A stretch of 64,000 nucleotides of DNA from Paracoccus kondratievae (GTDB lineage Bacteria; Pseudomonadota; Alphaproteobacteria; Rhodobacterales; Rhodobacteraceae). The notes below the pieces were generated by a model. The model was not told the DNA's origin, ran no database searches, and saw only the letters and a list, made by a program, of their open reading frames with translations. How positions within the stretch are numbered: the first letter of the stretch is position 1; the number at the start of each line of letters is the position of its first letter. The position numbers and the translations under genes are program-made. The stretch spans positions 496,001 through 560,000 of the forward strand of contig NZ_CP045073.1 in NCBI RefSeq assembly GCF_009301415.1. Reading direction: 5' to 3'. Below, piece after piece: positions 1 through 64,000 of this stretch.

Positions 1-201
1 GGCGGTCAAAGTCAGCCATGCCTCACCCGAAAACGTGGTCAGCTGCGCCAGTTCCATCCGCCCTGCCCCGACCATCAGCGACGCAAGGCAAAGGGCGGCA
101 AACAACGCCCCCGGCAGGGCCCGGCCCATACCGCGCCGCCGCCAGGGGCGACAATCGTTACCTGCCCCCGGCCCGGCTGCGGGGGCTACAGGCCTGTCCA
201 T
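1..201 (-). CDS. FecCD-type iron-siderophore ABC permease, N-terminal part
   Basis: The frame runs off the left edge of the window; only the first 67 residues are present. After a basic N-terminus (DCRPWRRRGMGRALPG) comes a hydrophobic first membrane helix, then a short acidic/polar stretch (GRMELAQL, FSGEAW). This matches the usual start of FecCD/BtuC permeases of siderophore importers, which pass ferric siderophore or haem through the inner membrane. The gene begins 3 bases after the stop of the TonB receptor, so both are probably one transcript. An alternative start is the Met at 129. Identification rests on few residues and on the neighbour. Confidence 0.5.
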   Translation of the reverse strand, partial: MDRPVAPAAGPGAGNDCRPWRRRGMGRALPGALFAALCLASLMVGAGRMELAQLTTFSGEAWLTLTA

Positions 202-204
202 GGA

Positions 205-2418
205 TCAAAAATCCATACTGGCTGACAAAAGGAAGGTCCGCGGCGCACCATAGCCACCGGCAAGATTGCCACCGGCCCAATAGGCCTTGTCAGTGACGTT
301 CTGGATCGTCGCGCGGACCGTCAAAGGGTTGCCGCCTATTTCGGCCTCATACCGGGCACCGATGTCGAGTACCGTATAGGCGGGCAGCGACAAGGTGTTG
401 TCGTTGCTGGCATAACGCTTGCCCGTATGGTTCAGGGCACCGGTCAGCGTCAGGCCGGGCACCGGGGCAACGTCATATTCCACCCCGAGTTTCGCCATAA
501 AGGCCGGAGTTCCCGCCGCCTTCCTGCCTTCATTCTCTGAAACGCTGGCCTTGGTGATCTTGGCATCGGTATAAGACGCGCCGCCCAGCAGACGCAGACC
601 GGGTGCAACCTCACCAAAGACGTTCAGTTCAATCCCGCGGTTGCGCTGTTCGCCGTAAACGCCATAGACCATGGTCACGGGGTCCAGATAGGCGCTTGGC
701 TTGGTGATCTGAAACAGTGCCAGTGTTGTCGCAAATGCGCCCTGATCCCATTTCCCGCCCAGTTCGACCTGCCGCGTCCGATAGGGGGGCAGGGTCTCAC
801 CCGCGTTCACTGCGTTTGCCGGGGCATCCTGCCCGGGGCTCAACCCCTCGATATAGTTGCCATAGAAAGACAGCTGGTCGGTCGCCTTATAGACAAAGGC
901 CAGTGCGGGAGAGGTCCGGCTGGAATCATAGCTCGCGCTTGTCGTGCGAACGCCCGTGGGGCTGATCATCACATTCGAGCTTTCGACGGTCTGATGACGC
1001 AGGCCAAGGGTCAGCTGCAACCGGTCGTCAAACAGCTTCATCGTATCGGCAACGCCGATGCTGGTCAGTTTCTGATTGATGATCTGGGTCGGACCGCTGG
1101 CATCATAGCCGCTTAGATCCGGGGCATGGCCCCAGTCGGGATTGGCGATATTGGTGGTCGAGGTAATTCCCAGCCGCGCATCCTTATAGGTGTTGCCGGA
1201 ATCGAAACGGGTCGCGGTAATGGTCCAGTCATGCCCGACCGCACCGGTGATGAAACTGCCGCGCAAGCCCAACTCGGCTGATTCCTGTGTCCCGTCGCGA
1301 CGCGAACGGATGGCGCTGACCGTCATGTCCCCGGCATTGTTCAGCAGCGTGCTGCTGGTCATCAGCGCGTCATATCCCCCGGTGCGGCGGCCATATGCGG
1401 CCCAGGCGGTGATATCGTCGGTAAGATCAACCTCTCCGCGCAGAACAAAGGTCTCGGTCTCATTGGTGTTAAAGGACCACGGCGCGGCCAAGGAATGCTC
1501 GCCGCTGCGCGCCTTGGGCAGGGTGGTCACGTCGCTGCCTGCCGAAAGGCCGAAATAGTTCACGCCCTTCATATCCTCGCGCAGCTTGTAATAGTCCAGC
1601 GCAGCGCGGGCCCGCTCACCCCGCCAATCCAGCGCCACCGAACCCATATCGACGCCATGCTTCTGGTTTTCGACCGCAGTATCGCCGTCGCGGGTTACCG
1701 CATTGACGCGCAGGCCCCATTCCTTATTCGCGCCGAACCGACGACCAACATCCGCATGAAGGCCCCACAGGCTGTCCGAACTGTAAGAGGTCGTCACCCG
1801 GGTCAGGGGATCGTCGCCCGCGCGTTTGGGAACCAGTGCCACCGCGCCACCCACACTGCCGCCCGGAGGCATCCCGTAAAGGAAGGTCGAAGGCCCCTTT
1901 AGCACCTCGACCCGCTCGGCGAATTCGGTGGTGCCGCGCATGTTCGGCGCCATCCCGACCAGCCCCGCAAAGGTCACGTCATCGGCCGAGCTGAAAAAGC
2001 CGCGAATCGTATAGGTCTCATAGATATTGCGCTTGTTCGGAACATAGATCGCAGGATCCGTGCCGCCGATAGCCGAACCGATATCCTGCGCCTCGCGGTT
2101 GCGCAGATGCTCATCGGTATAGGCGATGGTGCTGTAGGGCGTCTCCATAAAGTCCTTGTTGCCCAGGATACCGACGCCGCTGCCGGCAGCCACCTGACCG
2201 CCGGAATAGGCGGGGGCCGTACCACCCTTGGCCCGCAGGACAATGGTGTTCAGCCGGATCGCCGCACCTTCTGCCGGCTCTGCCGCGCCGCTAGGCGCCT
2301 CTTGCGCAGCGGCAGCAGTGGAAAGCGCAAGCCCGGCCAGAATCGTCGTCACCCACAGCCGGCGGGCGACGGTCCGAACGCGGCCTGTCTCGCCCGGTAT
2401 CATGTTGGAATTCTTCAT
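205..2418 (-). CDS. TonB-dependent siderophore receptor (FhuA/FpvA type)
   Basis: Outer-membrane receptor of 737 residues for energy-coupled uptake of ferric siderophores. The chosen ATG gives a basic N-terminus and a signal peptide ending near AAAAQE. Next come a TonB-box-like NTIVLRA, a plug domain (residues about 60-210, with KGPSTFLYGMPPGGSVGG) and a beta-barrel that ends in the typical aromatic SASMDF. Upstream in-frame ATGs at 2448 and 2457 would make the reading frame cover a perfect inverted repeat. The inner start, with GGGGA just before it, leaves that repeat in the leader or promoter. It is followed by a FecCD-type permease and faces a TetR gene, which suggests a locally regulated iron-uptake locus. 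The siderophore cannot be told from sequence. Confidence 0.9.
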   Translation of the reverse strand: MKNSNMIPGETGRVRTVARRLWVTTILAGLALSTAAAAQEAPSGAAEPAEGAAIRLNTIVLRAKGGTAPAYSGGQVAAGSGVGILGNKDFMETPYSTIAYTDEHLRNREAQDIGSAIGGTDPAIYVPNKRNIYETYTIRGFFSSADDVTFAGLVGMAPNMRGTTEFAERVEVLKGPSTFLYGMPPGGSVGGAVALVPKRAGDDPLTRVTTSYSSDSLWGLHADVGRRFGANKEWGLRVNAVTRDGDTAVENQKHGVDMGSVALDWRGERARAALDYYKLREDMKGVNYFGLSAGSDVTTLPKARSGEHSLAAPWSFNTNETETFVLRGEVDLTDDITAWAAYGRRTGGYDALMTSSTLLNNAGDMTVSAIRSRRDGTQESAELGLRGSFITGAVGHDWTITATRFDSGNTYKDARLGITSTTNIANPDWGHAPDLSGYDASGPTQIINQKLTSIGVADTMKLFDDRLQLTLGLRHQTVESSNVMISPTGVRTTSASYDSSRTSPALAFVYKATDQLSFYGNYIEGLSPGQDAPANAVNAGETLPPYRTRQVELGGKWDQGAFATTLALFQITKPSAYLDPVTMVYGVYGEQRNRGIELNVFGEVAPGLRLLGGASYTDAKITKASVSENEGRKAAGTPAFMAKLGVEYDVAPVPGLTLTGALNHTGKRYASNDNTLSLPAYTVLDIGARYEAEIGGNPLTVRATIQNVTDKAYWAGGNLAGGYGAPRTFLLSASMDF

Positions 2419-2436
2419 GGTCATTGTCCCCGCAGT

Positions 2437-2463
2437 ATTTAGTTGCATATGTCTCAACTAAAT
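2437..2463. promoter_or_regulatory. Perfect 9-bp inverted repeat, candidate TetR operator
   Basis: ATTTAGTTG, nine bases, then CAACTAAAT: both arms match exactly. It lies 19-45 bases upstream of the receptor ATG, in the gap facing the TetR gene. Size and symmetry fit a dimeric regulator such as that TetR protein. It does not look like the iron-responsive RirA or Irr boxes of alphaproteobacteria. The function is inferred. Confidence 0.55.
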
Positions 2464-2608
2464 TCGGAGATGGCCTGTAAACCAACCTACAGAAACAGTC
2501 AACTTAATGTTTTGGTCAGATGAAGAGCCCAGATTTGGTTAGAAACGACAGGCGATATGCTCTATGCGCGCCTGCGTGGCCGCCCCATCAAGACCAGAAA
2601 GGAACGCC

Positions 2609-3253
2609 ATGAATTCGGACACCCCTGCCGCACCCCGTGGCCGCCCGCCGACCATCACGCGCGAGCGTATCGCCAATGCCGGTATCGCCATCGGCCTGCC
2701 AGAGCTGACCTTTGTCGGGGTCGCAGCCCGGCTGGGTGTCAGCCACATGGGCCTTTACAAGCATGTCTCGGGGTTGGAAGAGCTGCGCCGCCTGATCGCC
2801 GAAGAGATATTTCTGCGCTGGCAGTTTCCCCCACCTGCCCAAGCGAGGCGCGAGAACCTGCAAACCTATATGACCGGGTTTGCGGAATCGATCTGGCGTC
2901 TTGTCGCTGCCCATCCGGGGATCGCCCCCTATCTGCTGCGCGGCGACATGATCACCCCCGCGATGACCGAAAAAATCGTCGCGCATCAGGAGGCAATGAT
3001 GCTTTCATGCGGGCTGACCTTTGCACAATCCCGCTGGCTGCTGCTGACCATCGCTTTCCATTGCGTCGCCGTCGCCGATACGGTGCTGCCCCGGACCGCA
3101 CGCGACGCACCAACTGACCCGGATGAAAACCCGATCGACCCCGAGCACCGCGACGGAATTCGCGCCTTGATCATCGGGGCGATGTCCATCCTCGATCAGA
3201 TCGAGAGCTTTCCCTATCCGGTCGAGGCGACAGCCGGATACCAGAAGGGCTGA
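2609..3253 (+). CDS. TetR/AcrR family transcriptional regulator
   Basis: 214-residue repressor-type protein. The N-terminal helix-turn-helix is at residues about 12-58 (RGRPPTITRERIANAGIAI, then VAARLGVSHMGLYKHVSGLEELRRLI), followed by an all-helical ligand-binding domain. The start is set by AAGGAA seven bases before ATG; an upstream in-frame ATG at 2564 lacks a ribosome site. It is transcribed away from the siderophore receptor and is the likely binder of the inverted repeat at 2437-2463. Its ligand is unknown. Confidence 0.85.
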   Translation: MNSDTPAAPRGRPPTITRERIANAGIAIGLPELTFVGVAARLGVSHMGLYKHVSGLEELRRLIAEEIFLRWQFPPPAQARRENLQTYMTGFAESIWRLVAAHPGIAPYLLRGDMITPAMTEKIVAHQEAMMLSCGLTFAQSRWLLLTIAFHCVAVADTVLPRTARDAPTDPDENPIDPEHRDGIRALIIGAMSILDQIESFPYPVEATAGYQKG

Positions 3254-3389
3254 AACCCCACAGCTTGCGCCATTTCATGCGGCCTCCCAATATCTGGGGG
3301 CCAAGGCTTGCCGCCGCCCGTGATGCGGGGCAGAACTAGGCGGCAATCATCCAGCCTCCCCGGCGGATCTTAGTAAGGTATGATCCATA

Positions 3390-3992
3390 ATGACCAACAA
3401 GACCATCGAACTGCTTGCCCAGCGGCGGACCCAATATGCACTTGGAAAGAGCCTGCCCCATTCTCAGGATAAGGTTGAAGCCCTGATCAAACAGGCCATC
3501 CGCCTGTCGCCCTCGTCCTTCAATTCGCAAAGCTCGCGCGCTGTCATCCTGTTCGGCGCGGAAAGCGATAAAGTCTGGTCGCTGATCGAGGCAGAGCTGC
3601 GCAAGATCGTCCCCGCCGACGCCTTTGCCTCGACCGAGGCCAAGATGAAGGGGTTTGCCGCCGGTGCCGGCACCGTACTGTTCTATGAAGATCAGGACAC
3701 GGTCCGCGACCTGCAAGAACGCTTTCCGCTTTATGCGGATGCCTTCCCGGGTTTCTCCAGCAACTCGGCGGGGATGGCCCAGCTGGCAGTCTGGACCGCG
3801 CTGGCCGAAGAAGGGATCGGCGCAAGCCTGCAGCACTATAGCCCCATCGCGGATGAGGCTTTGGCGCAGGCCTTCGGCATCCCTTCCAGCTGGAAACTGA
3901 TCGCCCAGATGCCCTTCGGCTCGAACGAAGCCGCGCCGGATGAAAAGACATTCATCGAGGATGAAAAGCGTTTCGTCACACTGGGCAGGTAA
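3390..3992 (+). CDS. Nitroreductase family protein (Frm2/Hbn1-like)
   Basis: 200-residue FMN-dependent oxidoreductase of the short nitroreductase class. The N-terminal block ELLAQRRTQYALGK, the SPSSFNSQSSRAVIL FMN-contact region near residue 32, and the C-terminal WKLIAQMPFGSN block match the family. Such proteins reduce nitro compounds, quinones or lipid peroxidation products with NAD(P)H, and many have no known substrate. It is a single gene with AAGG shortly upstream and a GC-rich hairpin just after the stop. The link to the TetR gene before it is only proximity. Confidence 0.85.
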   Translation: MTNKTIELLAQRRTQYALGKSLPHSQDKVEALIKQAIRLSPSSFNSQSSRAVILFGAESDKVWSLIEAELRKIVPADAFASTEAKMKGFAAGAGTVLFYEDQDTVRDLQERFPLYADAFPGFSSNSAGMAQLAVWTALAEEGIGASLQHYSPIADEALAQAFGIPSSWKLIAQMPFGSNEAAPDEKTFIEDEKRFVTLGR

Positions 3993-3999
3993 GCCTTAG

Positions 4000-4020
4000 C
4001 GGGGGCGGCTGCCGCCCCCG
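4000..4020 (+). terminator. GC-rich hairpin after nitroreductase gene
   Basis: Nine-base perfect stem (CGGGGGCGG / CCGCCCCCG) with a three-base loop, starting 7 bases after the stop codon. Only a short T-rich tract (ACTTTCC) follows, so this may be a weak intrinsic terminator or an mRNA-stabilising hairpin. Confidence 0.5.
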
Positions 4021-4363
4021 ACTTTCCCCGACGGTTCAGGTGGCCCGCCCCAGCCACCGCATTGCATCACGCTGACCAGCCGTTTGCCGCCGTGATGCAG
4101 GACAATTCCTGGCAGCCTCGCATTCCGCCCGCAGCTCATTTCGCGGCACAAATTTCCGGATGTTCCCGAAGGCGGCCAAAGGCAGGTGGTCGCGCACCTC
4201 CAGCCGTTCAGGGAAATACTGCCGGTCAAGGCGCTGGCCGGACAGGAAATCCACCGAGGATCGCCGCGACGGAATGAACGCCTTTGCTGAAAATCGAAAG
4301 CCCTTATTTCGCAACCGCTAAGCCGACTTCGGCCAGCAGGGACGGATCATCGCGGCGACATTC
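4021..4363. other. Intergenic region without a recognisable gene
   Basis: About 340 bases between converging genes. A minus-strand frame (4036-4314) begins like a short protein, but I recognise no family and it has no ribosome site. Reading continues plausibly in different frames along the stretch. It may be a decayed gene, but nothing firm can be said. Confidence 0.3.
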
Positions 4364-5272
4364 TTAAGCCACCGCCAAGCCCAGATCAGCCTCAAGCCGC
4401 GCCAAAGCCTTGGCATCGGGCGAGATTGCGACCAGCCGGTTCACCTGCATACCCTCGGGCAGCGCGGCAGGATCAAGCGACAGCGCGCCACCTGCGAGTT
4501 GTACAAGAAGGGGGCGCTCGATCCCCGCGCATCGGACATAGCCCTTAAGCCGGTGAACCGCGTGCCGATGCCGTTCGATGATCTCGGCCAGCCGCCCGCG
4601 TTCGGGCGCGGGGCCGAGTGCGATGGTGCGGCTGGCAAACAACCTTTGGTGATCACGCTCGGGCGCAAGCGCCAAAAGGCTGCGGCCATCATGGGGCGCA
4701 GCCAGCGCCTGCATAAAGACCCCATCCAGCGCACGATGCTGGCTTGCCAAAGGGTTCAGCCCGGCAGTCAGCCTTGCCACCCGGCGCATGGATGCACGGG
4801 AGGCGATATCAGCACGTGACAAAAAGACGGCGTCGGCACCGCGGATCTGGCTTTCCACGACCTTGCCTATCCGCGGGTCAGCCAGTCGTTCGGGCAGCGT
4901 TTGCGGGTCAGTCACCGCCACCACCGCCCGACAATCCAGATCCGGCTCGGCCAAAGCAAAGCTCGCCAGCCGCCGGGGTTCAGCAACGCCGCTTGCCTCG
5001 ATCATCAGCCGGTCGACCTTGTTGCCAAACCGCAGGGCCCGCTCAAAGGCCTCGAACAGCCCACCGCCCATCGTGCAGCAGATGCAGCCGTTGCTAAGCT
5101 GGATCGTATCCGCTGAGCGGAGTGAAATCAGTGACACGTCAATCGCTATATCGCCGAAATCATTGACCATGACGAGGATACGCTCTTGCCGCTGTTCAAG
5201 CAGGCGGTTCAGCAGCGTCGTCTTGCCCGCACCCAGATAGCCGCAGAGGATATTGACCGGCAAAGGTGCCAT
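4364..5272 (-). CDS. CobW/P47K family GTP-binding metallochaperone-like protein
   Basis: 302 residues of the COG0523 family. These are G3E GTPases that deliver metals (Zn, Co, Fe) to enzymes. Seen in order: Walker A GYLGAGKTTLLN near residue 11, the metal-binding GCICC motif near residue 62, a Walker B-type IEASGVAEP, and a C-terminal CobW_C domain without a long His-rich tail. It starts 2 bases after the stop of the amidohydrolase, so the two are translationally linked. That suggests it supplies the metal for that enzyme. The metal cannot be read from sequence. Confidence 0.88.
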   Translation of the reverse strand: MAPLPVNILCGYLGAGKTTLLNRLLEQRQERILVMVNDFGDIAIDVSLISLRSADTIQLSNGCICCTMGGGLFEAFERALRFGNKVDRLMIEASGVAEPRRLASFALAEPDLDCRAVVAVTDPQTLPERLADPRIGKVVESQIRGADAVFLSRADIASRASMRRVARLTAGLNPLASQHRALDGVFMQALAAPHDGRSLLALAPERDHQRLFASRTIALGPAPERGRLAEIIERHRHAVHRLKGYVRCAGIERPLLVQLAGGALSLDPAALPEGMQVNRLVAISPDAKALARLEADLGLAVA

Positions 5273-5274
5273 GT

Positions 5275-6909
5275 TCAGAACGAACCCGCCTGAACCGGCT
5301 TGCCGCCAAAAATGGTGCCCCAGACCCGGACTTCGCGCAGACTCTCGGGGCCAAGCACATACGGGTCATCCTCAAGCACGGCGAAATCGGCACGTTTGCC
5401 GACCTCGACCGAGCCCAGCTCTCCGTCAAGCTTCAGCGTATAGGCGGCACCCAGCGTGATGGCGTTAAGCGCCGCGTCCAACGAGATCCGTTCCGAGCTG
5501 CCAAGTTGCCGGCCGCTGTCGGTCAGGCGGTTGATCGCACACCATGCCGTAACCAGCGGTGCCAGCGGCGTGATCGGGGCGTCCGAGTGGATCGCCAGCG
5601 GAATCCCCATTTCAAGCGCGCTGGCGCAGGGGTTCATGCGGCAGGCGCGTTCGGGGCCGACGGTCACCTCATAATGTTTGTCGCCAAAGTAATACAGATG
5701 ATTGGCGAACAGGTTCACGCAGCATTGCAGCGCAGCGATGCGGCGCAACTGGGCGCGGTCGGCCAGTTGGCAGTGCTGCAGGGTGTGGCGGTGATCGGGG
5801 CGGAAATGGCCTGAAAGCGCCGCCTCCAGCGCCTCGATCGCGGCAAGGCTTGCGCCGTCACCGTTGACGTGGATGTGCATCTGGACGCCCTCGCGGTTCA
5901 GCTCATCCACCAGGGTGTTCAGCGCCTCGGGGGCGATATTCCAGATGCCGTTGTCGATACCGCTGTGAAAGCCCGGCGCATTCAGTTGCGCGGTAAAGCC
6001 CTGAATCGAGCCATCCGTGACAATCTTGACCCCGCCAAGCCGCAGCCGGTCCGTCGAACGCGCCCGCAGCTCTTTTGCGCGCACAGCCACGGCCTCAGGC
6101 GGCAAAGACATGGCCGAAAGCATGGGGACCAGCCGCAGCGGATAGCCTTCATCACCCGTCATCGCAAAAAGGTCGGCCAATGTGTCATCCGGCAGTTCGT
6201 TCAGAAGGTCGGTCGAAGTCGTAACCCCCGCCCGGCAAGCAGAGCGCGCAAAATTCCAGACAGCCTCGGGATCGCCGCTTAATGAGCGAAAGCTTGCGCC
6301 GACCCGGCGCATGACCGGGAACATGGCGCCCATTTCCTGCAACTCGCCGTGCAACGCGCCATCCTCGGTGTGCACAACGCCGGGAATATCGGTGTTCTCG
6401 TCATATCCGGCCATTTCCAGTGCGACGCTGTTGGCGGTCAGCAGATGCACGTTCGAATGCAGCACCATGACCGGCCGCGTGGTCGATACGCGGTCAAGAT
6501 CCAGCCGCGACAACCGGTCTCCGGGCACGAAAAGCGGATCGAAGCCCCAGCCGATGATCGGCCCGTCGGCCAGTTCCCCGGCCCGATCACGCAACCGCTC
6601 GACCAGCGCATTGGTGCTGCCGATCCCCTTCCACAACCGTCCATCCGGGGCGATGCGGTCGTAATGACCCAGATAGGTGAAGCGCCAGACCGAACCTTCC
6701 ATCATATGGGCGTGACCTTCGACAAAACCGGGCATCAGTACCTTTTCGGCAAAACGCTCATCATAGCGCAGCTCTCCACGACCGCGCATCTCTTCGGGTC
6801 CGCCGACCGCAAGGATGCGCCCGTCACTGGACACCATGACATGCGTGGCCTCGGGCCGGGATGGGTCCATGGTGATGATGCGGCGGGCTGAAAATACGGT
6901 CGGGATCAT
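5275..6909 (-). CDS. Amidohydrolase family 3 (YtcJ-like) metal-dependent hydrolase
   Basis: 544-residue cytoplasmic hydrolase of the YtcJ branch, relatives of which act on N-substituted amides, amino acids and cyclic amides. The N-terminal beta domain leads to the metal-binding HxH motif in VEGHAHMMEG near residue 66. Further conserved blocks are VKIVTDGSIQGFTAQL, MHIHVNGDGA and HSDAPITP (the catalytic Asp region), and the C-terminal ADFAVLEDDPY belt. It is cotranscribed with a CobW GTPase and divergent from a LysR regulator and a peptide-type ABC importer. The importer probably feeds it a peptide-like or amide substrate; this is inference. Confidence 0.85.
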   Translation of the reverse strand: MIPTVFSARRIITMDPSRPEATHVMVSSDGRILAVGGPEEMRGRGELRYDERFAEKVLMPGFVEGHAHMMEGSVWRFTYLGHYDRIAPDGRLWKGIGSTNALVERLRDRAGELADGPIIGWGFDPLFVPGDRLSRLDLDRVSTTRPVMVLHSNVHLLTANSVALEMAGYDENTDIPGVVHTEDGALHGELQEMGAMFPVMRRVGASFRSLSGDPEAVWNFARSACRAGVTTSTDLLNELPDDTLADLFAMTGDEGYPLRLVPMLSAMSLPPEAVAVRAKELRARSTDRLRLGGVKIVTDGSIQGFTAQLNAPGFHSGIDNGIWNIAPEALNTLVDELNREGVQMHIHVNGDGASLAAIEALEAALSGHFRPDHRHTLQHCQLADRAQLRRIAALQCCVNLFANHLYYFGDKHYEVTVGPERACRMNPCASALEMGIPLAIHSDAPITPLAPLVTAWCAINRLTDSGRQLGSSERISLDAALNAITLGAAYTLKLDGELGSVEVGKRADFAVLEDDPYVLGPESLREVRVWGTIFGGKPVQAGSF

Positions 6910-6968
6910 GAAATTTCTCCGTCAGAAGCGGCGTTCAGAGCAGATTAGCCGTGACAAAGATCCTGTGT

Positions 6969-6983
6969 GAAATGCATAATTTC
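6969..6983. promoter_or_regulatory. Candidate LysR operator between amidohydrolase and lysR
   Basis: GAAAT-GCATA-ATTTC, a 5-bp inverted repeat with a 5-base centre. It lies in the 105-base divergent region, 60 bases before the amidohydrolase start and 32 before the lysR start. Size and placement fit a LysR-type recognition site. A related ATGCAT palindrome recurs before the ABC transporter operon at 7975. Confidence 0.4.
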
Positions 6984-7014
6984 GGGGTATTTCCGCTATT
7001 TTGATGAGGGTTCG

Positions 7015-7959
7015 ATGCATTACACGCTGAAACACCTGCACTACATCGAAGCGGCCGAGCGGCACCAATCGATCACTGCCGCAGCCGAGGGGCTGGCAGT
7101 TTCGCCCTCATCCATCGCGGCCGCCATCGACCATATCGAGGCACAGCTGGGCCAGCCGATCTTTGCCCGCGTGCCCTCACGCGGGATTGCAGCAACCAGC
7201 TTTGGCCGCAAGATCATCGACGAGATCCGCCTTTTGCTGGCAGCGCAGTCGCGTTTCGACGGCAAGATCACCGATCTTGAGCAACGCATCGACGGCACCG
7301 CCCGAATCGCCTGTTTCACGCCGCTGGCACCGATCCTGCTGCCGACCATCCTGTGCGAAGTTCGCGAACGTTACCCAAATCTGGCAATCGAGGTGATCGA
7401 GGGGAACTGGGAAGAGCTCGCCCGCGCCGTCGATACGGGTGACGCCGATTTCGCCTTTTGCTATGGGATGGCTAACGACATGACCTATCGCTTCCTGCCG
7501 CTTTTCGTTGCCCATCCCCATGCAGCGTTGCCCGCGGTTCATCCGCTGGCCAGCGGACGTTTCGTCACGCTGGAACAACTGGCGCCCGAACCGCTGGTGG
7601 TGCTGGATCTCGACATGTCGCGGCGCTACCTGATGGAGCTTTTTTCGGCGCGGGGGCTGAAACCGAACGTGGTCTATTCAGCCCGCTCGACCGACATGAT
7701 GCGGGCGCTGATCGCCGCCGGAATGTGTTACGGGATCTTTAACATCCGCCCAATGAGTAAGCAGACCTATGCCCGGGGCGATCTGGTCCGGCTGCCGCTG
7801 GCGGGCGAACATGACGCCCCCCGCGCGGGGGTCCTGACTCGCCGTGACGTACAACTGTCGCCAGTTTGCGAAGCGATTATAGCTACTTGCGAGATGCAGG
7901 CGATGCGCGGGGAATTTGACCGCGCCTTTGTGCGGCCCTACCTTCCACAAGATTTCTGA
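7015..7959 (+). CDS. LysR family transcriptional regulator
   Basis: 314 residues. The winged helix-turn-helix fills residues 1-60 (LKHLHYIEAAERHQSITAAA, then SPSSIAAAIDHIEAQLG), followed by a two-lobed effector-binding domain. The ATG at 7015 has GAGGG upstream; an earlier in-frame ATG at 6967 lies inside the candidate operator and has no ribosome site. It lies between the divergent amidohydrolase-CobW pair and the co-directional ABC importer genes. It is the obvious candidate to control both in response to the imported compound. Confidence 0.88.
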   Translation: MHYTLKHLHYIEAAERHQSITAAAEGLAVSPSSIAAAIDHIEAQLGQPIFARVPSRGIAATSFGRKIIDEIRLLLAAQSRFDGKITDLEQRIDGTARIACFTPLAPILLPTILCEVRERYPNLAIEVIEGNWEELARAVDTGDADFAFCYGMANDMTYRFLPLFVAHPHAALPAVHPLASGRFVTLEQLAPEPLVVLDLDMSRRYLMELFSARGLKPNVVYSARSTDMMRALIAAGMCYGIFNIRPMSKQTYARGDLVRLPLAGEHDAPRAGVLTRRDVQLSPVCEAIIATCEMQAMRGEFDRAFVRPYLPQDF

Positions 7960-7974
7960 GGAATTCTGGCGCAA

Positions 7975-7984
7975 AAATGCATTT
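7975..7984. promoter_or_regulatory. AAATGCATTT palindrome upstream of ABC operon
   Basis: Perfect 10-bp palindrome 80 bases before the start of the solute-binding protein gene. It shares the core aaATGCAT with the repeat at 6969-6983, so the same LysR protein could bind both. Short palindromes arise by chance, hence the low confidence. Confidence 0.3.
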
Positions 7985-8063
7985 GCCGGAAAGGCCGCCT
8001 ATGGCCGATCCATTGGATGCAGCGCCACCACAGAATTTGGCGCGCGACCAACAGGAGATTCAG

Positions 8064-9656
8064 ATGATCCCGAGCCCTGCCTTTTCACGTCGGTTCCTGC
8101 TGGCCGGCGCGGTCGCCCTGGCCGCACTTGGCACCGCCCCCTCCATCTCTGCGCAGGAGGCGCAAAGAGGTGGCACGCTGGTCGTCGCCTCGGTGCAAAA
8201 ACCACGCCACCTGAATGCCGCCGTCCAGTCGGGCATCGCAACCGCCGTCCCCGCCGCACAGATTTTTGCCACATTGCTGCGCTATGGTGAGGATTTCGAG
8301 CCTCAGCCCTATCTGGCCGAAAGCTGGTCGTTCAGCGAGGACAGCAAGGTTCTGACCCTAAAGCTGCGCAGCGGCGCGACCTTTCATGACGGTCAGCCGA
8401 TCACCGCCGAGGACGTGATCTGGTCGCTGGGCGTCGTCAAGGAAAACCACCCGTTTTCAAGCATGCTCGCGCCGGCCGAGACCTTTGAGGCGCCTGACCA
8501 GCAGACCGTTGTCATCCGCATGACGCAGCCCCATCCCGCGATCCTGCTGGTGCTGTCATCGGCTTTGACACCGATCATGCCCAAACATGTCTTTGACGAC
8601 GGGCAGGACATCAAGTCGAACCCGAAAAACAACATGCCCGTCGGCTCGGGCCCTTTCAAGGTAACGGCTTTCGAGCCGGGGCAGCATATCATCCTGGAGC
8701 GTCACGATGGCTTTTTCCTCAAAGACAGGCCCTATCTGGATCGGATCGTCATCCGCCAGTATCAGGATCCGAACTCGGCCGTGCTGGCGCTTGAATCGGG
8801 CGAGGCGCAGCTTTTCCCGATGCTCGACTCGACCCGACTGATCCGGCGGCTTGAGAAGTCCAGCAGCCTGACCATCAGCGATCAGGGTTATGCCGGGATC
8901 GGTCCGGTAAACTGGCTCGCCTTCAACACCAAGCACCCCGCCCTGTCCGATGTGCGCGTGCGTCGGGCCATCGCTTACGCCATCGACCGCAATTTCATCA
9001 CCAAGGCCCTGCATTCAGGCCTGTCCAAACCCGCGATCGAGCCGGTCGTGCGGGACAGTCCCTTCTTTACCGAAGAGGTCGAGCGTTATGACTTTGATCT
9101 CGACAAGGCCAAGGCTCTGCTGACCGAGGCAGGCTTTGGCGAAGGGGGGCAGACGCTGAAACTGCGCATCGACTATCTGCCCGACACTGACGAGCAGCAG
9201 CGTTCGGTTGCGGAATATGTCAAGGCGGCGCTGGCCAAGGCGGGGGTCGAGGTCTCGGTCCGCGCCTCGCCGGATTTCCCGACCTGGGCACAGCGTGTGT
9301 CCTCTTATGATTTCGATATGACGATGGATCTGGTCTTCAACTGGGGCGACCCGGTGATCGGGGTGAACCGGACCTATCTGTGTTCGAACATCCGACAGGG
9401 GATCATCTGGTCTAACACCCAGCAATATTGCAACGAAGAGGTGGACCAGCTCCTGAACGCAGCCGGGGACGAACCGGACCTGACCAAGCGCAAACAGCTT
9501 TACGCCCAGGCGTTTGGACAGATCACCGCCGACATCCCGATCCATTTCCTTAATGAGATTCCCTATCACACGGTCTGGTCTCAGGCGGTGCAGAACCCGC
9601 CCATCTCGATCTGGGGGGCAATGGGGCCGATGGATGAGGTCTGGCTGAAGCAATAA
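8064..9656 (+). CDS. Dpp/Opp-type ABC transporter solute-binding protein
   Basis: 530-residue periplasmic binding protein of family 5 (peptides, nickel, opines, glycosides). The N-terminus SRRFLLAGAVALAALG followed by ISAQE is a Sec or Tat-like signal peptide. The mature part has the family block around FATLLRYGEDFEPQPYLAES and the hinge region VRRAIAYAIDRN near residue 320. The ATG at 8064 follows AGGAG; the longer upstream frame lacks a signal-like start. First gene of a five-gene transport operon. The substrate is unknown; the neighbouring amidohydrolase points to an amide or modified peptide. Confidence 0.88.
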   Translation: MIPSPAFSRRFLLAGAVALAALGTAPSISAQEAQRGGTLVVASVQKPRHLNAAVQSGIATAVPAAQIFATLLRYGEDFEPQPYLAESWSFSEDSKVLTLKLRSGATFHDGQPITAEDVIWSLGVVKENHPFSSMLAPAETFEAPDQQTVVIRMTQPHPAILLVLSSALTPIMPKHVFDDGQDIKSNPKNNMPVGSGPFKVTAFEPGQHIILERHDGFFLKDRPYLDRIVIRQYQDPNSAVLALESGEAQLFPMLDSTRLIRRLEKSSSLTISDQGYAGIGPVNWLAFNTKHPALSDVRVRRAIAYAIDRNFITKALHSGLSKPAIEPVVRDSPFFTEEVERYDFDLDKAKALLTEAGFGEGGQTLKLRIDYLPDTDEQQRSVAEYVKAALAKAGVEVSVRASPDFPTWAQRVSSYDFDMTMDLVFNWGDPVIGVNRTYLCSNIRQGIIWSNTQQYCNEEVDQLLNAAGDEPDLTKRKQLYAQAFGQITADIPIHFLNEIPYHTVWSQAVQNPPISIWGAMGPMDEVWLKQ

Positions 9657-9674
9657 CCGGCAGAGGCAATCGAG

Positions 9675-10646
9675 ATGTTCAAAGCTATCCTCAGGCAGCT
9701 GCTTTACGTAGCGGCCCTGATCCTTGCGGTCCTGGTCCTGAATTTTCTGCTGATCCAGCTTGCCCCCGGTGATCCGGCCGAGGTCATCGCCGGTGAAATG
9801 GGCGGAGCCAATGCCGAGGTCATGGCCGCGATCCGCGAGCAATACGGGCTCGACAAGCCGGTACTGACCCAGCTGGCCCTGTATCTGGGCCGCGCATTGC
9901 AAGGCGATCTGGGCACCTCCTATTTCTACAATCGCCCGGTGGCCGAACTGATCCTGTCGCGCCTTGGACCAACGCTGCTTCTGGTGGCGACCGCGCTGGC
10001 TTTTGCGCTGATCATCGGCACGCGGCTGGGAATGCTGGCATCGCGCAATCCGCGCGGGATCGCCTCGGCACTGGTCACGGTGCTGTCGCTTGTCGGATAT
10101 TCGGCACCGGTGTTCTGGACCGGGCTGATGCTCGTCATCTTGTTTGGCGCAACCATACCGCTGTTTCCGATCGCCGGGATGATCGACGTGGTGAAACAGG
10201 GTGGCCCGCTGGGCCGTGCACTGGACATCGCCCATCATCTGGTTCTGCCGGCGTTGACGCTGGGGCTGGTCTATCTGGCGCAATACAGCCGCCTGACCCG
10301 CGCCGCGATGCTTGAGGTTTTGGGCGCGGATTACATCCGCACCGCCCGCGCCAAAGGGGTCAGCGAGCGGCAGGTCTTTGGCCGCCACGCCTTTCGCAAC
10401 GCCCTGCTGCCGGTCGTGACCGTCGCGGGCATGCAGTTCGGCACCATCATTTCGGGCGCGGTCCTGGTCGAGACGGTGTTCAGCTGGCCAGGACTTGGGA
10501 CGTTGGCCTTTCAGTCGATTCTGGCCCGCGACTATCCCACTGTGATGGGTATCCTGTTCTTTTCCACTCTGATCGTCATCATCGCGAACCTGCTGACCGA
10601 TTTCATCTCGCGTCTGCTGGACCCGCGCCTTGCCGGAGGTCGCTAA
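9675..10646 (+). CDS. ABC transporter permease, DppB/OppB type
   Basis: 323-residue inner-membrane permease. It has an N-terminal helix (LYVAALILAVLVLNFLL), the family block LAPGDPAEVI, about six membrane segments, and the cytoplasmic EAA loop ADYIRTARAKGVSERQVFGR near residue 215, which contacts the ATPase. It lies 18 bases behind the binding-protein gene and 3 bases before its partner permease. Confidence 0.92.
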   Translation: MFKAILRQLLYVAALILAVLVLNFLLIQLAPGDPAEVIAGEMGGANAEVMAAIREQYGLDKPVLTQLALYLGRALQGDLGTSYFYNRPVAELILSRLGPTLLLVATALAFALIIGTRLGMLASRNPRGIASALVTVLSLVGYSAPVFWTGLMLVILFGATIPLFPIAGMIDVVKQGGPLGRALDIAHHLVLPALTLGLVYLAQYSRLTRAAMLEVLGADYIRTARAKGVSERQVFGRHAFRNALLPVVTVAGMQFGTIISGAVLVETVFSWPGLGTLAFQSILARDYPTVMGILFFSTLIVIIANLLTDFISRLLDPRLAGGR

Positions 10647-10649
10647 GAC

Positions 10650-11528
10650 ATGACCGCGCCCGCCAGAACCACGGTTCCAGCAGCCCGCGGCCCTATGGCC
10701 GAAGCCTGGGACATCTTTCGCCGCAGCCCTGCCGCCATGCTTGGCCTGTTGCTGCTGGGGCTGGTCATCCTGATGACCGTTGCCGGACCCTTTCTCTATC
10801 AGGTCGATCCGTTCGAAATCGTCTGGGCTCCGCTGACACCGCCGGGCGAGGAGGCGACAATTCCGCTTGGCACCGACAACCTTGGCCGCGACATCCTTGC
10901 CGGGCTGATCGAGGGCGGTCGCGCCACGCTGGCCGTCGGCTTTTCCGCCGCGCTGATCACCATGCTGATCGGGGTGGTGATCGGCGCCTACGCAGGCTTT
11001 TACGGCGGCTTTGTCGATGACATGCTGATGCGCGTCACCGAGTTCTTTCAGGTCCTGCCTCCGCTGCTGTTTGCCATGGTGGTGGTCACGTTGTTTCAGC
11101 CGACACTTATCAACGTGGCGCTGGCGATCGGCATCGTCAGCTGGCCCCAGACCGCACGACTGACCCGGTCCGAGTTTCGGCGCATCCGCACGCTGGAATA
11201 TGTCAGCGCCATGCGCGCGGTCGGCGCGGGCGACGGCAATATCATCTGGCGCGTCATCCTGCCTAATGCTTTGCCTCCGCTGATTGTTTCGGCCACTCTG
11301 ACCATCGGCATGGCCATCCTTTTCGAGGCAGGGCTTAGCTTTCTTGGCCTGTCGGACCCCAATGTCATGTCCTGGGGCCTGATGATCGGCACCGGACGCG
11401 AATATCTGCTGGACGCGTGGTGGGTGGTGACCCTGCCCGGCACGATGATCTTTCTGACCGTTCTGGGCATCAGCCTGGTCGGAGACGGGCTGAACGACGC
11501 CTTCAACCCCTGGATGAGAGAACGCTGA
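10650..11528 (+). CDS. ABC transporter permease, DppC/OppC type
   Basis: 292 residues. Hallmarks are the conserved PLGTDNLGRDILAGLIEGGR after the first helix, five more membrane segments, and the EAA loop EYVSAMRAVGAGDGNIIWRV near residue 187. It pairs with the preceding permease to form the membrane channel. It sits between that gene and the first ATPase with 3-base gaps on both sides, a tightly coupled operon. Confidence 0.92.
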   Translation: MTAPARTTVPAARGPMAEAWDIFRRSPAAMLGLLLLGLVILMTVAGPFLYQVDPFEIVWAPLTPPGEEATIPLGTDNLGRDILAGLIEGGRATLAVGFSAALITMLIGVVIGAYAGFYGGFVDDMLMRVTEFFQVLPPLLFAMVVVTLFQPTLINVALAIGIVSWPQTARLTRSEFRRIRTLEYVSAMRAVGAGDGNIIWRVILPNALPPLIVSATLTIGMAILFEAGLSFLGLSDPNVMSWGLMIGTGREYLLDAWWVVTLPGTMIFLTVLGISLVGDGLNDAFNPWMRER

Positions 11529-11531
11529 GCC

Positions 11532-12520
<989 letters not shown>

Positions 12521-12524
<4 letters not shown>

Positions 12525-13471
12525 GCCAGCTTCTTTCCGTCCGCGACCTCAGGGTGCATTTCCCGACCGGGCGTGGCGGCACGATCCATGCGGTCGACGG
12601 CGTCAGCTTTGACATTCCACGCGGGCAGACACTGGGGATCGTCGGTGAATCCGGCTCGGGCAAGACCACGACGGCGCTGGCGGTCATGCGCCTTGCCCCG
12701 ATCACCAGCGGCAAGATCGACCTTGACGGCATCCCCATCAGCCGCATCGAGGGCCAGGAGCTGCGCCGCGCCCGGCCACGCTTTCAGATGGTCTTTCAAG
12801 ACCCCTTCTCATCCCTGAACCCGCGCGACCGGGTGGGGCGGATCATCCGCCAACCCATGGACCTGCTGGGTCTGCTTCAGCCACCCCAGCGCGATGCCCG
12901 GGTCGAAGAGCTGTTGGCTCAGGTCGGTCTGCGCCCCGAGCTGAAATCGCTGTACCCGCATCAGTTCTCGGGCGGGCAGCGCCAGCGCATCGGGCTGGCG
13001 CGGGCACTGGCGACCAAACCAGATCTGATCGTTTTTGACGAGCCAGTCTCGGCGCTGGATGTGGCGGTGCAAGCCCAGGTGCTGAACCTGATCCGACGAT
13101 TGCAGCGGGAAACCGGGCTGACCTATCTGTTCATCAGCCACGATCTTGGCGTCGTCCGCCATGTCTGCGACGAGATCGCCGTGATGTATCTGGGCAGGAT
13201 CGTGGAAAAGGCGTCGGCTGCGCGGATATTTGCCTCTCCCCGGCATCCCTATACGCAGGCGCTGATCGCCGCCGCCCCCTCGCTTGCGCCCGAGCATCGG
13301 CGCCGCGGCGGCGGGGCACGGCTGCAAGGCGATCCGCCAAGCCCGGTCAACCTGCCGCCGGGATGCCCCTTTGCCTCGCGTTGCCCAATCGCGGTCAACG
13401 ACTGCCGTAGCCGGGTCCCCACGTTGCGCGAGCTTGCCCCCGGCCAGGCCGTTGCCTGCCATCTGGCCTGA
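12521..13471 (+). CDS. ABC transporter ATP-binding protein, DppF/OppF type
   Basis: 316 residues, second ATPase of the importer. Walker A GESGSGKTTTAL near residue 44, signature FSGGQRQRIGLARAL near 147, Walker B LIVFDEPVSALD, switch His in ISHDLG. The C-terminal Cys block CPFASRCPIAVNDC is as in its partner. It ends the operon begun by the binding protein at 8064. Confidence 0.92.
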
Positions 13472-13529
13472 CTGGCTGCCTGCAAGCTGCACGGAGCTTT
13501 GTGAAAGAGCCAATGCGTTACGCCGCAAT

Positions 13530-13975
13530 TTACACATTGCGACGGCGCAACCGGCCCTTCATCATTAACCCATCGCGAAGATTGAGCCCAAGCAAGGTGA
13601 TATTCACCGCCCCTGCAATCAACTCGATCGCCTGCACGATGTAGAAATAGGCATCAAACTCATCAGCTTTGGCCTTAAAGGCCAGAAACAGCGCCGCCGG
13701 GATCAAAAGCAACAACCCATTCACGACAATGATCGGCATGCGCCGCAGCTTTGCGTCGGCCAGCCTGCCTCGGCGACCTCGCATTAAGGAAAACCCGGTC
13801 CCTCCGGTCAGGGCCAGCGCGGGGACCAGCAGCAAAAACCCCATGGAATAGCGGTCTTGACCTCAACAACTGCTGCTAAACCCAAAAACAGCTCTGAAAT
13901 CACTGTCGAAAGCCAGAAACCTGCAACCGTCAGGAAAGCGACTAATCCGGCGATAGGGTGGATGATCTTTGGCAT
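13530..13975 (-). pseudogene. Small membrane protein gene broken by a single-base frameshift
   Basis: From ATG 13975, with AAGGAAAG upstream, the frame encodes MPKIIHPIAG and two hydrophobic helices to IPWGF, then runs into a stop (TGA) about ten codons later. From 13844 the next frame continues smoothly with FLLLVPALALTGG and two further helices, ending at 13530. The join lies at a run of five T (minus strand, near 13830). One extra T would give a single continuous protein of about 148 residues with four membrane segments. It faces a MarR gene across an operator-rich gap. Either the gene is dead, there is a sequencing error, or slippage at the T run is used. The family is not recognised. Confidence 0.65.
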
Positions 13976-13997
13976 GACGCTTTCCTTTACAGAGCAA

Positions 13998-14062
13998 AAT
14001 TGTAATTATGATGTCGATTTGGTATTATGATTACAATTAGATCTTTGACACCATGGTGTCAA
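13998..14062. promoter_or_regulatory. Divergent promoter with two inverted repeats (candidate MarR operators)
   Basis: Two symmetric elements lie in the 106-base gap. AATTGTAAT (13998-14006) is repeated inverted as ATTACAATT (14030-14038). TTGACACCATGGTGTCAA (14045-14062) is a perfect 18-bp palindrome. For the leftward gene, TTGACA at 14062-14057 followed after 17 bases by TAATTG at 14039-14034 resembles a sigma-70 promoter lying inside the operators. Autoregulation by the adjacent MarR protein is inferred. Confidence 0.55.
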
Positions 14063-14081
14063 CCTAAGCACGGAGAGGAAA

Positions 14082-14558
14082 GTGCAGCAAAAGGCGGCAA
14101 TCCCAGAGGGCGAAGCCTTGACCGGGCTGATCCTGACCATGTTCCGCGTGAACAACCTGACGCTTGGCTGGGGGGACAGGCTGGTTGCGCCATTCGGCCT
14201 GACCAGCGCACGCTGGCAGGTTCTGGGCGCAATCGTTCTGTCAGAAATGTCACGCCCTGTGGCCTGGATCGCCCGCGATCTTGGCGCGAACCGTCAGAAC
14301 GTTCAGCGCATCGTGAATGATCTGGAAAAAGAAGGGCTCGTCGAGTTTCAGCCCAACCCCCACCATCGCCGCGCGCAACTGGTGGTGCTGACCGAAAAGG
14401 GGCGCCAAGCCTATGAAGCGGCAATCGACGCCTATACCCCCCGGGTGAATGCGCTGGCAAAGGACCTGTCAGCCGAGGAAATCCGAACCGCGCACCGGGT
14501 CATGGCCACGCTGCGCGAACGGCTGGAGGCCGAGGCTGATCAGGAAGGACAGTCCTGA
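14082..14558 (+). CDS. MarR family transcriptional regulator
   Basis: 158 residues starting at GTG, with GGAGAGG just upstream; no ATG is available in a suitable place. The winged helix-turn-helix occupies residues about 45-105: FGLTSARWQVLGAIVLSEMS, the recognition helix ARDLGANRQNVQRIVNDLEK, then the wing PHHRRAQLVVLTEKG. Such dimers repress until a small phenolic or oxidant ligand binds. The palindromes at 13998-14062 are its likely sites, controlling itself and the divergent small membrane protein. Confidence 0.88.
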   Translation: MQQKAAIPEGEALTGLILTMFRVNNLTLGWGDRLVAPFGLTSARWQVLGAIVLSEMSRPVAWIARDLGANRQNVQRIVNDLEKEGLVEFQPNPHHRRAQLVVLTEKGRQAYEAAIDAYTPRVNALAKDLSAEEIRTAHRVMATLRERLEAEADQEGQS

Positions 14559-14649
14559 CCATCATCGCCCCACCCAGGGACGACCACCGTCAGGCCGCCG
14601 CATCCCTGCCTGTCAGGATAGTCAGCGGCGCATCAGCCTTGGCGACACC

Positions 14650-15279
14650 CTACCCCAGGGTTTCTCTCGCACGTTCCACCAGCCCGCGCAGATCGGCGAG
14701 GCTGTATTGGCCAAAGGCGCCCTCATCGCCCGCAACAAAAGTCGGGGTACCGACCAGCCCCATATGTTCGGCCAGCATATGGCTCATCGAAATATGGCGC
14801 TCGATCTGTTCGGCAGCCATGTCGCGTTCAAGCCGGGCGATATCCAGACCGACCTCTCGCGCGGCGCGCATGGTTGCAACCTCGGTCACGCGGCCCTTGG
14901 TGCGAAACAGCGCGGTATGCATCTGCCAGTATTTCCCCTGCTGCAATGAAGCCAAAGAGGCGCGCGCGGCAAATTCCGAATCCTCGCCGAAAACCGGCCA
15001 TTCACGAAAGACGACCCGCAGGTTCTTGTCCGAGGTGATCAGCCGGTGCATCGGATCGACCATCTTACGGCAGAACGGGCAGTTATAATCAAAGAACTCG
15101 GTCAGGGTGATGTCCCCCTGCGGATTGCCCAGAACCGGCGAGGTCGGGTCACGCTCAAGCGCCTTGCGCAGATCCTCGGGCATCGGGTTCTCACGCGTTT
15201 TCTTTGCAAGGGCCGGACGGCCCAGAACCGGCAGCGACAGCAGGCTCGCGCCCGCGAGGATCAGATTTCGGCGTTGCAT
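14650..15279 (-). CDS. DsbA-family thiol-disulfide oxidoreductase (CPFC)
   Basis: 209 residues. Signal peptide MQRRNLILAGASLLSLP, a linker ENPMPEDLRKAL typical of ScsC-like proteins, the thioredoxin active site NCPFC near residue 70, and the cis-proline loop GTPTF near 178. It acts in the periplasm. Last gene of a leftward row dsbD - tlpA-like - dsbA-like - this gene. It closely resembles the product at 21585-22223 over its whole length, so the two are paralogues. Probably kept reduced by DsbD and used as a reductase or isomerase, but direction cannot be read from sequence. Confidence 0.88.
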   Translation of the reverse strand: MQRRNLILAGASLLSLPVLGRPALAKKTRENPMPEDLRKALERDPTSPVLGNPQGDITLTEFFDYNCPFCRKMVDPMHRLITSDKNLRVVFREWPVFGEDSEFAARASLASLQQGKYWQMHTALFRTKGRVTEVATMRAAREVGLDIARLERDMAAEQIERHISMSHMLAEHMGLVGTPTFVAGDEGAFGQYSLADLRGLVERARETLG

Positions 15280-15315
15280 GGGATCTCCTTTTTATAAAGT
15301 GGCGGGCGTTTCAGC

Positions 15316-15963
15316 TTAGATTTGACCTCGCGCCTCAGCGATGGCGCGACGCAGGCGGTTTTCGTCCATGGCACCCGGATAGACCGTTCCGCCGATGACA
15401 AAGACCGGCGTGCCGCCAAGGCCCAGCCCCGCCGCCTGCGCCGAGTTGCGCGATAAAAGCCCGTCCCACCGATCACGTTCGGCGCGATAGGCAGTCAGGG
15501 CAGTCCCGGGGTCAATGCCGGCCGCGTTCAAAACCTCGTGGATCTGATCCTGGGACAGCCGCGCGTCGGTCGCCATCAGCGCGTCATGGGCCTGATGATA
15601 GCGACCCATCGACACAGCGCCGAGCACCAGCTGACTGGCCAGAACCGAAGGTGCGCCAAGGATCGGCCAGTCCTTCATCACCAGCCGGATATCGCCTTCA
15701 TCGCGGACCACCCGACTTAGCATGGCATGGCCCATCTTGCAGTAAAGGCATTGGTAATCGAAATATTCAGCAACGGTCAGTGCGCCTTGTTGATTGCCCA
15801 GCACCGGGTTGTCAGGATCGTGCAGCGCCTGGTCGATCACCGCATCGGGCGTCGGCTTTACGCTGGCACCCTGTCTGCGGCTCAAAAGAAGCGCCCCTGT
15901 GGCAAGACCGGAAATGCCAAGGCCAGTGGTCGCGGCAAGAATATCGCGCCGGGTGATACTCAT
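15316..15963 (-). CDS. DsbA-family thiol-disulfide oxidoreductase (CLYC)
   Basis: 215 residues. Basic N-terminus MSITRRDILAATTGLG with Tat-like twin arginines and a hydrophobic signal or anchor, then active site CLYC near residue 73 and cis-proline loop GGTPVFV near 188. The unusual Leu-Tyr dipeptide between the cysteines should change the redox potential compared with CPHC or CPYC enzymes. It is more distant from the two CPFC/CPYC paralogues nearby. It sits 9 bases behind the TlpA-like gene in the same operon. Confidence 0.85.
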   Translation of the reverse strand: MSITRRDILAATTGLGISGLATGALLLSRRQGASVKPTPDAVIDQALHDPDNPVLGNQQGALTVAEYFDYQCLYCKMGHAMLSRVVRDEGDIRLVMKDWPILGAPSVLASQLVLGAVSMGRYHQAHDALMATDARLSQDQIHEVLNAAGIDPGTALTAYRAERDRWDGLLSRNSAQAAGLGLGGTPVFVIGGTVYPGAMDENRLRRAIAEARGQI

Positions 15964-15972
15964 AACGTCTCC

Positions 15973-16785
15973 TTATCTTAGCTGCGTGGTCATTGCCGCC
16001 TGCGCAATCATGCGGGTCAGGGCGGCACGCGAAATCTCACCCGTATGGGACGCGACCAGCCTGCCCTGCGCGTCAAAGATCAGCGTCGAGGGCAGGCCGA
16101 TAGCACCCAGCTTTCCCATCAACCGGCTTTGCGGGTCACTGATCATCCCCTGTCCGGGCAGGCCCTCAGCAACAAGAAAGCCCGCAATCCGGCGCAGGTC
16201 ATCCCCCTGATTGACAAAGGCGAAATCGATGCCGGGGCTATTCGCGGCCAGATCGACCATCATCGGCATCTCGCGCCGGCACGGCGGGCACCAGGTCGCC
16301 CAAAGATTCAGCACCAACGGGCGGCCGCGCCCGGCAAGCTGCACCGCCTTTCCATCCAGCGTCAGCAACTGGATATCAGGCACGCTAAGCACAGGACGCG
16401 GAAGCGCGGCGATGACGACCTGATGCGCCAGAAAGGCGACCGCTCCGCCCAGAACCAACGCCAGACCCGCGCCGTGCACGCGGCGGAAAAGCATAAACAG
16501 CAGCAGGGCTGCGCCAGCGACCCAGCCCGCAGCAGGCAGAAAGCCGCCTTGCCACAGCTTCAACGCGTCCAGCGGATGGCTGGCAAAGCTGGACCAGTTC
16601 GCAAGGACGAAGCCAGCCCGCGCGGCAAGAACCCAGACCAGCGCCGCGATAATTGGCCAGCGCACCGCATCGCGCCCTTTTGCCCGCGCTGCGACCTCAG
16701 CCAGCACAAAGAACAGGGCAAACGCCACCACGGCGGCAAAGCGTGCGCCGTCAAGGACCAACGGCCCGATCGAGATCGCATTCAC
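15973..16785 (-). CDS. TlpA-like thioredoxin with N-terminal Lgt-like membrane domain
   Basis: 270 residues. Residues 1-135 hold about four membrane helices that resemble the first part of prolipoprotein diacylglyceryl transferase (ISIGPLVL; ARAGFVLANW; then HPLDALKLWQGGF). The rest is a TlpA/ResA thioredoxin domain with WATWCPPC near residue 165 and cis-proline IGLPSTLIF near 230. The thiol domain should face the periplasm while tethered to the membrane. Its ATG overlaps the dsbD stop by 4 bases, so it is likely a direct partner of DsbD. The catalytic Lgt residues are not present, so transferase activity is not expected. Confidence 0.85.
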   Translation of the reverse strand: MNAISIGPLVLDGARFAAVVAFALFFVLAEVAARAKGRDAVRWPIIAALVWVLAARAGFVLANWSSFASHPLDALKLWQGGFLPAAGWVAGAALLLFMLFRRVHGAGLALVLGGAVAFLAHQVVIAALPRPVLSVPDIQLLTLDGKAVQLAGRGRPLVLNLWATWCPPCRREMPMMVDLAANSPGIDFAFVNQGDDLRRIAGFLVAEGLPGQGMISDPQSRLMGKLGAIGLPSTLIFDAQGRLVASHTGEISRAALTRMIAQAAMTTQLR

Positions 16786-18563
16786 AGCCCGATCTTCGCA
16801 ATCGAGGCCAGCAGCGCGGCGCTGTCCATCGCGCCGATCAGCCGGCTGCCCGAAGCCTCAGCCCGCGAAGGATCCAGAAAGATCATCGTCGGCGGGCCAG
16901 CAGCAGCCAGATCCTGCATCAGCGCCTGTGCCTCGGCGTTAAAGCTGGTAACGTCCAGCCGGATCGGTGCCAGATCAGCCAGCGCGGCATGAACGGCGGG
17001 ATCGGCCAGAGGCCCGCGCTCGATGGCGCGGCATGTCACGCACCAGTCAGCGGTAATGTAAACCAGCGCCGGACGCCCCTGAGCCGCGGTCAGGGCACGG
17101 CCAAGCTCGTCACGGGTCGAGACCTCGGCAAATTGTGGCCCTGCCTTGGTCGGAGCGGGCACGTCCCGTCCGGCAAGCGGCGCCAGCGGGCCCAGGGGAT
17201 CACCGGCCCCCAGCGCCGCACCAAAACCCTGAACCAACCCGGCGAAAAGCAATAGCACCCCCATAGCCGCGCCAAGCCGCCGCGTACGCGTCGTATCGCA
17301 TTCAAGCCGGTCCAGCGCACCCAGAAAGACCGCCATCCCGACCAGCAGGGCCGACCAAAGCGCCAGCGTCGCCGGACCCGGCAGCACCCGCCCCGCCAGC
17401 CAGATCGCAAAGCCCAGAAAGATCACGCCAAAGGCGCGTCTCGCGCCCTCCATCCAGCCACCGCTGCGGGGCAGGATGCGCGGACCAAAAAGCCCGATAG
17501 CAAGCAGCGGCAGCCCCTGTCCCAGCCCCAGCGCAAACAGCGCCCCAGCCCCTAAAATGACATCTCCGGTCTGGGCGATATAGATCAGCGCCCCGGCCAG
17601 CGGCGCGGTCACGCAGGGGCCAATGATCAACGCCGAGGTAAGGCCCAGCACCATAGCCCCCCCGACCGAGCCGCGACGGCTCCCGGCCCGGCCAAGGCGG
17701 GATAACAGCGCCTGCGGCAGGCGCAATTCGTAAAAGCCGAACATCGACAGGGCCAGCACCACGAATAGCACCGCAATGACAGCGATCGCGGCGGGCGATT
17801 GCAGCACCAGTTGCAGGTTCGCCCCCGACCACGCCGCAGCCACACCGAGCAGACCAAAGGCCACCGCCATCGCCAGCACATAGGCGCTGGTCAGCAACAG
17901 ACCCCGCCGCGCGGTCAGACTTTCACCCTGCGCGGCGAGCATGCCCGCGACGATGGGCAGCATAGGAAAGACACAAGGGGTAAAGGCCAGCAGCAAGCCG
18001 AAGCCCAGAAAAGCCGCGATGACCAATGCACCCCCGCCGCGCAGGGCAAGCCCCTGCACCAGCCCCTGATCCTGCGCCAGCGTCAGCCGCAGCCCGGGGC
18101 CAGCGGCCTGCGGCCTCCACCCCGCGCCTGCTTGGGCATCGCCTGCCATCAGCTTGCCCGTAGCGTCCAGCCGCGCGGTTTGTGGCGCATAGCAGATACC
18201 ATCCTGCTGACAGCCCTGCCAACGCAGGGTCACCGGCCGATCCATCCTTTCAAGCCGGACCGAGACCGCGTCGCGATAGATCTGGCCCGTGCCGAAATAG
18301 GGGTCATCGTGAACCTCGCCCCCGGGCAAAGAAAGCGGCAGGCTCTGGCCGCCCGCCTCGGCAGAAAATTCGCTGCGGTAAAGATAATACCCCTCGGCGA
18401 TGCGCCAGTTCAGCGAAAGCCCTGTTTCTCCATCGTGGCTGACGGAAAGGGCAAAGGCCTCATGCGGCGGCAAAGGTGCCTTGTGTGACTGGGCAGTGGA
18501 GGCGCTGGCGGCAAGGACCGCGATCAGCAGCGCCACAAGTGCGGGGAACAATCTCGTTATCAT
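16782..18563 (-). CDS. dsbD: Thiol:disulfide interchange protein DsbD
   Basis: 593 residues, full three-domain architecture. Signal peptide, then the periplasmic alpha domain with its Cys pair in WQGCQQDGICYAP near residue 120. The eight-helix beta domain carries cysteines in FTPCVFPMLPI and GPCVTAPLAGAL. The C-terminal gamma thioredoxin domain has ADWCVTCRAIE near residue 510. It carries electrons from cytoplasmic thioredoxin to periplasmic thiol proteins. It heads the leftward operon with TlpA-like and two DsbA-like partners, an arrangement like ScsB-ScsD-ScsC. A direct-repeat box lies 23-39 bases upstream. Confidence 0.93.
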   Translation of the reverse strand: MITRLFPALVALLIAVLAASASTAQSHKAPLPPHEAFALSVSHDGETGLSLNWRIAEGYYLYRSEFSAEAGGQSLPLSLPGGEVHDDPYFGTGQIYRDAVSVRLERMDRPVTLRWQGCQQDGICYAPQTARLDATGKLMAGDAQAGAGWRPQAAGPGLRLTLAQDQGLVQGLALRGGGALVIAAFLGFGLLLAFTPCVFPMLPIVAGMLAAQGESLTARRGLLLTSAYVLAMAVAFGLLGVAAAWSGANLQLVLQSPAAIAVIAVLFVVLALSMFGFYELRLPQALLSRLGRAGSRRGSVGGAMVLGLTSALIIGPCVTAPLAGALIYIAQTGDVILGAGALFALGLGQGLPLLAIGLFGPRILPRSGGWMEGARRAFGVIFLGFAIWLAGRVLPGPATLALWSALLVGMAVFLGALDRLECDTTRTRRLGAAMGVLLLFAGLVQGFGAALGAGDPLGPLAPLAGRDVPAPTKAGPQFAEVSTRDELGRALTAAQGRPALVYITADWCVTCRAIERGPLADPAVHAALADLAPIRLDVTSFNAEAQALMQDLAAAGPPTMIFLDPSRAEASGSRLIGAMDSAALLASIAKIGL

Positions 18564-18585
18564 GGGCTCTGGCTAAAGACGCGAC

Positions 18586-18602
18586 CTTAAGCCCACCTTA
18601 AG
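18586..18602. promoter_or_regulatory. CTTAAG-N5-CTTAAG direct repeat (PmrA/QseB-like box) between dsbD and response regulator
   Basis: CTTAAG at 18586-18591 and again at 18597-18602, one helical turn (11 bp) apart. It lies 45-61 bases before the response-regulator start and 23-39 before dsbD. The form matches the known PmrA/QseB-type box, two YTTAA half-sites spaced 11 bp. The same pattern occurs twice near 21.5 kb. Confidence 0.7.
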
Positions 18603-18646
18603 CTTTATCAACGATAGCGTGATCGTCACGAATTGCGGGGAAAACC

Positions 18647-19327
18647 ATGCGCCTCTTGATTGTCGAGGACGATCCGGCCCTTGCAGACGGGTTAAGCGTC
18701 GGCCTGGGCCTGTCCGGATTCACCGCCGATGCGGTCGGAACACTGGGTGATGCCCGCGCCGCGCTGACGGGTGGCGGCTTTGCCGGCATGGTGCTGGACA
18801 TCATGCTGCCCGATGGTTCGGGTCTGGACCTGTTGGCCGAGCTGCGCGCCGCGGGGTCGCGCCTGCCAATCCTGCTGCTGACGGCGCGCGATCAGGTACG
18901 CGACCGGGTACAAGGCCTTGATGCAGGGGCGGACGATTACCTTGGCAAGCCCTTTGACCTTGCGGAACTCGCCGCCCGCCTGCGCGCCATGCTGCGCCGG
19001 CAAGAGGGCCGGGCGGCGGCAGTGATCGAATGGAACGGGTTGCAGCTGGACCCGGCCACCATGCAGGGCAGGCGCGACGGTACGGATATCCCCTTTTCGC
19101 GCCGCGAGTTCACCATTCTTCAGGCGCTGATCGAACACCCCGGCGCGATCCTTGCCAAATCGGTGCTGGAAGAGCGGCTCTATGGCTGGCAGGCCGAAGT
19201 AGAGAGCAACACGGTCGAGGTCCATATCCACAAGCTGCGCGCCAAGCTTGGCCCCTCGTTCATCGAAACGGTCCGCGGGGCAGGCTATCGGCTGGGCAAG
19301 CCCGGCGAACAGGACGGTGGGGCATGA
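18647..19327 (+). CDS. OmpR/PhoB-family response regulator (QseB/PmrA-like)
   Basis: 226 residues. The receiver domain has the acidic pair EDD at 7-9, phosphorylation site Asp51 in VLDIMLPDGSG, Thr in LLTARD and Lys in GKPFDLAEL. The C-terminal winged helix (residues about 130-220) has FSRREFTILQALIEHPG and the recognition helix VESNTVEVHIHKLRAKLG. It overlaps the sensor kinase gene by 4 bases. Direct repeats of CTTAA occur before this gene and dsbD, before the L,D-transpeptidase and before a DsbA gene. It probably controls itself and this cell-envelope thiol set. Confidence 0.92.
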   Translation: MRLLIVEDDPALADGLSVGLGLSGFTADAVGTLGDARAALTGGGFAGMVLDIMLPDGSGLDLLAELRAAGSRLPILLLTARDQVRDRVQGLDAGADDYLGKPFDLAELAARLRAMLRRQEGRAAAVIEWNGLQLDPATMQGRRDGTDIPFSRREFTILQALIEHPGAILAKSVLEERLYGWQAEVESNTVEVHIHKLRAKLGPSFIETVRGAGYRLGKPGEQDGGA

Positions 19328-20691
19328 ACTCGATCCGCAAACGGCTGTTCGTGATCCTGCTGGTCGCCACCGGCATCATCTGGCTATCTGCGATGGGCTG
19401 GATTCAGCATTCGACGCGGGTCGAGGTCGGCCATGTTCTGGACCGCCGCCTGCAGGAATCGGCCCGCATGGTCGCCTCGCTGATCCGTCGCAACGGCGGC
19501 ATCGCCGCCCCCGATGCAGCTATGCTGGTCGACGAAGCACCGGCCCTGGCAGGCACCGGACCGCATGATTATGCCCGACAGCTGATCTGTCAGGTCTGGG
19601 GCTTTGACGGCCAACTGAAAAGCGAATCCGACGGCGCGCCATCGGGCCAGCTTGCCCGGCAGGAAGGGTTCAGCGAGCGCGAGGCCGACGGCGAGGTCTG
19701 GCGCGTCTATACCCATGTGGACCGCGAGATGGGCGTGCGCGTCATGGTGGGCGATGCACACTCGATACGTGAACGGCTGGTGCATGACGTCGCGATGGGA
19801 CTGCTCGCACCCGCCCTGCTGATCCTGCCGCTGCTGGCGGTACTGATCTGGCTGGCGGTGCGCGGCGGGCTGGCGCCGCTTGACCGGCTGACTCAGGCGC
19901 TGTCGCGCCGTCCGGCGACCGATTTAAGCCCGCTGCGTCAGGTCGATACAGCCTCGGAGCTGCGCCCGATGATCGAGGCACTGAACGGCCTGTTCCAGCG
20001 CGTCGAGGGGCTGCGCGAGCGCGAGCGCAGCTTTACCGCCTTTGCCGCGCATGAACTGAAAACCCCGCTGGCCGGGCTGAAAACGCAGGCGCAAGTCGCC
20101 GCAATGGCCCCGGACACGGCAACCCGGGATCGGGCGCTGGGGCAGATCGCGCGCGGGGTGGACCGCACTGACCGGATGGTGCGCCAACTGCTTGATATGA
20201 CAGCGGCCGAGAACGCCATCGACAGCGGCGCACCCCCGCAAGAAGGCGCGCGCATCCTTGCCGATGTCGCCGATGCGCTGGTGATTCTGGCGCAATCGCG
20301 CGGCGTCACCCTGCGGCTTGAGACCGGAGAAACCCAGTGGCGCACCACGCAGGCAGCCCTGCTGGCACCGGCACTGCGTAACCTGCTGGAAAATGCAATC
20401 CTCGCCTCGCCCAAAGGCGCGTGCGTCGAGGCACGGCTATTGCGGGACGGCGACACTGTACGCTTTGCGGTGCTGGACCGCGGCCCCGGTATTGCCGAGG
20501 CAGACCGCCCTCATGTCATCGAACGCTTTTATCGCGGTGCGTCCAGCCCCTCGGGCGGGGGCAGCGGGCTGGGCCTTTCGATCGTTGCCGCCGCGGTCCG
20601 GACGATGGGGGGTGAGCTGCGCCTGTCCCCGCGCCACAATGGCGGAGAGCGGGCAGAACTGATCCTGCCCGCCGCACCCCGCACCACCTGA
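19324..20691 (+). CDS. Sensor histidine kinase (QseC-like)
   Basis: 455 residues. Two membrane helices (residues about 8-26 and 160-182) flank a periplasmic sensor domain of about 130 residues. A HAMP-like linker follows, then the H-box FAAHELKTPLAGL near residue 240, N-box NLLENAILASP, G1 DRGPGI and G2 GSGLGLSIV. The start ATGA overlaps the response-regulator stop; the frame is open further upstream only as a shadow of that gene. The periplasmic domain has one Cys (LICQVWG). The signal is unknown; redox or copper stress would fit the neighbours but is speculation. Confidence 0.9.
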   Translation: MNSIRKRLFVILLVATGIIWLSAMGWIQHSTRVEVGHVLDRRLQESARMVASLIRRNGGIAAPDAAMLVDEAPALAGTGPHDYARQLICQVWGFDGQLKSESDGAPSGQLARQEGFSEREADGEVWRVYTHVDREMGVRVMVGDAHSIRERLVHDVAMGLLAPALLILPLLAVLIWLAVRGGLAPLDRLTQALSRRPATDLSPLRQVDTASELRPMIEALNGLFQRVEGLRERERSFTAFAAHELKTPLAGLKTQAQVAAMAPDTATRDRALGQIARGVDRTDRMVRQLLDMTAAENAIDSGAPPQEGARILADVADALVILAQSRGVTLRLETGETQWRTTQAALLAPALRNLLENAILASPKGACVEARLLRDGDTVRFAVLDRGPGIAEADRPHVIERFYRGASSPSGGGSGLGLSIVAAAVRTMGGELRLSPRHNGGERAELILPAAPRTT

Positions 20692-20721
20692 TCACATTTG
20701 GGGGTCGCCCGCTGCGCAGGC

Positions 20722-21423
20722 TCAGAAGATGGTGACCTGCGTGCCGATCTCGACCAGCGGGTAAAGCCTTGCGATATGTTCGTTATAAAGCCCGTAGCAA
20801 CCGCTTGAGGATTTACGGCCAATCTTGCGCGTATCATGGGTGCCGTGAATCAGATAGGCCGGCCAGGACAGATACAGGGCATAGACCCCCAAGGGATTGT
20901 CCGGCGCCCCGCCTTCGACCCGCTGCGGCAGACTGGGATCGCGTTGACGCATACTGGGGGTTGGCGTCCAGGTCGGGTTCTCGGCCTTGCGCACCACCTC
21001 GGTCCGGCCGCGCTTGGTCAGCTCTTCCGACACCGGGATCGAAGAGGGGAACAGCAGATAGGTGTTCCCGTCGCCCGACCAGTAATGCAGCGCACGCGAT
21101 GAGATGTCCGCCAGAATGACCCCCTTGCCAAGCGAGGGGTAGAACTCGCTCCAATGCCGATTGCGGAACGAAGACAGGTTGCGGCGGCTGTCTTTGGTCG
21201 GGTCGATCTGATAGACGCCCACATCCGGCGCCTGCCCGGCAGCCGCCGAGCCATAAACGGCCTGCCCCGTCGTCGGATCAATGGCCTGAGCCGATGCAAG
21301 CCGCGGCAGCGCCAGCCCTCCGGCGATCAGCCCGCCCAGAAACGCACGTCTGCTTGCTGTGCCATCCACAGTCGCCGTTTTGCGGCGCGGATCATGCGGG
21401 GGTTGGTGGCAAGGTTGATTCAT
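20722..21423 (-). CDS. L,D-transpeptidase (YkuD family)
   Basis: 233-residue exported enzyme that cross-links peptidoglycan stems or attaches proteins to them. Twin-arginine-like signal SRRAFLGGLIAGGLALP near residue 24, then the YkuD domain from about 90 to the end with NPLGVYAL, HGTHD and the catalytic Cys in SSGCYGLYNEH. The usual Arg two residues after the Cys (SHGCIRM) is Gly here. It is divergent from a DsbA-like gene across a region with two PmrA-like boxes. Co-regulation of a Cys-dependent wall enzyme with thiol-redox proteins makes sense. Confidence 0.88.
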   Translation of the reverse strand: MNQPCHQPPHDPRRKTATVDGTASRRAFLGGLIAGGLALPRLASAQAIDPTTGQAVYGSAAAGQAPDVGVYQIDPTKDSRRNLSSFRNRHWSEFYPSLGKGVILADISSRALHYWSGDGNTYLLFPSSIPVSEELTKRGRTEVVRKAENPTWTPTPSMRQRDPSLPQRVEGGAPDNPLGVYALYLSWPAYLIHGTHDTRKIGRKSSSGCYGLYNEHIARLYPLVEIGTQVTIF

Positions 21424-21479
21424 ATTTCACGCTCCAGTCGTTCGGGGTATCGGATCCCGCGCCCGAATGGGCGAGAAAG

Positions 21480-21496
21480 CTTAACACCAGCTTAAG
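21480..21496. promoter_or_regulatory. CTTAA-N6-CTTAAG direct repeat upstream of L,D-transpeptidase
   Basis: CTTAA at 21480-21484 and CTTAAG at 21491-21496, 11 bp apart, 57-73 bases before the transpeptidase start. Same pattern and spacing as the box at 18586-18602. Confidence 0.6.
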
Positions 21497-21522
21497 GGTG
21501 ATCAGGCGCGAACAGTTCTGCG

Positions 21523-21539
21523 CTTAAGGCTTGGTTAAG
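21523..21539. promoter_or_regulatory. CTTAAG-N5-GTTAAG direct repeat upstream of DsbA-like gene
   Basis: CTTAAG at 21523-21528 and GTTAAG at 21534-21539, 11 bp apart, 46-62 bases before the ATG at 21585. Distance to the start is nearly the same as for the response-regulator gene (45-61), which supports a shared activator site. Confidence 0.6.
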
Positions 21540-21584
21540 GCCCGCCGCCTATCAATGCGCTCCAGATCGCAGAAGGACAGGCCC

Positions 21585-22223
21585 ATGCCAGACAGAACAC
21601 TCCCCTCTCGCAACCGGCGCGAATTCCTGCAGACCGGCCTTGCGACAGGAGCCGTCATCATCACCGGCATCCCTGCCTCTGCACAGGAAAATCCCATGCC
21701 TGACGGGCTGCGTCAGGCGCTTGAACATGAAAAGCTGGGCGCAGTTCTGGGCAATCCCTCTGGTGATGTGACGCTGACCGAGTTCTTTGATTATAACTGC
21801 CCATATTGCCGCGCTTCGGTCGCTGACCTGCACCGGCTGATCCTTGAGGATCAGCAGTTGCGGGTGGTGCTGCGGGAATGGCCAGTCTTTGGTGCCGGAT
21901 CACTTTATTGTGCAAAAGTCTCACTCGCCTCGCTGCGACAGGGAAAGTTCTGGCAGTTCCACACCAGCCTGATGCGCATCAAAGGTCCGGCGGATGACAA
22001 AAGCGCCATCGCCACCGCCAGCTCGGTCGGCCTCAACATGGGTGAGCTGCGCCGCGACATGGAGGACATCAATATCGCCCGCCAGATCGAGCATTCCTGG
22101 ATTCTGGCCGAAAACATGGGGCTGTCCGGAACACCCACCTACATCGCCGGGGACTTCGGCGCGTTCGGCCAGCAATCCCTGGACGAGCTCAGGTCGATGA
22201 TCGCAGAGGTGCGCGGGGCCTAG
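21585..22223 (+). CDS. DsbA-family thiol-disulfide oxidoreductase (CPYC)
   Basis: 212 residues from the ATG with AAGGA upstream; an earlier in-frame ATG at 21531 would start inside the regulatory repeat. Signal peptide with RNRREFLQTGLATGAVIITG, linker ENPMPDGLRQAL, active site NCPYC near residue 72, cis-proline GTPTY near 180. Clear paralogue of the product at 14650-15279 (shared TLTEFFDYNCP and REWPVFG blocks). It is detached from the dsbD operon but carries the same type of upstream box, so it probably belongs to the same regulon. Confidence 0.88.
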   Translation: MPDRTLPSRNRREFLQTGLATGAVIITGIPASAQENPMPDGLRQALEHEKLGAVLGNPSGDVTLTEFFDYNCPYCRASVADLHRLILEDQQLRVVLREWPVFGAGSLYCAKVSLASLRQGKFWQFHTSLMRIKGPADDKSAIATASSVGLNMGELRRDMEDINIARQIEHSWILAENMGLSGTPTYIAGDFGAFGQQSLDELRSMIAEVRGA

Positions 22224-22249
22224 CCCAGCGCAAACTGCGCGCCGATCCT

Positions 22250-23770
22250 TTACGGATAGCTGACGGGAGTGCCGAACCCGACCGGCAGATCCAGAAAATA
22301 CCACAGGACGATCAGGATCAGATATCCCAGCGAATAGGCGATGCTATAGGGGATGATCGCGCTGAAGATTGTCCCCATCCCCACATTGCGGTCATATTTC
22401 TGCGCCAATCCCAGCAGCACAGGAAAAAAGGCGTTCAGCGGAGTCAGCGGGTTGGCGACACTGCCTCCCATACGGTGGATCGCCTGCGTCAGCGCCGGAT
22501 GGACACCAAGCTGCATCATCATTGGAACAAAGACCGGCGCAAAGACCAGATAACGCGCCGAACCGCTGATGATAAACATGTCCGCAACCGCTTCCAGCAG
22601 AAAGAACAGTATTAGGACAGCCACAACCGGCACCGCCAGCTGGGTCAGTGCCTGCCCGCCCCGAATGGCCAGTACCGCGCCCAGGTTCGATTCATTGAAA
22701 AGATACAGGAACTGGCTGACCACGATGGCGATGACAATAAAGGGAGAGACCGTCTTGACCGCCTCGGTCATCAGCCGCGCAAGATCGCTTAGGTTGCCGA
22801 TCTTGCCGGTGCCAACCCCGAACACCGTCCCGGCCAGGAAAAAGACCATCAGCAGCAACGGAAAGATCAGTCACATCAGCGGTGCATCGACCACCAGCGA
22901 ACCCGAGGGCGAACGCAGAAAGCTGTTTTGCGGAATCGCTGCGACGATGACGGCCAAAAGGAACAACCCAACCGCCAGATAGCTGCGCCGCAGCGCCCGG
23001 CGCTCGACATCCGTGACCACGATATCCGGCGTCCCCGCCAGTTCGCCTTCGTATTTTCCAAAGCGCGGCTCGACAAAGACCACCGTCACGAAGGTGGCGA
23101 TGGCAGCAACGACGATGGTGCTGGTCGCGAGCAGGTAATAGCCGTTCAGAATGTTCATGTCAAAGCTCTCATCATAAAGATGCGCCGACTGAACGCTGAT
23201 CGGGGTCAGGATCACATCGAAACCGCCCGGGATAACGCTGACGCCAAAGGCGCCTCCGACCACGGCATAGCCAAGAAACAGGCCGACCAGCGGGTGCCGG
23301 CCCATGCCCAGAAAGACGCTAGCCGAAAGGGCCGGAATGATGGCAAAGGACACATCCCCCGCCACATTGCCGATGGCAGCGATGCAGGCGATGGCAAAGA
23401 CGACATAAATGCCGCGGACATTGCGCAGAGATTGCTTAATCGCGACGGTAAAGAAGCCGACCTGTTCGGCAATACCGGTTACGGCGGCCATCACGATGAC
23501 CACTGCCAACACCGGAAAGTTTTGCAGGTTCGCCGTCAGCCTGCTCATCCAGGTCAGAATACTGTCGATTGTCAGCATGCTGCGGACAGCGATCACCTCT
23601 CCTGACTGGGGGTGGGTGGCGGTGACACCCGCCCATGACAAAAGCGCCGAAAGCAGCAGTACCAGCGCGATAATGCCCAGAAATATCGCCAGAGGATGGG
23701 GGATCTTGTTGCCGATACGCTCGACCGCACTCAGAAACCCGCGCTTTTCGATGATGACCGCATCACTCAT
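22250..23770 (-). pseudogene. AbgT-family transporter with in-frame stop codon
   Basis: The intact frame would encode 505 residues with about 12 membrane helices, the usual size of AbgT (p-aminobenzoyl-glutamate/antimetabolite) transporters. Residues 1-299 end at DAPLM. A TGA at 22871-22873 follows, and the same frame then continues LIFPLLLMVFFLAGTVFG to the end at 22250. Later family blocks are ISGSARYLVFAPVFVPMM and GGSVANPLTPLNAFFP. No frame change is needed, so it is one nonsense mutation (or a read error). Restart at ATG 22858 is possible but would give only the second half. It overlaps the M20 amidohydrolase gene by 8 bases, the typical abg pairing. Confidence 0.85.
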
Positions 23771-24950
23771 TAATTAACCCTTTGCCGCCCGAGAGGCATT
23801 CGATCGCGTATTGCGCATGCAGCGCCGCACCCAGAACCAGTGAGTTTTCGTCGATATTGAAATTCGGATGATGATGCGGAAAGTCTGAGCCCAAAGAGGG
23901 ATCTCGGATGCCGATAAAAGCAAAAACCCCGGGATAGCTGTCGAGGTAATCGGCAAAATTTTCAGACGCCATCAGCGTGTTGAACTTGGTCATTGACGAG
24001 GACAGGCCCAGATTGCGGACCGCCTGTTCGGCAATGCGGCTGAAGGTGGGATGGTTCTCAACAATCCCGCAACCCAAACCCCATTCAACCGTCGCCGTCG
24101 CCCGAAAGGTCTCGGCCGCGGTAATGGCCATACGCTCGACCGCCTGCACCATCTCAGCCTGAATCCGGGGCGAGGTGGTGCGCAAGGTCCCCTCGATCAT
24201 CACTTCTTCGGGGATGATATTCGCGCTTTCGCCACCGGCGATTTTGCCAAAGCTTAGCGAAACCGGGGCAAGCGGGTCGATCTCACGGCTGGTGATGGTG
24301 GCGCAGTTCATCACGATCGCAGCCGCGGCGATGATCGGATCAACGCCGCGATTGGGATAGGCGCCATGGGTGCCGCGCCCCTTGACCCTGATCGACAGCT
24401 TTTTCCCGGAAGCCATCCTTGATCCCGCCTCGACCGAGATCTTGCCGGTCTCAAGCTCTGACCAAAGGTGAATCCCAAAGATGGACTGAATGGGGAATCG
24501 GGCCAGCTCGGCCTTGATTTCGGCGGTGCCCATTCCGACCTCTTCGGCCTGCTGGAAGCAAAGCTTTACCGAACCCTGCAGCGCATCGCGATTGGCCCAA
24601 AGGATGCGCGCCGCAGCCAGCAGCATGGCGACATGTCCATCATGGCCACAGGCGTGCATGACGCCGGGCACGGTCGAGATATAATCCAGATGGCTATTCG
24701 CCTCATGGATCGGCAGCGCGTCCATATCAGCACGCAGGGCGACCATCGGCTCGGCCCGCGCGCCGCTGATCGTCGCAACCAGCCCGTAATCCCCGACCCG
24801 GACATAGGGGATGCCGATCCCCTCCAGCTCTGTGGCGATCAGCTGCGAGGTCTTTTCCTCTTGCAAGGATAGTTCGGGGTTGGCGTGCAGACGTCGCCGG
24901 ATAGCAATCATGTAGTCATGCTGAGCCCGAGCCCCTGCAAGAATATTCAT
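23763..24950 (-). CDS. M20 family amidohydrolase (AbgB/hippurate hydrolase-like)
   Basis: 395-residue zinc aminoacylase or carboxypeptidase relative that cleaves N-acyl amino acids or aminobenzoyl-glutamate-like amides. Visible are RRRLHANPELS near residue 18, ALRADMDALP with the metal Asp, HACGHDGHVAML, the catalytic Glu pair in QQAEEVG, and HHHPNFNIDE near the C-terminus. ATG 24950 follows AGGAGGAG. It is first in the operon and overlaps the transporter that should deliver its substrate. With that transporter broken, the enzyme may depend on another uptake route. Confidence 0.88.
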   Translation of the reverse strand: MNILAGARAQHDYMIAIRRRLHANPELSLQEEKTSQLIATELEGIGIPYVRVGDYGLVATISGARAEPMVALRADMDALPIHEANSHLDYISTVPGVMHACGHDGHVAMLLAAARILWANRDALQGSVKLCFQQAEEVGMGTAEIKAELARFPIQSIFGIHLWSELETGKISVEAGSRMASGKKLSIRVKGRGTHGAYPNRGVDPIIAAAAIVMNCATITSREIDPLAPVSLSFGKIAGGESANIIPEEVMIEGTLRTTSPRIQAEMVQAVERMAITAAETFRATATVEWGLGCGIVENHPTFSRIAEQAVRNLGLSSSMTKFNTLMASENFADYLDSYPGVFAFIGIRDPSLGSDFPHHHPNFNIDENSLVLGAALHAQYAIECLSGGKGLINE

Positions 24951-25072
24951 CCGCTTCTCCTCCTGCGCGATCAGCGCGATTGCCTGCCGCAGCAGGAACA
25001 GAATTCTGGCAGACCTCTTACAAAGCCGGACCACAGCAAAGACGCCCGTCAGAGGTGACCAGGCGTAATGCT

Positions 25073-25084
25073 AACCATCTGGTT
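25073..25084. promoter_or_regulatory. AACCA-TC-TGGTT palindrome, candidate LysR site
   Basis: Short perfect inverted repeat in the divergent region, 48 bases before the lysR start and 123 before the M20 gene start. Placement suits autoregulation by the LysR protein; unproven. Confidence 0.3.
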
Positions 25085-25131
25085 TCATACCCAGAAATAC
25101 CTTATAAAGATCGCATCCATGCTGAACGGAT

Positions 25132-26040
25132 ATGGCAACGAAGCTGAGACAGTTGCGATATTTCCTGTCAGTCGTGGAATGCGGCAGCATCACCGCCGCC
25201 GCGCAGTCGATCCGCGTCGCTCAACCCGCCCTGACCCGGCAGATCCAGGAGCTGGAGACGGATCTTGGCACTCAGCTGTTCACCCGCACGGCCCGGGGAG
25301 TGACGCTGACGGATGCCGGGCTGCAACTTCAGCGCGACGCTGTGCGCCTGCTCAGCGATTTTGAACAGGCGCGCCAGAATGCGATCCGCGCCGGACGGGG
25401 CGAGCTTGGGACCCTGTCGCTGGCCCTGCCCGTCATGCAGATCATCCCGGCCCAAATCAGCGAGCTGTTGCGTTCGCTGCGTGACGCACTGCCCGATGTA
25501 TCGATGACCTTCAGCCACCTGCTGTCCGAAGCGCAGTTGCCTTTGCTGCGAAAAGGTCGCCTGGATGCCGGCCTGACGCTGTTTCGTCCGCCAAACGACC
25601 CCGAACTGGCCGGCATACCCATTTATTCCGCAGGGCTTGGCATCGGCTATCCCAGCGACTGGCGCTGGCCCGAAGGCCAGCCGAAACGACTAAAGGACCT
25701 CATAGGTCGCGATTTCGTCTGGCTGCCGCGCCATGTTGCGCCATTATGGCACGATTGGGTTATCCATGCCTTTCACGAGGCAGGCTTTGTGCCACAACCC
25801 GCTACACTGGCCGCCAATGGCTCAATGATGCTGTCGCTTGTGGCGGCGGGTATGGGTTGCGCCATCATGCCGATGGATGTGCATGTCCCGCCCAATGTCT
25901 CGCTGACGCGGCTTGAAGACCTGACTCTGACGCAGGATTGGGAGCTGGTCTGGCGCACAGACAACCCCTCGTCTGTTCTGCACCACGTGATAACGGTCGT
26001 CCGCACAGCCTATGAAATCAAGCTCGGAAACGTGACATAA
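25132..26040 (+). CDS. LysR family transcriptional regulator
   Basis: 302 residues. Winged helix-turn-helix at residues 1-62 (KLRQLRYFLSVVECGSITAAA, then ALTRQIQELETDLG), then an effector domain with two alpha/beta lobes. Similar in style to NAC/Cbl or aromatic-pathway regulators, but no subgroup can be fixed. It is divergent from the M20 amidohydrolase-AbgT pair and upstream of an aminotransferase, and is the likely controller of one or both. No strong ribosome site precedes the ATG. Confidence 0.87.
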   Translation: MATKLRQLRYFLSVVECGSITAAAQSIRVAQPALTRQIQELETDLGTQLFTRTARGVTLTDAGLQLQRDAVRLLSDFEQARQNAIRAGRGELGTLSLALPVMQIIPAQISELLRSLRDALPDVSMTFSHLLSEAQLPLLRKGRLDAGLTLFRPPNDPELAGIPIYSAGLGIGYPSDWRWPEGQPKRLKDLIGRDFVWLPRHVAPLWHDWVIHAFHEAGFVPQPATLAANGSMMLSLVAAGMGCAIMPMDVHVPPNVSLTRLEDLTLTQDWELVWRTDNPSSVLHHVITVVRTAYEIKLGNVT

Positions 26041-26099
26041 CCTTCCCGACACCCCCCATTGCATTCACCTGCGCAGAGGCGCAGTTATCGGGAGATTTT

Positions 26100-27338
26100 G
26101 TGGCCGGGAGTGTGGAATCAATGCAATGGTCTGATGTGTTTGCGACGCGGAACGCCCGGATGAAGGCGTCCGAAATCCGTGAATTGCTCAAGCTGCTGGA
26201 CCAGCCCGACATCATTTCCTTTGCCGGTGGCATTCCCGACCCCGAGCTTTTCCCCGCCGAGGCGTTTTCCAAGGCCCTTGCCACCGCCATGCAGCCCGGA
26301 CAGGCCAAGGTCGCATTGCAATATTCGGTGTCCGAAGGGTATCGCCCCTTGCGCGAATGGATCGCCGGGCGCATGGCCGATCTGGGCGTCTCTTGCGATG
26401 CGGACAATATCCTTATCACCTCGGGTTCGCAGCAGGCACTTGATTACCTAGGAAAGCTTATGCTGTCGCCGGATGATACGGCGCTGGTCACATGGCCCAG
26501 CTATCTGGGTGCGCTTGGTGCGTTCAATGCCTATGAGCCGCGCTATGCCCGCCTTGATCCGTTCAGCAACGAGTCCCCCGAACTGCTGAAGGCGCAGGCC
26601 GGGGCCGCAGGCGGCGCAATCAAATTCGCCTATCTTTCGCCTGATTTCGCCAACCCCACCGGGGAAACCCTGTCCCTGGCAGGGCGTGAGGCGCTTCTTG
26701 ATCAGGCCGAGGCTCTTGGCATCGCGATCATCGAGGACGCGGCCTATCAGTCCCTGCGGTTTGACGGCGATTCAATTCCTCCGATCCTTGCTCTCGATGT
26801 CGCCCGCAATGGCGGGATCGAAAGGACCCGCACCATCTATTGCGGCACCTTCTCAAAAACCCTGTCGCCCGGCCTGCGCGTCGGCTGGGTTTGCGCAGCC
26901 AAGGACGTGATCGGGCGGCTGGTGCTGATGAAACAGGCTGCCGACCTGCATTCGCCCACACTGAACCAGATCGCGACGAATGACGTGGCCCGTGCGCTGT
27001 TTGACGAACATGTCAACCGCCTCCGCACGGTCTATTCCGCCCGCCGTGACCGGATGATCGCGGCGCTTGCGCGCGAAATGCCCGCAAATGTTCACTTTAC
27101 CCGGCCCGAAGGCGGGATGTTCATCTGGGTAACGCTGGACCCGTCGATTGACGCGGCAGAGCTGCTTGCCCGTGCCGTCCGTGACGCCCGGGTGGCCTTC
27201 GTGCCGGGGGGCGCGTTCTTTGCCGATGGGTCGGGGCGCAACACGCTGCGACTAAGCTTCTCTTGCGCCAGCGACCAGCAAATCGACGAAGGCATCCGCC
27301 GGCTTGGCGAAATGCTGAAGGCGCCGGCAGCAAGGTAA
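26100..27338 (+). CDS. PLP-dependent aminotransferase (2-aminoadipate/LysN-like, class I/II)
   Basis: 412 residues from GTG 26100 with GGGAG upstream; an ATG at 26121 is the alternative. Fold-type I aminotransferase: N-terminal IISFAGGIPDPELFP, the PLP phosphate loop TSGSQQALDYLGKL near residue 110, LSPDFANPTG, Asp in IIEDAAYQSL, and the Schiff-base Lys in YCGTFSKTLSPGLRVGW near residue 255. The family includes broad-specificity enzymes for aromatic amino acids, aminoadipate and kynurenine. It follows lysR by 59 bases. A role in using the amino acid released by the M20 enzyme is plausible, not shown. Confidence 0.88.
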   Translation: MAGSVESMQWSDVFATRNARMKASEIRELLKLLDQPDIISFAGGIPDPELFPAEAFSKALATAMQPGQAKVALQYSVSEGYRPLREWIAGRMADLGVSCDADNILITSGSQQALDYLGKLMLSPDDTALVTWPSYLGALGAFNAYEPRYARLDPFSNESPELLKAQAGAAGGAIKFAYLSPDFANPTGETLSLAGREALLDQAEALGIAIIEDAAYQSLRFDGDSIPPILALDVARNGGIERTRTIYCGTFSKTLSPGLRVGWVCAAKDVIGRLVLMKQAADLHSPTLNQIATNDVARALFDEHVNRLRTVYSARRDRMIAALAREMPANVHFTRPEGGMFIWVTLDPSIDAAELLARAVRDARVAFVPGGAFFADGSGRNTLRLSFSCASDQQIDEGIRRLGEMLKAPAAR

Positions 27339-27879
27339 AGCTGCCGGGGTGGGCACCATTTAGCCTCTACCTCAGCCCAGCCGCACGGCGACAGCAGCGT
27401 CATCCATCGATTCGGCTGCCCGGACCTGCGGCTGGCGCATCGCGGGTATGAGCGGACAGAACCGGATCACCGACAAGACCAGATCAGAAACTGGCGCGAT
27501 CAGTTCGCCATCATACTGCGCGACAATGCGGCTCTCTGTATCCGAACCGCTCCGGTCCCCGGGGCATGCTTTAGGCCAAACCCTGTTGCACTGATTGATC
27601 AGCCCCTGATGCATGCACGGTACGTACTTTCGCGGCCAGTGGCTTAAGTCGCGATAACGGCCCCAGTGTCCGCCTGCATTCTGTTTCGGACCGGTCTTGC
27701 CAACCGCCGCACCGTGCCTGGGTCCTTCGGTGTCCGACGAGGGGCAAGGAAGACAGCACTGAACCGGGGCGATTTCTGCAATGGCTTCTCCCTGATCGCG
27801 ATGTAGTCGCCGCCCCCGCCGCCAGCATCAGCAAACCGGCAAGCAGACCCTGCCCCCTTTCGGGGCTAAGCCGGGCTTG
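27339..27879. other. 540-base region with no intact gene
   Basis: It lies at the end of the aminotransferase gene and of the converging sugar-transport operon. Several short minus-strand frames (for example 27372-27614 and 27571-27834) have no ribosome sites or known motifs. Their alternation suggests a decayed gene, but I cannot name it. No terminator with a T run is obvious. Confidence 0.3.
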
Positions 27880-28665
27880 TCATCCGACCACCTCTGCCGG
27901 GTTGCTTTCCGGACCAAGCGCCCCCGTCATCAGCCCGACCACATCGGGCATACTGCAATTCTTTGGCCTGACGGTGCAAAGCCGCTTTCCCAGCCGGTGT
28001 ATGTGGATGCGGTCCGCGATCTCGAACACATGCGGCATATTGTGCGAGATCAGGACAATCGACAGCCCCCTGGCCTTCAGCTCGGCAATCAGGTCCAGAA
28101 CGCGCTGTGACTCCTTGACTCCCAGCGCAGCGGTCGGTTCGTCAAGGATGATGACCCGGGACCCGAAGGCCGCAGCCCTTGCCACGGCGATGCCCTGTCG
28201 CTGACCGCCGGACAGGGTCTCGACCGGCTGATTGATGTTCTGGATGGTCATCAAGCCCAGCTCATTCAGCTTTTCACGAGCGAATGCGCGCATCCGCCCC
28301 CAGTCGAGCATCCGCAACACCGATCCGGCGAAACCCGGTCTGCGCAACTCGCGCCCCATGAACATATTGTCGGTGATCGACAGGGCCGGAGACATGGCAA
28401 GCGTTTGATAAACCGTTTCGATCCCCGCGCGCTGCGCCTCTTTGGTCGAGTTGAACTGAACCGGTTGGCCCTGAAACCGGATTTCGCCCGCGTCGGGCCG
28501 AACCGCGCCGGACAAGGCCTTGATGAGCGAGGATTTTCCGGCACCGTTATCGCCGATCACGGCAAGAATCTCGCCAGGATACAGGTCGAAATCAGCACCA
28601 TCCATCGCGACGACATGGCCGTAACGCTTGACCAGCCCACGGGCCTGCAGAATTGGTTGGGTCAT
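27880..28665 (-). CDS. Sugar ABC transporter ATPase, FrcA-like
   Basis: 261 residues with a single ATPase domain, as in fructose-type FrcA and unlike the two-domain RbsA/MglA. Walker A GDNGAGKSSLIKAL near residue 35, signature LSGGQRQGIAVARA, Walker B VIILDEPTAALG, switch His ISHNMPH. ATG 28665 overlaps the permease stop (ATGA) and has AAGGTAA upstream. Last gene of the leftward sugar locus. The FrcK kinase found after frcBCA in rhizobia is absent here. Confidence 0.87.
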   Translation of the reverse strand: MTQPILQARGLVKRYGHVVAMDGADFDLYPGEILAVIGDNGAGKSSLIKALSGAVRPDAGEIRFQGQPVQFNSTKEAQRAGIETVYQTLAMSPALSITDNMFMGRELRRPGFAGSVLRMLDWGRMRAFAREKLNELGLMTIQNINQPVETLSGGQRQGIAVARAAAFGSRVIILDEPTAALGVKESQRVLDLIAELKARGLSIVLISHNMPHVFEIADRIHIHRLGKRLCTVRPKNCSMPDVVGLMTGALGPESNPAEVVG

Positions 28666-29702
28666 GATGTTACCTTTCTGATCCACTGATCGACCCCGAC
28701 CGCCACGATGATCAGCACGCCAATCATCAGATAGGTCCATTGCGCGTCAGCCCCGAGCAGGCGCAGGCCAAGGGTAAAGACCCCGACGATCAGGCCGCCG
28801 AACAGGGTGCCCATGATCGAGCCACGCCCCCCGAAAAGCGAAATCCCCCCGATGACGACAGCGGTAATGCTTTCGATGTTCGTCAGCTGACCAACATTGG
28901 GTGAGACAGACCCTATCCGCCCGATCATCACCCACCCGGCAAGAGCGCAGATCAGCCCCGCCACTGCATAGACCGAGATCAGCGTGCCCCGCACATTCAC
29001 CCCGGAAAGCTCGGCCGCGCCCGGATCGTCGCCCACGGCATAGACATGCCGTCCCCAGGCCGTATGGCGCAGCACAAAGGCCAGAAACAGCACCAGCGCC
29101 AGCATGAAGATGGTGCCAAGGGTGAAATCGGTCCCGGCGATGTTCTGTTTCGCGGCAAAGAGATGCAGCAGCGGTGCTTCTGCCGCGATATCCTGCGCCC
29201 GGATCGTTTCATTGCGGGAATACAGGAAATTCGCCGCCATCAGGATCTGCCACATGCCCAGTGTCACGATGAACGGCGGCAGCCGCATGATCGACACGAG
29301 CAGCCCGTTGATCGCACCAAACAGCGCACCCGCCGAAAGCCCGCACAGGATCGACAGACCCGGCGGCAGGCCATAGCGGAACGTGAACTGCCCCATGATA
29401 ACCGAGCTTAGCACCATGATCGCCCCAACACTCAGGTCGATTCCCGCGGTGATGATGACAAGGCTTTGCGCCGCGCCGACGATCCCGACAATGGCGACCT
29501 GTTGCAGGATCAGCGTCAGCGCGAGCGGGGAAAAGAACCTCGGCCCGATCAGGATGCCAAAGACCAGGACCGAAACGACAAGGACCAGCAGCGGCACCAG
29601 CGAAGGGTTGGTATGCAGCGCATGCTGAACGCGATCCAGCATCGAGCGCCCGCCCCCGTGCCGGAAGCTGTCGGCCGAGACCGACTTTTCTGTAGATGTC
29701 AT
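28662..29702 (-). CDS. Sugar ABC transporter permease, FrcC/RbsC-like
   Basis: 346 residues, about eight to ten membrane helices, BPD_transp_2 family. Typical blocks: the periplasmic NGLLVSIMRLPPFIVTLGM, YAVGDDPGAAELSGVNVR (EAA-like loop) near residue 215, and TAVVIGGISLFGGRGS near 285. It forms the channel with itself as a dimer. It sits between the binding protein (63-base gap) and the ATPase (overlap). Confidence 0.9.
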   Translation of the reverse strand: MTSTEKSVSADSFRHGGGRSMLDRVQHALHTNPSLVPLLVLVVSVLVFGILIGPRFFSPLALTLILQQVAIVGIVGAAQSLVIITAGIDLSVGAIMVLSSVIMGQFTFRYGLPPGLSILCGLSAGALFGAINGLLVSIMRLPPFIVTLGMWQILMAANFLYSRNETIRAQDIAAEAPLLHLFAAKQNIAGTDFTLGTIFMLALVLFLAFVLRHTAWGRHVYAVGDDPGAAELSGVNVRGTLISVYAVAGLICALAGWVMIGRIGSVSPNVGQLTNIESITAVVIGGISLFGGRGSIMGTLFGGLIVGVFTLGLRLLGADAQWTYLMIGVLIIVAVGVDQWIRKVTS

Positions 29703-29765
29703 GAATAGTCTCCCAGGTGCTTCTGAAAGGCAAAGAGGCAGCAGCGGCCTCTTTGCCCGATGAGC

Positions 29766-30785
29766 TTAGCCCCAGCAGAGCTTGGCGCCTTCGGCAGAGT
29801 CGATCGACTCCAGCCCCTCGACCGGCTTGTCGGTAATCAGGGTCGTGCCGGTGTCAAAAAAGTCTTTCCCGGGCTCCAGTTCAGGCTTTTTCCCGGTTTC
29901 GGCATATTCCTTGATCGCATCGATACCCATTTGCGCCATGCGCATCGGATATTGCTGCGCTGTCGCGCCGATAATGCCTTCGGCAATGTTCTTGACGCCC
30001 GGACAGCCCCCGTCCACCGAAACCAGCAGCACATCTTTTTCACGACCAGCCGCAACCAAAGCCTCATAGGCGCCCGCCGCAGCCGGTTCGTTGATCGTAT
30101 GGACAACGTTCACGTCCGGATTGATTTGCAGGATGGTTTCCATCGCCTTGCGGCCACCCTCTTCGGCACCGTCGGTATAGGCATGGCCGATGATACGACT
30201 GTCATCCTCATCCCCGATCACCCTGGGATCCTTGACGTCGATACCAAAGCCGGACATGAACCCCTGATCGCGCTGGTAATCCACTGCGACCTGACTTGCG
30301 TTCAGATCCAGAAAACCGATCCGTGCCTCGGCAGCCTTGTCGCCCAGTTGGGCTGCCGCCCATTTGCCGATCAGTTCGCCCGCCTTGAAGTTATCGGTCC
30401 CAAAGGTCGCATCCGCCGCATCAACAGGATCAAGCGGTGAATCCAGCGTGATGAAAAGGATCCCCGCATTCCTTGCCTGTTCGACCAGAGGGACGATGGC
30501 CGCACTGTCGTTGGGCGACATCAGGATTCCCTTTACACCTTCGAACATGCAGGTTTCGATTGCCGCGACCTGCGCCTCATGATCGCCGTCATATTTGCCG
30601 GCAAAGGTTTTCAGCTCGATCCCGACTTCTTTGGCGCGTGCGACCGCCCCTTCACGCATCTTTGCGAAAAAGGGGTTGCTGTCGGTCTTGGTGATCAGGC
30701 AGGCACTGATCTCGGCGGCACCTGCGGAGGCAGCAAAAGCGGCGCAAAGGCCAAGAAAAGCCACGGTTGAAAGGATGGGTTTCAT
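29766..30785 (-). CDS. Sugar ABC transporter substrate-binding protein, FrcB-like
   Basis: 339 residues. Signal peptide [18 protein letters not shown], cleaved after AGA, then a type I periplasmic binding protein fold. Family blocks: [19 protein letters not shown] near residue 30, [35 protein letters not shown] near 125, and [13 protein letters not shown]. It resembles the fructose/mannose/ribose receptor FrcB. The true ligand may instead be a polyol or less usual sugar, given the dehydrogenases beside it. Confidence 0.87.
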
Positions 30786-30881
30786 TATTCATCTCCACTG
30801 TTGGACAGGCGTGCGAAGGCAGCGGGCAAAATGCGCAACCGCACCCTTGCCCGTACCGGTTTGCTTCAGAGGCGGGACAAA

Positions 30882-31625
30882 TCAGCCGGTGTGGTAACCA
30901 CCGTCGACGGGCAGAACCGCCCCGGTAACAAAACCAGCCGCGTCAGAGGCCAGAAACAGCGTGGGGCCAACCAGATCCTCGACAGTGCCCCACCGCTTGG
31001 CCGCCGCGCGCTGCGCGATGCGGTCTGCGGCCTCGGGTTCGGACCACAGCGGCTTGGTCATCTCGGTCTTGTGGTATCCGGGCGCAATGGCGTTGACGCG
31101 GATGCCGTCGGCACCCCATTGGTGGGCAAGCGCACGGGTCAACCCGACGATCCCCGTCTTGGAGGCGGTATAGGACGGGACCGTCGGATCCGCGAGATAG
31201 GACAACATTGACGCAACATTGATGATATTGCCGCGCCGGGCCTTCAGGCCGGGATAGGCCGCCCGCGCAAGCCGCATCGCGCTGTTCAGGTTGATGTCCA
31301 TGACTGCGAGAAAAGTTTCCTCGTCCCATTCATCGCCGGGACGCGCGACACCCTGACAGTTGACCAGAACATCCAGCTCGCCCAGCTTTTCAAACCGCGC
31401 CCGAACCGCGTCATGGTCCCGGACATCCAGCCGCTCAAAGGACAGGTTCGGCCTTGCCTGGGCTTGCGCCCCGGCTAGCCGCTTTTCCGAGCCCCCGGTC
31501 GCAATCACCGTTGCACCGCAATCGGCAAACCCCTTGGCCAGGGCAAGGCCGATACCACCAGTGCCGCCGGACAGCAAAACGGTCTTGCCGGCAAAGGTAG
31601 TGCCGAAGACCTCCTGATAACCCAT
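30882..31625 (-). CDS. Short-chain dehydrogenase/reductase
   Basis: 247 residues from ATG 31625, which follows GGAGGAG; a start at 31655 would add ten non-homologous residues. Classical SDR: cofactor loop SGGTGGIGLALA near residue 16, NCQG (the NNAG position), catalytic Ser in VASMLSY and YTASK, and the end GAVLPVDGGYHTG. The acidic/neutral pattern after beta-2 (ATGGSEKRL) does not settle NAD versus NADP. Probably oxidises a polyol or sugar acid imported by the flanking ABC systems. Confidence 0.85.
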   Translation of the reverse strand: MGYQEVFGTTFAGKTVLLSGGTGGIGLALAKGFADCGATVIATGGSEKRLAGAQAQARPNLSFERLDVRDHDAVRARFEKLGELDVLVNCQGVARPGDEWDEETFLAVMDINLNSAMRLARAAYPGLKARRGNIINVASMLSYLADPTVPSYTASKTGIVGLTRALAHQWGADGIRVNAIAPGYHKTEMTKPLWSEPEAADRIAQRAAAKRWGTVEDLVGPTLFLASDAAGFVTGAVLPVDGGYHTG

Positions 31626-31694
31626 AACGTCACTCCTCCTCTGAGTTTTCACCATCTACACCGAGGCGCGGCCTTAAAGGCCGGGATCGGTTCG

Positions 31695-32339
31695 TCATTC
31701 CTGCGGCAGCAGACCCAGCCGTCCGAACAAGCCCGCAAGTTTGCCAGGGCTGGCGATCAACGCCCCCGCAGGCGGCTTTAACGTGGGAATCTGCGGACAA
31801 AAAATCGTCGTCATTCCGGCTGCCAGACCGGCGGCAGCACCCGTGGGACTGTCCTCAACGACGACGCAGTCGGCTGGCGGAACCCCAAGGCGCTCTGCGG
31901 CCAGCAGATAGCCTTCGGGATCGGGTTTGCCGCGGCGAACATCGTCACGGCTGACCGTCACCGGAAAATAGCGGGCAAGGCCGGCGACCGACAGATTATG
32001 TTCAACCTCGGCACGCGTCGAATTCGAGACAAGGGCCATGTCCCGACCGGCATTGGCCAGCGGTGCCAACAGATCCGCCTGCGACAGCCTCGTGATCCGG
32101 TCCGCCGTCTCGCGGTAATGCCGCCATTTCACCGCGCGCCAGCCTGCACGATCCAGCGTGATGGCGGTTTGAGCCACCAAAGCTTCATGCACGCGGTCCT
32201 CGCTCGCACCCAAAAGCCGGTCGTGAAACTCTGCCGGTACCGACAGGCCCAGCTCGGCAATCGCCGCATCAAAGGCCAGTTCGTGAGCAGGCTCACTATC
32301 GACCAGCGTCCCGTCGAGATCCCACAGAACCGCCCTCAT
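31695..32339 (-). CDS. HAD-superfamily phosphatase/mutase (subfamily IA)
   Basis: 214 residues. Nucleophile motif LWDLDGTLVDSEP at residues 5-17, motif II VSNSTR, motif III Lys in RRGKPDPEGYLLAAERLG and motif IV VVEDSPTGAAAG: the full set for a beta-phosphoglucomutase-like or sugar phosphatase enzyme. Its start overlaps the end of the FGGY kinase gene by 4 bases. Such tightly coupled pairs usually act on the same phosphorylated sugar. Confidence 0.87.
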   Translation of the reverse strand: MRAVLWDLDGTLVDSEPAHELAFDAAIAELGLSVPAEFHDRLLGASEDRVHEALVAQTAITLDRAGWRAVKWRHYRETADRITRLSQADLLAPLANAGRDMALVSNSTRAEVEHNLSVAGLARYFPVTVSRDDVRRGKPDPEGYLLAAERLGVPPADCVVVEDSPTGAAAGLAAGMTTIFCPQIPTLKPPAGALIASPGKLAGLFGRLGLLPQE

Positions 32340-33829
32340 ATCAGCGCATCCAGTTCAGCGTAAAACGGCTGCGCAGCGGCGTAGAGCTTTTCATAGATCG
32401 GCATCATCCTGTCATAGCAATCCGCCCATTCCGGTTCGGGCAGGATTTCACGATCAAAGACCACCATACGCCGGACTGCCTCGGCCAGATCCGGCGCATC
32501 GCCGACAGCGACCGCCATCATCGCAGCAGCCCCGATGACGCCGCATTCCAGCTCGCGCGGGACCAGATAGGGGACGCGATACATGCTGGCCTTGATCCGC
32601 AGCCAAAGGTCGGATTTTGCACCGCCGCTGGCCGCAACGAACCGCTCGGGGCGCCGGCCCTGCACCTGAAGCGCCCCAAGCCTGAGGCGCACGGAAAAGG
32701 CCACGCCCTCCAGCACGGCCCGATGCAATTCGGGCAGTCCATGCGCGGCGGTCAATCCAAAGAATTGCGCGCGCGAATTGCGGTATTCGCCAAAGCGTTC
32801 CCCCGACAGATAGGGCAAAAAGAACAGCTTGCCGGAACCCGGCAAAGCGTGCCGTGCAGCATCGGCAATCTCGGCATAGCTACGGCGATTTTCGTGAAAG
32901 GCGCGCCGTGCCCATCTCATCGCATCACCACCCGCATCAAGCAGGGTCAGGCTGCCCCAATTTCCCTCGACCGTCGCGACATTCGAGACCTCGGGGTCGA
33001 TGACCGGGGCGTCGTGCAACAGCGTCACAATCGTCGAGGTCCCCGTGACATCCGAAGCCATGCCGGGCGCCATGACGCCCGACCCAAGCAGGGCAACGGG
33101 ATAATCACCGCCTCCGACCAGAACTGGCAGCCCTTCGGCAAGGCCCAGCCGCGCGGCGGCCTGCGGCGTCAACCCGCCCAGCACCTCGACCGGATCACGA
33201 AGCGGCGGCAGCAGATCGCGCGAAATCCCGGCCAGAGTCAGCAGTTCGCCGGACCAGTCGCGGGTCGCAGCGTCCATCAGAAAGCTCATCGACCCTTCGG
33301 TGCGGTCCTGTGCGCGAACGCCGGTCAGCTTGAAGTTGATCCAGTCCTTGGGCATCAGAACGGTCCGGGTGGCCGCCATGGCCGCCGGGTCATGGGCCGC
33401 AAGCCAGCGCAGTTTGAAAGCAGGCCAGGCCGGGCTTGGCGGGTTGGCCGTCCGCGCAAGATATTCCCCCGGGGCGTGGCGGGCAGCAAAATCCCCGACG
33501 TCAGCCAGCGTGCGCTTGTCGTTCCACAGCGGCACCGTCTCACGCGTAAGCTGACCGTCCGCGTCGATCAGAACCGTCCCGTGCATCTGTCCGCAGGCGC
33601 AGATCGCCGAGACACGGGCCGGCGCGTTCTCGACCCGGGTCAGCACGTCACGGATCGCCTCGACCGTGCCTGCCCACCAATCCGCCGGGCGCTGCTCGGA
33701 CCAGCCGAACTGCGGCACGATCTGTTCATGCTCGCGGCTGCTCATGGCAAGGATCGTACCACGACGCTCGACCAGCGCCGCCCGCAGGCTGCCGGTGCCG
33801 ACGTCAATGGCAAGATACAGGTCACGCAT
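32336..33829 (-). CDS. FGGY-family carbohydrate kinase (xylulokinase-like)
   Basis: 497 residues. N-terminal ATPase domain start YLAIDVGTGSLRAALV, GQMHGTVLIDADG and PLWNDKRT (substrate region), LMPKDWINFKLTG, then the C-terminal domain with GTSTIVTLL near residue 255 and the adenosine-binding FVAASGGAKSDLWLRI near 395. FGGY kinases phosphorylate xylulose, ribulose, erythritol, glycerol and others, and this one is not an obvious glycerol kinase. The catalytic Asp region is GGGDYPVALLG. It is flanked by a HAD phosphatase and a GldA-type dehydrogenase. Confidence 0.87.
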   Translation of the reverse strand: MRDLYLAIDVGTGSLRAALVERRGTILAMSSREHEQIVPQFGWSEQRPADWWAGTVEAIRDVLTRVENAPARVSAICACGQMHGTVLIDADGQLTRETVPLWNDKRTLADVGDFAARHAPGEYLARTANPPSPAWPAFKLRWLAAHDPAAMAATRTVLMPKDWINFKLTGVRAQDRTEGSMSFLMDAATRDWSGELLTLAGISRDLLPPLRDPVEVLGGLTPQAAARLGLAEGLPVLVGGGDYPVALLGSGVMAPGMASDVTGTSTIVTLLHDAPVIDPEVSNVATVEGNWGSLTLLDAGGDAMRWARRAFHENRRSYAEIADAARHALPGSGKLFFLPYLSGERFGEYRNSRAQFFGLTAAHGLPELHRAVLEGVAFSVRLRLGALQVQGRRPERFVAASGGAKSDLWLRIKASMYRVPYLVPRELECGVIGAAAMMAVAVGDAPDLAEAVRRMVVFDREILPEPEWADCYDRMMPIYEKLYAAAQPFYAELDALI

Positions 33830-33862
33830 GGCAGGTTCCCTCAGGTATGAACGCCTTGGACG

Positions 33863-34930
33863 TCATCTCAGCCGTGCCAGAGCAGCAACGACCATCGGCG
33901 AAGTGACGGGCATCGGCTCGTTGTGAATGATTTCTCCGGGGCGGCAAGCCCGTTCGGCAATACGGAAAAGATCATCATCGCTTGCCGCGACAAGCCCGAT
34001 ATCGCCCAGTCGTACTGGCAGGCGGACCTTGGCGCAAAAATCGCGCACGCGGGCGAATTCGGCCTCATCCCCCTGAATCAACAGGCCCGCCAGAACCCCA
34101 ATGGCAACCTTTTCGCCATGCAGATGGCCATGGACCGCATCAATTTCTGTCAGCCCATGATGAATGGCATGGGCAGCAGCGACGCCGCCGGATTCAAACC
34201 CGATCCCGGACAACAGGATATTCGCCTCAACCACCCGCTCGATCGCCGGGCCTGCGGTATCGGCATCACATTCGGCCAAAGCTGCAGCACCATGTTCAAA
34301 AATCGTGTCGCGGCAAAAGCGGGCGATTTCATAGGCCAGCGGCAGGCCGGGCATGCCAAGGCAATTCGCCGCCCCGCTGCGCCTGCAAGCCTCGGCTTCA
34401 TAAAAGGTCGCAAGTGCGTCACCGATGCCCGCCGCCAGAAATCTTGCAGGCGCACGGGCGATCAGCCCCGTGTCGACCAGCACCAGATCAGGGTTACGGG
34501 GCAGAAAGCGGTCATGAGCCACCGTTCCATCATCATGATAGACGACCGCAAGGGCGCTGCACGGTGCATCTGACGCCGCGATGGTCGGCACGACGATGAC
34601 CGGCAAGCCAGCCTCATGCGCCGCAGCCTTGGCAGTATCCAGCGCCTTGCCCCCGCCGATGCCAACCAGCACGCCAGCACCCTTGTCGCGCGCAGCCCCG
34701 GCTGCCGCAGCAATGGCGGTTTCGCTGCATTCGCCGCCATGGCGCAGGACCAGCGCGTCGGTCTTGTCCAATGCAGAGGCAAGTTCGCCCGCGATCAGCC
34801 CATGCACGCCCCCATCCACAAGAACCAGCGCAGATGACCCCGGCGCCAGGCCCTGAATTTCCGCACCCAGACGTGAAAGCGCACCCGGTCCCTGAAGGTA
34901 ACGACCGGGAAAGCGCATACCGGCAGGCAT
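33863..34930 (-). CDS. Glycerol dehydrogenase (GldA)-like Fe/Zn alcohol dehydrogenase
   Basis: 355 residues from ATG 34930 with GGTAAG upstream; in-frame ATGs at 34948 and 34957 lie inside the upstream SDR gene. NAD-binding GIGGGKALDTAKAAA near residue 90, VPTIAASDAPCSALAVVY, and metal ligands in GIGDALATFYEA (Asp), AHAIHHGL (His) and HGEKVAIG (His). GldA enzymes oxidise glycerol to dihydroxyacetone or related polyols. In this locus it more likely acts on the imported polyol. Confidence 0.85.
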   Translation of the reverse strand: MPAGMRFPGRYLQGPGALSRLGAEIQGLAPGSSALVLVDGGVHGLIAGELASALDKTDALVLRHGGECSETAIAAAAGAARDKGAGVLVGIGGGKALDTAKAAAHEAGLPVIVVPTIAASDAPCSALAVVYHDDGTVAHDRFLPRNPDLVLVDTGLIARAPARFLAAGIGDALATFYEAEACRRSGAANCLGMPGLPLAYEIARFCRDTIFEHGAAALAECDADTAGPAIERVVEANILLSGIGFESGGVAAAHAIHHGLTEIDAVHGHLHGEKVAIGVLAGLLIQGDEAEFARVRDFCAKVRLPVRLGDIGLVAASDDDLFRIAERACRPGEIIHNEPMPVTSPMVVAALARLR

Positions 34931-34934
34931 GATC

Positions 34935-35708
34935 TTACCAGCAGACATAACCGCCATCCGCCAAAACGATGGAACCGGTCATCAGACTTGCCGCATCACC
35001 CGCAAGAAACAGCACGACCGAGGCAACCTCGTCGGGACGGCCCATCCGGCCCATGGGAGTGCCGCCGATCCAATGCCGATGCATCTCGGGGTCATCATAG
35101 ACATAGGCGTTCATCTCGGTCTCGATATAGGTGGGCGCGACCGCGTTGACCCGCACCCCCCGCCCGCCCCATTCGGCAGCAAGCGAACGGGTCAGATGGT
35201 GGACACCAGCTTTCGAGGCATTGTAGTTCGCCTGCTCTTGCGGGCGATTGACGATAAAGCCCGACATCGAGCCAACGTTGACGATGCTGCCCGTCCCCTG
35301 TTCCAGCATTGCGCGGCCAAAGGCGCGGCAACACCAGAAAACCCCGTTCAGGTTCACGTCGATGACCTTGGCCCAGACCTCATCCGTCATGTCCTCGGCC
35401 GGCTTGTTCGAAATGGCGATACCTGCGTTGTTCACCAGGATATCGACCCTGCCGTGTCGTGCGACCACATCCGCCGCCAGGGCCTCGACCGCCGCGACAT
35501 CGGTCACGTCCAGTGCGGCAGCCTGGGCCCGGGCGCCGGTTCCGGTGATCTTTGCCGCTGCGACCTCGGCTGCCTTGCCATCCATATCGGTCAGGATCAC
35601 GGTTGCCCCGGCCTCGGCCAGCGCCTCGCTGATTGCCAATCCGATGCCTCGGGCTGCGCCGGTGACAACGGCAACACGGCCGTCCAGTCGGAAACGTTCA
35701 AGATACAT
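34935..35708 (-). CDS. Short-chain dehydrogenase/reductase (polyol dehydrogenase-like)
   Basis: 257 residues. Classical SDR with cofactor loop TGAARGIGLAIS near residue 18, Asp in ILTDMDGKA (favouring NAD), NNAGIA, the catalytic Ser region NVGSMSG, YNASK near 162, and the end SIVLADGGYVCW. It belongs with polyol dehydrogenases and 3-oxoacyl-reductase-like enzymes. GGAGAA precedes the ATG. Located between the permease and the GldA gene in one transcript direction. Confidence 0.85.
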   Translation of the reverse strand: MYLERFRLDGRVAVVTGAARGIGLAISEALAEAGATVILTDMDGKAAEVAAAKITGTGARAQAAALDVTDVAAVEALAADVVARHGRVDILVNNAGIAISNKPAEDMTDEVWAKVIDVNLNGVFWCCRAFGRAMLEQGTGSIVNVGSMSGFIVNRPQEQANYNASKAGVHHLTRSLAAEWGGRGVRVNAVAPTYIETEMNAYVYDDPEMHRHWIGGTPMGRMGRPDEVASVVLFLAGDAASLMTGSIVLADGGYVCW

Positions 35709-35725
35709 GGATGTATTCTCCGAAA

Positions 35726-36697
35726 TCAGCGGCGAAAGAAGGAAGAGCCGTATTGCAGCAGCATCGCCCCGATGATGATGACGCCCATAAAGACCTGCTG
35801 GTGATAGCCAGGCACATTGGCAAGGTTCATCAGGTTCGCGATGATGCCAAGGATGAACACGCCAACAAAGGTGTTCAGAGCACTGCCACGCCCGCCCATC
35901 AGGCTTGCGCCGCCGATCACCACCGCCGCAATGGCGTCAAGTTCAGCGCCGACCCCGATATTGGCCGAGCCGATCCCGGTGCGGCTGGACGAGATGATCC
36001 CCGCAGCAGCAGCCAGAATGCCCGAGATGACATAGACCGCGACCTCATAGCGCGAGACCGAGATCCCGGACAAGCGAACCGCATCACGGTTTGAGCCGAT
36101 GGCCTTAACCAGCCGGCCGAACCGGGTATAGGTCAGCACCAGCCCAGCAATGACGAAAACCGCCAGCATCAGCAACACGGGATAGGGAACTCCCGCGACA
36201 AAACCCGTGCCAAAGGCGGTGATGGTTTGCCCCGCCTCTCCCATCCTGATGGGTTGGCCGGATGAGGCGATGAACGCGGCCCCGCGCGCAATGGTCATCA
36301 CGGCAAGCGTTGTCACAAACGCCGGCAGGCGCAGAAAGGCCACCAGCAGGCCGGAAACCAGCCCGCAGGCCGCGCCGACGACAACCGTTGCCCCGATCGC
36401 AAGCCCCGGTGCCATCTGCTGGACAAGGACGGCGGAAACCACGCTGCCCAGCGCCGAAACCGAACCGACAGACAGGTCGATGCCCCGGGTCAGGATGACA
36501 AACAGCATTCCGACGGCCATCAGCCCGGTCGCCGCCACCTGCCGCAGGACGTTCATCAGGTTGCGCTGGGTCAGGAACACATCCGAAAGCATACTGGCAA
36601 CCGCAAGCAGCACGATCAGGATCACGAAGGTTCCATAGCGATGCATGAGATCACCGAAATCAAGACGGCGAGTATCGGGTTTGGTCACCGTGGACAT
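35726..36697 (-). CDS. Sugar ABC transporter permease (RbsC-like)
   Basis: 323 residues, BPD_transp_2 permease with eight or more helices. Key blocks: FVILTRGIDLSVGSVSALGSV near residue 65, LLVAFLRLPAFVTTLAVM, KAIGSNRDAVRLSGISVSRY (EAA-like loop), and AIAAVVIGGASLMGGRGSA near 265. Partner of the two-domain ATPase 10 bases upstream. Confidence 0.9.
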   Translation of the reverse strand: MSTVTKPDTRRLDFGDLMHRYGTFVILIVLLAVASMLSDVFLTQRNLMNVLRQVAATGLMAVGMLFVILTRGIDLSVGSVSALGSVVSAVLVQQMAPGLAIGATVVVGAACGLVSGLLVAFLRLPAFVTTLAVMTIARGAAFIASSGQPIRMGEAGQTITAFGTGFVAGVPYPVLLMLAVFVIAGLVLTYTRFGRLVKAIGSNRDAVRLSGISVSRYEVAVYVISGILAAAAGIISSSRTGIGSANIGVGAELDAIAAVVIGGASLMGGRGSALNTFVGVFILGIIANLMNLANVPGYHQQVFMGVIIIGAMLLQYGSSFFRR

Positions 36698-36707
36698 GGA
36701 ATTATCC

Positions 36708-38201
36708 TCATGCAGCGTTCGCGTTACTGGTCATCGCCAGCTTCAGCAGTTTTTCTTCGGAGTAGTCGGGGGGCATAAGCTGACCGGCAAGCCTGCCCTC
36801 ACGCATCACAAGAATACGGTCGCACAGGCCGAACAGTTCGTGATGTTCGGACGACACCACAAGCACCGCCTTACCCTCTGCCGCGAACCTGCGAATAAGC
36901 GAGTAGATCTCGGTCTTGGCACCAACGTCGACGCCGCGGGTGGGTTCGTCAAAGATCAGTACGCGCCCTTCTGCATGAAACCATTTCGCAAGCACGACCT
37001 TTTGCTGGTTGCCACCCGAAAGGCTTGAGACCGGAGCATCCTGACTGGAAGCCTTGATCCGCAGCTGATCCGACAGGGCGTCAACGGCCTGCCGTTCGGC
37101 GCGGCGGCGGACGACACCGACAAGGTTCGTCAGCGGGTCAAGGCGCGCCATGGTCGCGTTCACGCGGATCGGCATGTCCAGAACGACGCCCTGATCCTTG
37201 CGACTTTCCGGCACAAGACCGATCCCGGCCCGCACCGCGTCCCCGGGACGGCGGATGCGCATCTGTTGCCCTGCAACAAAGATGCGGCCGGCGTCATGAC
37301 GGTCAGCGCCAAAGATCAGCCGCACAAGCTCTGTCCGTCCGGCACCGACAAGGCCGCCCAGACCGACGATCTCTCCGGCCCGCACCGTCAGCGAAACGTC
37401 CCGCACCACGTTACCACGCCCAAGACCTTCGGTACGCAGCAACTCACGCCCTATTTCACGCGGGACATCCTCGCCAAAAAGCGCATCCAGCCGACGTCCG
37501 ACCATCATGCGGATGACATCATCAATAGTCACCGCGCTTTTCTCGACCATGCCGACGGTCGTCCCGTCTTTCATGACCGTCATACGGTCAGCAATGCGGA
37601 ACACCTCATCAAGGCGGTGCGAAATATAGACCACCCCGACACCCTGATCCCGCAGGTCGCGGATGATCGTAAGCAGCCGCTCGGCATCCTGCACCGACAG
37701 CACCGCAGTCGGCTCGTCAAAGACGATGACGCGCGCATTTCTTGAAAGTGCCTTGGCAATTTCAACCACTTGTTGCTGAGCAACAGACAGATCCCGGACC
37801 ATGGCCTGCGGCTGAATGTCAAAGCCAAGCCGCTGAATGATGTCACGCGCGCGCCGCTTCATCTCGCGCCAGGAAATCAGCCGGGGCAGTTCAGCAAGAA
37901 AGATGTTTTCGGCAACGCTAAGGTCCGGAACCAGCGCCATCTCTTGATGGATGACGACGATTCCGCGCTGCATGGCATCTGCGGGCCGGTGAAAGACGGC
38001 CGACAGGCCGTCGATACGGATCTCTCCCTCACTCGGCAAATGCTCTCCGCCCAGAACGCGCATCAGGGTGGACTTGCCCGCGCCGTTTTCACCCAGCAGG
38101 GCGTGCACCTCGCCAGAGCGAAGGACGAAGTCCACGCCTTTAAGAGCATGGATGCCGCCAAAGGATTTCCGGATACCGGAAAGCTGCACCACTTCTGTCA
38201 T
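36708..38201 (-). CDS. Sugar ABC transporter ATPase, two-domain (MglA/RbsA-like)
   Basis: 497 residues with tandem nucleotide-binding domains. Domain 1 has Walker A GENGAGKSTLMRVLGG near residue 36, LSVAQQQVVEIAKAL and VIVFDEPTAVLS. Domain 2 has the typical degenerate GLVGAGRTELVRL near residue 285, signature LSGGNQQKVVLAKW and LIFDEPTRGVD. ATG 38201 matches the family start; an in-frame ATG at 38249 adds 16 unrelated residues. Second gene of the operon headed by the binding protein at 39236. Confidence 0.9.
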   Translation of the reverse strand: MTEVVQLSGIRKSFGGIHALKGVDFVLRSGEVHALLGENGAGKSTLMRVLGGEHLPSEGEIRIDGLSAVFHRPADAMQRGIVVIHQEMALVPDLSVAENIFLAELPRLISWREMKRRARDIIQRLGFDIQPQAMVRDLSVAQQQVVEIAKALSRNARVIVFDEPTAVLSVQDAERLLTIIRDLRDQGVGVVYISHRLDEVFRIADRMTVMKDGTTVGMVEKSAVTIDDVIRMMVGRRLDALFGEDVPREIGRELLRTEGLGRGNVVRDVSLTVRAGEIVGLGGLVGAGRTELVRLIFGADRHDAGRIFVAGQQMRIRRPGDAVRAGIGLVPESRKDQGVVLDMPIRVNATMARLDPLTNLVGVVRRRAERQAVDALSDQLRIKASSQDAPVSSLSGGNQQKVVLAKWFHAEGRVLIFDEPTRGVDVGAKTEIYSLIRRFAAEGKAVLVVSSEHHELFGLCDRILVMREGRLAGQLMPPDYSEEKLLKLAMTSNANAA

Positions 38202-38270
38202 GGAAGCTTCTCTGCAAGGGATCGGAGGATAAAAGGCGGCAGAGACCATAGCCGTCCCCGCCGCCGTCGA

Positions 38271-39236
38271 TCAGAACACCGCGTCGGGGCGATAGTACTT
38301 GCCGACGTTGTCTTTGGTGATCACTGCGGGCTCGGTATAGGTGATCTTGCCCATACCTTCAGGCAGCTCGCCATCGACTGCCTGTTTGGCCAGATCGACC
38401 GCCGTAGTCGCGACGATTGCCGGATCGTTAAGGCCGGTGGCCCCGTATTCGCCGGATCTGATCAGCTCCAACGCCTCTTTCTGACCGTCAGCGGCCGCAA
38501 CCAGCAGCACGTCCGTCTTGCCTGCCGCCTTGAGCGCATTGCGCGCGCCAAGGACCATCGAGTCATTCTCGCCCAGCACAACATTGACGTCCGGATGGGC
38601 GACCAGGATGTCCTCCATCGCGTCGAGGCCGCCTTCATTGTTCCACAGACCCCAGCCCTGGCCGACGATCTCAAACCCTGCGGTGCCGCTGGTCTGCAAC
38701 TGACCCTCAAGCAGCCCCGCAAGCACGCCCAGCCGGCGCTCTTGCCCGACTTCGTTGCCCTGATCGCCCGAGATCAGCGCGATCTTCAGCGGCTTTCCCT
38801 TGGTCTGATCGGCGATCCAGCGCCCGACCAAAAGGCCGTTGCGACTGTTGGACGACTGCACCAGCGTCACGAAATCCGCGCTGGAATCCAGCGTCGAGTC
38901 GATGACGAAAACCTTGACCCCCTGAGCCGAGGCCGCGTTCACGGCAGGGACCAGTCCCTGACTGTCGCGCGGATTGACCAGCAGCGCCTCGACCCCGCGC
39001 GCCACCATATCCTCGATATCAGCGACCTGCTTGTTCAGATCATTGCCCGCATCGGCTGTCATGATCTCGCAGCCGATCTCGGCGGCACGAGCTTTGGCGG
39101 CCACCTCTTGCGCGGCAAAATAGGGGGCATCCAGCGTCTTCATCGACAGGCCGATGGTGCATGCGGACGCCTCAGCCGCACTCATGGCCGTAATCGAAGC
39201 AACAGCGACAAGCGCAAGCCTTGCAGTGGTTTTCAT
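38271..39236 (-). CDS. Sugar ABC transporter substrate-binding protein (RbsB-like)
   Basis: 321 residues from ATG 39236, which follows GGAGGAA; the frame is open upstream but has no signal peptide there. Signal peptide KTTARLALVAVASITAMSA, then a type I binding fold with IGLSMKTLDAPYF near residue 32, NPRDSQGLVPAVNAA, VFVIDSTLD near 122, and AAADGQKEALELIRSGEYGATG. First gene of the leftward locus, transcribed from the AT-rich divergent promoter region. Confidence 0.9.
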   Translation of the reverse strand: MKTTARLALVAVASITAMSAAEASACTIGLSMKTLDAPYFAAQEVAAKARAAEIGCEIMTADAGNDLNKQVADIEDMVARGVEALLVNPRDSQGLVPAVNAASAQGVKVFVIDSTLDSSADFVTLVQSSNSRNGLLVGRWIADQTKGKPLKIALISGDQGNEVGQERRLGVLAGLLEGQLQTSGTAGFEIVGQGWGLWNNEGGLDAMEDILVAHPDVNVVLGENDSMVLGARNALKAAGKTDVLLVAAADGQKEALELIRSGEYGATGLNDPAIVATTAVDLAKQAVDGELPEGMGKITYTEPAVITKDNVGKYYRPDAVF

Positions 39237-39441
39237 TGGCAGTTCCTCCCAGACGGTGGTGAGTCCCGGGACATGCGCCCGCTGCTCATCTTTCGTAGTT
39301 TTGCAACTTAATATTTTCCGAGTCAACAATAATATTCGCCGCAATTTAGTGTAACCTTGGCAAATAGGGCATAATAATTGAGTATTGATTTCAATCTCGC
39401 TATCTTTTACGTAGCAAAACAACCAAACAGAGAGGCCCTGC
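39237..39441. promoter_or_regulatory. AT-rich divergent promoter region of the sugar locus
   Basis: 205 bases between the two arms of the locus, clearly richer in A+T than the genes. TAATATT occurs at 39309-39315 and 39330-39336, exactly 21 bp (two helical turns) apart. GTTTTGC (39298-39304) recurs inverted as GCAAAAC (39414-39420). ATTGA-TT-TCAAT is at 39384-39395. These are candidate sites for the RpiR regulator encoded in the right arm. Confidence 0.45.
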
Positions 39442-40062
39442 ATGTCCATCCCTACCCCAGCAAGCTGCCGCGTATCCCCCGAGGCCGGCACGATGTCGAA
39501 CGGAACCGGACATTACGAAAAGCGCCTCAGCGATCTGGCGGGTCTTTATGCAGATCAAACGGCCTTTGCCGCCCTGCTGGCCGAGGGGGACCGGGTCGTC
39601 TATGACGTCACCGAGTTTCGCCCCTCGGAAAAAGCAGGGGATGTGATCTTTGGCGTCACCAGAATGAGCCCCGGCCGCATCGGCGATGAGTTCTTTCTGA
39701 CCCGTGGCCACATTCACGCGAAATCTGACCGCCCCGAAATCTATTATGGCCAGAAAGGCACCGGGCTGATGCAGCTGGAATCGCCCGATGGCGAAACCCG
39801 CATTGTCGAGATCGGGCCGCAGACGATCTGCTACGTGCCCCCCTACTGGATTCACCGCACGGTCAATATCGGCGACGAAGATCTGGTGATGGTGTTCTGC
39901 TACCCCGCCGATTCGGGTCAGGACTATGGCATCATCGAACGCTCTGGCGGCATGCGTCACCGCGTCGTCGCAGTGGATGACGGTTGGACCCTTACCGACA
40001 ATACCAGCTACGTTCCCCGCCCCCCGGAAGTCGCCGCCGCGCTTGTCGGTAATGCCGTCTGA
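39442..40062 (+). CDS. Cupin-type (archaeal-type) glucose-6-phosphate isomerase-like protein
   Basis: 206 residues, one cupin barrel of the archaeal phosphoglucose isomerase family. Metal ligands and substrate residues are visible in RGHIHAKSDRPEIYYGQKG (His-His-Glu) near residue 90 and the later His in YVPPYWIHRTVN. The family interconverts glucose-6-P and fructose-6-P. In bacteria it is uncommon and often sits in special sugar operons, so the substrate may be another aldose/ketose phosphate. First gene of the right arm; GAGAGG precedes the ATG. Confidence 0.82.
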   Translation: MSIPTPASCRVSPEAGTMSNGTGHYEKRLSDLAGLYADQTAFAALLAEGDRVVYDVTEFRPSEKAGDVIFGVTRMSPGRIGDEFFLTRGHIHAKSDRPEIYYGQKGTGLMQLESPDGETRIVEIGPQTICYVPPYWIHRTVNIGDEDLVMVFCYPADSGQDYGIIERSGGMRHRVVAVDDGWTLTDNTSYVPRPPEVAAALVGNAV

Positions 40063-40080
40063 AGTCGAAGGAAATCACGA

Positions 40081-41040
40081 ATGCCCTACGAAGCCGCACG
40101 CAAACCGACCTTTTATTTCATCGGCGTAACCACCGCGAAAAGCTCGATCATGCGGGTCTTTCCCGCCTGGGCGCATCATCTCGGCCTGGGCGATGTCGAG
40201 ATTCGCGGCATGGATTTTCAGCCACATGCCGAACCCGCGCGCTATCGCGAGGCCGTTGAATTCATCAAGGCCGATCCCCAGTCACTCGGCGCACTTGTCA
40301 CCACGCACAAGCTTGATCTCTTTGCCGCCTGCCGCGACCTGTTCGACGAAATCGACCCGCACGCCGCACTGATGGCCGAGACAAGCTGCCTGTCAAAACG
40401 GAACGGACGGCTGATCTGCCACGCCAAGGACCCGATCTCATCCGGTCTTTCGATCGACAGTTTCCTGCAACCCGGGCATTTCGCCAGCACCGGGGCCGAG
40501 TTCTTTTCAATGGGGGCGGGCGGCTCGACCATCGCCATGACATGGCACCTGATGCAAGCCCGACGCGGGGCAGACAGACCTTCGCGGATCGTGGTTTCCA
40601 ACCGCTCGCAGCCGCGCCTTGACCATATTCGCGACATCCACCGGCAGATCGGCAGCGACGTTCCGGTCGAATATGTCCTGGCCCCGACCGCCGCCGAAAA
40701 TGACCGGGTGCTGGCAGGAATGAAACCCGGCAGCCTGATCGTGAACGCGACCGGGCTTGGCAAAGACGCGCCGGGATCGCCGCTGACAGATGCCTGTCAG
40801 TTCCCGGAACGCGCCGTGGTGTGGGAGCTGAACTATCGTGGCGATCTGGTCTTTCTGGATCAGGCTCGTGCTCAGGCCCCCGCGCGCAGGCTGCAGGTTG
40901 AGGACGGCTGGACCTATTTCATCCACGGCTGGACACAGGTGATCGCAGAGGTCTTCGATGTGGCGATTCCCACCTCGGGTCCGGAATTCGACGCTATCGC
41001 CCGGATTGCCGGCGAAGTAACCGGAAGGATCGCTGCATGA
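40081..41040 (+). CDS. Shikimate dehydrogenase-like NAD(P)-dependent oxidoreductase
   Basis: 319 residues, longer than AroE (about 270). The N-terminal substrate domain has GALVTTHKLDLF with the Lys at the catalytic position of AroE (VTxPHK), and an Asp in GLSIDSF near residue 125. The Rossmann domain starts at SMGAGGSTIAMTW near 140, followed by VVSNRS and IVNATGLG. There are no aromatic-pathway neighbours, so it probably acts on a sugar-derived keto or hydroxy acid, or a cyclic polyol. Separated from the cupin gene by 18 bases. Confidence 0.75.
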   Translation: MPYEAARKPTFYFIGVTTAKSSIMRVFPAWAHHLGLGDVEIRGMDFQPHAEPARYREAVEFIKADPQSLGALVTTHKLDLFAACRDLFDEIDPHAALMAETSCLSKRNGRLICHAKDPISSGLSIDSFLQPGHFASTGAEFFSMGAGGSTIAMTWHLMQARRGADRPSRIVVSNRSQPRLDHIRDIHRQIGSDVPVEYVLAPTAAENDRVLAGMKPGSLIVNATGLGKDAPGSPLTDACQFPERAVVWELNYRGDLVFLDQARAQAPARRLQVEDGWTYFIHGWTQVIAEVFDVAIPTSGPEFDAIARIAGEVTGRIAA

Positions 41041-41073
41041 AACGCTTTCCGTCCGCTCATCCGGGGCAGTGCC

Positions 41074-41898
41074 ATGCGGCTTAACCCCCGGCCCGGAGCT
41101 ATCGCAGACGGCCCTGCCATCCATTGGCTGGGGCAGGCCGGTTTCTGGATCGACACCGGGGCGCATCGCCTGCTGATCGACCCTTACCTGTCCGACAGCC
41201 TGGCGCGGAAATATGCCGGCAAGCGTTTCGATCATCGTCGCATGATGCCGGTACCGGTGACGCCCGAGGCTCTGCCGCGGCCAGACATCGTGCTGATCAC
41301 CCATGCCCATACCGACCATATGGACCCCGACACTCTGGGCCCCCTGCATCGCCGTTTTCCCGACCTGCCATTTGTTGTGCCGGCCGCCCGGGTTGAGGCG
41401 GCGCGCGAAAGGATCGGCGAGAATGCCTCCCTGATCGCCGTCAACGCCGATGATGAACCGGAGCCCCTGCCCGGCCTGACGCTGCGGGTGCTGCCGGCCG
41501 CCCATGAAATGTTTGAGCGGGACGAAAAGGGGCAGCATGTGTTTCTTGGCTATGCCTTTGCCTCGGGCGGAGCCCGCATCGCGCATTCCGGCGACACGAT
41601 CCCCTACCCCGGGCTGGCCGAGCGGTTTCGTGATTTCGGGACAGACATCCTGCTGCTGCCGGTCAACGGACGAGACGCCGAACGGCGCGATGCCGGGATT
41701 CCGGGGAACCTGACGCTGGATGAGGCGATCACAGTCACGACCGCAGCTGCAGCGCGCTACCTCGTGCCGCATCACTTTGGTATGTTTGCCTTCAACACGC
41801 TCGATCCGGCGACCATCGACGCGGCCGCGGCAGCAAGCCGCGATCCGATCATCCTGCGTCCCGAAATCGGCATGGCAATGGACCTGCAGAAGGACTGA
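41074..41898 (+). CDS. Metallo-beta-lactamase-fold hydrolase (UlaG-like)
   Basis: 274 residues. The N-terminal IHWLGQAGFWIDTG, metal motif THAHTDHMDPD near residue 77, second-shell His in LPAAHEMFE, Asp in HSGDTIPYPG, and final His in VPHHFGMFA near 230 define the UlaG/YycJ branch. UlaG opens L-ascorbate-6-phosphate. Here it could open a lactone formed by one of the dehydrogenases. It is followed after 3 bases by the RpiR gene, so both are translationally linked. Confidence 0.8.
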   Translation: MRLNPRPGAIADGPAIHWLGQAGFWIDTGAHRLLIDPYLSDSLARKYAGKRFDHRRMMPVPVTPEALPRPDIVLITHAHTDHMDPDTLGPLHRRFPDLPFVVPAARVEAARERIGENASLIAVNADDEPEPLPGLTLRVLPAAHEMFERDEKGQHVFLGYAFASGGARIAHSGDTIPYPGLAERFRDFGTDILLLPVNGRDAERRDAGIPGNLTLDEAITVTTAAAARYLVPHHFGMFAFNTLDPATIDAAAAASRDPIILRPEIGMAMDLQKD

Positions 41899-41901
41899 CT
41901 G

Positions 41902-42780
41902 ATGGATCTGATGGCAAGCGAAAGCCTTGACGACAACCTGCTTGAGGTAATCCGGCGCGCCCTGCCCGGATTACGCAAGTCCGACCGCCGCGTCGCCGAG
42001 ACGATTCTTGAGGCCCCGCTTGCCGCCACCGAAATGACCCTTGCCGCACTGGCCGAAGCATCGGGCGTCAGTGAACCGACCGTTCTGCGTTTCTGCGCTG
42101 CGATCGGCTGCGAAGGCTTTCGCGATCTTCGGGTAAAGCTTGCCCGCTCACTGGCCTTTTCACGCTCGACCTCGCATAGTGCAATCTCGGCCGAGGACGA
42201 TCTGGGCACCATCGTCACCAAGATCTTTGACTTCAACCTCTCGAACCTCGCCTGGGCGCGCAGCAAACTTGATCCCCAGCGGCTGGCCGCCGCAGTCGAG
42301 ACGCTTTCCTCCTGCGACCGTATCGAATTCTTTGGCTTTGGCGCATCCGGCATCGTCGCACGCGATGCGCAACAGAAATTCCCGCTGTTTGGCGTACCCT
42401 GCGGCGCCCCGACCGACGGTCATCAGATGTTCATGACCGCCGCAATGGTCGGGCCACGTGATGTCGTGGTAGCGATCTCGAACACCGGTACCACGCGTGA
42501 GGTGATCCAGGCGACCCGCCTTGCAAAAGAACGCGGCGCCCGGACCATTGGCATCACCGGTTCGGAAAGCCCGCTGCTGCGCCACTGTGACATCGGCATC
42601 GTGGTCGAAACGCTGGAGAACACCGACGTCTTTACCCCGACGATTTCGCGCGTGGCCGCCATGGTCATCATCGACATTCTCTCAACCGCCGTCAGCCTGG
42701 GCCGGGATGAGGCGCATCGCGCACGCGTCGCCGACATGAAACGCCACCTGGCCGAAATGCGTGCCAGCGGAATTTACTGA
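41902..42780 (+). CDS. RpiR/MurR family transcriptional regulator (HTH-SIS)
   Basis: 292 residues. N-terminal helix-turn-helix (RKSDRRVAETILEAPLAATEM split by a turn, then EASGVSEPTVLRFCAAIGC) at about 25-80, and a C-terminal SIS domain from 130 with FGFGASGIVARDAQ and AISNTGTTREVIQ, which binds phosphosugars. It lies inside the right arm and likely senses a phosphorylated intermediate. Candidate sites lie in the 39237-39441 gap. Confidence 0.88.
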   Translation: MDLMASESLDDNLLEVIRRALPGLRKSDRRVAETILEAPLAATEMTLAALAEASGVSEPTVLRFCAAIGCEGFRDLRVKLARSLAFSRSTSHSAISAEDDLGTIVTKIFDFNLSNLAWARSKLDPQRLAAAVETLSSCDRIEFFGFGASGIVARDAQQKFPLFGVPCGAPTDGHQMFMTAAMVGPRDVVVAISNTGTTREVIQATRLAKERGARTIGITGSESPLLRHCDIGIVVETLENTDVFTPTISRVAAMVIIDILSTAVSLGRDEAHRARVADMKRHLAEMRASGIY

Positions 42781-42823
42781 CCCCCTGCGCCTCGCGCAGG
42801 CCGCCCGACACAAAGGACAACCG

Positions 42824-44242
42824 ATGACTGCCTCGCCCCGGACCGTGACTGCCGACGCCCTTTTTGCGGGTTTCGATGCCGATCTGTTTGTGACCGACCC
42901 GGACATCATCGCGTCTTACACGCGGGACCGGACCAGGGCCTATGTCGGCACCCCTCTTGCCGTCGCTCGCCCCCGCTCGGCGCAAGAGCTTTCGGCGCTT
43001 ATGATCCGCTGCGCTGAACTCGGCGCCGGTGTCGTACCGCAAGGGGGTCTGACGGGTCTGGTGGGCGCGGCAGTCTCTGACCCTGACCGGCCAGAGGTCG
43101 TGGTGCTGCTTGACCGGATGAATGCCATCCGCTCGATTGATACGGTCGGCTTTGCGATGGTGGTCGAGGCCGGCTGCATCCTTGAAACCGCCAAGCTTGC
43201 GGCCGAAGAACAGGATTGCCTGCTGCCGATCACCTTTGGCGCTCAGGGGTCGTGCCGGATTGGTGGCAATGTCGCAACGAACGCCGGCGGGTTCAACGTC
43301 CTGCGCTATGGCATGACCCGCGATCTTGTTCTGGGGCTTGAGGTGGTCCTGCCCGACGGCAGGATCTGGAACGGCCTGAGAACCCTGCGCAAGGACAACC
43401 GCGGCTACGATCTTAAGCAACTGTTCATCGGCGCCGAAGGCACGCTTGGCATTGTCACCGCCGTGGCGCTGAAACTGTTCCCCAGACCAAGCCAGGTCGA
43501 GACCGCCCTTATCGGCCTGCACACGGTCGAGGACGCGATGGCGCTTTACGCCATGGCGCGGCGCAGTTGCAGTGACCTGCTTTCAGCCTTTGAGATCATG
43601 TTACGACCAGGTCTTGAACGCGGCCTTACCCATCGCCCCGAACTTTCTGACCCGCTGGAAACCCCCTGCCCGGTCTATATCCTTATGGAGTTGGCAGGTG
43701 GCGGCAGAGTCGATCTGCGTGCCCTTCTGGAAAGCTGCCTCGCGGATGCGGGTGACCTGCTGATGGACGGGGTGATCGCCATGAACAAAGCCCAGGCAGA
43801 GCGGCTATGGGCCTGCCGCGAGGCGATGGTTGAATCGCAAAGCCGCAGCGGGCCTTACCTTCGCACCGATGTTTCGGTGCCGATCGCACAGATCCCGGCC
43901 TTTCTTTCGGCCGCGCTTGAAACCCTGGCGCAGTCTTTGCCCGAAGGGCAACCGGTCACCTATGGCCATGTCGGAGACGGCAATATCCACCTCAATATCG
44001 TGCCACCCGCCGACTGGCCTGTCGAAGAGCGGAAAGCACTGTTTGCCCGCGCCGAAGAAATCATCTTCGGGACGGTCGATCAGTTCGGCGGCAGCATCAG
44101 CGCCGAACACGGGATCGGCAGATCGAAAAAACAGGCGTTCCTGCAACGCGTTGATCCGGTCACGCTGGACCTGTTCCGGCGTATAAAACGTGCAATTGAT
44201 CCCGAAGCTTTGCTGAGCCGAGGCCGGATATTTGATCTGTAA
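42824..44242 (+). CDS. FAD-binding oxidase, GlcD/D-2-hydroxyacid dehydrogenase family
   Basis: 472 residues from ATG 42824 with AAAGGAC upstream. The PCMH-type FAD domain has VVPQGGLTGLVGAAV near residue 72, GGNVATNAGGFNVLRYGMTRD near 145, and FIGAEGTLGIVT. The C-terminal cap ends with YGHVGDGNIHLNI and EHGIGRSKK, as in glycolate oxidase GlcD, D-lactate and D-2-hydroxyglutarate dehydrogenases. It probably oxidises a 2-hydroxy acid produced by the preceding genes and passes electrons to a flavoprotein or quinone. Last gene of the right arm. Confidence 0.87.
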   Translation: MTASPRTVTADALFAGFDADLFVTDPDIIASYTRDRTRAYVGTPLAVARPRSAQELSALMIRCAELGAGVVPQGGLTGLVGAAVSDPDRPEVVVLLDRMNAIRSIDTVGFAMVVEAGCILETAKLAAEEQDCLLPITFGAQGSCRIGGNVATNAGGFNVLRYGMTRDLVLGLEVVLPDGRIWNGLRTLRKDNRGYDLKQLFIGAEGTLGIVTAVALKLFPRPSQVETALIGLHTVEDAMALYAMARRSCSDLLSAFEIMLRPGLERGLTHRPELSDPLETPCPVYILMELAGGGRVDLRALLESCLADAGDLLMDGVIAMNKAQAERLWACREAMVESQSRSGPYLRTDVSVPIAQIPAFLSAALETLAQSLPEGQPVTYGHVGDGNIHLNIVPPADWPVEERKALFARAEEIIFGTVDQFGGSISAEHGIGRSKKQAFLQRVDPVTLDLFRRIKRAIDPEALLSRGRIFDL

Positions 44243-44650
44243 CCAGGTAGCGGCCGGCAATAACCTGCACCGCCGCCTGCCGTCCGTTTCAGGTTCTGAT
44301 GCAGGATGGCTTTACTGTCATTGCCCAGGCAGACAGTGGCACGGACGTCATCGCGGCCCCGGGATCCGCAGCTTTCGGTCAAGCGACATGTGCGTGGGCA
44401 CAGTGCTGCAAAAGAGGCCCTTGCGTCACATTGAACGGTCCTGACCAGGAGCCGCCCCTGCAGCTTTCAGGTGGCCTGCCTGCACAATAGTGTCCAACGC
44501 TGTCTCAACAGGCTCAAGAATGCCTGTGGGTTTTCATTGCTTACGCTGCGTCACCGGCTCTGCGGCATCTCGCTGACCAGCCCGCCTTGTCTGAGCGGAC
44601 CTATGCAATATGATGGTTCAGGCATTCCAAACCTGGTTAAGGGGTTCCCC
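44243..44650. other. 408-base intergenic region without a recognised gene
   Basis: A plus-strand frame at 44299-44490 reads through part of it but lacks a ribosome site and any family motif. I see no terminator with a T run and no repeat of note. It may contain the promoter of the following glutamate-synthase-like gene. Confidence 0.3.
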
Positions 44651-46300
44651 ATGTTTTCGTCCGCCCGCTATACCGTTTTTGCTGGAACATGTATCACGGC
44701 AGTGATGGCATCAGCTGCGACAGTTCTTCACAGCGGCTGGTGGGCGCCATTGGCGATCAGCGCGACGGGCCTTTCTCTGCTGGGGCTGTGGGACATAAAA
44801 CAGCGTCGGCATTCCATCCTTCGCAACTATCCGGTGATCGGTCACGTACGTTTCCTGATGGAATCGATCCGGCCTGAAATCCGTCAATACCTGATCGAAA
44901 GCGATCGTGACGAAGAGCCGTTCAGCCGTGAAGCCCGTGCGCTCGTCTATCAGCGATCCAAGGGCGTTGAGGACAAGCGGCCTTTCGGCACCACGCAAAA
45001 CGTCTATGGCTCTGGCTATGCCTGGATCACCCATTCAGCCGTGCCGGTGACGATCAGTGACACCAATTTCCGGGTCAAGATAGGGGGGCCGGACTGTCGT
45101 CAGCCCTATGACGCCAGCATCTACAACATTTCCGCCATGAGCTTTGGCTCTCTGTCGGCAAATGCCGTGCTTGCGCTTAACCGGGGTGCGGAAAAGGGCG
45201 GTTTCGCACATGACACCGGCGAAGGGGGCATCAGCCGCTACCATCGGGAAGGCGGGGGCGATCTCATTTATCAGGTGGCCTCCGGTTATTTCGGCTGCCG
45301 GAATGAGGATGGCAGCTTCTCGCCCGAACGTTTTGCAAAGCAGGCCGCCGATCCTCAGGTAAAGATGATCGAGCTTAAGCTCAGCCAGGGGGCCAAGCCC
45401 GGTCATGGGGGCGTGCTTCCCGCCGCTAAGATCACGCCCGAAATTGCCGAAGCTCGTGGCATCCCGATGGGCGTCGATTGCATTTCACCTGCGGCGCACA
45501 GCGCATTTTCTACCCCGCTGGGGATGATGAGGTTCATCGGTCAGCTACGCGAGCTTTCAGAAGGCAAACCCGTCGGATTCAAGCTCTGTATCGGCCATCG
45601 GCGCGAGTTCATGTGCATGGTCAAGGCGATGCTTGAAACAGGCATCGTTCCCGATTTCATCGTCGTTGACGGGAAAGAGGGCGGCACCGGAGCCGCCCCG
45701 CTGGAGTTCACCAACCGGGTCGGCATGCCGATGCTGGAAGGTCTGAGTTTTGTTCACAACACCCTGCGCGGGGCAGGTATCCGTGACAGGGTCAGGATCG
45801 GGGCGGCCGGAAAGGTCATCTCGGCCTTCGATATAGCCCGGGCGCTGGCGCTGGGGGCGGACTGGTGCAACTCGGCCCGCGGGTTCATGTTCTCGATCGG
45901 CTGCGTTCAGGCACAGTCCTGTCATACGAACAAATGCCCGGTCGGGATTGCCACTCAGGATCCCCGCAGGCAGCGGGCGATTGACGTCGGGGACAAAAGT
46001 GATCGGGTTGCACGGTTCCACCGGAACACGCTTCACACCCTCGGTGAGCTGGCGGGCGCAGCCGGTCTGCATAGGCCCAGCGACTTCATGCCATATCACC
46101 TGATGTTCCGCCTCAGGGACAATGAGTTCACCGACGGCAACATCGCCAGCCCCTATCTGCCCGAAGGCTTTCTGGTGTCGGGCGAGACCTATCCCGACCT
46201 TGCCGAATGGCACGACAGGTGGCACAGGGCATCGGCCGAAAGCTTTACTCCGCATGAAATCCCCACCGGAGCCTATCGGAGCGCCTTCCAGGCGGCATAA
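44651..46300 (+). CDS. Membrane-anchored FMN-binding glutamate synthase family protein
   Basis: 549 residues from ATG 44651 with AAGGGG upstream; the open frame extends further back without a start signal. Two N-terminal hydrophobic stretches (about 5-50), then a GltB central/FMN-type domain: ISAMSFGSLSANAVLALNRG near residue 160, GHGGVLPAAKIT, VDGKEGGTGAAP near 340, and the iron-sulfur cysteines in CVQAQSCHTNKCPVGIA near 420. The amidotransferase domain of real glutamate synthase is missing. Such stand-alone proteins are of unknown or varied function. Here it marks the left edge of the mobile island. Confidence 0.82.
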   Translation: MFSSARYTVFAGTCITAVMASAATVLHSGWWAPLAISATGLSLLGLWDIKQRRHSILRNYPVIGHVRFLMESIRPEIRQYLIESDRDEEPFSREARALVYQRSKGVEDKRPFGTTQNVYGSGYAWITHSAVPVTISDTNFRVKIGGPDCRQPYDASIYNISAMSFGSLSANAVLALNRGAEKGGFAHDTGEGGISRYHREGGGDLIYQVASGYFGCRNEDGSFSPERFAKQAADPQVKMIELKLSQGAKPGHGGVLPAAKITPEIAEARGIPMGVDCISPAAHSAFSTPLGMMRFIGQLRELSEGKPVGFKLCIGHRREFMCMVKAMLETGIVPDFIVVDGKEGGTGAAPLEFTNRVGMPMLEGLSFVHNTLRGAGIRDRVRIGAAGKVISAFDIARALALGADWCNSARGFMFSIGCVQAQSCHTNKCPVGIATQDPRRQRAIDVGDKSDRVARFHRNTLHTLGELAGAAGLHRPSDFMPYHLMFRLRDNEFTDGNIASPYLPEGFLVSGETYPDLAEWHDRWHRASAESFTPHEIPTGAYRSAFQAA

Positions 46301-46700
46301 CAAACGGGTGCGGGGGCCCTCTTGCCGACGCTCACATCGTTGCAGGCGGGCCCTTTGGGCCTATGCCGGTGACCCCCAAGGCCCTGTGCCCTTTGCCGGC
46401 AGGGCTGTGATGGGCGGTTCTTCACGCAGTGTTTCCGACACGAATGAAAGCTGGTTTCTTTGACACCCAAAGCCCCGGAAAATAGGCGCGATACCGACTG
46501 CTTTCATTGCCGCAACCTTCTGAGATCATCCCGGCGTTACGCGCCTGCGTCATTTTTCCAAAACGCTCCTCGGCAATTTGTGTGACACACACGAATCCAC
46601 AGGCATGCGCTTCGGCTACTCGCCTTTATCCTGCGGCTATCCTGCAGCACGACCCATCCACCCGGCCGCCGTGGGTCTTCTGCCGGCCCAGAATCAGGGC
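46301..46700. other. Island edge, no intact gene
   Basis: About 400 bases between the glutamate-synthase-like gene and the IS remnant. No frame has a family motif. It probably represents insertion scars. Confidence 0.3.
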
Positions 46701-46709
46701 TCACAACCA

Positions 46710-47367
46710 CTATATGACGTTTGCGGCCAGGGTGCAGGCGGAGAGGGACAGGATCGGGCAACGGTCGTATCGGGTTCCGATGCAGCGCCAGTCCTTGAGG
46801 CGTGCGAACATGTTCTCGATCCGGTGGCGCAGGCGGTAGAGTCCGGTGTCATGCGGGATCGAGGTTTTCCGGCCGGTGCGGGAGGGGGGGTGCGGGAGGG
46901 GATGCACGGCGAAATACCCGTCCCGATCAGCGCATTGCGGGACCAGCCGGCATCAAGACCCCGGTCTGCAAGCAGCGCCCGCGCGCCAATGTAGCCGGAG
47001 GTCTGGCCTGCCGACAGGAACATCCGGATCGGACGGCCCTTTGCATCCGCCAGGCTCGATGCGGTTCGATGCGCCCTGGCGTGGGTCGCGTCGATCATTA
47101 CGATCCCGGTCTTCTGCGCTTCGGCAGCCTGTTCGGTCATGATCGTGGCGAACACACCCATCCGGCTCCACCGCTTCCAGCGGTTGCAGAGCGTCTTCGG
47201 CGGGCCATCGGCCGCAGGCGCGTCCTTTCACATCAACCCATTGCGCTGGATGAAGATTATCCCGCTCAACACCCGCAGGTCATCGGCCCTCGGCCTGCCC
47301 GGGACTTCGGAAAGAACGGCCGCAGCTGCTTAATCTGCGCGTCTGTCAGCCGGTAAAGTTCGCTCAT
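46710..47367 (-). pseudogene. IS5-family (IS427-like) transposase, multiply broken
   Basis: From ATG 47367 the start MSELYRLTDAQIKQLRPFFP is typical of these transposases. A frameshift after RAGRG is needed to continue as ADDLRVLSGIIFIQRNGLM, followed by TGA where relatives have Trp, then KDAP and GPPKTLCNRWKRWSRMGVF. Past IDATHARAHRTASSL (catalytic Asp) a second shift near 46900 leads to LYRLRHRIENMFARLKDWR. At least two frameshifts and one nonsense codon make it dead. I could not find clear terminal inverted repeats. Confidence 0.85.
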
Positions 47368-47538
47368 GATCCCTCCCCAAGTCGGGAGTTTGAAGCATCC
47401 CGCCCGCCGGCATTCAAGAATATAGGTCCCAACTCAAGAAATGAGTATGGCGACGCTTGTGTGATTGCAGCGGCGTTGTTGCAGACGTCCCCGGCAAGCA
47501 GGATTTCCATGTAGAATCCATGGGTTTAATAGTCTGTC

Positions 47539-47916
47539 ATGACCCGGCCTGACCCGAGCCACTACCGCACGACGAACTGGAAGTCCTACAACGATGCGCT
47601 CAGGCGGCGCGGGTCTTTGCTGATCTGGCTGGACAAGGACATGGTCTGGCGCGCACCGAAGGCCGGGTACAACGGTCGGCCGCCGGTATTCAGCGATGCC
47701 CCCATCCAATTCTGCTTGATGGTGAAAGTCCTGTCCGGACTGCCGCTACGGCAAACGACCGGGATCGCGGTCGCGGCGATCCGCACACCGATCATCCGTA
47801 AGCTGAAACAGGGCACTCCCGGCCAGTTGGGCCCGATCTCGCGCGTATTGGCCGAGGCTGCGGACGGGATTATTCGCCTTGCGGGCCAAGCTTGCGGATC
47901 GGAACAGGCCGCCTGA
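47539..47916 (+). pseudogene. IS5-family transposase N-terminal fragment joined to unrelated sequence
   Basis: [20 protein letters not shown] through [14 protein letters not shown] (residues 1-75) is the N-terminal part of an IS5-type transposase of a different subgroup from the one to the left. After that the frame continues with [15 protein letters not shown] and [15 protein letters not shown], which does not resemble the transposase and which I cannot assign. The end overlaps the 3' end of the immunity gene. The DDE domain is missing, so the element cannot move by itself. Confidence 0.7.
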
Positions 47917-48655
47917 GGCCGCCGCCATCCGGTATCGGCTCCCAGCCGATCAGGGTGGCCCGATCAAGCTGAGCATGGAAAAGCAGATGCTCAACGATTT
48001 TCACCTTGCGCATATCTTCGGGATATCCTTCGCCGCCCATCTGGCGTGAGGGGAAAAAACCGAAGATCTCGCCAGGCTCAAGACGGCCAAGCCGGTTCGA
48101 GGCTGAGGTGAACAAGTGATAGTCCGTATACTCTTCGTCCATATCACGGGCGAGATTGTAACCGCGATTCCGCAAGTAATGGGCAACGAAAAAATCTGGC
48201 GTCATTGTGCCAAACTGAACATCAGGTAGCGGTTCAGGTCCGTAAACGTCTACTGTTGCGTTATCGAAGGCTGTCAAATCTATTTCACAGTGCTGGTTTT
48301 TTGCACTCCACGCTCGAACTCTACCGTCATATTCATAGGCATAGCAGTCAAACTCATCTGCCGAATATTCGGGATCTCCTTCGAACACAGCTTCCAGAAC
48401 TGGCCGGAGCAGTTCGGGATCACAGAGCCATGCATAGCCTTGCAGCAATGCACCCCGCCCGTTCTTGACCCAAAAATCCAGCAGCCCGTCCGGTAGTCTC
48501 CCGCGATAGCGCTCCGCTTCTGCTTGGCTGACCGGTTCGACAAAATCCATCGGTCCCAGCACATCAAGAATATCATCGAATGGATGACTGCGGTCTGTTG
48601 GTCCGTAATCCTGCAAATTCATGCCACTGAAATCGACGCCGATCTCATCGTTCAT
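47870..48655 (-). CDS. GAD-like/DUF1851 immunity protein (Tdi-like), copy 1
   Basis: 261 residues, cytoplasmic, no signal peptide. A GAD-like domain occupies about residues 25-130 ([45 protein letters not shown]). A DUF1851-type region follows, with [23 protein letters not shown] and [12 protein letters not shown] near 225. It is clearly homologous to the next protein upstream. In Agrobacterium, proteins with this pair of domains neutralise Tde DNase toxins, and here both copies lie directly behind an HxxD toxin domain. The gene is markedly lower in GC than its surroundings (25 of 60 bases at 48241-48300). Confidence 0.8.
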
Positions 48656-48800
48656 AGCGGGTTTCCTTCTATATCAATGCCGCGACCGGGGCAGACCCGT
48701 AGTCACGCATTCATTTTAGGATAGCTATTGGCCTGCAAACGGGTAACATCGCTCATCGAGCAGAGAAGTTGAGAGAGTCGCGGGAAGGTTGTGGGTAACA

Positions 48801-49511
48801 CTATGGCTGCCGTCCGACTTTTCTGCGTGGCACCAGCGTTCCGAAGCCTCCTTGTTCACCCTCGGGCTGGACATAATCGTAGAGCGTCGGCGGTGACAGC
48901 GAAGCCAGCATGACCAGATGCTCGATCAGCGGCAATCTTTGCAGGTTCCTGACGGGGTAATCACCAGAGGCCGAATAGGCGGGAACGAAGCCATAGATTT
49001 CGCCAGGGGCCAGTTCGCCAAGATTTTCCAGTGCCCAGGGGAATAGTGGGATCATGTCTTCGTCGTTCCAGTCAAGACGGTAGGCGCCATCATCAATTTG
49101 GAAGTATATTGGCTTGAAATCGGGCCTGCTACCCCGATAATCTGGGCTGGATTGATCGCGCCATGTCACCGTCCCGAAAGCAAGGTTGATGGTCATGGTC
49201 CTGCCCGCCCCCATGAACACATCGATCATCCCGAGCGCATTATAACCGAACGGGATCAGATCATCGACATTGTATTCCGGATCACCCGCGAAGACCTCGT
49301 CCATCACCGGGCGCAGGAAATCCGGATCACAAACCCAATACTGACCTTTGCTGAGCGATCCCCAGCCTTGTTCAGTCCACCAGCGCAAGAGGAAATCCGG
49401 CAGGCGCCCCCGCCATTTTTCGACCTGTGCTTCTGTCGGATAGGAATGAGCAACTGGCGCATATTTGCGGATCAGCGCGTCGAAATAATCCTGCTCACTA
49501 TACTGAACCAT
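48801..49511 (-). CDS. GAD-like/DUF1851 immunity protein (Tdi-like), copy 2
   Basis: 236 residues with the same domain order as copy 1: EAQVEKWRGRLPDFLLRWW, CDPDFLRPVMDEVFAGDPEY, then FPWALENLGELAPGEIYGFVP and PLIEHLVMLASLSPP. It lies immediately after the toxin gene, with a 12-base gap, and is the first candidate for the cognate antitoxin. Copy 1 may be an older or differently specific duplicate. The N-terminal 25 residues and the middle part differ most between the copies. Confidence 0.82.
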   Translation of the reverse strand: MVQYSEQDYFDALIRKYAPVAHSYPTEAQVEKWRGRLPDFLLRWWTEQGWGSLSKGQYWVCDPDFLRPVMDEVFAGDPEYNVDDLIPFGYNALGMIDVFMGAGRTMTINLAFGTVTWRDQSSPDYRGSRPDFKPIYFQIDDGAYRLDWNDEDMIPLFPWALENLGELAPGEIYGFVPAYSASGDYPVRNLQRLPLIEHLVMLASLSPPTLYDYVQPEGEQGGFGTLVPRRKVGRQP

Positions 49512-49523
49512 GCTTGTTCTCCC

Positions 49524-50066
49524 TCACCGCCCTCGATCGACACAAATCTCAAGAACGACCTGGACCGAAGGACATCCGTTCCTTTGCTGTTCCATGGCGT
49601 GATTCGCCAGCCGCTGCGATCTGCCGCCCCGCCATTGCGATCCCATCGAGCTGTTCTCGTTGAGGCCGCCAATGCGGTCTCGCAGCGGGATCGACGGATC
49701 GGCAACCGAGGTATAGGCCCCGCCCGCGATCATGTCGGGATTGTGCAAGGCGGCAACGGTTTCCATGTGCGCGTCGAGCATTTTTCTGCCATCTGGGCCA
49801 TATAACCTATTGTATTCCCTAATTTTCGAGGACCGATATTCCGCTCTCGTTCTTGCCTGCAACGGCTCGGACAGCTTGCGCATGCCTTCGGGATTGGCGA
49901 GATAGGCGCCACGGTTGCCCAACATCTCGCCCGGCGTCATCGCGTTCAGCGCCCGCTCCTGCAACTTCAATTGCCGGCGGAACTCGGTGCGATCCACATC
50001 GGGACTGACCGGCATGAAGCAGAGCAGCTGAACCTTGCAGCGCGGGCGTTCCTCATCCTCGTCCAC
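49524..50066 (-). CDS. Polymorphic toxin C-terminal domain, HxxD nuclease type (Ntox15/Tde-like)
   Basis: 180 residues from a GTG; the frame is open upstream to a stop at 50277. The toxin region holds LHNPDMIAGG with the HxxD pair His108 and Asp111, then DRIGGLNENSSMGSQWRGGR and HAMEQQRNGCPSVQVVLEIC. This fits the Ntox15/toxin_43 fold of Agrobacterium Tde1/Tde2 DNases delivered by type VI secretion. No N-terminal delivery domain (PAAR, VgrG, RHS) is present. The upstream sequence continues in shifting frames into a phage gene, so this looks like a C-terminal module detached from its carrier. Whether it is expressed is unclear. Confidence 0.72.
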   Translation of the reverse strand: MDEDEERPRCKVQLLCFMPVSPDVDRTEFRRQLKLQERALNAMTPGEMLGNRGAYLANPEGMRKLSEPLQARTRAEYRSSKIREYNRLYGPDGRKMLDAHMETVAALHNPDMIAGGAYTSVADPSIPLRDRIGGLNENSSMGSQWRGGRSQRLANHAMEQQRNGCPSVQVVLEICVDRGR

Positions 50067-50302
50067 GCGGACGTTATCTGGAAACGGGACGGGCTGGGGT
50101 CGGGCGGCAGGATCTTCCGCCGGGGCTTGCTTGCGCTCGCGATGATGTTGCAGTTCCTCAGGGGTGATTGCAGCGCACGCAGTGGCCGCAAAGTGGCATC
50201 GGCCAGCGTCGCATCGGGCGATGTCGAAAGACCCCCCACAGGGGTGGCGGGCGGCGCAGGCGCGCTTTGGTTGTCCTCAAGCACCAGATCGGCCAGCGCG
50301 GG
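50067..50302 (-). pseudogene. Frame-disrupted upstream part of the toxin gene
   Basis: In the toxin frame, ITPEELQHHRERKQAPAEDP runs smoothly into the toxin, but further upstream the sensible sequence moves to another frame (LADLVLEDNQSAPAPP and STSPDATLADATLRPLRALQ). The shift lies near 50168 at a short A run. A second shift in a GCGC repeat near 50297 would lead back to the toxin frame. The two gaps sum to three bases, as if a 1-base and a 2-base deletion had occurred. A TGA at 50277-50279 interrupts the toxin frame in between. Confidence 0.45.
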
Positions 50303-50767
50303 TCAGCAGCGGGGAGGGGATATGCTCGCGGAGGTCAACAAGTGCCGCGCGCTGGTTGGTCCACTGACCCACGCTTTCCGGACTGCTCGCGTAATCGCAG
50401 AGCGAGCGCGGGTCTTCGGCCGCCATGCCGGGTTGAAGAAGAGGTTAGCGGGCATGTTCTTCGTGCCATACTCCTGCAATTTGGCGTTTTGGAAGCGGGC
50501 GCCGCGATCGTTGGTTACTATCGTGGCCTCGTCCCCAACCTTGACCACCACTTCGATGAACCCTCGCGAGCCCTTACCGGTCTGGACCGTCGTTGCATCC
50601 TCCACTCGGATCGAGCGGATCAATTCGCCCTCCTCGCGCGGCGCGAGATAACACATCGCGGACGTCACCTGCTCTCCACTAACCCGCGCCTGCGCCTTAG
50701 CGGCTGCGACAACCTTCGCCGCTTTGCGGCGAAACATGACTTGAACCTCGGGGATGCCGTTGACCAT
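50303..50767 (-). CDS. Phage HK97 gp10-like protein (head-tail/tail completion), remnant
   Basis: 154 residues. EGELIRSIRVEDATT, GDEATIVTNDRGARFQNAKLQEYGTKNMPAN and FFNPAWRPKTRARSAITRAV match the HK97-gp10 family of small tail-completion proteins. The family normally ends soon after the RSAITRAVRKA helix. The last 25 residues (from about 50380 leftward) look like out-of-frame reading of joined sequence. No other head or tail genes remain, so this is a prophage relic. Confidence 0.7.
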   Translation of the reverse strand: MVNGIPEVQVMFRRKAAKVVAAAKAQARVSGEQVTSAMCYLAPREEGELIRSIRVEDATTVQTGKGSRGFIEVVVKVGDEATIVTNDRGARFQNAKLQEYGTKNMPANLFFNPAWRPKTRARSAITRAVRKAWVSGPTSARHLLTSASISPPRC

Positions 50768-50815
50768 TTTTGACTCCCAGAATCAGTTAGTTGCTTCCTA
50801 CGCTCAGGAGAAAAA

Positions 50816-51052
50816 ATGGAGGTTCACATATCGGATACAGCACGGGCAGGCCAATTTCGCGGCCAACGGATAGGCGAACGGCAAATCCATGAACTGATCG
50901 GTATTGCCCGCGGCCTTCTCGCTGACGGTCACCTGAATGATGGAGAAATCAACTTTCTTCATCGATGGCTGGCCGCCGACGATGGGGCTCGGGCAAACCC
51001 ACTGGTGTCATGCCTCGTCACGGTTAGCGCTATACCGCAGCCATGCAGTTAG
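50816..51052 (+). pseudogene. Fragment of a BRCT/NAD-ligase-like phage or island protein
   Basis: Residues 1-55 (FRGQRIGERQIHELIGIARG, LLADGHLNDGEINFLHRWLAA) resemble the helical N-terminal part of BRCT-domain proteins often found near integrases. The match ends abruptly near 50985 and no BRCT domain follows. The remaining residues are probably read from the neighbouring integrase fragment in another frame. Confidence 0.5.
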
Positions 51053-51201
51053 CCGAGGCAGGATGTACGGACGCCGAGATCCAGTCAGTTACAGGGCACA
51101 AGACGCTGACGATGGTCCAAAAGTACCGCTCACAAGCAAATCAAAAGCAGGTCTCCAAGGCGGCTCAGAGTCGTAGAGAACAGAACAGGGACGGAACGTG
51201 A
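51043..51201 (+). pseudogene. Tyrosine recombinase (phage integrase) C-terminal fragment
   Basis: 52 residues: MQLAEAGCTDAEIQSVTGHK with the HxxR-box-side Gly-His, then TLTMVQKYRSQANQK containing the catalytic Tyr. Just upstream in the same frame is HG, TAG, RYTAA, where intact integrases read HGLRYTAA, so a nonsense codon also marks decay. The catalytic Arg domain is gone. It lies 85 bases from the 3' end of a tRNA-Leu gene, the classical integration position. Confidence 0.8.
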
Positions 51202-51285
51202 TAGTGCTAAAACATGTGCCAAAACCCTTCGGCACAGGGTCAAATCCGTTGCCTATATACGCAAGATTGTGTATATTTTTCAATA

Positions 51286-51370
51286 TGGTGCGGGTGGAGG
51301 GACTTGAACCCCCACGCCTTGCGGCGCCAGAACCTAAATCTGGTGCGTCTGCCAGTTTCGCCACACCCGC
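51286..51370 (-). tRNA. tRNA-Leu (anticodon UAG)
   Basis: 85 bases on the minus strand including an encoded CCA. Acceptor stem GCGGGTG/CACCCGC, discriminator A, anticodon stem CCAGA/TCTGG with loop TTTAGGT (anticodon TAG), the long variable arm of a class II tRNA, and T-loop GTTCAAGTC. Its 3' end faces the integrase fragment, so it probably served as attachment site for the degraded island to the left. Confidence 0.95.
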
Positions 51371-51455
51371 ATCCTGATCCGCGCGAACCGAAACCGGCCA
51401 TCCACGGATTGGCGCCCCTCTTAGCAAAGCCGTTTTCGGCTGGCGAGAGGAAAGT

Positions 51456-53468
<2,013 letters not shown>

Positions 53469-53563
53469 TCCGCGACCCCGCGCAGGATCAAAGACACGGA
53501 AATATTCAACTGGTATCCATGCCCGGCGGCGGCGCCGGTCAGACTGATGGAGGAAGGACCCAA

Positions 53564-54970
53564 ATGACAGTCAAGGACGTTCTGGATCTGATGAAGGCGG
53601 AAGAGGTCGAATACGTCGATGTCCGCTTCACCGATCCCAAGGGCAAGCTGCAGCATGTGACCCTGGTCGCCGATCTGGTGGACGAGGACTTCTTTGAAGA
53701 AGGCTTCATGTTCGACGGCTCCTCGATCGCTGGCTGGAAATCGATCGACCAGTCCGACATGAAACTGATGCCGGACGCGTCCTCGGCCTATATCGACCCG
53801 TTCTACGCCGAAAAAACCCTGTGCCTGCACTGCAACGTGGTCGAACCGGACACCGGCGAACCCTATGCCCGCGACCCGCGCGGCACCGCCGTCAAGGCCG
53901 AAGCCTATCTGAAGTCGAGCGGCATCGGCGACACGGCCTTCTTCGGCCCCGAGGCCGAGTTCTTCCTCTTTGACGACGTGCGCTATTCGGTGACCCCACA
54001 GAAGGTCGCGTTCGAGCTCGACTCGGTCGACGCCGCCTGGAACACCGATACCGTTTACGAAGACGGCAACCTTGCCCATCGCGCGGCCCACAAGGGCGGC
54101 TATTTCCCGGTGAACCCGGTCGATGCGGCGCAGGACATCCGCGGCGAAATGCTTTCGACCATGAAGCGCATGGGCATCAAGGTCGACAAGCATCACCACG
54201 AAGTTGCGACCGCCCAGCACGAGCTGGGGATGATCTTCGGCACGCTGACCCAGCAGGCCGACAACATCCAGAAATACAAATACGTCATCCACAACGTCGC
54301 TGCCGCCTATGGCAAGACCGCGACCTTCATGCCCAAGCCGATGAAAGGCGACAACGGCTCGGGGATGCACGTCAACATGTCGATCTGGAAAGACGGCAAG
54401 CCGCTGTTCGCCGGCGACAAATATGCTGATCTTAGCCAGGAAGCCCTGTGGTTCATCGGCGGGATCCTCAAGCACGCCAAGGCCCTGAACGCGCTGACCA
54501 ACCCCTCGACCAACAGCTATAAGCGGCTGATCCCGGGCTTTGAAGCTCCGGTTCTGCGCGCCTACTCGGCCCGCAACCGCTCGGGCTGCGTGCGTATCCC
54601 GTGGACGGAATCGCCGAAAGCCAAGCGCGTCGAGGCCCGCTTCCCCGATCCGGCCGCCAACCCCTATCTGGCCTTTGCCGCGCTGCTGATGGCCGGCCTG
54701 GACGGCATCAAGAACAAGATCGACCCGGGCCCGGCCTCGGACAAGGACCTCTACGACCTGCCGCCCGAAGAACTGGCTGAAATCCCGACGGTCTGCGGCA
54801 GCCTGCGCGAAGCGCTGGAAGAGCTGGAAAAGGACATGGACTTCCTGCTCGCCGGGGATGTCTTCACCCGCGATCAGCTGGAAGGCTATATCAAGCTGAA
54901 GTGGGAAGAGGTCTATGCCTATGAGCATACGCCCCACCCCATCGAATACGCGATGTATTACAGCTGCTGA
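53564..54970 (+). CDS. glnA: Type I glutamine synthetase
   Basis: 468 residues, dodecameric GSI-beta type. Start [20 protein letters not shown] with GGAAGGA upstream. Family signatures: [14 protein letters not shown] near residue 49, [12 protein letters not shown] near 127, [16 protein letters not shown] near 261, and the adenylylation site [10 protein letters not shown] with Tyr in the C-terminal third. Forms glutamine from glutamate and ammonia. Codon choice is strongly biased to C/G at third positions, as expected for high expression. A good terminator follows. Confidence 0.98.
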
Positions 54971-54994
54971 TCCGTTTTCGGGACAGTGACAGGG

Positions 54995-55021
54995 AAAGCC
55001 GCCTCTTGGGGCGGCTTTTTT
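54995..55021 (+). terminator. Rho-independent terminator after glnA
   Basis: Stem AAGCCGCC/GGCGGCTT with a six-base loop followed by a run of T, 25 bases past the stop codon. Confidence 0.85.
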
Positions 55022-55110
55022 CCATCAGGGCCGGCGCGGACCCTCGCCAGCCCGTGGTTGCGGGGCGGGGGCCTTGCCGCTAAAAGCCCGGCAAACATCA
55101 GGAGCCCCGC

Positions 55111-56427
55111 ATGATCCCCCGCTATGCCCGCCCCGAAATGGTCGCCATCTGGTCGCCCGAAACCAAGTTCCGCATCTGGTACGAGATCGAGGCCCATGCC
55201 TGCGACGCCCAGGCCGATCTGGGTGTGATCCCGCGCGAGAATGCCGAGGCCGTCTGGAAAGCAAAAGACGTCGAATTCGACGTCGCCCGCATCGACGAGA
55301 TCGAGGCGGTGACCAAGCATGACGTGATCGCCTTCCTGACCCATCTGGCCGAGCATATCGGCGCCGAAGAGGCGCGCTTTGTCCATCAGGGCATGACCAG
55401 TTCGGACGTGCTCGACACCACGCTGAATGTACAGCTGGTCCGGGCGGCGGACATTCTGCTGGCCGATATGGACAAGGTTCTGGCGGCGCTGAAAAAGCGC
55501 GCCTATGAACATAAGGACACCGTGCGTATCGGTCGCAGCCATGGCATCCATGCCGAGCCGACCACCATGGGCCTGACCTTTGCCCGCTTTTATGCCGAAA
55601 TGGCCCGGGGGCGCGAGCGCCTGCAACGCGCCCGCGAAGAGGTCGCAACCGGCGCGATCTCGGGCGCAGTCGGGACCTTTGCCAATATCGACCCGCGCGT
55701 CGAAGAACATGTCTGCGCGCAGATGGGCCTGCGCCCCGAGCCGATCTCGACCCAGGTCATCCCGCGCGACCGCCACGCGATGTTCTTTGCCACGCTGGGC
55801 GTCATCGCCAGCTCGATCGAAAACATCGCCATCGAAATCCGCCACATGCAGCGTACCGAGGTGCTTGAGGCCGAAGAGTTTTTCAGCCCCGGCCAGAAAG
55901 GCTCGTCGGCGATGCCGCACAAGCGCAACCCGGTGCTGACTGAAAACCTGACCGGCCTTGCCCGGCTGGTGCGCATGGCCGTGATCCCCGCGATGGAGAA
56001 CGTCGCCCTTTGGCATGAACGCGACATCAGCCATTCCTCGGTCGAGCGTGGTATCGCCCCCGACGCCACCATCACGCTGGACTTTGCCCTGAACCGGCTT
56101 GCCGGCGTGGTCGAGAAACTGGTTATCTACCCCGAAAACATGTTGAAAAACCTTAACAAGTTCAAAGGACTGGTTATGTCTCAACGTGTTCTTCTGGCGC
56201 TGACCCAGGCCGGTGTCAGCCGCGAGGACGCCTATCGGCTGGTCCAGCGAAACGCCATGAAAGTCTGGGAACAGGGTGCCGATTTCAAGACCGAGCTGCT
56301 GTCTGATCCCGAAGTGACCGCGGCACTGAGCCCGGCCGAGATCGAAGAGAAGTTCGACCTTGGCTATCACACCAAGCACGTGGACACGATCTTTGCCCGC
56401 GTTTTCGAAGAAAACGGCGCCCATTAA
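55111..56427 (+). CDS. purB: Adenylosuccinate lyase
   Basis: 438 residues of the fumarase/aspartase superfamily. Cleaves adenylosuccinate and SAICAR in purine synthesis. Visible are HQGMTSSDVLDT near residue 90, GRSHGIHAEPTTMG with the catalytic His near 145, and the signature GSSAMPHKRNPVLTEN near 270. Start MIPRYARPEM follows CAGGAG. It lies between glnA and a FliG-like gene on the same strand, with its own upstream gap of 90 bases after the glnA terminator. Confidence 0.97.
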   Translation: MIPRYARPEMVAIWSPETKFRIWYEIEAHACDAQADLGVIPRENAEAVWKAKDVEFDVARIDEIEAVTKHDVIAFLTHLAEHIGAEEARFVHQGMTSSDVLDTTLNVQLVRAADILLADMDKVLAALKKRAYEHKDTVRIGRSHGIHAEPTTMGLTFARFYAEMARGRERLQRAREEVATGAISGAVGTFANIDPRVEEHVCAQMGLRPEPISTQVIPRDRHAMFFATLGVIASSIENIAIEIRHMQRTEVLEAEEFFSPGQKGSSAMPHKRNPVLTENLTGLARLVRMAVIPAMENVALWHERDISHSSVERGIAPDATITLDFALNRLAGVVEKLVIYPENMLKNLNKFKGLVMSQRVLLALTQAGVSREDAYRLVQRNAMKVWEQGADFKTELLSDPEVTAALSPAEIEEKFDLGYHTKHVDTIFARVFEENGAH

Positions 56428-56487
56428 CCCGCAGTTTGTCTTTTGCTGTCAGATTGCCCCCGAAGGTTATGGAATCGGGGGCAATTC

Positions 56488-57546
56488 ATGGGCGTTCCGG
56501 CTATCGGGACGGCGGGTCTAAGCCCGCGGCAAAAGGCAGCGGTGATCGTACGGCTGGTTCTGGCCGAGGGCGAGGACATCGACCTTGCCCGGCTGCCGCA
56601 GGACTTGCAGACAGTGCTGGCTCAGGAAATGGCCCTGATGGGGGTCATCGACAAGCAGACGCGTGACGCCATCGTCGCCGAATTCTGCGACCATCTGGAA
56701 TCGGTGGGCCTGTCTTTCCCGGGCGATATCGACGGGACGCTGGCGCTTCTTGACGGCCACCTGTCGCCCGACACCACCGACCGCTTGCGGCGGCTTGCCG
56801 CCCTGAACGGCACGGGCGACCCCTGGGACCGCATCGCCACATTGACGCCCGAGGTGTTGGCCGAGCTTGCCCGGACCGAGGCGCCCGAAATCGCAGCGGT
56901 GATGTTTTCTAAACTGCCGGTTCCGCGGGCGGCCGAGGTCTTTGCCCTGCTGGACCCGGCCCTGGCCCGGCGTATCGCCTATACGATGTCGCTGACCGGC
57001 GGCATCAGGGCTGATGCGCTGCAACGGATCGGGCGGGCCCTGATCCAGGCGGTCGACGCCCTGCCCCGCCCGGCTATCGAGGGCAAGGCCGACGAAAAGG
57101 TCGGCGCTATCCTGAACTTTTCTCCCTCGCGCATGCGCGACAGCGTACTGGCCGGGCTCGAGGATGATGATGCCGCCTTTGCCGGAGAGGTACGCAAGAC
57201 CATCTTTACCTGGTCGCATATCCCGCGCCGCATTGATCCCCGCGATATTCCCCGCGTCACGCGCGAAGTGGACAATGCCGTGCTGATCAAGGCGCTGGCG
57301 GGCGCGCCCGAGGATGCGCGCGCTACAGTCGATTTCCTGCTTGGCGGACTGCCTTCACGGCTGGCAGAATCGCTGCGCGACGAAATGGAAACCGTTGGTA
57401 AGGTTTCAGCGCAGGATGCAGAAGAGGCGATGGATCAGGTCGTCCTCGCTATCCGGCAGATGGAAGCTTCGGGCGATCTGTTCCTGATCTCGCAGGAAGA
57501 ACAGGACGATGGTCAGGAGACCGAAACAACCGAACCCTCTGCATGA
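56488..57546 (+). CDS. FliG-like protein (flagellar motor switch family), orphan
   Basis: 352 residues from ATG 56488. Residues about 120-220 read like FliG middle domain (VMFSKLPVPRAAEVFALLDP, LARRIAYTMSLTGG, VGAILNFSPSR). Residues 225-340 read like the C-terminal torque domain (FTWSHIPRRIDPRDIPRVTR, EVDNAVLIKALAGAP, LLGGLPSRLAESLRDE). The tail is acidic. No other flagellar gene lies in the window. It may be a remnant motility gene placed outside a flagellar cluster or a diverged paralogue with another role. The start of the family is poorly fixed. Confidence 0.8.
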   Translation: MGVPAIGTAGLSPRQKAAVIVRLVLAEGEDIDLARLPQDLQTVLAQEMALMGVIDKQTRDAIVAEFCDHLESVGLSFPGDIDGTLALLDGHLSPDTTDRLRRLAALNGTGDPWDRIATLTPEVLAELARTEAPEIAAVMFSKLPVPRAAEVFALLDPALARRIAYTMSLTGGIRADALQRIGRALIQAVDALPRPAIEGKADEKVGAILNFSPSRMRDSVLAGLEDDDAAFAGEVRKTIFTWSHIPRRIDPRDIPRVTREVDNAVLIKALAGAPEDARATVDFLLGGLPSRLAESLRDEMETVGKVSAQDAEEAMDQVVLAIRQMEASGDLFLISQEEQDDGQETETTEPSA

Positions 57547-57806
57547 TCGCGCCAGGCAAATGAGCAAGCCAAAGCACCGAACGGGCATATGTCGCGCGGC
57601 ATCCGCCAAGGTTGATACCGAAACCCCACCGCATCGCAGGGACGATCAGAACCGTCTCTGCAAGACGCCAGATCCCGACCTCGGGGGGAAACCAAACCGG
57701 GGCTTGCCTGCCAGAGGCGGCTGCCCTAGCAGAAGGGCGCGGCGTCCGTGCGGGCTCACACCATGGGGCAGAGAACGCGGACAGGAACAATCGCGGAAGG
57801 TATGGC

Positions 57807-57950
57807 ATGACCAATCAGATCGCACTGGTGCTGGGGCTGTTGATCATCGGCCTTTTCGCGGTGGATGCGCTGTTTCTTCATTGGGGCCTGCCGGTGTTTT
57901 TGGGAAAACAGCTCGTCAGCCTGATCGAATATCTCAGCTTCTGGCGTTAG
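57807..57950 (+). CDS. Small single-helix membrane protein upstream of gap
   Basis: 47 residues: MTNQIALVLGLLIIGLFAVD begins one membrane helix, followed by FLHWGLPVFLGKQLV and the aromatic end YLSFWR. GGAAGG precedes the ATG by 6 bases. Similar tiny proteins with a helix and a terminal FWR sit before GAPDH genes in related bacteria, to my knowledge. Function unknown; perhaps an inner-membrane microprotein linked to central metabolism. The frame is open further upstream, but only this part has a ribosome site and sensible composition. Confidence 0.7.
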   Translation: MTNQIALVLGLLIIGLFAVDALFLHWGLPVFLGKQLVSLIEYLSFWR

Positions 57951-58147
57951 ACGCCACGCCGGGGCGATTCGTTCCATCTGCTTCCAATCGGGCGGCGGGC
58001 CGCATGAATGGGCATGGCTGCGTCCCTTTCCGCGCCTCTTCAGCAACAGGTCTTGCGACCTTGTGCAGAGATTTCGCGCCACGGCATCGGATTTTCGGCT
58101 GGGTTAGCGCCCCCATTGGTTTCTGGCATTTGCATTTACCCGGCAAT

Positions 58148-58167
58148 GCGGGCTATTTGCAGCCCGC
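58148..58167 (+). promoter_or_regulatory. Perfect hairpin in the gap leader
   Basis: GCGGGCT-ATTTGC-AGCCCGC: seven-base stem and six-base loop, ending 26 bases before the GAPDH start codon and without a T run. It could protect the mRNA 5' end, end transcription from the small gene in part, or be a protein site. Confidence 0.4.
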
Positions 58168-58193
58168 AACATCATCAGCGGCGGAGGACACAC

Positions 58194-59195
<1,002 letters not shown>

Positions 59196-59246
59196 GGATT
59201 GTCGGCCAGCGTCGGACAACCGTCGCAGGTCAGCCTGAGAAGATGG

Positions 59247-59276
59247 AACGCGCCCGACATAACTGGGCGCGTTTTT
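59247..59276 (+). terminator. Rho-independent terminator after gap
   Basis: AACGCGCCC and GGGCGCGTT form a nine-base perfect stem with a nine-base loop, followed by TTT and further T/A. It lies 52 bases after the stop codon. Confidence 0.8.
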
Positions 59277-59324
59277 CATTTTCGCGTCTCATCATGCCCG
59301 GCCAGGAACCGGGCAGGGCCAGGA

Positions 59325-59636
59325 TCAGTTTTTGCGTGACAGGCGGCGCATATTCGCCCGCGTGCGCCGACGATACGGCAACAGCGCCGCCGCCATGACC
59401 CGATCCGCGCGCTCGCCCCGTCCGGCCGCACGCAACGCTGCATGTAGCGCCTCGGATGCGGCATTGGCTTTTTCCATCACCATACGCTGAGGCTCAGAGG
59501 CATCTTGCGGCACCATGCCCATCAGCCCGGCCGTGCGCAATGCGATGACCATCTGTGCCTCCCAGGTCATGCGCGCCATCTGCTGCCAAAGCTGCAGCGT
59601 CTGCATCGCCGACCTATTCATCATTCCGAAACCCAT
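59325..59636 (-). CDS. Small conserved protein, phasin-like helical ('antifreeze protein' family name)
   Basis: 103 residues from ATG 59636 with GAGGAAG upstream. Met- and Ala-rich, predicted helical throughout: MQTLQLWQQMARMTWEAQMV, then EANAASEALHAALRAAG-like repeats and a very basic tail (YRRRTRANMRRLSRKN). Rhodobacterales homologues are often labelled antifreeze protein without evidence. Amphipathic helices and a basic end would also suit a granule- or DNA-binding role. It converges with gap and diverges from pyrC. Confidence 0.65.
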   Translation of the reverse strand: MGFGMMNRSAMQTLQLWQQMARMTWEAQMVIALRTAGLMGMVPQDASEPQRMVMEKANAASEALHAALRAAGRGERADRVMAAALLPYRRRTRANMRRLSRKN

Positions 59637-59762
59637 CACGACTTCCTCTGAAACAGCGGGTAGGCAGAAAAATTTGCTCCTATCGCGGGCAAAAGCCAAG
59701 AGGTTCCTTGCAGCCGCCTTTGCCCTATGGCCATGAAGCCGCACCCGGTATAGAGGGGAATC

Positions 59763-60806
59763 ATGACCACATCCGTAACTATCCGACGCCCCGACGACTG
59801 GCATCTGCATCTGCGCGACGGCGCCATGCTGCAGGCAGTGGCTTCTTTTTCCGGCCATTTTGGCCGGGCGATCATCATGCCGAATCTGGTGCCGCCGGTG
59901 GTGACCGGCGCGCAGGCTGCAGCCTATCGCGACCGTATCCAGGCGGCGCTGCCGGGAAAAGTGACGTTACGTCCCTTGATGACGCTTTATCTGACCGAGG
60001 CCACCGATCCCGCCGACGTGGTTGTGGCCCACGCGCAGGGAATCATCTCGGCGGTCAAGCTGTATCCGGCCGGGGCAACGACCAATTCTGCCTCGGGCGT
60101 GCGCGATTTCGACAAGGTGCGCCCTGTCCTGGACGCCATGGCCGAGGCGGGAATTCCCCTGCTTTTCCATGGCGAGGTCACCGATCCGTCAGTGGATATA
60201 TTCGACCGCGAGGCGGTGTTCATCGACCGCGTTCTTGACCCGATCCGCCGCGCCACCCCCGGCCTGCGTGTGGTAATGGAACATATCACCACCTCGGACG
60301 GGGTTGATTACGTCCTGGGTAACGAGAGTATCGGCGCGACCATCACCACCCACCACCTGATCATCAACCGCAACCATATCCTCGCAGGGGGTATCCGGCC
60401 GCATTACTATTGCCTGCCCGTCGCCAAGCGCGAAACCCACCGGCTGGCGTTGCGCAAGGCGGCGACCTCGGGTGATGGGCGTTTCTTCCTTGGCACCGAC
60501 TCGGCGCCGCACCCTGACCGCGCCAAGGAATCGGCCTGCGGTTGCGCCGGCTGCTTTACCGCGCCGAACACCATGTCGATCCTTGCGCAAGTGTTCGAGG
60601 AGGAGGGAGCGCTTGAGCAGCTTGAGGCCTTTACCTCGCTCAATGGCGCAGCTTTCTACGGCATTGCCCCGAATGAGGACCGCATCCGGCTGGTCCGGCG
60701 CGACACCCCTGCCGAATACCCCACCCATATCCCCGCCGGAGACGAGACCGTCACCGTCTTTGACCCCGGCTTCCCGCTTTACTGGCACGTTGAGGACCCC
60801 GCATGA
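59763..60806 (+). CDS. pyrC: Dihydroorotase
   Basis: 347 residues, class II (E. coli-type) enzyme. Metal site [13 protein letters not shown] at residue 10, [16 protein letters not shown] with the carboxylated Lys near 98, [13 protein letters not shown] and [10 protein letters not shown] near 245. Closes carbamoyl-aspartate to dihydroorotate in pyrimidine synthesis. The stop overlaps the pyrE start by 4 bases. Confidence 0.97.
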
Positions 60807-61474
60807 CCCTGCCCTTTCCCCCGCATGAGGAAATCGCCCGGCTGACCGCGCGCATGCTGCTGGAGATCAAGGCGGTTCATTTCAACGCCGCCGAGCCCTT
60901 TACCTATGCTTCGGGGCTGAAGGGGCCGACCTATATCGATTGCCGCAAGCTGATCAGCTTTCCGCGCATCCGCTCGACGCTGATGGATTTCATGGCCGCG
61001 ACCGTACTGCGCGAGGCCGGTTTTGCCGCCTTTGATAACGTCGCCGGGGGTGAGACGGCGGGCATCCCCTTTGCCGCATGGGTCGCCGAACGGCTTGAAC
61101 TGCCGATGACCTATGTGCGCAAAAAGCCCAAAGGCTATGGCCGCAACGCCCGGATCGAAGGGGCGATGACCGAAGGCCAGCGCGTGCTTCTGGTCGAGGA
61201 TCTGACCACCGACGGCGGCTCGAAGCTAAGCTTTGTCGATGCCATCCGCGAAACCGGCGCGACCTGCGGGCATACGGCGGTGGTGTTCTACTACGACATC
61301 TTCCCCGAGACCGAGCAGCGTTTGGCCGATCATGGCGTCAAGCTGCACTATCTCTGCACCTGGTGGGACGTGCTGGCCGAGGCCAAAGCGCAAGGTTTTT
61401 ACGACACCGGAACGCTGGCCGAGGTCGAGAAATTCCTGACCGATCCGCGTGCCTGGCAGGCAGCCCACCCCTGA
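60803..61474 (+). CDS. pyrE: Orotate phosphoribosyltransferase
   Basis: 223 residues. Makes OMP from orotate and PRPP. Seen are [19 protein letters not shown] near residue 20, [17 protein letters not shown] near 105 and the PRPP loop [15 protein letters not shown] near 130. Translationally coupled to pyrC. A strong hairpin follows. Confidence 0.97.
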
Positions 61475-61523
61475 TCCGGCACGGTCGCCTGACGGTACCG
61501 CCGGAATAACCCTTCGTCAAAAA

Positions 61524-61565
61524 ACCGGGTTGGCGCCCATCAGCGCCAGCCCGGTGCGGGTTTTT
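61524..61565 (+). terminator. Strong terminator after pyrE
   Basis: ACCGGGTTGGCGC pairs with GCGCCAGCCCGGT (13 bp, one T-G pair) around a six-base loop. A second small CCCG/CGGG hairpin runs directly into TTTTT. Confidence 0.8.
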
Positions 61566-61711
61566 CTGCTATACCAGTAACCAGTTGCCCCTTTCGTCAG
61601 CGCAGGGGGCGGCTTTTCGCCTAGCCTTGGCCGGCCCTACAACGCCGTAGACCCGGCCCTTCATAAGGTGGATAACGATGCCCACCGAGTCGAATATCCG
61701 GAGCTGATGGG

Positions 61712-63211
61712 ATGAGCGAGTTACGCGCCGTTGAGATCAGAAAGCCCGGCGAAATCGCCGAGGCCGCAGCCGAGCAAGCAGTACCGTTCTCGATCGAGGC
61801 CGAGCAGCAGCTTCTTGGCGCGCTCCTGACCAATAACGAGGTTTATGACCACGTTTCGCGCATCGTTCAGGCCAAGCATTTCTACGACCCTGTCCACCGC
61901 CGCATCTATGAAATCTGCGCCGAGCGCATCGCCCGCAACGCGCTGGCCAGCCCGGTGACCATCAAGGCGTTCATGGAACATGACGCCGGGCTTAAGGAGC
62001 TGGGCGGACCGGCCTATCTGGCCCGTCTTGCCGGAGCGGCGATCTCATCCCACGCCGCGCGCGACTATGCGCAAATGATCCGGGAATTCGCCCTGCGGCG
62101 CGAGCTGATCTCGCTGGGGCAGGATATCTCGTCCCGCGCGGCGACCATCGCAGTCGATGATTCCGCCGAAGAGCAGATCAAAGAGGCCGAGCAGGTGCTT
62201 TACAAGCTCGGCGAACAGGGCGTGGCCGAGCGTGGTTTCCAAAGCTTCCTTGCCGCGGTGACGGGCGCGCTGAACGCCGCCAATGCCGCTTTCAGCCGTG
62301 GCGGCGGGCTGTCGGGCATTTCGACCGGGCTGATCGACCTTGACCACAAGATGGGCGGGTTGAACCGTTCGGACCTGATCATCCTTGCCGGGCGGCCCTC
62401 GATGGGGAAAACCTCGCTGGCAACCAACATTGCCTTTAACGTCGCGCGGGCGCATCGGCTGGGCGAACTGCCCGACGGCACCCATGGCACGGTTGCGGGC
62501 GGTGTCGTCGGCTTCTTCAGCCTTGAGATGTCGGCCGAGCAGCTCGCCGCACGTATCCTTTCCGAGGCCGCCGAAGTACCAAGCGAGGCGATCCGCCGCG
62601 GCGACATGACCGAGGATGAGTTTCGCCGCTTTGTCAAAGCAGCCCACGATCTGCAAAACTGCCCGCTTTACATCGACGACACCCCGGCGCTGCCGATCAA
62701 CCAGCTTGCCGCCCGTGCCCGCAAGCTTAAGCGCACCATGGGGCTGGATCTGCTGATCGTCGACTATTTGCAACTGCTGCGCGCCACCTCGGCCAAGGAC
62801 AGCCGCGTCAATGAGGTGAGCGAGATCACCCAGGGCCTAAAGGCTGTCGCCAAAGAGCTGGACATCCCCGTCATCGCCCTGTCGCAGCTGTCCCGTCAGG
62901 TCGAGTCGCGCGACGACAAGCGCCCACAGCTTTCTGACCTGCGCGAATCCGGCAGTATCGAACAGGACGCTGATATCGTCATGTTCGTCTTCCGTGAGGA
63001 GTATTACCGCGAGCGCGAAAAGCCCGCCGATCACGATCTGGACAAGATGGCCTCCTGGCAACAGATCATGGAGGCCTGCCATGGCAAAGCCGAAGTGATC
63101 ATCGGCAAGCAGCGCCACGGTCCCATCGGCACGGTCGAGCTGTCCTTTGAGGGCCGCTTCACCCGCTTTGGCAATCTGGAAAAACACCGCAGTTGGGACC
63201 GGTCTGAATGA
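61712..63211 (+). CDS. dnaB: Replicative DNA helicase
   Basis: 499 residues. N-terminal DnaB domain (FSIEAEQQLLGALLTNNEVY near residue 27), linker, then the RecA-like ATPase domain: Walker A GRPSMGKTSLATNIA near 227, Walker B LLIVDYLQLLRA near 350, and ALSQLSRQVESR. The final part QRHGPIGTVELSFEGRFTRF is standard. Hexameric helicase at the fork. No intein is present. Start ATG follows GGAG; the stop overlaps the next gene (ATGA). Confidence 0.97.
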   Translation: MSELRAVEIRKPGEIAEAAAEQAVPFSIEAEQQLLGALLTNNEVYDHVSRIVQAKHFYDPVHRRIYEICAERIARNALASPVTIKAFMEHDAGLKELGGPAYLARLAGAAISSHAARDYAQMIREFALRRELISLGQDISSRAATIAVDDSAEEQIKEAEQVLYKLGEQGVAERGFQSFLAAVTGALNAANAAFSRGGGLSGISTGLIDLDHKMGGLNRSDLIILAGRPSMGKTSLATNIAFNVARAHRLGELPDGTHGTVAGGVVGFFSLEMSAEQLAARILSEAAEVPSEAIRRGDMTEDEFRRFVKAAHDLQNCPLYIDDTPALPINQLAARARKLKRTMGLDLLIVDYLQLLRATSAKDSRVNEVSEITQGLKAVAKELDIPVIALSQLSRQVESRDDKRPQLSDLRESGSIEQDADIVMFVFREEYYREREKPADHDLDKMASWQQIMEACHGKAEVIIGKQRHGPIGTVELSFEGRFTRFGNLEKHRSWDRSE

Positions 63212-63570
63212 ACCTGCCCGTCTCTGTGACGACGATCGGTCTGCTGACCGCATCAAACCTGTTCATGACGGTCGCCTGGTACGGGCATCTGAAGTTCAAG
63301 GCCACGCCCCTTTTTCTGGTCATTCTGATCAGCTGGGGCATTGCCTTTTTCGAATATGTCCTGCAGGTGCCCGCAAACCGTATCGGCTACGGCCATTTCA
63401 GCGCCGCCCAGCTAAAGACCATCCAAGAGGTGATCAGCCTGTCGGTCTTTGTGCTGTTTTCTTGGGTGTGGCTTGGCGAAAAGCTGACCTGGAACGTGGC
63501 GGCGGGCTTTGCCTGCATCTGTCTTGGCGCCTTTCTGATCTTTCACAATTTCGGCGGTTCGGGCCATTAA
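63208..63570 (+). CDS. DUF486/DMT-like small membrane protein
   Basis: 120 residues with four membrane helices. VAWYGHLKFKATPLFLVILI, AFFEYVLQVPANRIGYG and VLFSWVWLGEKLTWN are the typical blocks of the DUF486 family, half-size relatives of drug/metabolite transporters that probably work as dimers. It overlaps dnaB by 4 bases. Substrate unknown. Confidence 0.88.
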   Translation: MNLPVSVTTIGLLTASNLFMTVAWYGHLKFKATPLFLVILISWGIAFFEYVLQVPANRIGYGHFSAAQLKTIQEVISLSVFVLFSWVWLGEKLTWNVAAGFACICLGAFLIFHNFGGSGH

Positions 63571-63634
63571 ATCTGACAGGGCCGTGTCAAACAGCCGATT
63601 GCCTTTGCCCGCCTAGAGGGGCAAAGGTGCGTGC

Positions 63635-64000
63635 ATGAACAGCATGGCTTCCCCCAGCCCGCGCCGTCCCAGCATTCTGACCCTGGTCTCGATCTCGGCG
63701 GCGGGCGCCCTTTCGATGAATATCTTCCTGCCCTCGCTGCCGGCCATGGCGCGGGATTTTGGCGTGGAATACGGCTTCATGCAGCTTTCCGTCTCGGCCT
63801 TTCTTGGGGTCAGCGCGGTGCTGCAACTGCTTTGCGGCCCGATCAGCGACCGCTTTGGCCGCCGCCCTGTCGTGCTTGGATCATTTGCGATCTTTCTGCT
63901 TGCGACTATCGGGGCGCTGCTTGCACCGACTGCGGGCTGGTTCATGCTGTTCCGGCTAATTCAGGCGGTGGTGACCACCGGCTTTGTCATCAGCCGCGCC
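63635..64000 (+). CDS. MFS multidrug efflux transporter (Bcr/CflA type), N-terminal part
   Basis: 122 residues before the window ends. Helix 1 (ILTLVSISAAGALSMNIFLP), SLPAMARDFGV, then the MFS motif A GPISDRFGRRPVVLGS near residue 75 and helices 3-4. The pattern matches Bcr/CflA proton-driven drug exporters. GAGGGGCAAAGG precedes the ATG. The C-terminal two thirds lie outside. Confidence 0.85.
   Translation, partial: MNSMASPSPRRPSILTLVSISAAGALSMNIFLPSLPAMARDFGVEYGFMQLSVSAFLGVSAVLQLLCGPISDRFGRRPVVLGSFAIFLLATIGALLAPTAGWFMLFRLIQAVVTTGFVISRA

Follow-up and report, generated by a model that had tools for sequence, protein, structure and literature searches.

A putative displaced Ntox15 toxin tip with two Tdi-like immunity genes in a degraded island of Paracoccus kondratievae

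The 64,000-nucleotide stretch of the Paracoccus kondratievae genome analysed here (the window) carries a DNase toxin tip and two immunity genes that are probably the displaced C-terminal end of a type VI secretion system (T6SS) effector of the VgrG - DUF2169 adaptor - DUF4150(PAAR-like)-Ntox15 - Tdi type, with an immunity part that is perhaps still protective. The analysis shows directly which domains are present, how they are predicted to fold, where the truncation falls, how the genes are ordered and that T6SS genes lie elsewhere in the genome; DNase activity, immunity action, silence of the toxin and the keeping of the genes for immunity are inferred. Most likely the module is nothing new but what commonly remains of a familiar weapon.

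A Tde-type toxin and two Tdi-like proteins

The module comprises the following features:
49524..50066, minus strand: Ntox15 (Tde-type) DNase tip, 180 aa, in-frame GTG start
50061..50159, minus strand: putative linker left over from the lost DUF4150 carrier, overlapping the annotated toxin ORF by its last bases
48801..49511, minus strand: first immunity protein, Tdi1-like, 236 aa, PF08887 and PF08906 both over cut-off
47870..48655, minus strand: second, divergent Tdi-like immunity protein, 261 aa, PF08887 and PF08906 both over cut-off

In a Pfam profile search, the toxin ORF matched PF15604 (Ntox15) with an E-value of 2.2e-34 (119.1 bits against a cut-off of 22.5), residues 26-175 aligning with positions 4-153 of the 153-position profile; this is the only Ntox15 match in the genome. 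Both LHNPD and NSSMGSQW are found in the ORF, and the HxxD active-site residues H108 and D111 are invariant in all 12 aligned sequences. The AlphaFold2 model of the toxin (pLDDT 90.7) matched four 8fzy Tde1 chains (E 1.3e-6 to 7.0e-6; TM-score on the query 0.67-0.72; 29-30% identity in the structural alignments). These chains were its sole structural matches at E <= 0.001, consistent with a predicted Tde fold.

The first immunity ORF, separated from the toxin by 12 bases, carries PF08887 (1.1e-21) and PF08906 (T6SS_Tdi1_C; 4.7e-13) and matches Atu4351 (6itw) in a sequence comparison (E 4.6e-13). The second immunity protein, 34.7% identical to the first, carries the same two domains (5.8e-16 and 1e-11), and its predicted model matches 6itw (E 1e-13; 20% identity in the structural alignment with Atu4351), 8fzz_B and 8g0k_B. 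The Tdi fold is thus predicted by the model of the second protein, the first having been compared by sequence alone. Only two GAD-like matches occur in the genome, both within the module (47870-49511), and the toxin/immunity arrangement is not chance. The sequence-only reading had recognised an Ntox15 toxin from its HxxD (LHNPD) and NSSMGSQW motifs 12 bases before a GAD-like protein, and had looked to PF15604, to the two immunity domains and to a structural resemblance to Tde proteins for support. All of this was borne out, the resemblance by the predicted model, save that the reading named a single GAD-like protein (48801-49511) where there are two (47870-48655 as well).

The lost carrier and the surrounding island

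All 33 residues of the linker are identical to residues 209-241 of P0028, a 419-aa DUF4150(PAAR-like)-Ntox15 protein (PF13665 and PF15604). The similarity is exact up to base 50159 and then ends sharply, which marks the truncation point. The 39 codons upstream of this base matched none of five effector N-terminal parts better than shuffles did (128 of 2000 shuffles in the best case); one blastx alignment, to the first effector ORF of L017, extended past the breakpoint, to 50228. As to the origin of 50160-50312, a DNA search of the genus gave only matches of 24-49 bases and a phage search gave none. That the linker shared with P0028 stops at 50159 and that the gp10-like phage gene beyond it lies in another frame indicate, at the level of sequence, that the toxin is the tip of a T6SS effector of the DUF2169/DUF4150 type, truncated at its 5' end; the end of similarity at this base and the shuffle-like codons upstream argue that the tip lost its carrier and gained none.

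No N-terminal PAAR-like/DUF4150 domain is present in the toxin protein (PF13665 has no match within the window), nor is there an adjacent VgrG (PF05954 has no match in the window either) or an adjacent DUF2169 adaptor, the neighbouring ORFs matching phage or IS families or nothing. What is left is an orphan module, a toxin tip with immunity and no delivery part. Eight of ten relatives found with a longer query carry PF13665 and PF15604 together. Outside the window, DUF4150 gave three partial matches at two places in this genome, one of them 97% identical to residues 1-31 of P0028. The genome does encode T6SS machinery: a core cluster lies on the same contig about 178 kb from the module, and the genes found in the genome are TssB/C/E/F/K/L/M, a ClpV-like gene, FHA and Hcp, along with five VgrG matches (one partial). 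The remark that no T6SS was in view therefore holds for the window but not for the genome. Among the 12 papers listed out of 35 that matched, we found no description of a Paracoccus T6SS in a title or abstract opening.

The module is embedded in remnants of mobile elements:
46690..47439, strand not assigned: IS5-like element, degraded, 92% DNA identity to an own-genome copy (C3:434340-435104)
47469..47774, plus strand: IS5-family transposase 5' fragment (PF13737, 7e-17)
50303..50767, minus strand: phage HK97 gp10/tail-completion-like gene, remnant (phrog_5, 5.8e-9)
51028..51201, plus strand: tyrosine integrase C-terminal end, remnant (PF00589, E 2.6e-5)
51286..51370, minus strand: tRNA-Leu (ARAGORN)

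The gp10-like ORF also matches TIGR01725 (1.5e-5, under its cut-off), and 50313-50767 is 76% identical in DNA to a gene lying between the portal and tape-measure genes in L080. The integrase remnant aligns with positions 133-170 of the 172-position PF00589 profile at 24.5 bits, below the 27.1-bit cut-off; in L078 and L079, DNA similarity extends from the tRNA into this region, and the latter has a 335-aa integrase at the corresponding place. Elsewhere, the same tRNA is neighboured by that integrase (L079) or by integrase, portal and head genes (L081), and the tRNA-Leu is a probable phage attachment site. A search of the window for a second tRNA-Leu 3' end as the far end of the island (up to 3 mismatches) returned only the tRNA itself. 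On the other flank, the IS5-like element matches NF033580 (2.1e-5) and the transposase fragment matches positions 1-70 of the 289-position NF033579, both under the respective cut-offs. DNA matches to this fragment in other genomes of the genus stop near 47774, and ORF 47539-47916 reads through it to overlap the end of the second immunity gene.

Expression and present role of the module

The open frame of the toxin extends to 50276, with no ATG, GTG or TTG upstream of the annotated GTG. None of five toxin starts tested, the annotated GTG included, has a Shine-Dalgarno motif at normal spacing; the sole motif among them is an AGGAG 15 bases before ATG 49940, an in-frame codon that would retain the HxxD site. 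No toxin start looks convincing, and putative ribosome-binding sites recognised by eye before the first (AGGGAG) and second (AAGGAAA) immunity genes are plausible. A sigma-70-like search gave no minus-strand match and two on the plus strand, where 1.8 were expected; transcription of the immunity genes is therefore likewise unsupported. dN/dS values for the toxin and the first immunity gene were 0.07 and 0.076 against L017 and 0.129 and 0.138 against L042. These ratios say nothing on the time since truncation, as dS is saturated (above 1.5 throughout) and both lineages are mixed in the value. P0001, 94% identical to the toxin ORF, is likewise 180 aa long, which suggests that the short toxin form may persist. 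We note that this short form and the AGGAG motif speak against a silent toxin. We also note that the toxin retains an intact frame and its catalytic motif, a state that long disuse would not predict and that counts against a displaced effector end.

Under the favoured explanation of a displaced effector end, the Ntox15 domain would degrade DNA through the HxxD site and would be inactivated by a cognate Tdi wedging into the core of the toxin, as described for the Bacteroidales Tde/Tdi pair (PMC10470768). Cutting of the carrier at base 50159 would have left the tip beside phage and IS scraps near the tRNA-Leu. With no carrier and no clearly recognisable start, the toxin is probably neither delivered nor produced in large amounts. 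The immunity genes, both translatable, may still guard the cell against Tde-type attack by neighbours, and immunity is the part of the module most likely still useful.

Pure wreckage is possible although doubtful; on this view the toxin fragment and the two immunity genes were stranded recently, are decaying and have no present function. The severed carrier, the IS and phage remains to either side, the missing minus-strand promoter match and a related Ntox15 fragment on the P. aminovorans plasmid p_IV, whose end lies 3 bases from an IS-like match, would all suit such decay, whereas three frames open over nearly their whole domain length and the plausible ribosome-binding sites kept by both immunity genes would not. 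Alternatively, an internal start might yield small amounts of the tip, which the first Tdi would restrain, the pair stabilising the island as an intracellular toxin-antitoxin system; a comparable role was reported for orphan Rhs toxins of Salmonella (PMC7043789). The 12-base spacing, the full-length tip, the short form of P0001 and the AGGAG motif are suggestive of this, but the lack of any in-frame start codon before the GTG, of normally spaced Shine-Dalgarno motifs at the five starts and of a minus-strand promoter match makes it unlikely. Less probable still is a maintained unit rather than debris, in which low intracellular toxin together with the immunity genes holds a dead prophage island and the second Tdi extends protection to another Tde subtype.

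The idea that the toxin tip had moved onto a different carrier did not survive. A tip riding on a phage tail or tailocin, or kept as prophage cargo, is very improbable: the gp10-like gene does lie directly upstream on the same strand, but there is no gp10-toxin fusion because gp10 closes at 50303 and the toxin frame, a different one, opens only at 50276. The gp10 protein is not known to be an injected spike protein, and among seven island ORFs searched against PHROGs it alone matched a phage structural family. Viral contigs gave six pattern matches and no confirmed relative, and 50,697 phage records a single remote match (Streptococcus phage YS34-rum, 33.6%); a phage carrier was rejected on these counts and on the frames. 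Antiphage defence, also suggested earlier, is hardly credible. Prophage remnants do adjoin the module, but relatives are found in VgrG/DUF2169 loci (L018, L020 and L043) or next to a DUF4123 gene (L012 and L013); none of four proteins matched PADLOC-DB, and with no relative confirmed in viral contigs this use was dropped. The earlier interpretation is thus upheld in part, for a Tde/Tdi-type pair in a degraded island (tRNA-Leu, integrase end, gp10-like gene, IS remnants) but not for a new carrier.

Comparison with known systems

The layout of VgrG-type, DUF2169, DUF4150-Ntox15 and immunity genes is found in L018 and, with domains checked, on the Agrobacterium plasmid NZ_CP092895; plasmids NZ_CP139999 and NZ_CP120216 show a like layout by annotation, and L043 (G499, same genus) has VgrG-type, DUF2169 and DUF4150-Ntox15 genes at the locus. 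A survey of the class found Ntox15 in two of 385 genomes, this one included and the other below cut-off, too sparse for counting carrier-less tips. In agrobacteria, the locus family is described as a DUF4150(PAAR-like)-Ntox15 T6SS effector, a DUF2169 adaptor and GAD-like immunity (PMC8546570). The present module resembles these loci in its Ntox15 tip (54% identical) and the GAD-like gene directly next to it, and differs in its truncated tip and in lacking VgrG, adaptor and DUF4150 part. Its first immunity protein is like Agrobacterium Tdi1 (Atu4351, 6itw) by sequence and its second by predicted fold. With Bacteroidales Tde1/Tdi1 (8fzy, 8g0k, 8fzz) it shares the predicted toxin fold, the HxxD site and the predicted immunity fold, whereas the Bacteroidales tip is described as fused to Hcp (PMC10470768).

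The module provides a clean case of a truncated T6SS toxin tip: its linker is identical to that of a carrier-bearing relative until one base, where the match breaks off sharply. It also corrects the idea of a new carrier. Its components and the process are already described, but it offers a suitable setting in which to ask whether a host is still protected by immunity genes left behind in this way. Like orphan CdiA-CT/CdiI modules, it combines an immunity gene with a delivery gene's displaced 3' end near integrase or transposase genes; unlike them, it derives from a T6SS rather than CDI and has no parent locus nearby, where those are commonly downstream of theirs (PMC4927057). Like the orphan tdi genes of Bacteroidales acquired interbacterial defence systems, it holds immunity apart from a usable effector (PMC10470768), although in this module the tip has stayed joined to the immunity array. 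Since displaced toxin modules and orphan immunity clusters have both been described, the module belongs to a known kind.

The toxin and its immunity-type partners

The sequence-only reading had paired an Ntox15 DNase with one GAD-like immunity protein 12 bases away. Profile searches recovered both domain types, and the pair and its spacing hold; the single immunity partner does not, because each of two ORFs carries GAD-like PF08887 and T6SS_Tdi1_C PF08906.

49524-50066, minus strand: Ntox15 toxin, 180 aa; PF15604, E 2.2e-34, almost the full profile
48801-49511, minus strand: first immunity gene, 236 aa, 12 bases after the toxin; PF08887 and PF08906
47870-48655, minus strand: second immunity gene, 261 aa, 145 bases after the first; PF08887 and PF08906

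The two immunity proteins are 34.7% identical, and the one Ntox15 match and two GAD-like matches of this genome all lie at this module. Against solved structures, the toxin sequence matched three Ntox15 entries, 8g0k, 8fzy and 8fzz (best E 1.4e-11), and its AlphaFold2 model (pLDDT 90.7, pTM 0.84; alignment of 12 sequences) had no match at E <= 0.001 other than chains of 8fzy (Tde1). By sequence, the first immunity protein resembles Atu4351 (6itw; 4.6e-13) and, weakly, 8fzz_B (4.1e-5); for the predicted model of the second (pLDDT 83.3), 6itw, 8fzz_B and 8g0k_B were the only matches at E <= 0.001. All 12 aligned sequences conserve H108 and D111 of the HxxD motif. For Bacteroidales Tde/Tdi, the DNase activity is reported to be magnesium-dependent and abolished by mutation of the HxxD motif, and the immunity proteins to split the toxin core (PMC10470768); by homology, the window's toxin would be a magnesium-dependent DNase acting through HxxD, whose core the immunity protein would split.

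A degraded island at tRNA-Leu

The proposal of a degraded island with phage DNA was borne out, an integrase end, a gp10-like gene and IS remnants being found around the module.

51286-51370: tRNA-Leu, probable attachment site
51028-51201: tyrosine integrase end following tRNA-Leu; PF00589, below cut-off at 24.5 bits
46690-47439: IS5-like element on the far side of the island, with a 92% identical copy on another contig
Far side, with the IS5-like element: IS5 transposase fragment

A search of the window for a second copy of the tRNA end found none. In two genus members (L078, L079), DNA similarity extends from the flank that they share across the tRNA into the integrase region; L079 has a 335-aa integrase at this tRNA, followed farther along by a member of a phage gene family without known function, and L081 carries, at the same tRNA, a different integrase together with portal and head-protein genes. 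With two different integrases beside it, this tRNA-Leu appears to have served prophages of the genus repeatedly as an attachment site. The one ORF tested beyond the tRNA in L077, and one in L078, gave no phage-family match, nor did the 78-aa ORF at 50816-51052 (plus strand), between integrase remnant and gp10-like gene, match Pfam.

The gp10-like ORF (50303-50767) shares 76% DNA identity, over 50313-50767, with a phrog_5 gene that in another genus member (L080) sits between portal and tape-measure genes. The idea that the toxin tip had moved onto a phage carrier did not survive: the two ORFs are in different frames, the gp10-like one closing at 50303 and the toxin's opening only at 50276, after a stop, which rules out a gp10-toxin fusion. 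A source for the approximately 150 bases between toxin breakpoint and phage gene (50160-50312) was not found in genus DNA or phages. Among 50,697 phage records, Streptococcus phage YS34-rum holds the sole Ntox15-like match, a remote one (OP662532.1:79724-80131). On Paracoccus aminovorans plasmid p_IV (L089:5968-6186), 3 bases separate the end of an Ntox15 fragment from an IS-like match that is related to the IS in the window.

The lost carrier and the host's T6SS

A search sized for longer proteins yielded 10 relatives, eight of which combine Tox-PAAR-like PF13665 with PF15604 (P0032 and P0005 lack this pair). One relative, the 419-aa DUF4150-Ntox15 protein P0028, has a toxin 90% identical to the window's and shares 33/33 residues with the frame from 50159 to 50061; similarity ends at 50159. 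Compared with five effector N-terminal parts, the 39 codons upstream of 50159 scored no better than shuffles (128 to 1968 of 2000 reached the score).

The full layout is seen at L018: a VgrG-type ORF, DUF2169, a 522-aa DUF4150-Ntox15 protein, Tdi and a second GAD-like gene. L043, from the same genus (toxin 36% identical), has VgrG-type, DUF2169 and 502-aa DUF4150-Ntox15 genes, and the best 3 of 20 matching plasmid records are all annotated with VgrG, DUF2169, polymorphic toxin type 15 and GAD-like genes, domains having been checked in one of the three. L042 retains linker sequence as far as its contig end. At L012 and L013, which lack DUF4150, the Ntox15 protein adjoins a DUF4123 gene, and Ntox15 is the only match of the 561-aa protein of L014. 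The survey of gene contexts covered the loci described here and, at L015 and L016, the toxin frame. A carrier-less tip occurs more than once: in Rhizobium halophytocola (L019), stops lie directly upstream of a tip (profile 21-153) that has a Tdi gene behind it.

The Roseinatronobacter locus L017 (84% identical) keeps only the DUF4150 end (profile 73-108). Two successive effector-like ORFs at this contig end (L017:678-4878) have similar starts and different tips, the second with the DUF4150 end and the first without a Pfam match; an immunity-type gene lies behind each, and next comes a run of three recombinase-like ORFs (7098-10298, by eye). The arrangement has the look of a cassette array.

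The proposed check for a T6SS elsewhere in the genome was positive: 178 kb from the toxin, contig C2 carries a core cluster at about 724-746 kb (TssB, C, E, F, K, L, M, a ClpV-like ATPase and an FHA protein), and the genome has an Hcp and five VgrG-type matches, one partial. Its DUF4150 matches are all partial and lie at two places. At L040, profile positions 3-33 and 29-86 fall in two frames, the latter in an ORF that also holds part of a DUF2169 (39-231 of 294); this VgrG locus (L040:2556-8855, C2 about 1185-1192 kb), with partial DUF2169 and DUF4150 matches in the same ORF, looks like a damaged effector locus. The other fragment (L041:1888-1980, C2 about 1204.8 kb; profile positions 43-93) lies about 659 kb from the tip in the window and matches P0028 residues 1-31 at 97% identity.

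The closest named homologues are largely from Paracoccus. TssC is present in 48/125 genus genomes and toxin matches in 6/125, own included (4 of the other 5 weak); Ntox15 occurs in 7/394 family genomes, own included, 6 over cut-off.

A probable orphan module

No in-frame start codon lies upstream of the toxin's GTG at 50066, and none of five toxin starts tested has a normally spaced Shine-Dalgarno motif before it; for these reasons, and because the carrier is missing, the toxin is probably silent. Ribosome-binding sites judged plausible by eye precede both immunity genes, and their strand showed no promoter-like site. For the toxin and first immunity gene, respectively, dN/dS is 0.07 and 0.076 against L017, and 0.129 and 0.138 against L042, with dS saturated.

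A toxin-antitoxin role for the module has a precedent in orphan Rhs (PMC7043789). Given a probably silent toxin and immunity genes with plausible ribosome-binding sites, we favor an orphan module with an immunity part that may remain useful. It is a genuine Tde/Tdi-type module that has been truncated and stranded, ordinary in kind. In agrobacteria, immunity homologues have been described in clusters, as have orphan immunity genes arising from recombination (PMC8546570), and for CDI orphans two models have been proposed, in which they are kept for immunity or as a silent reserve (PMC4927057).
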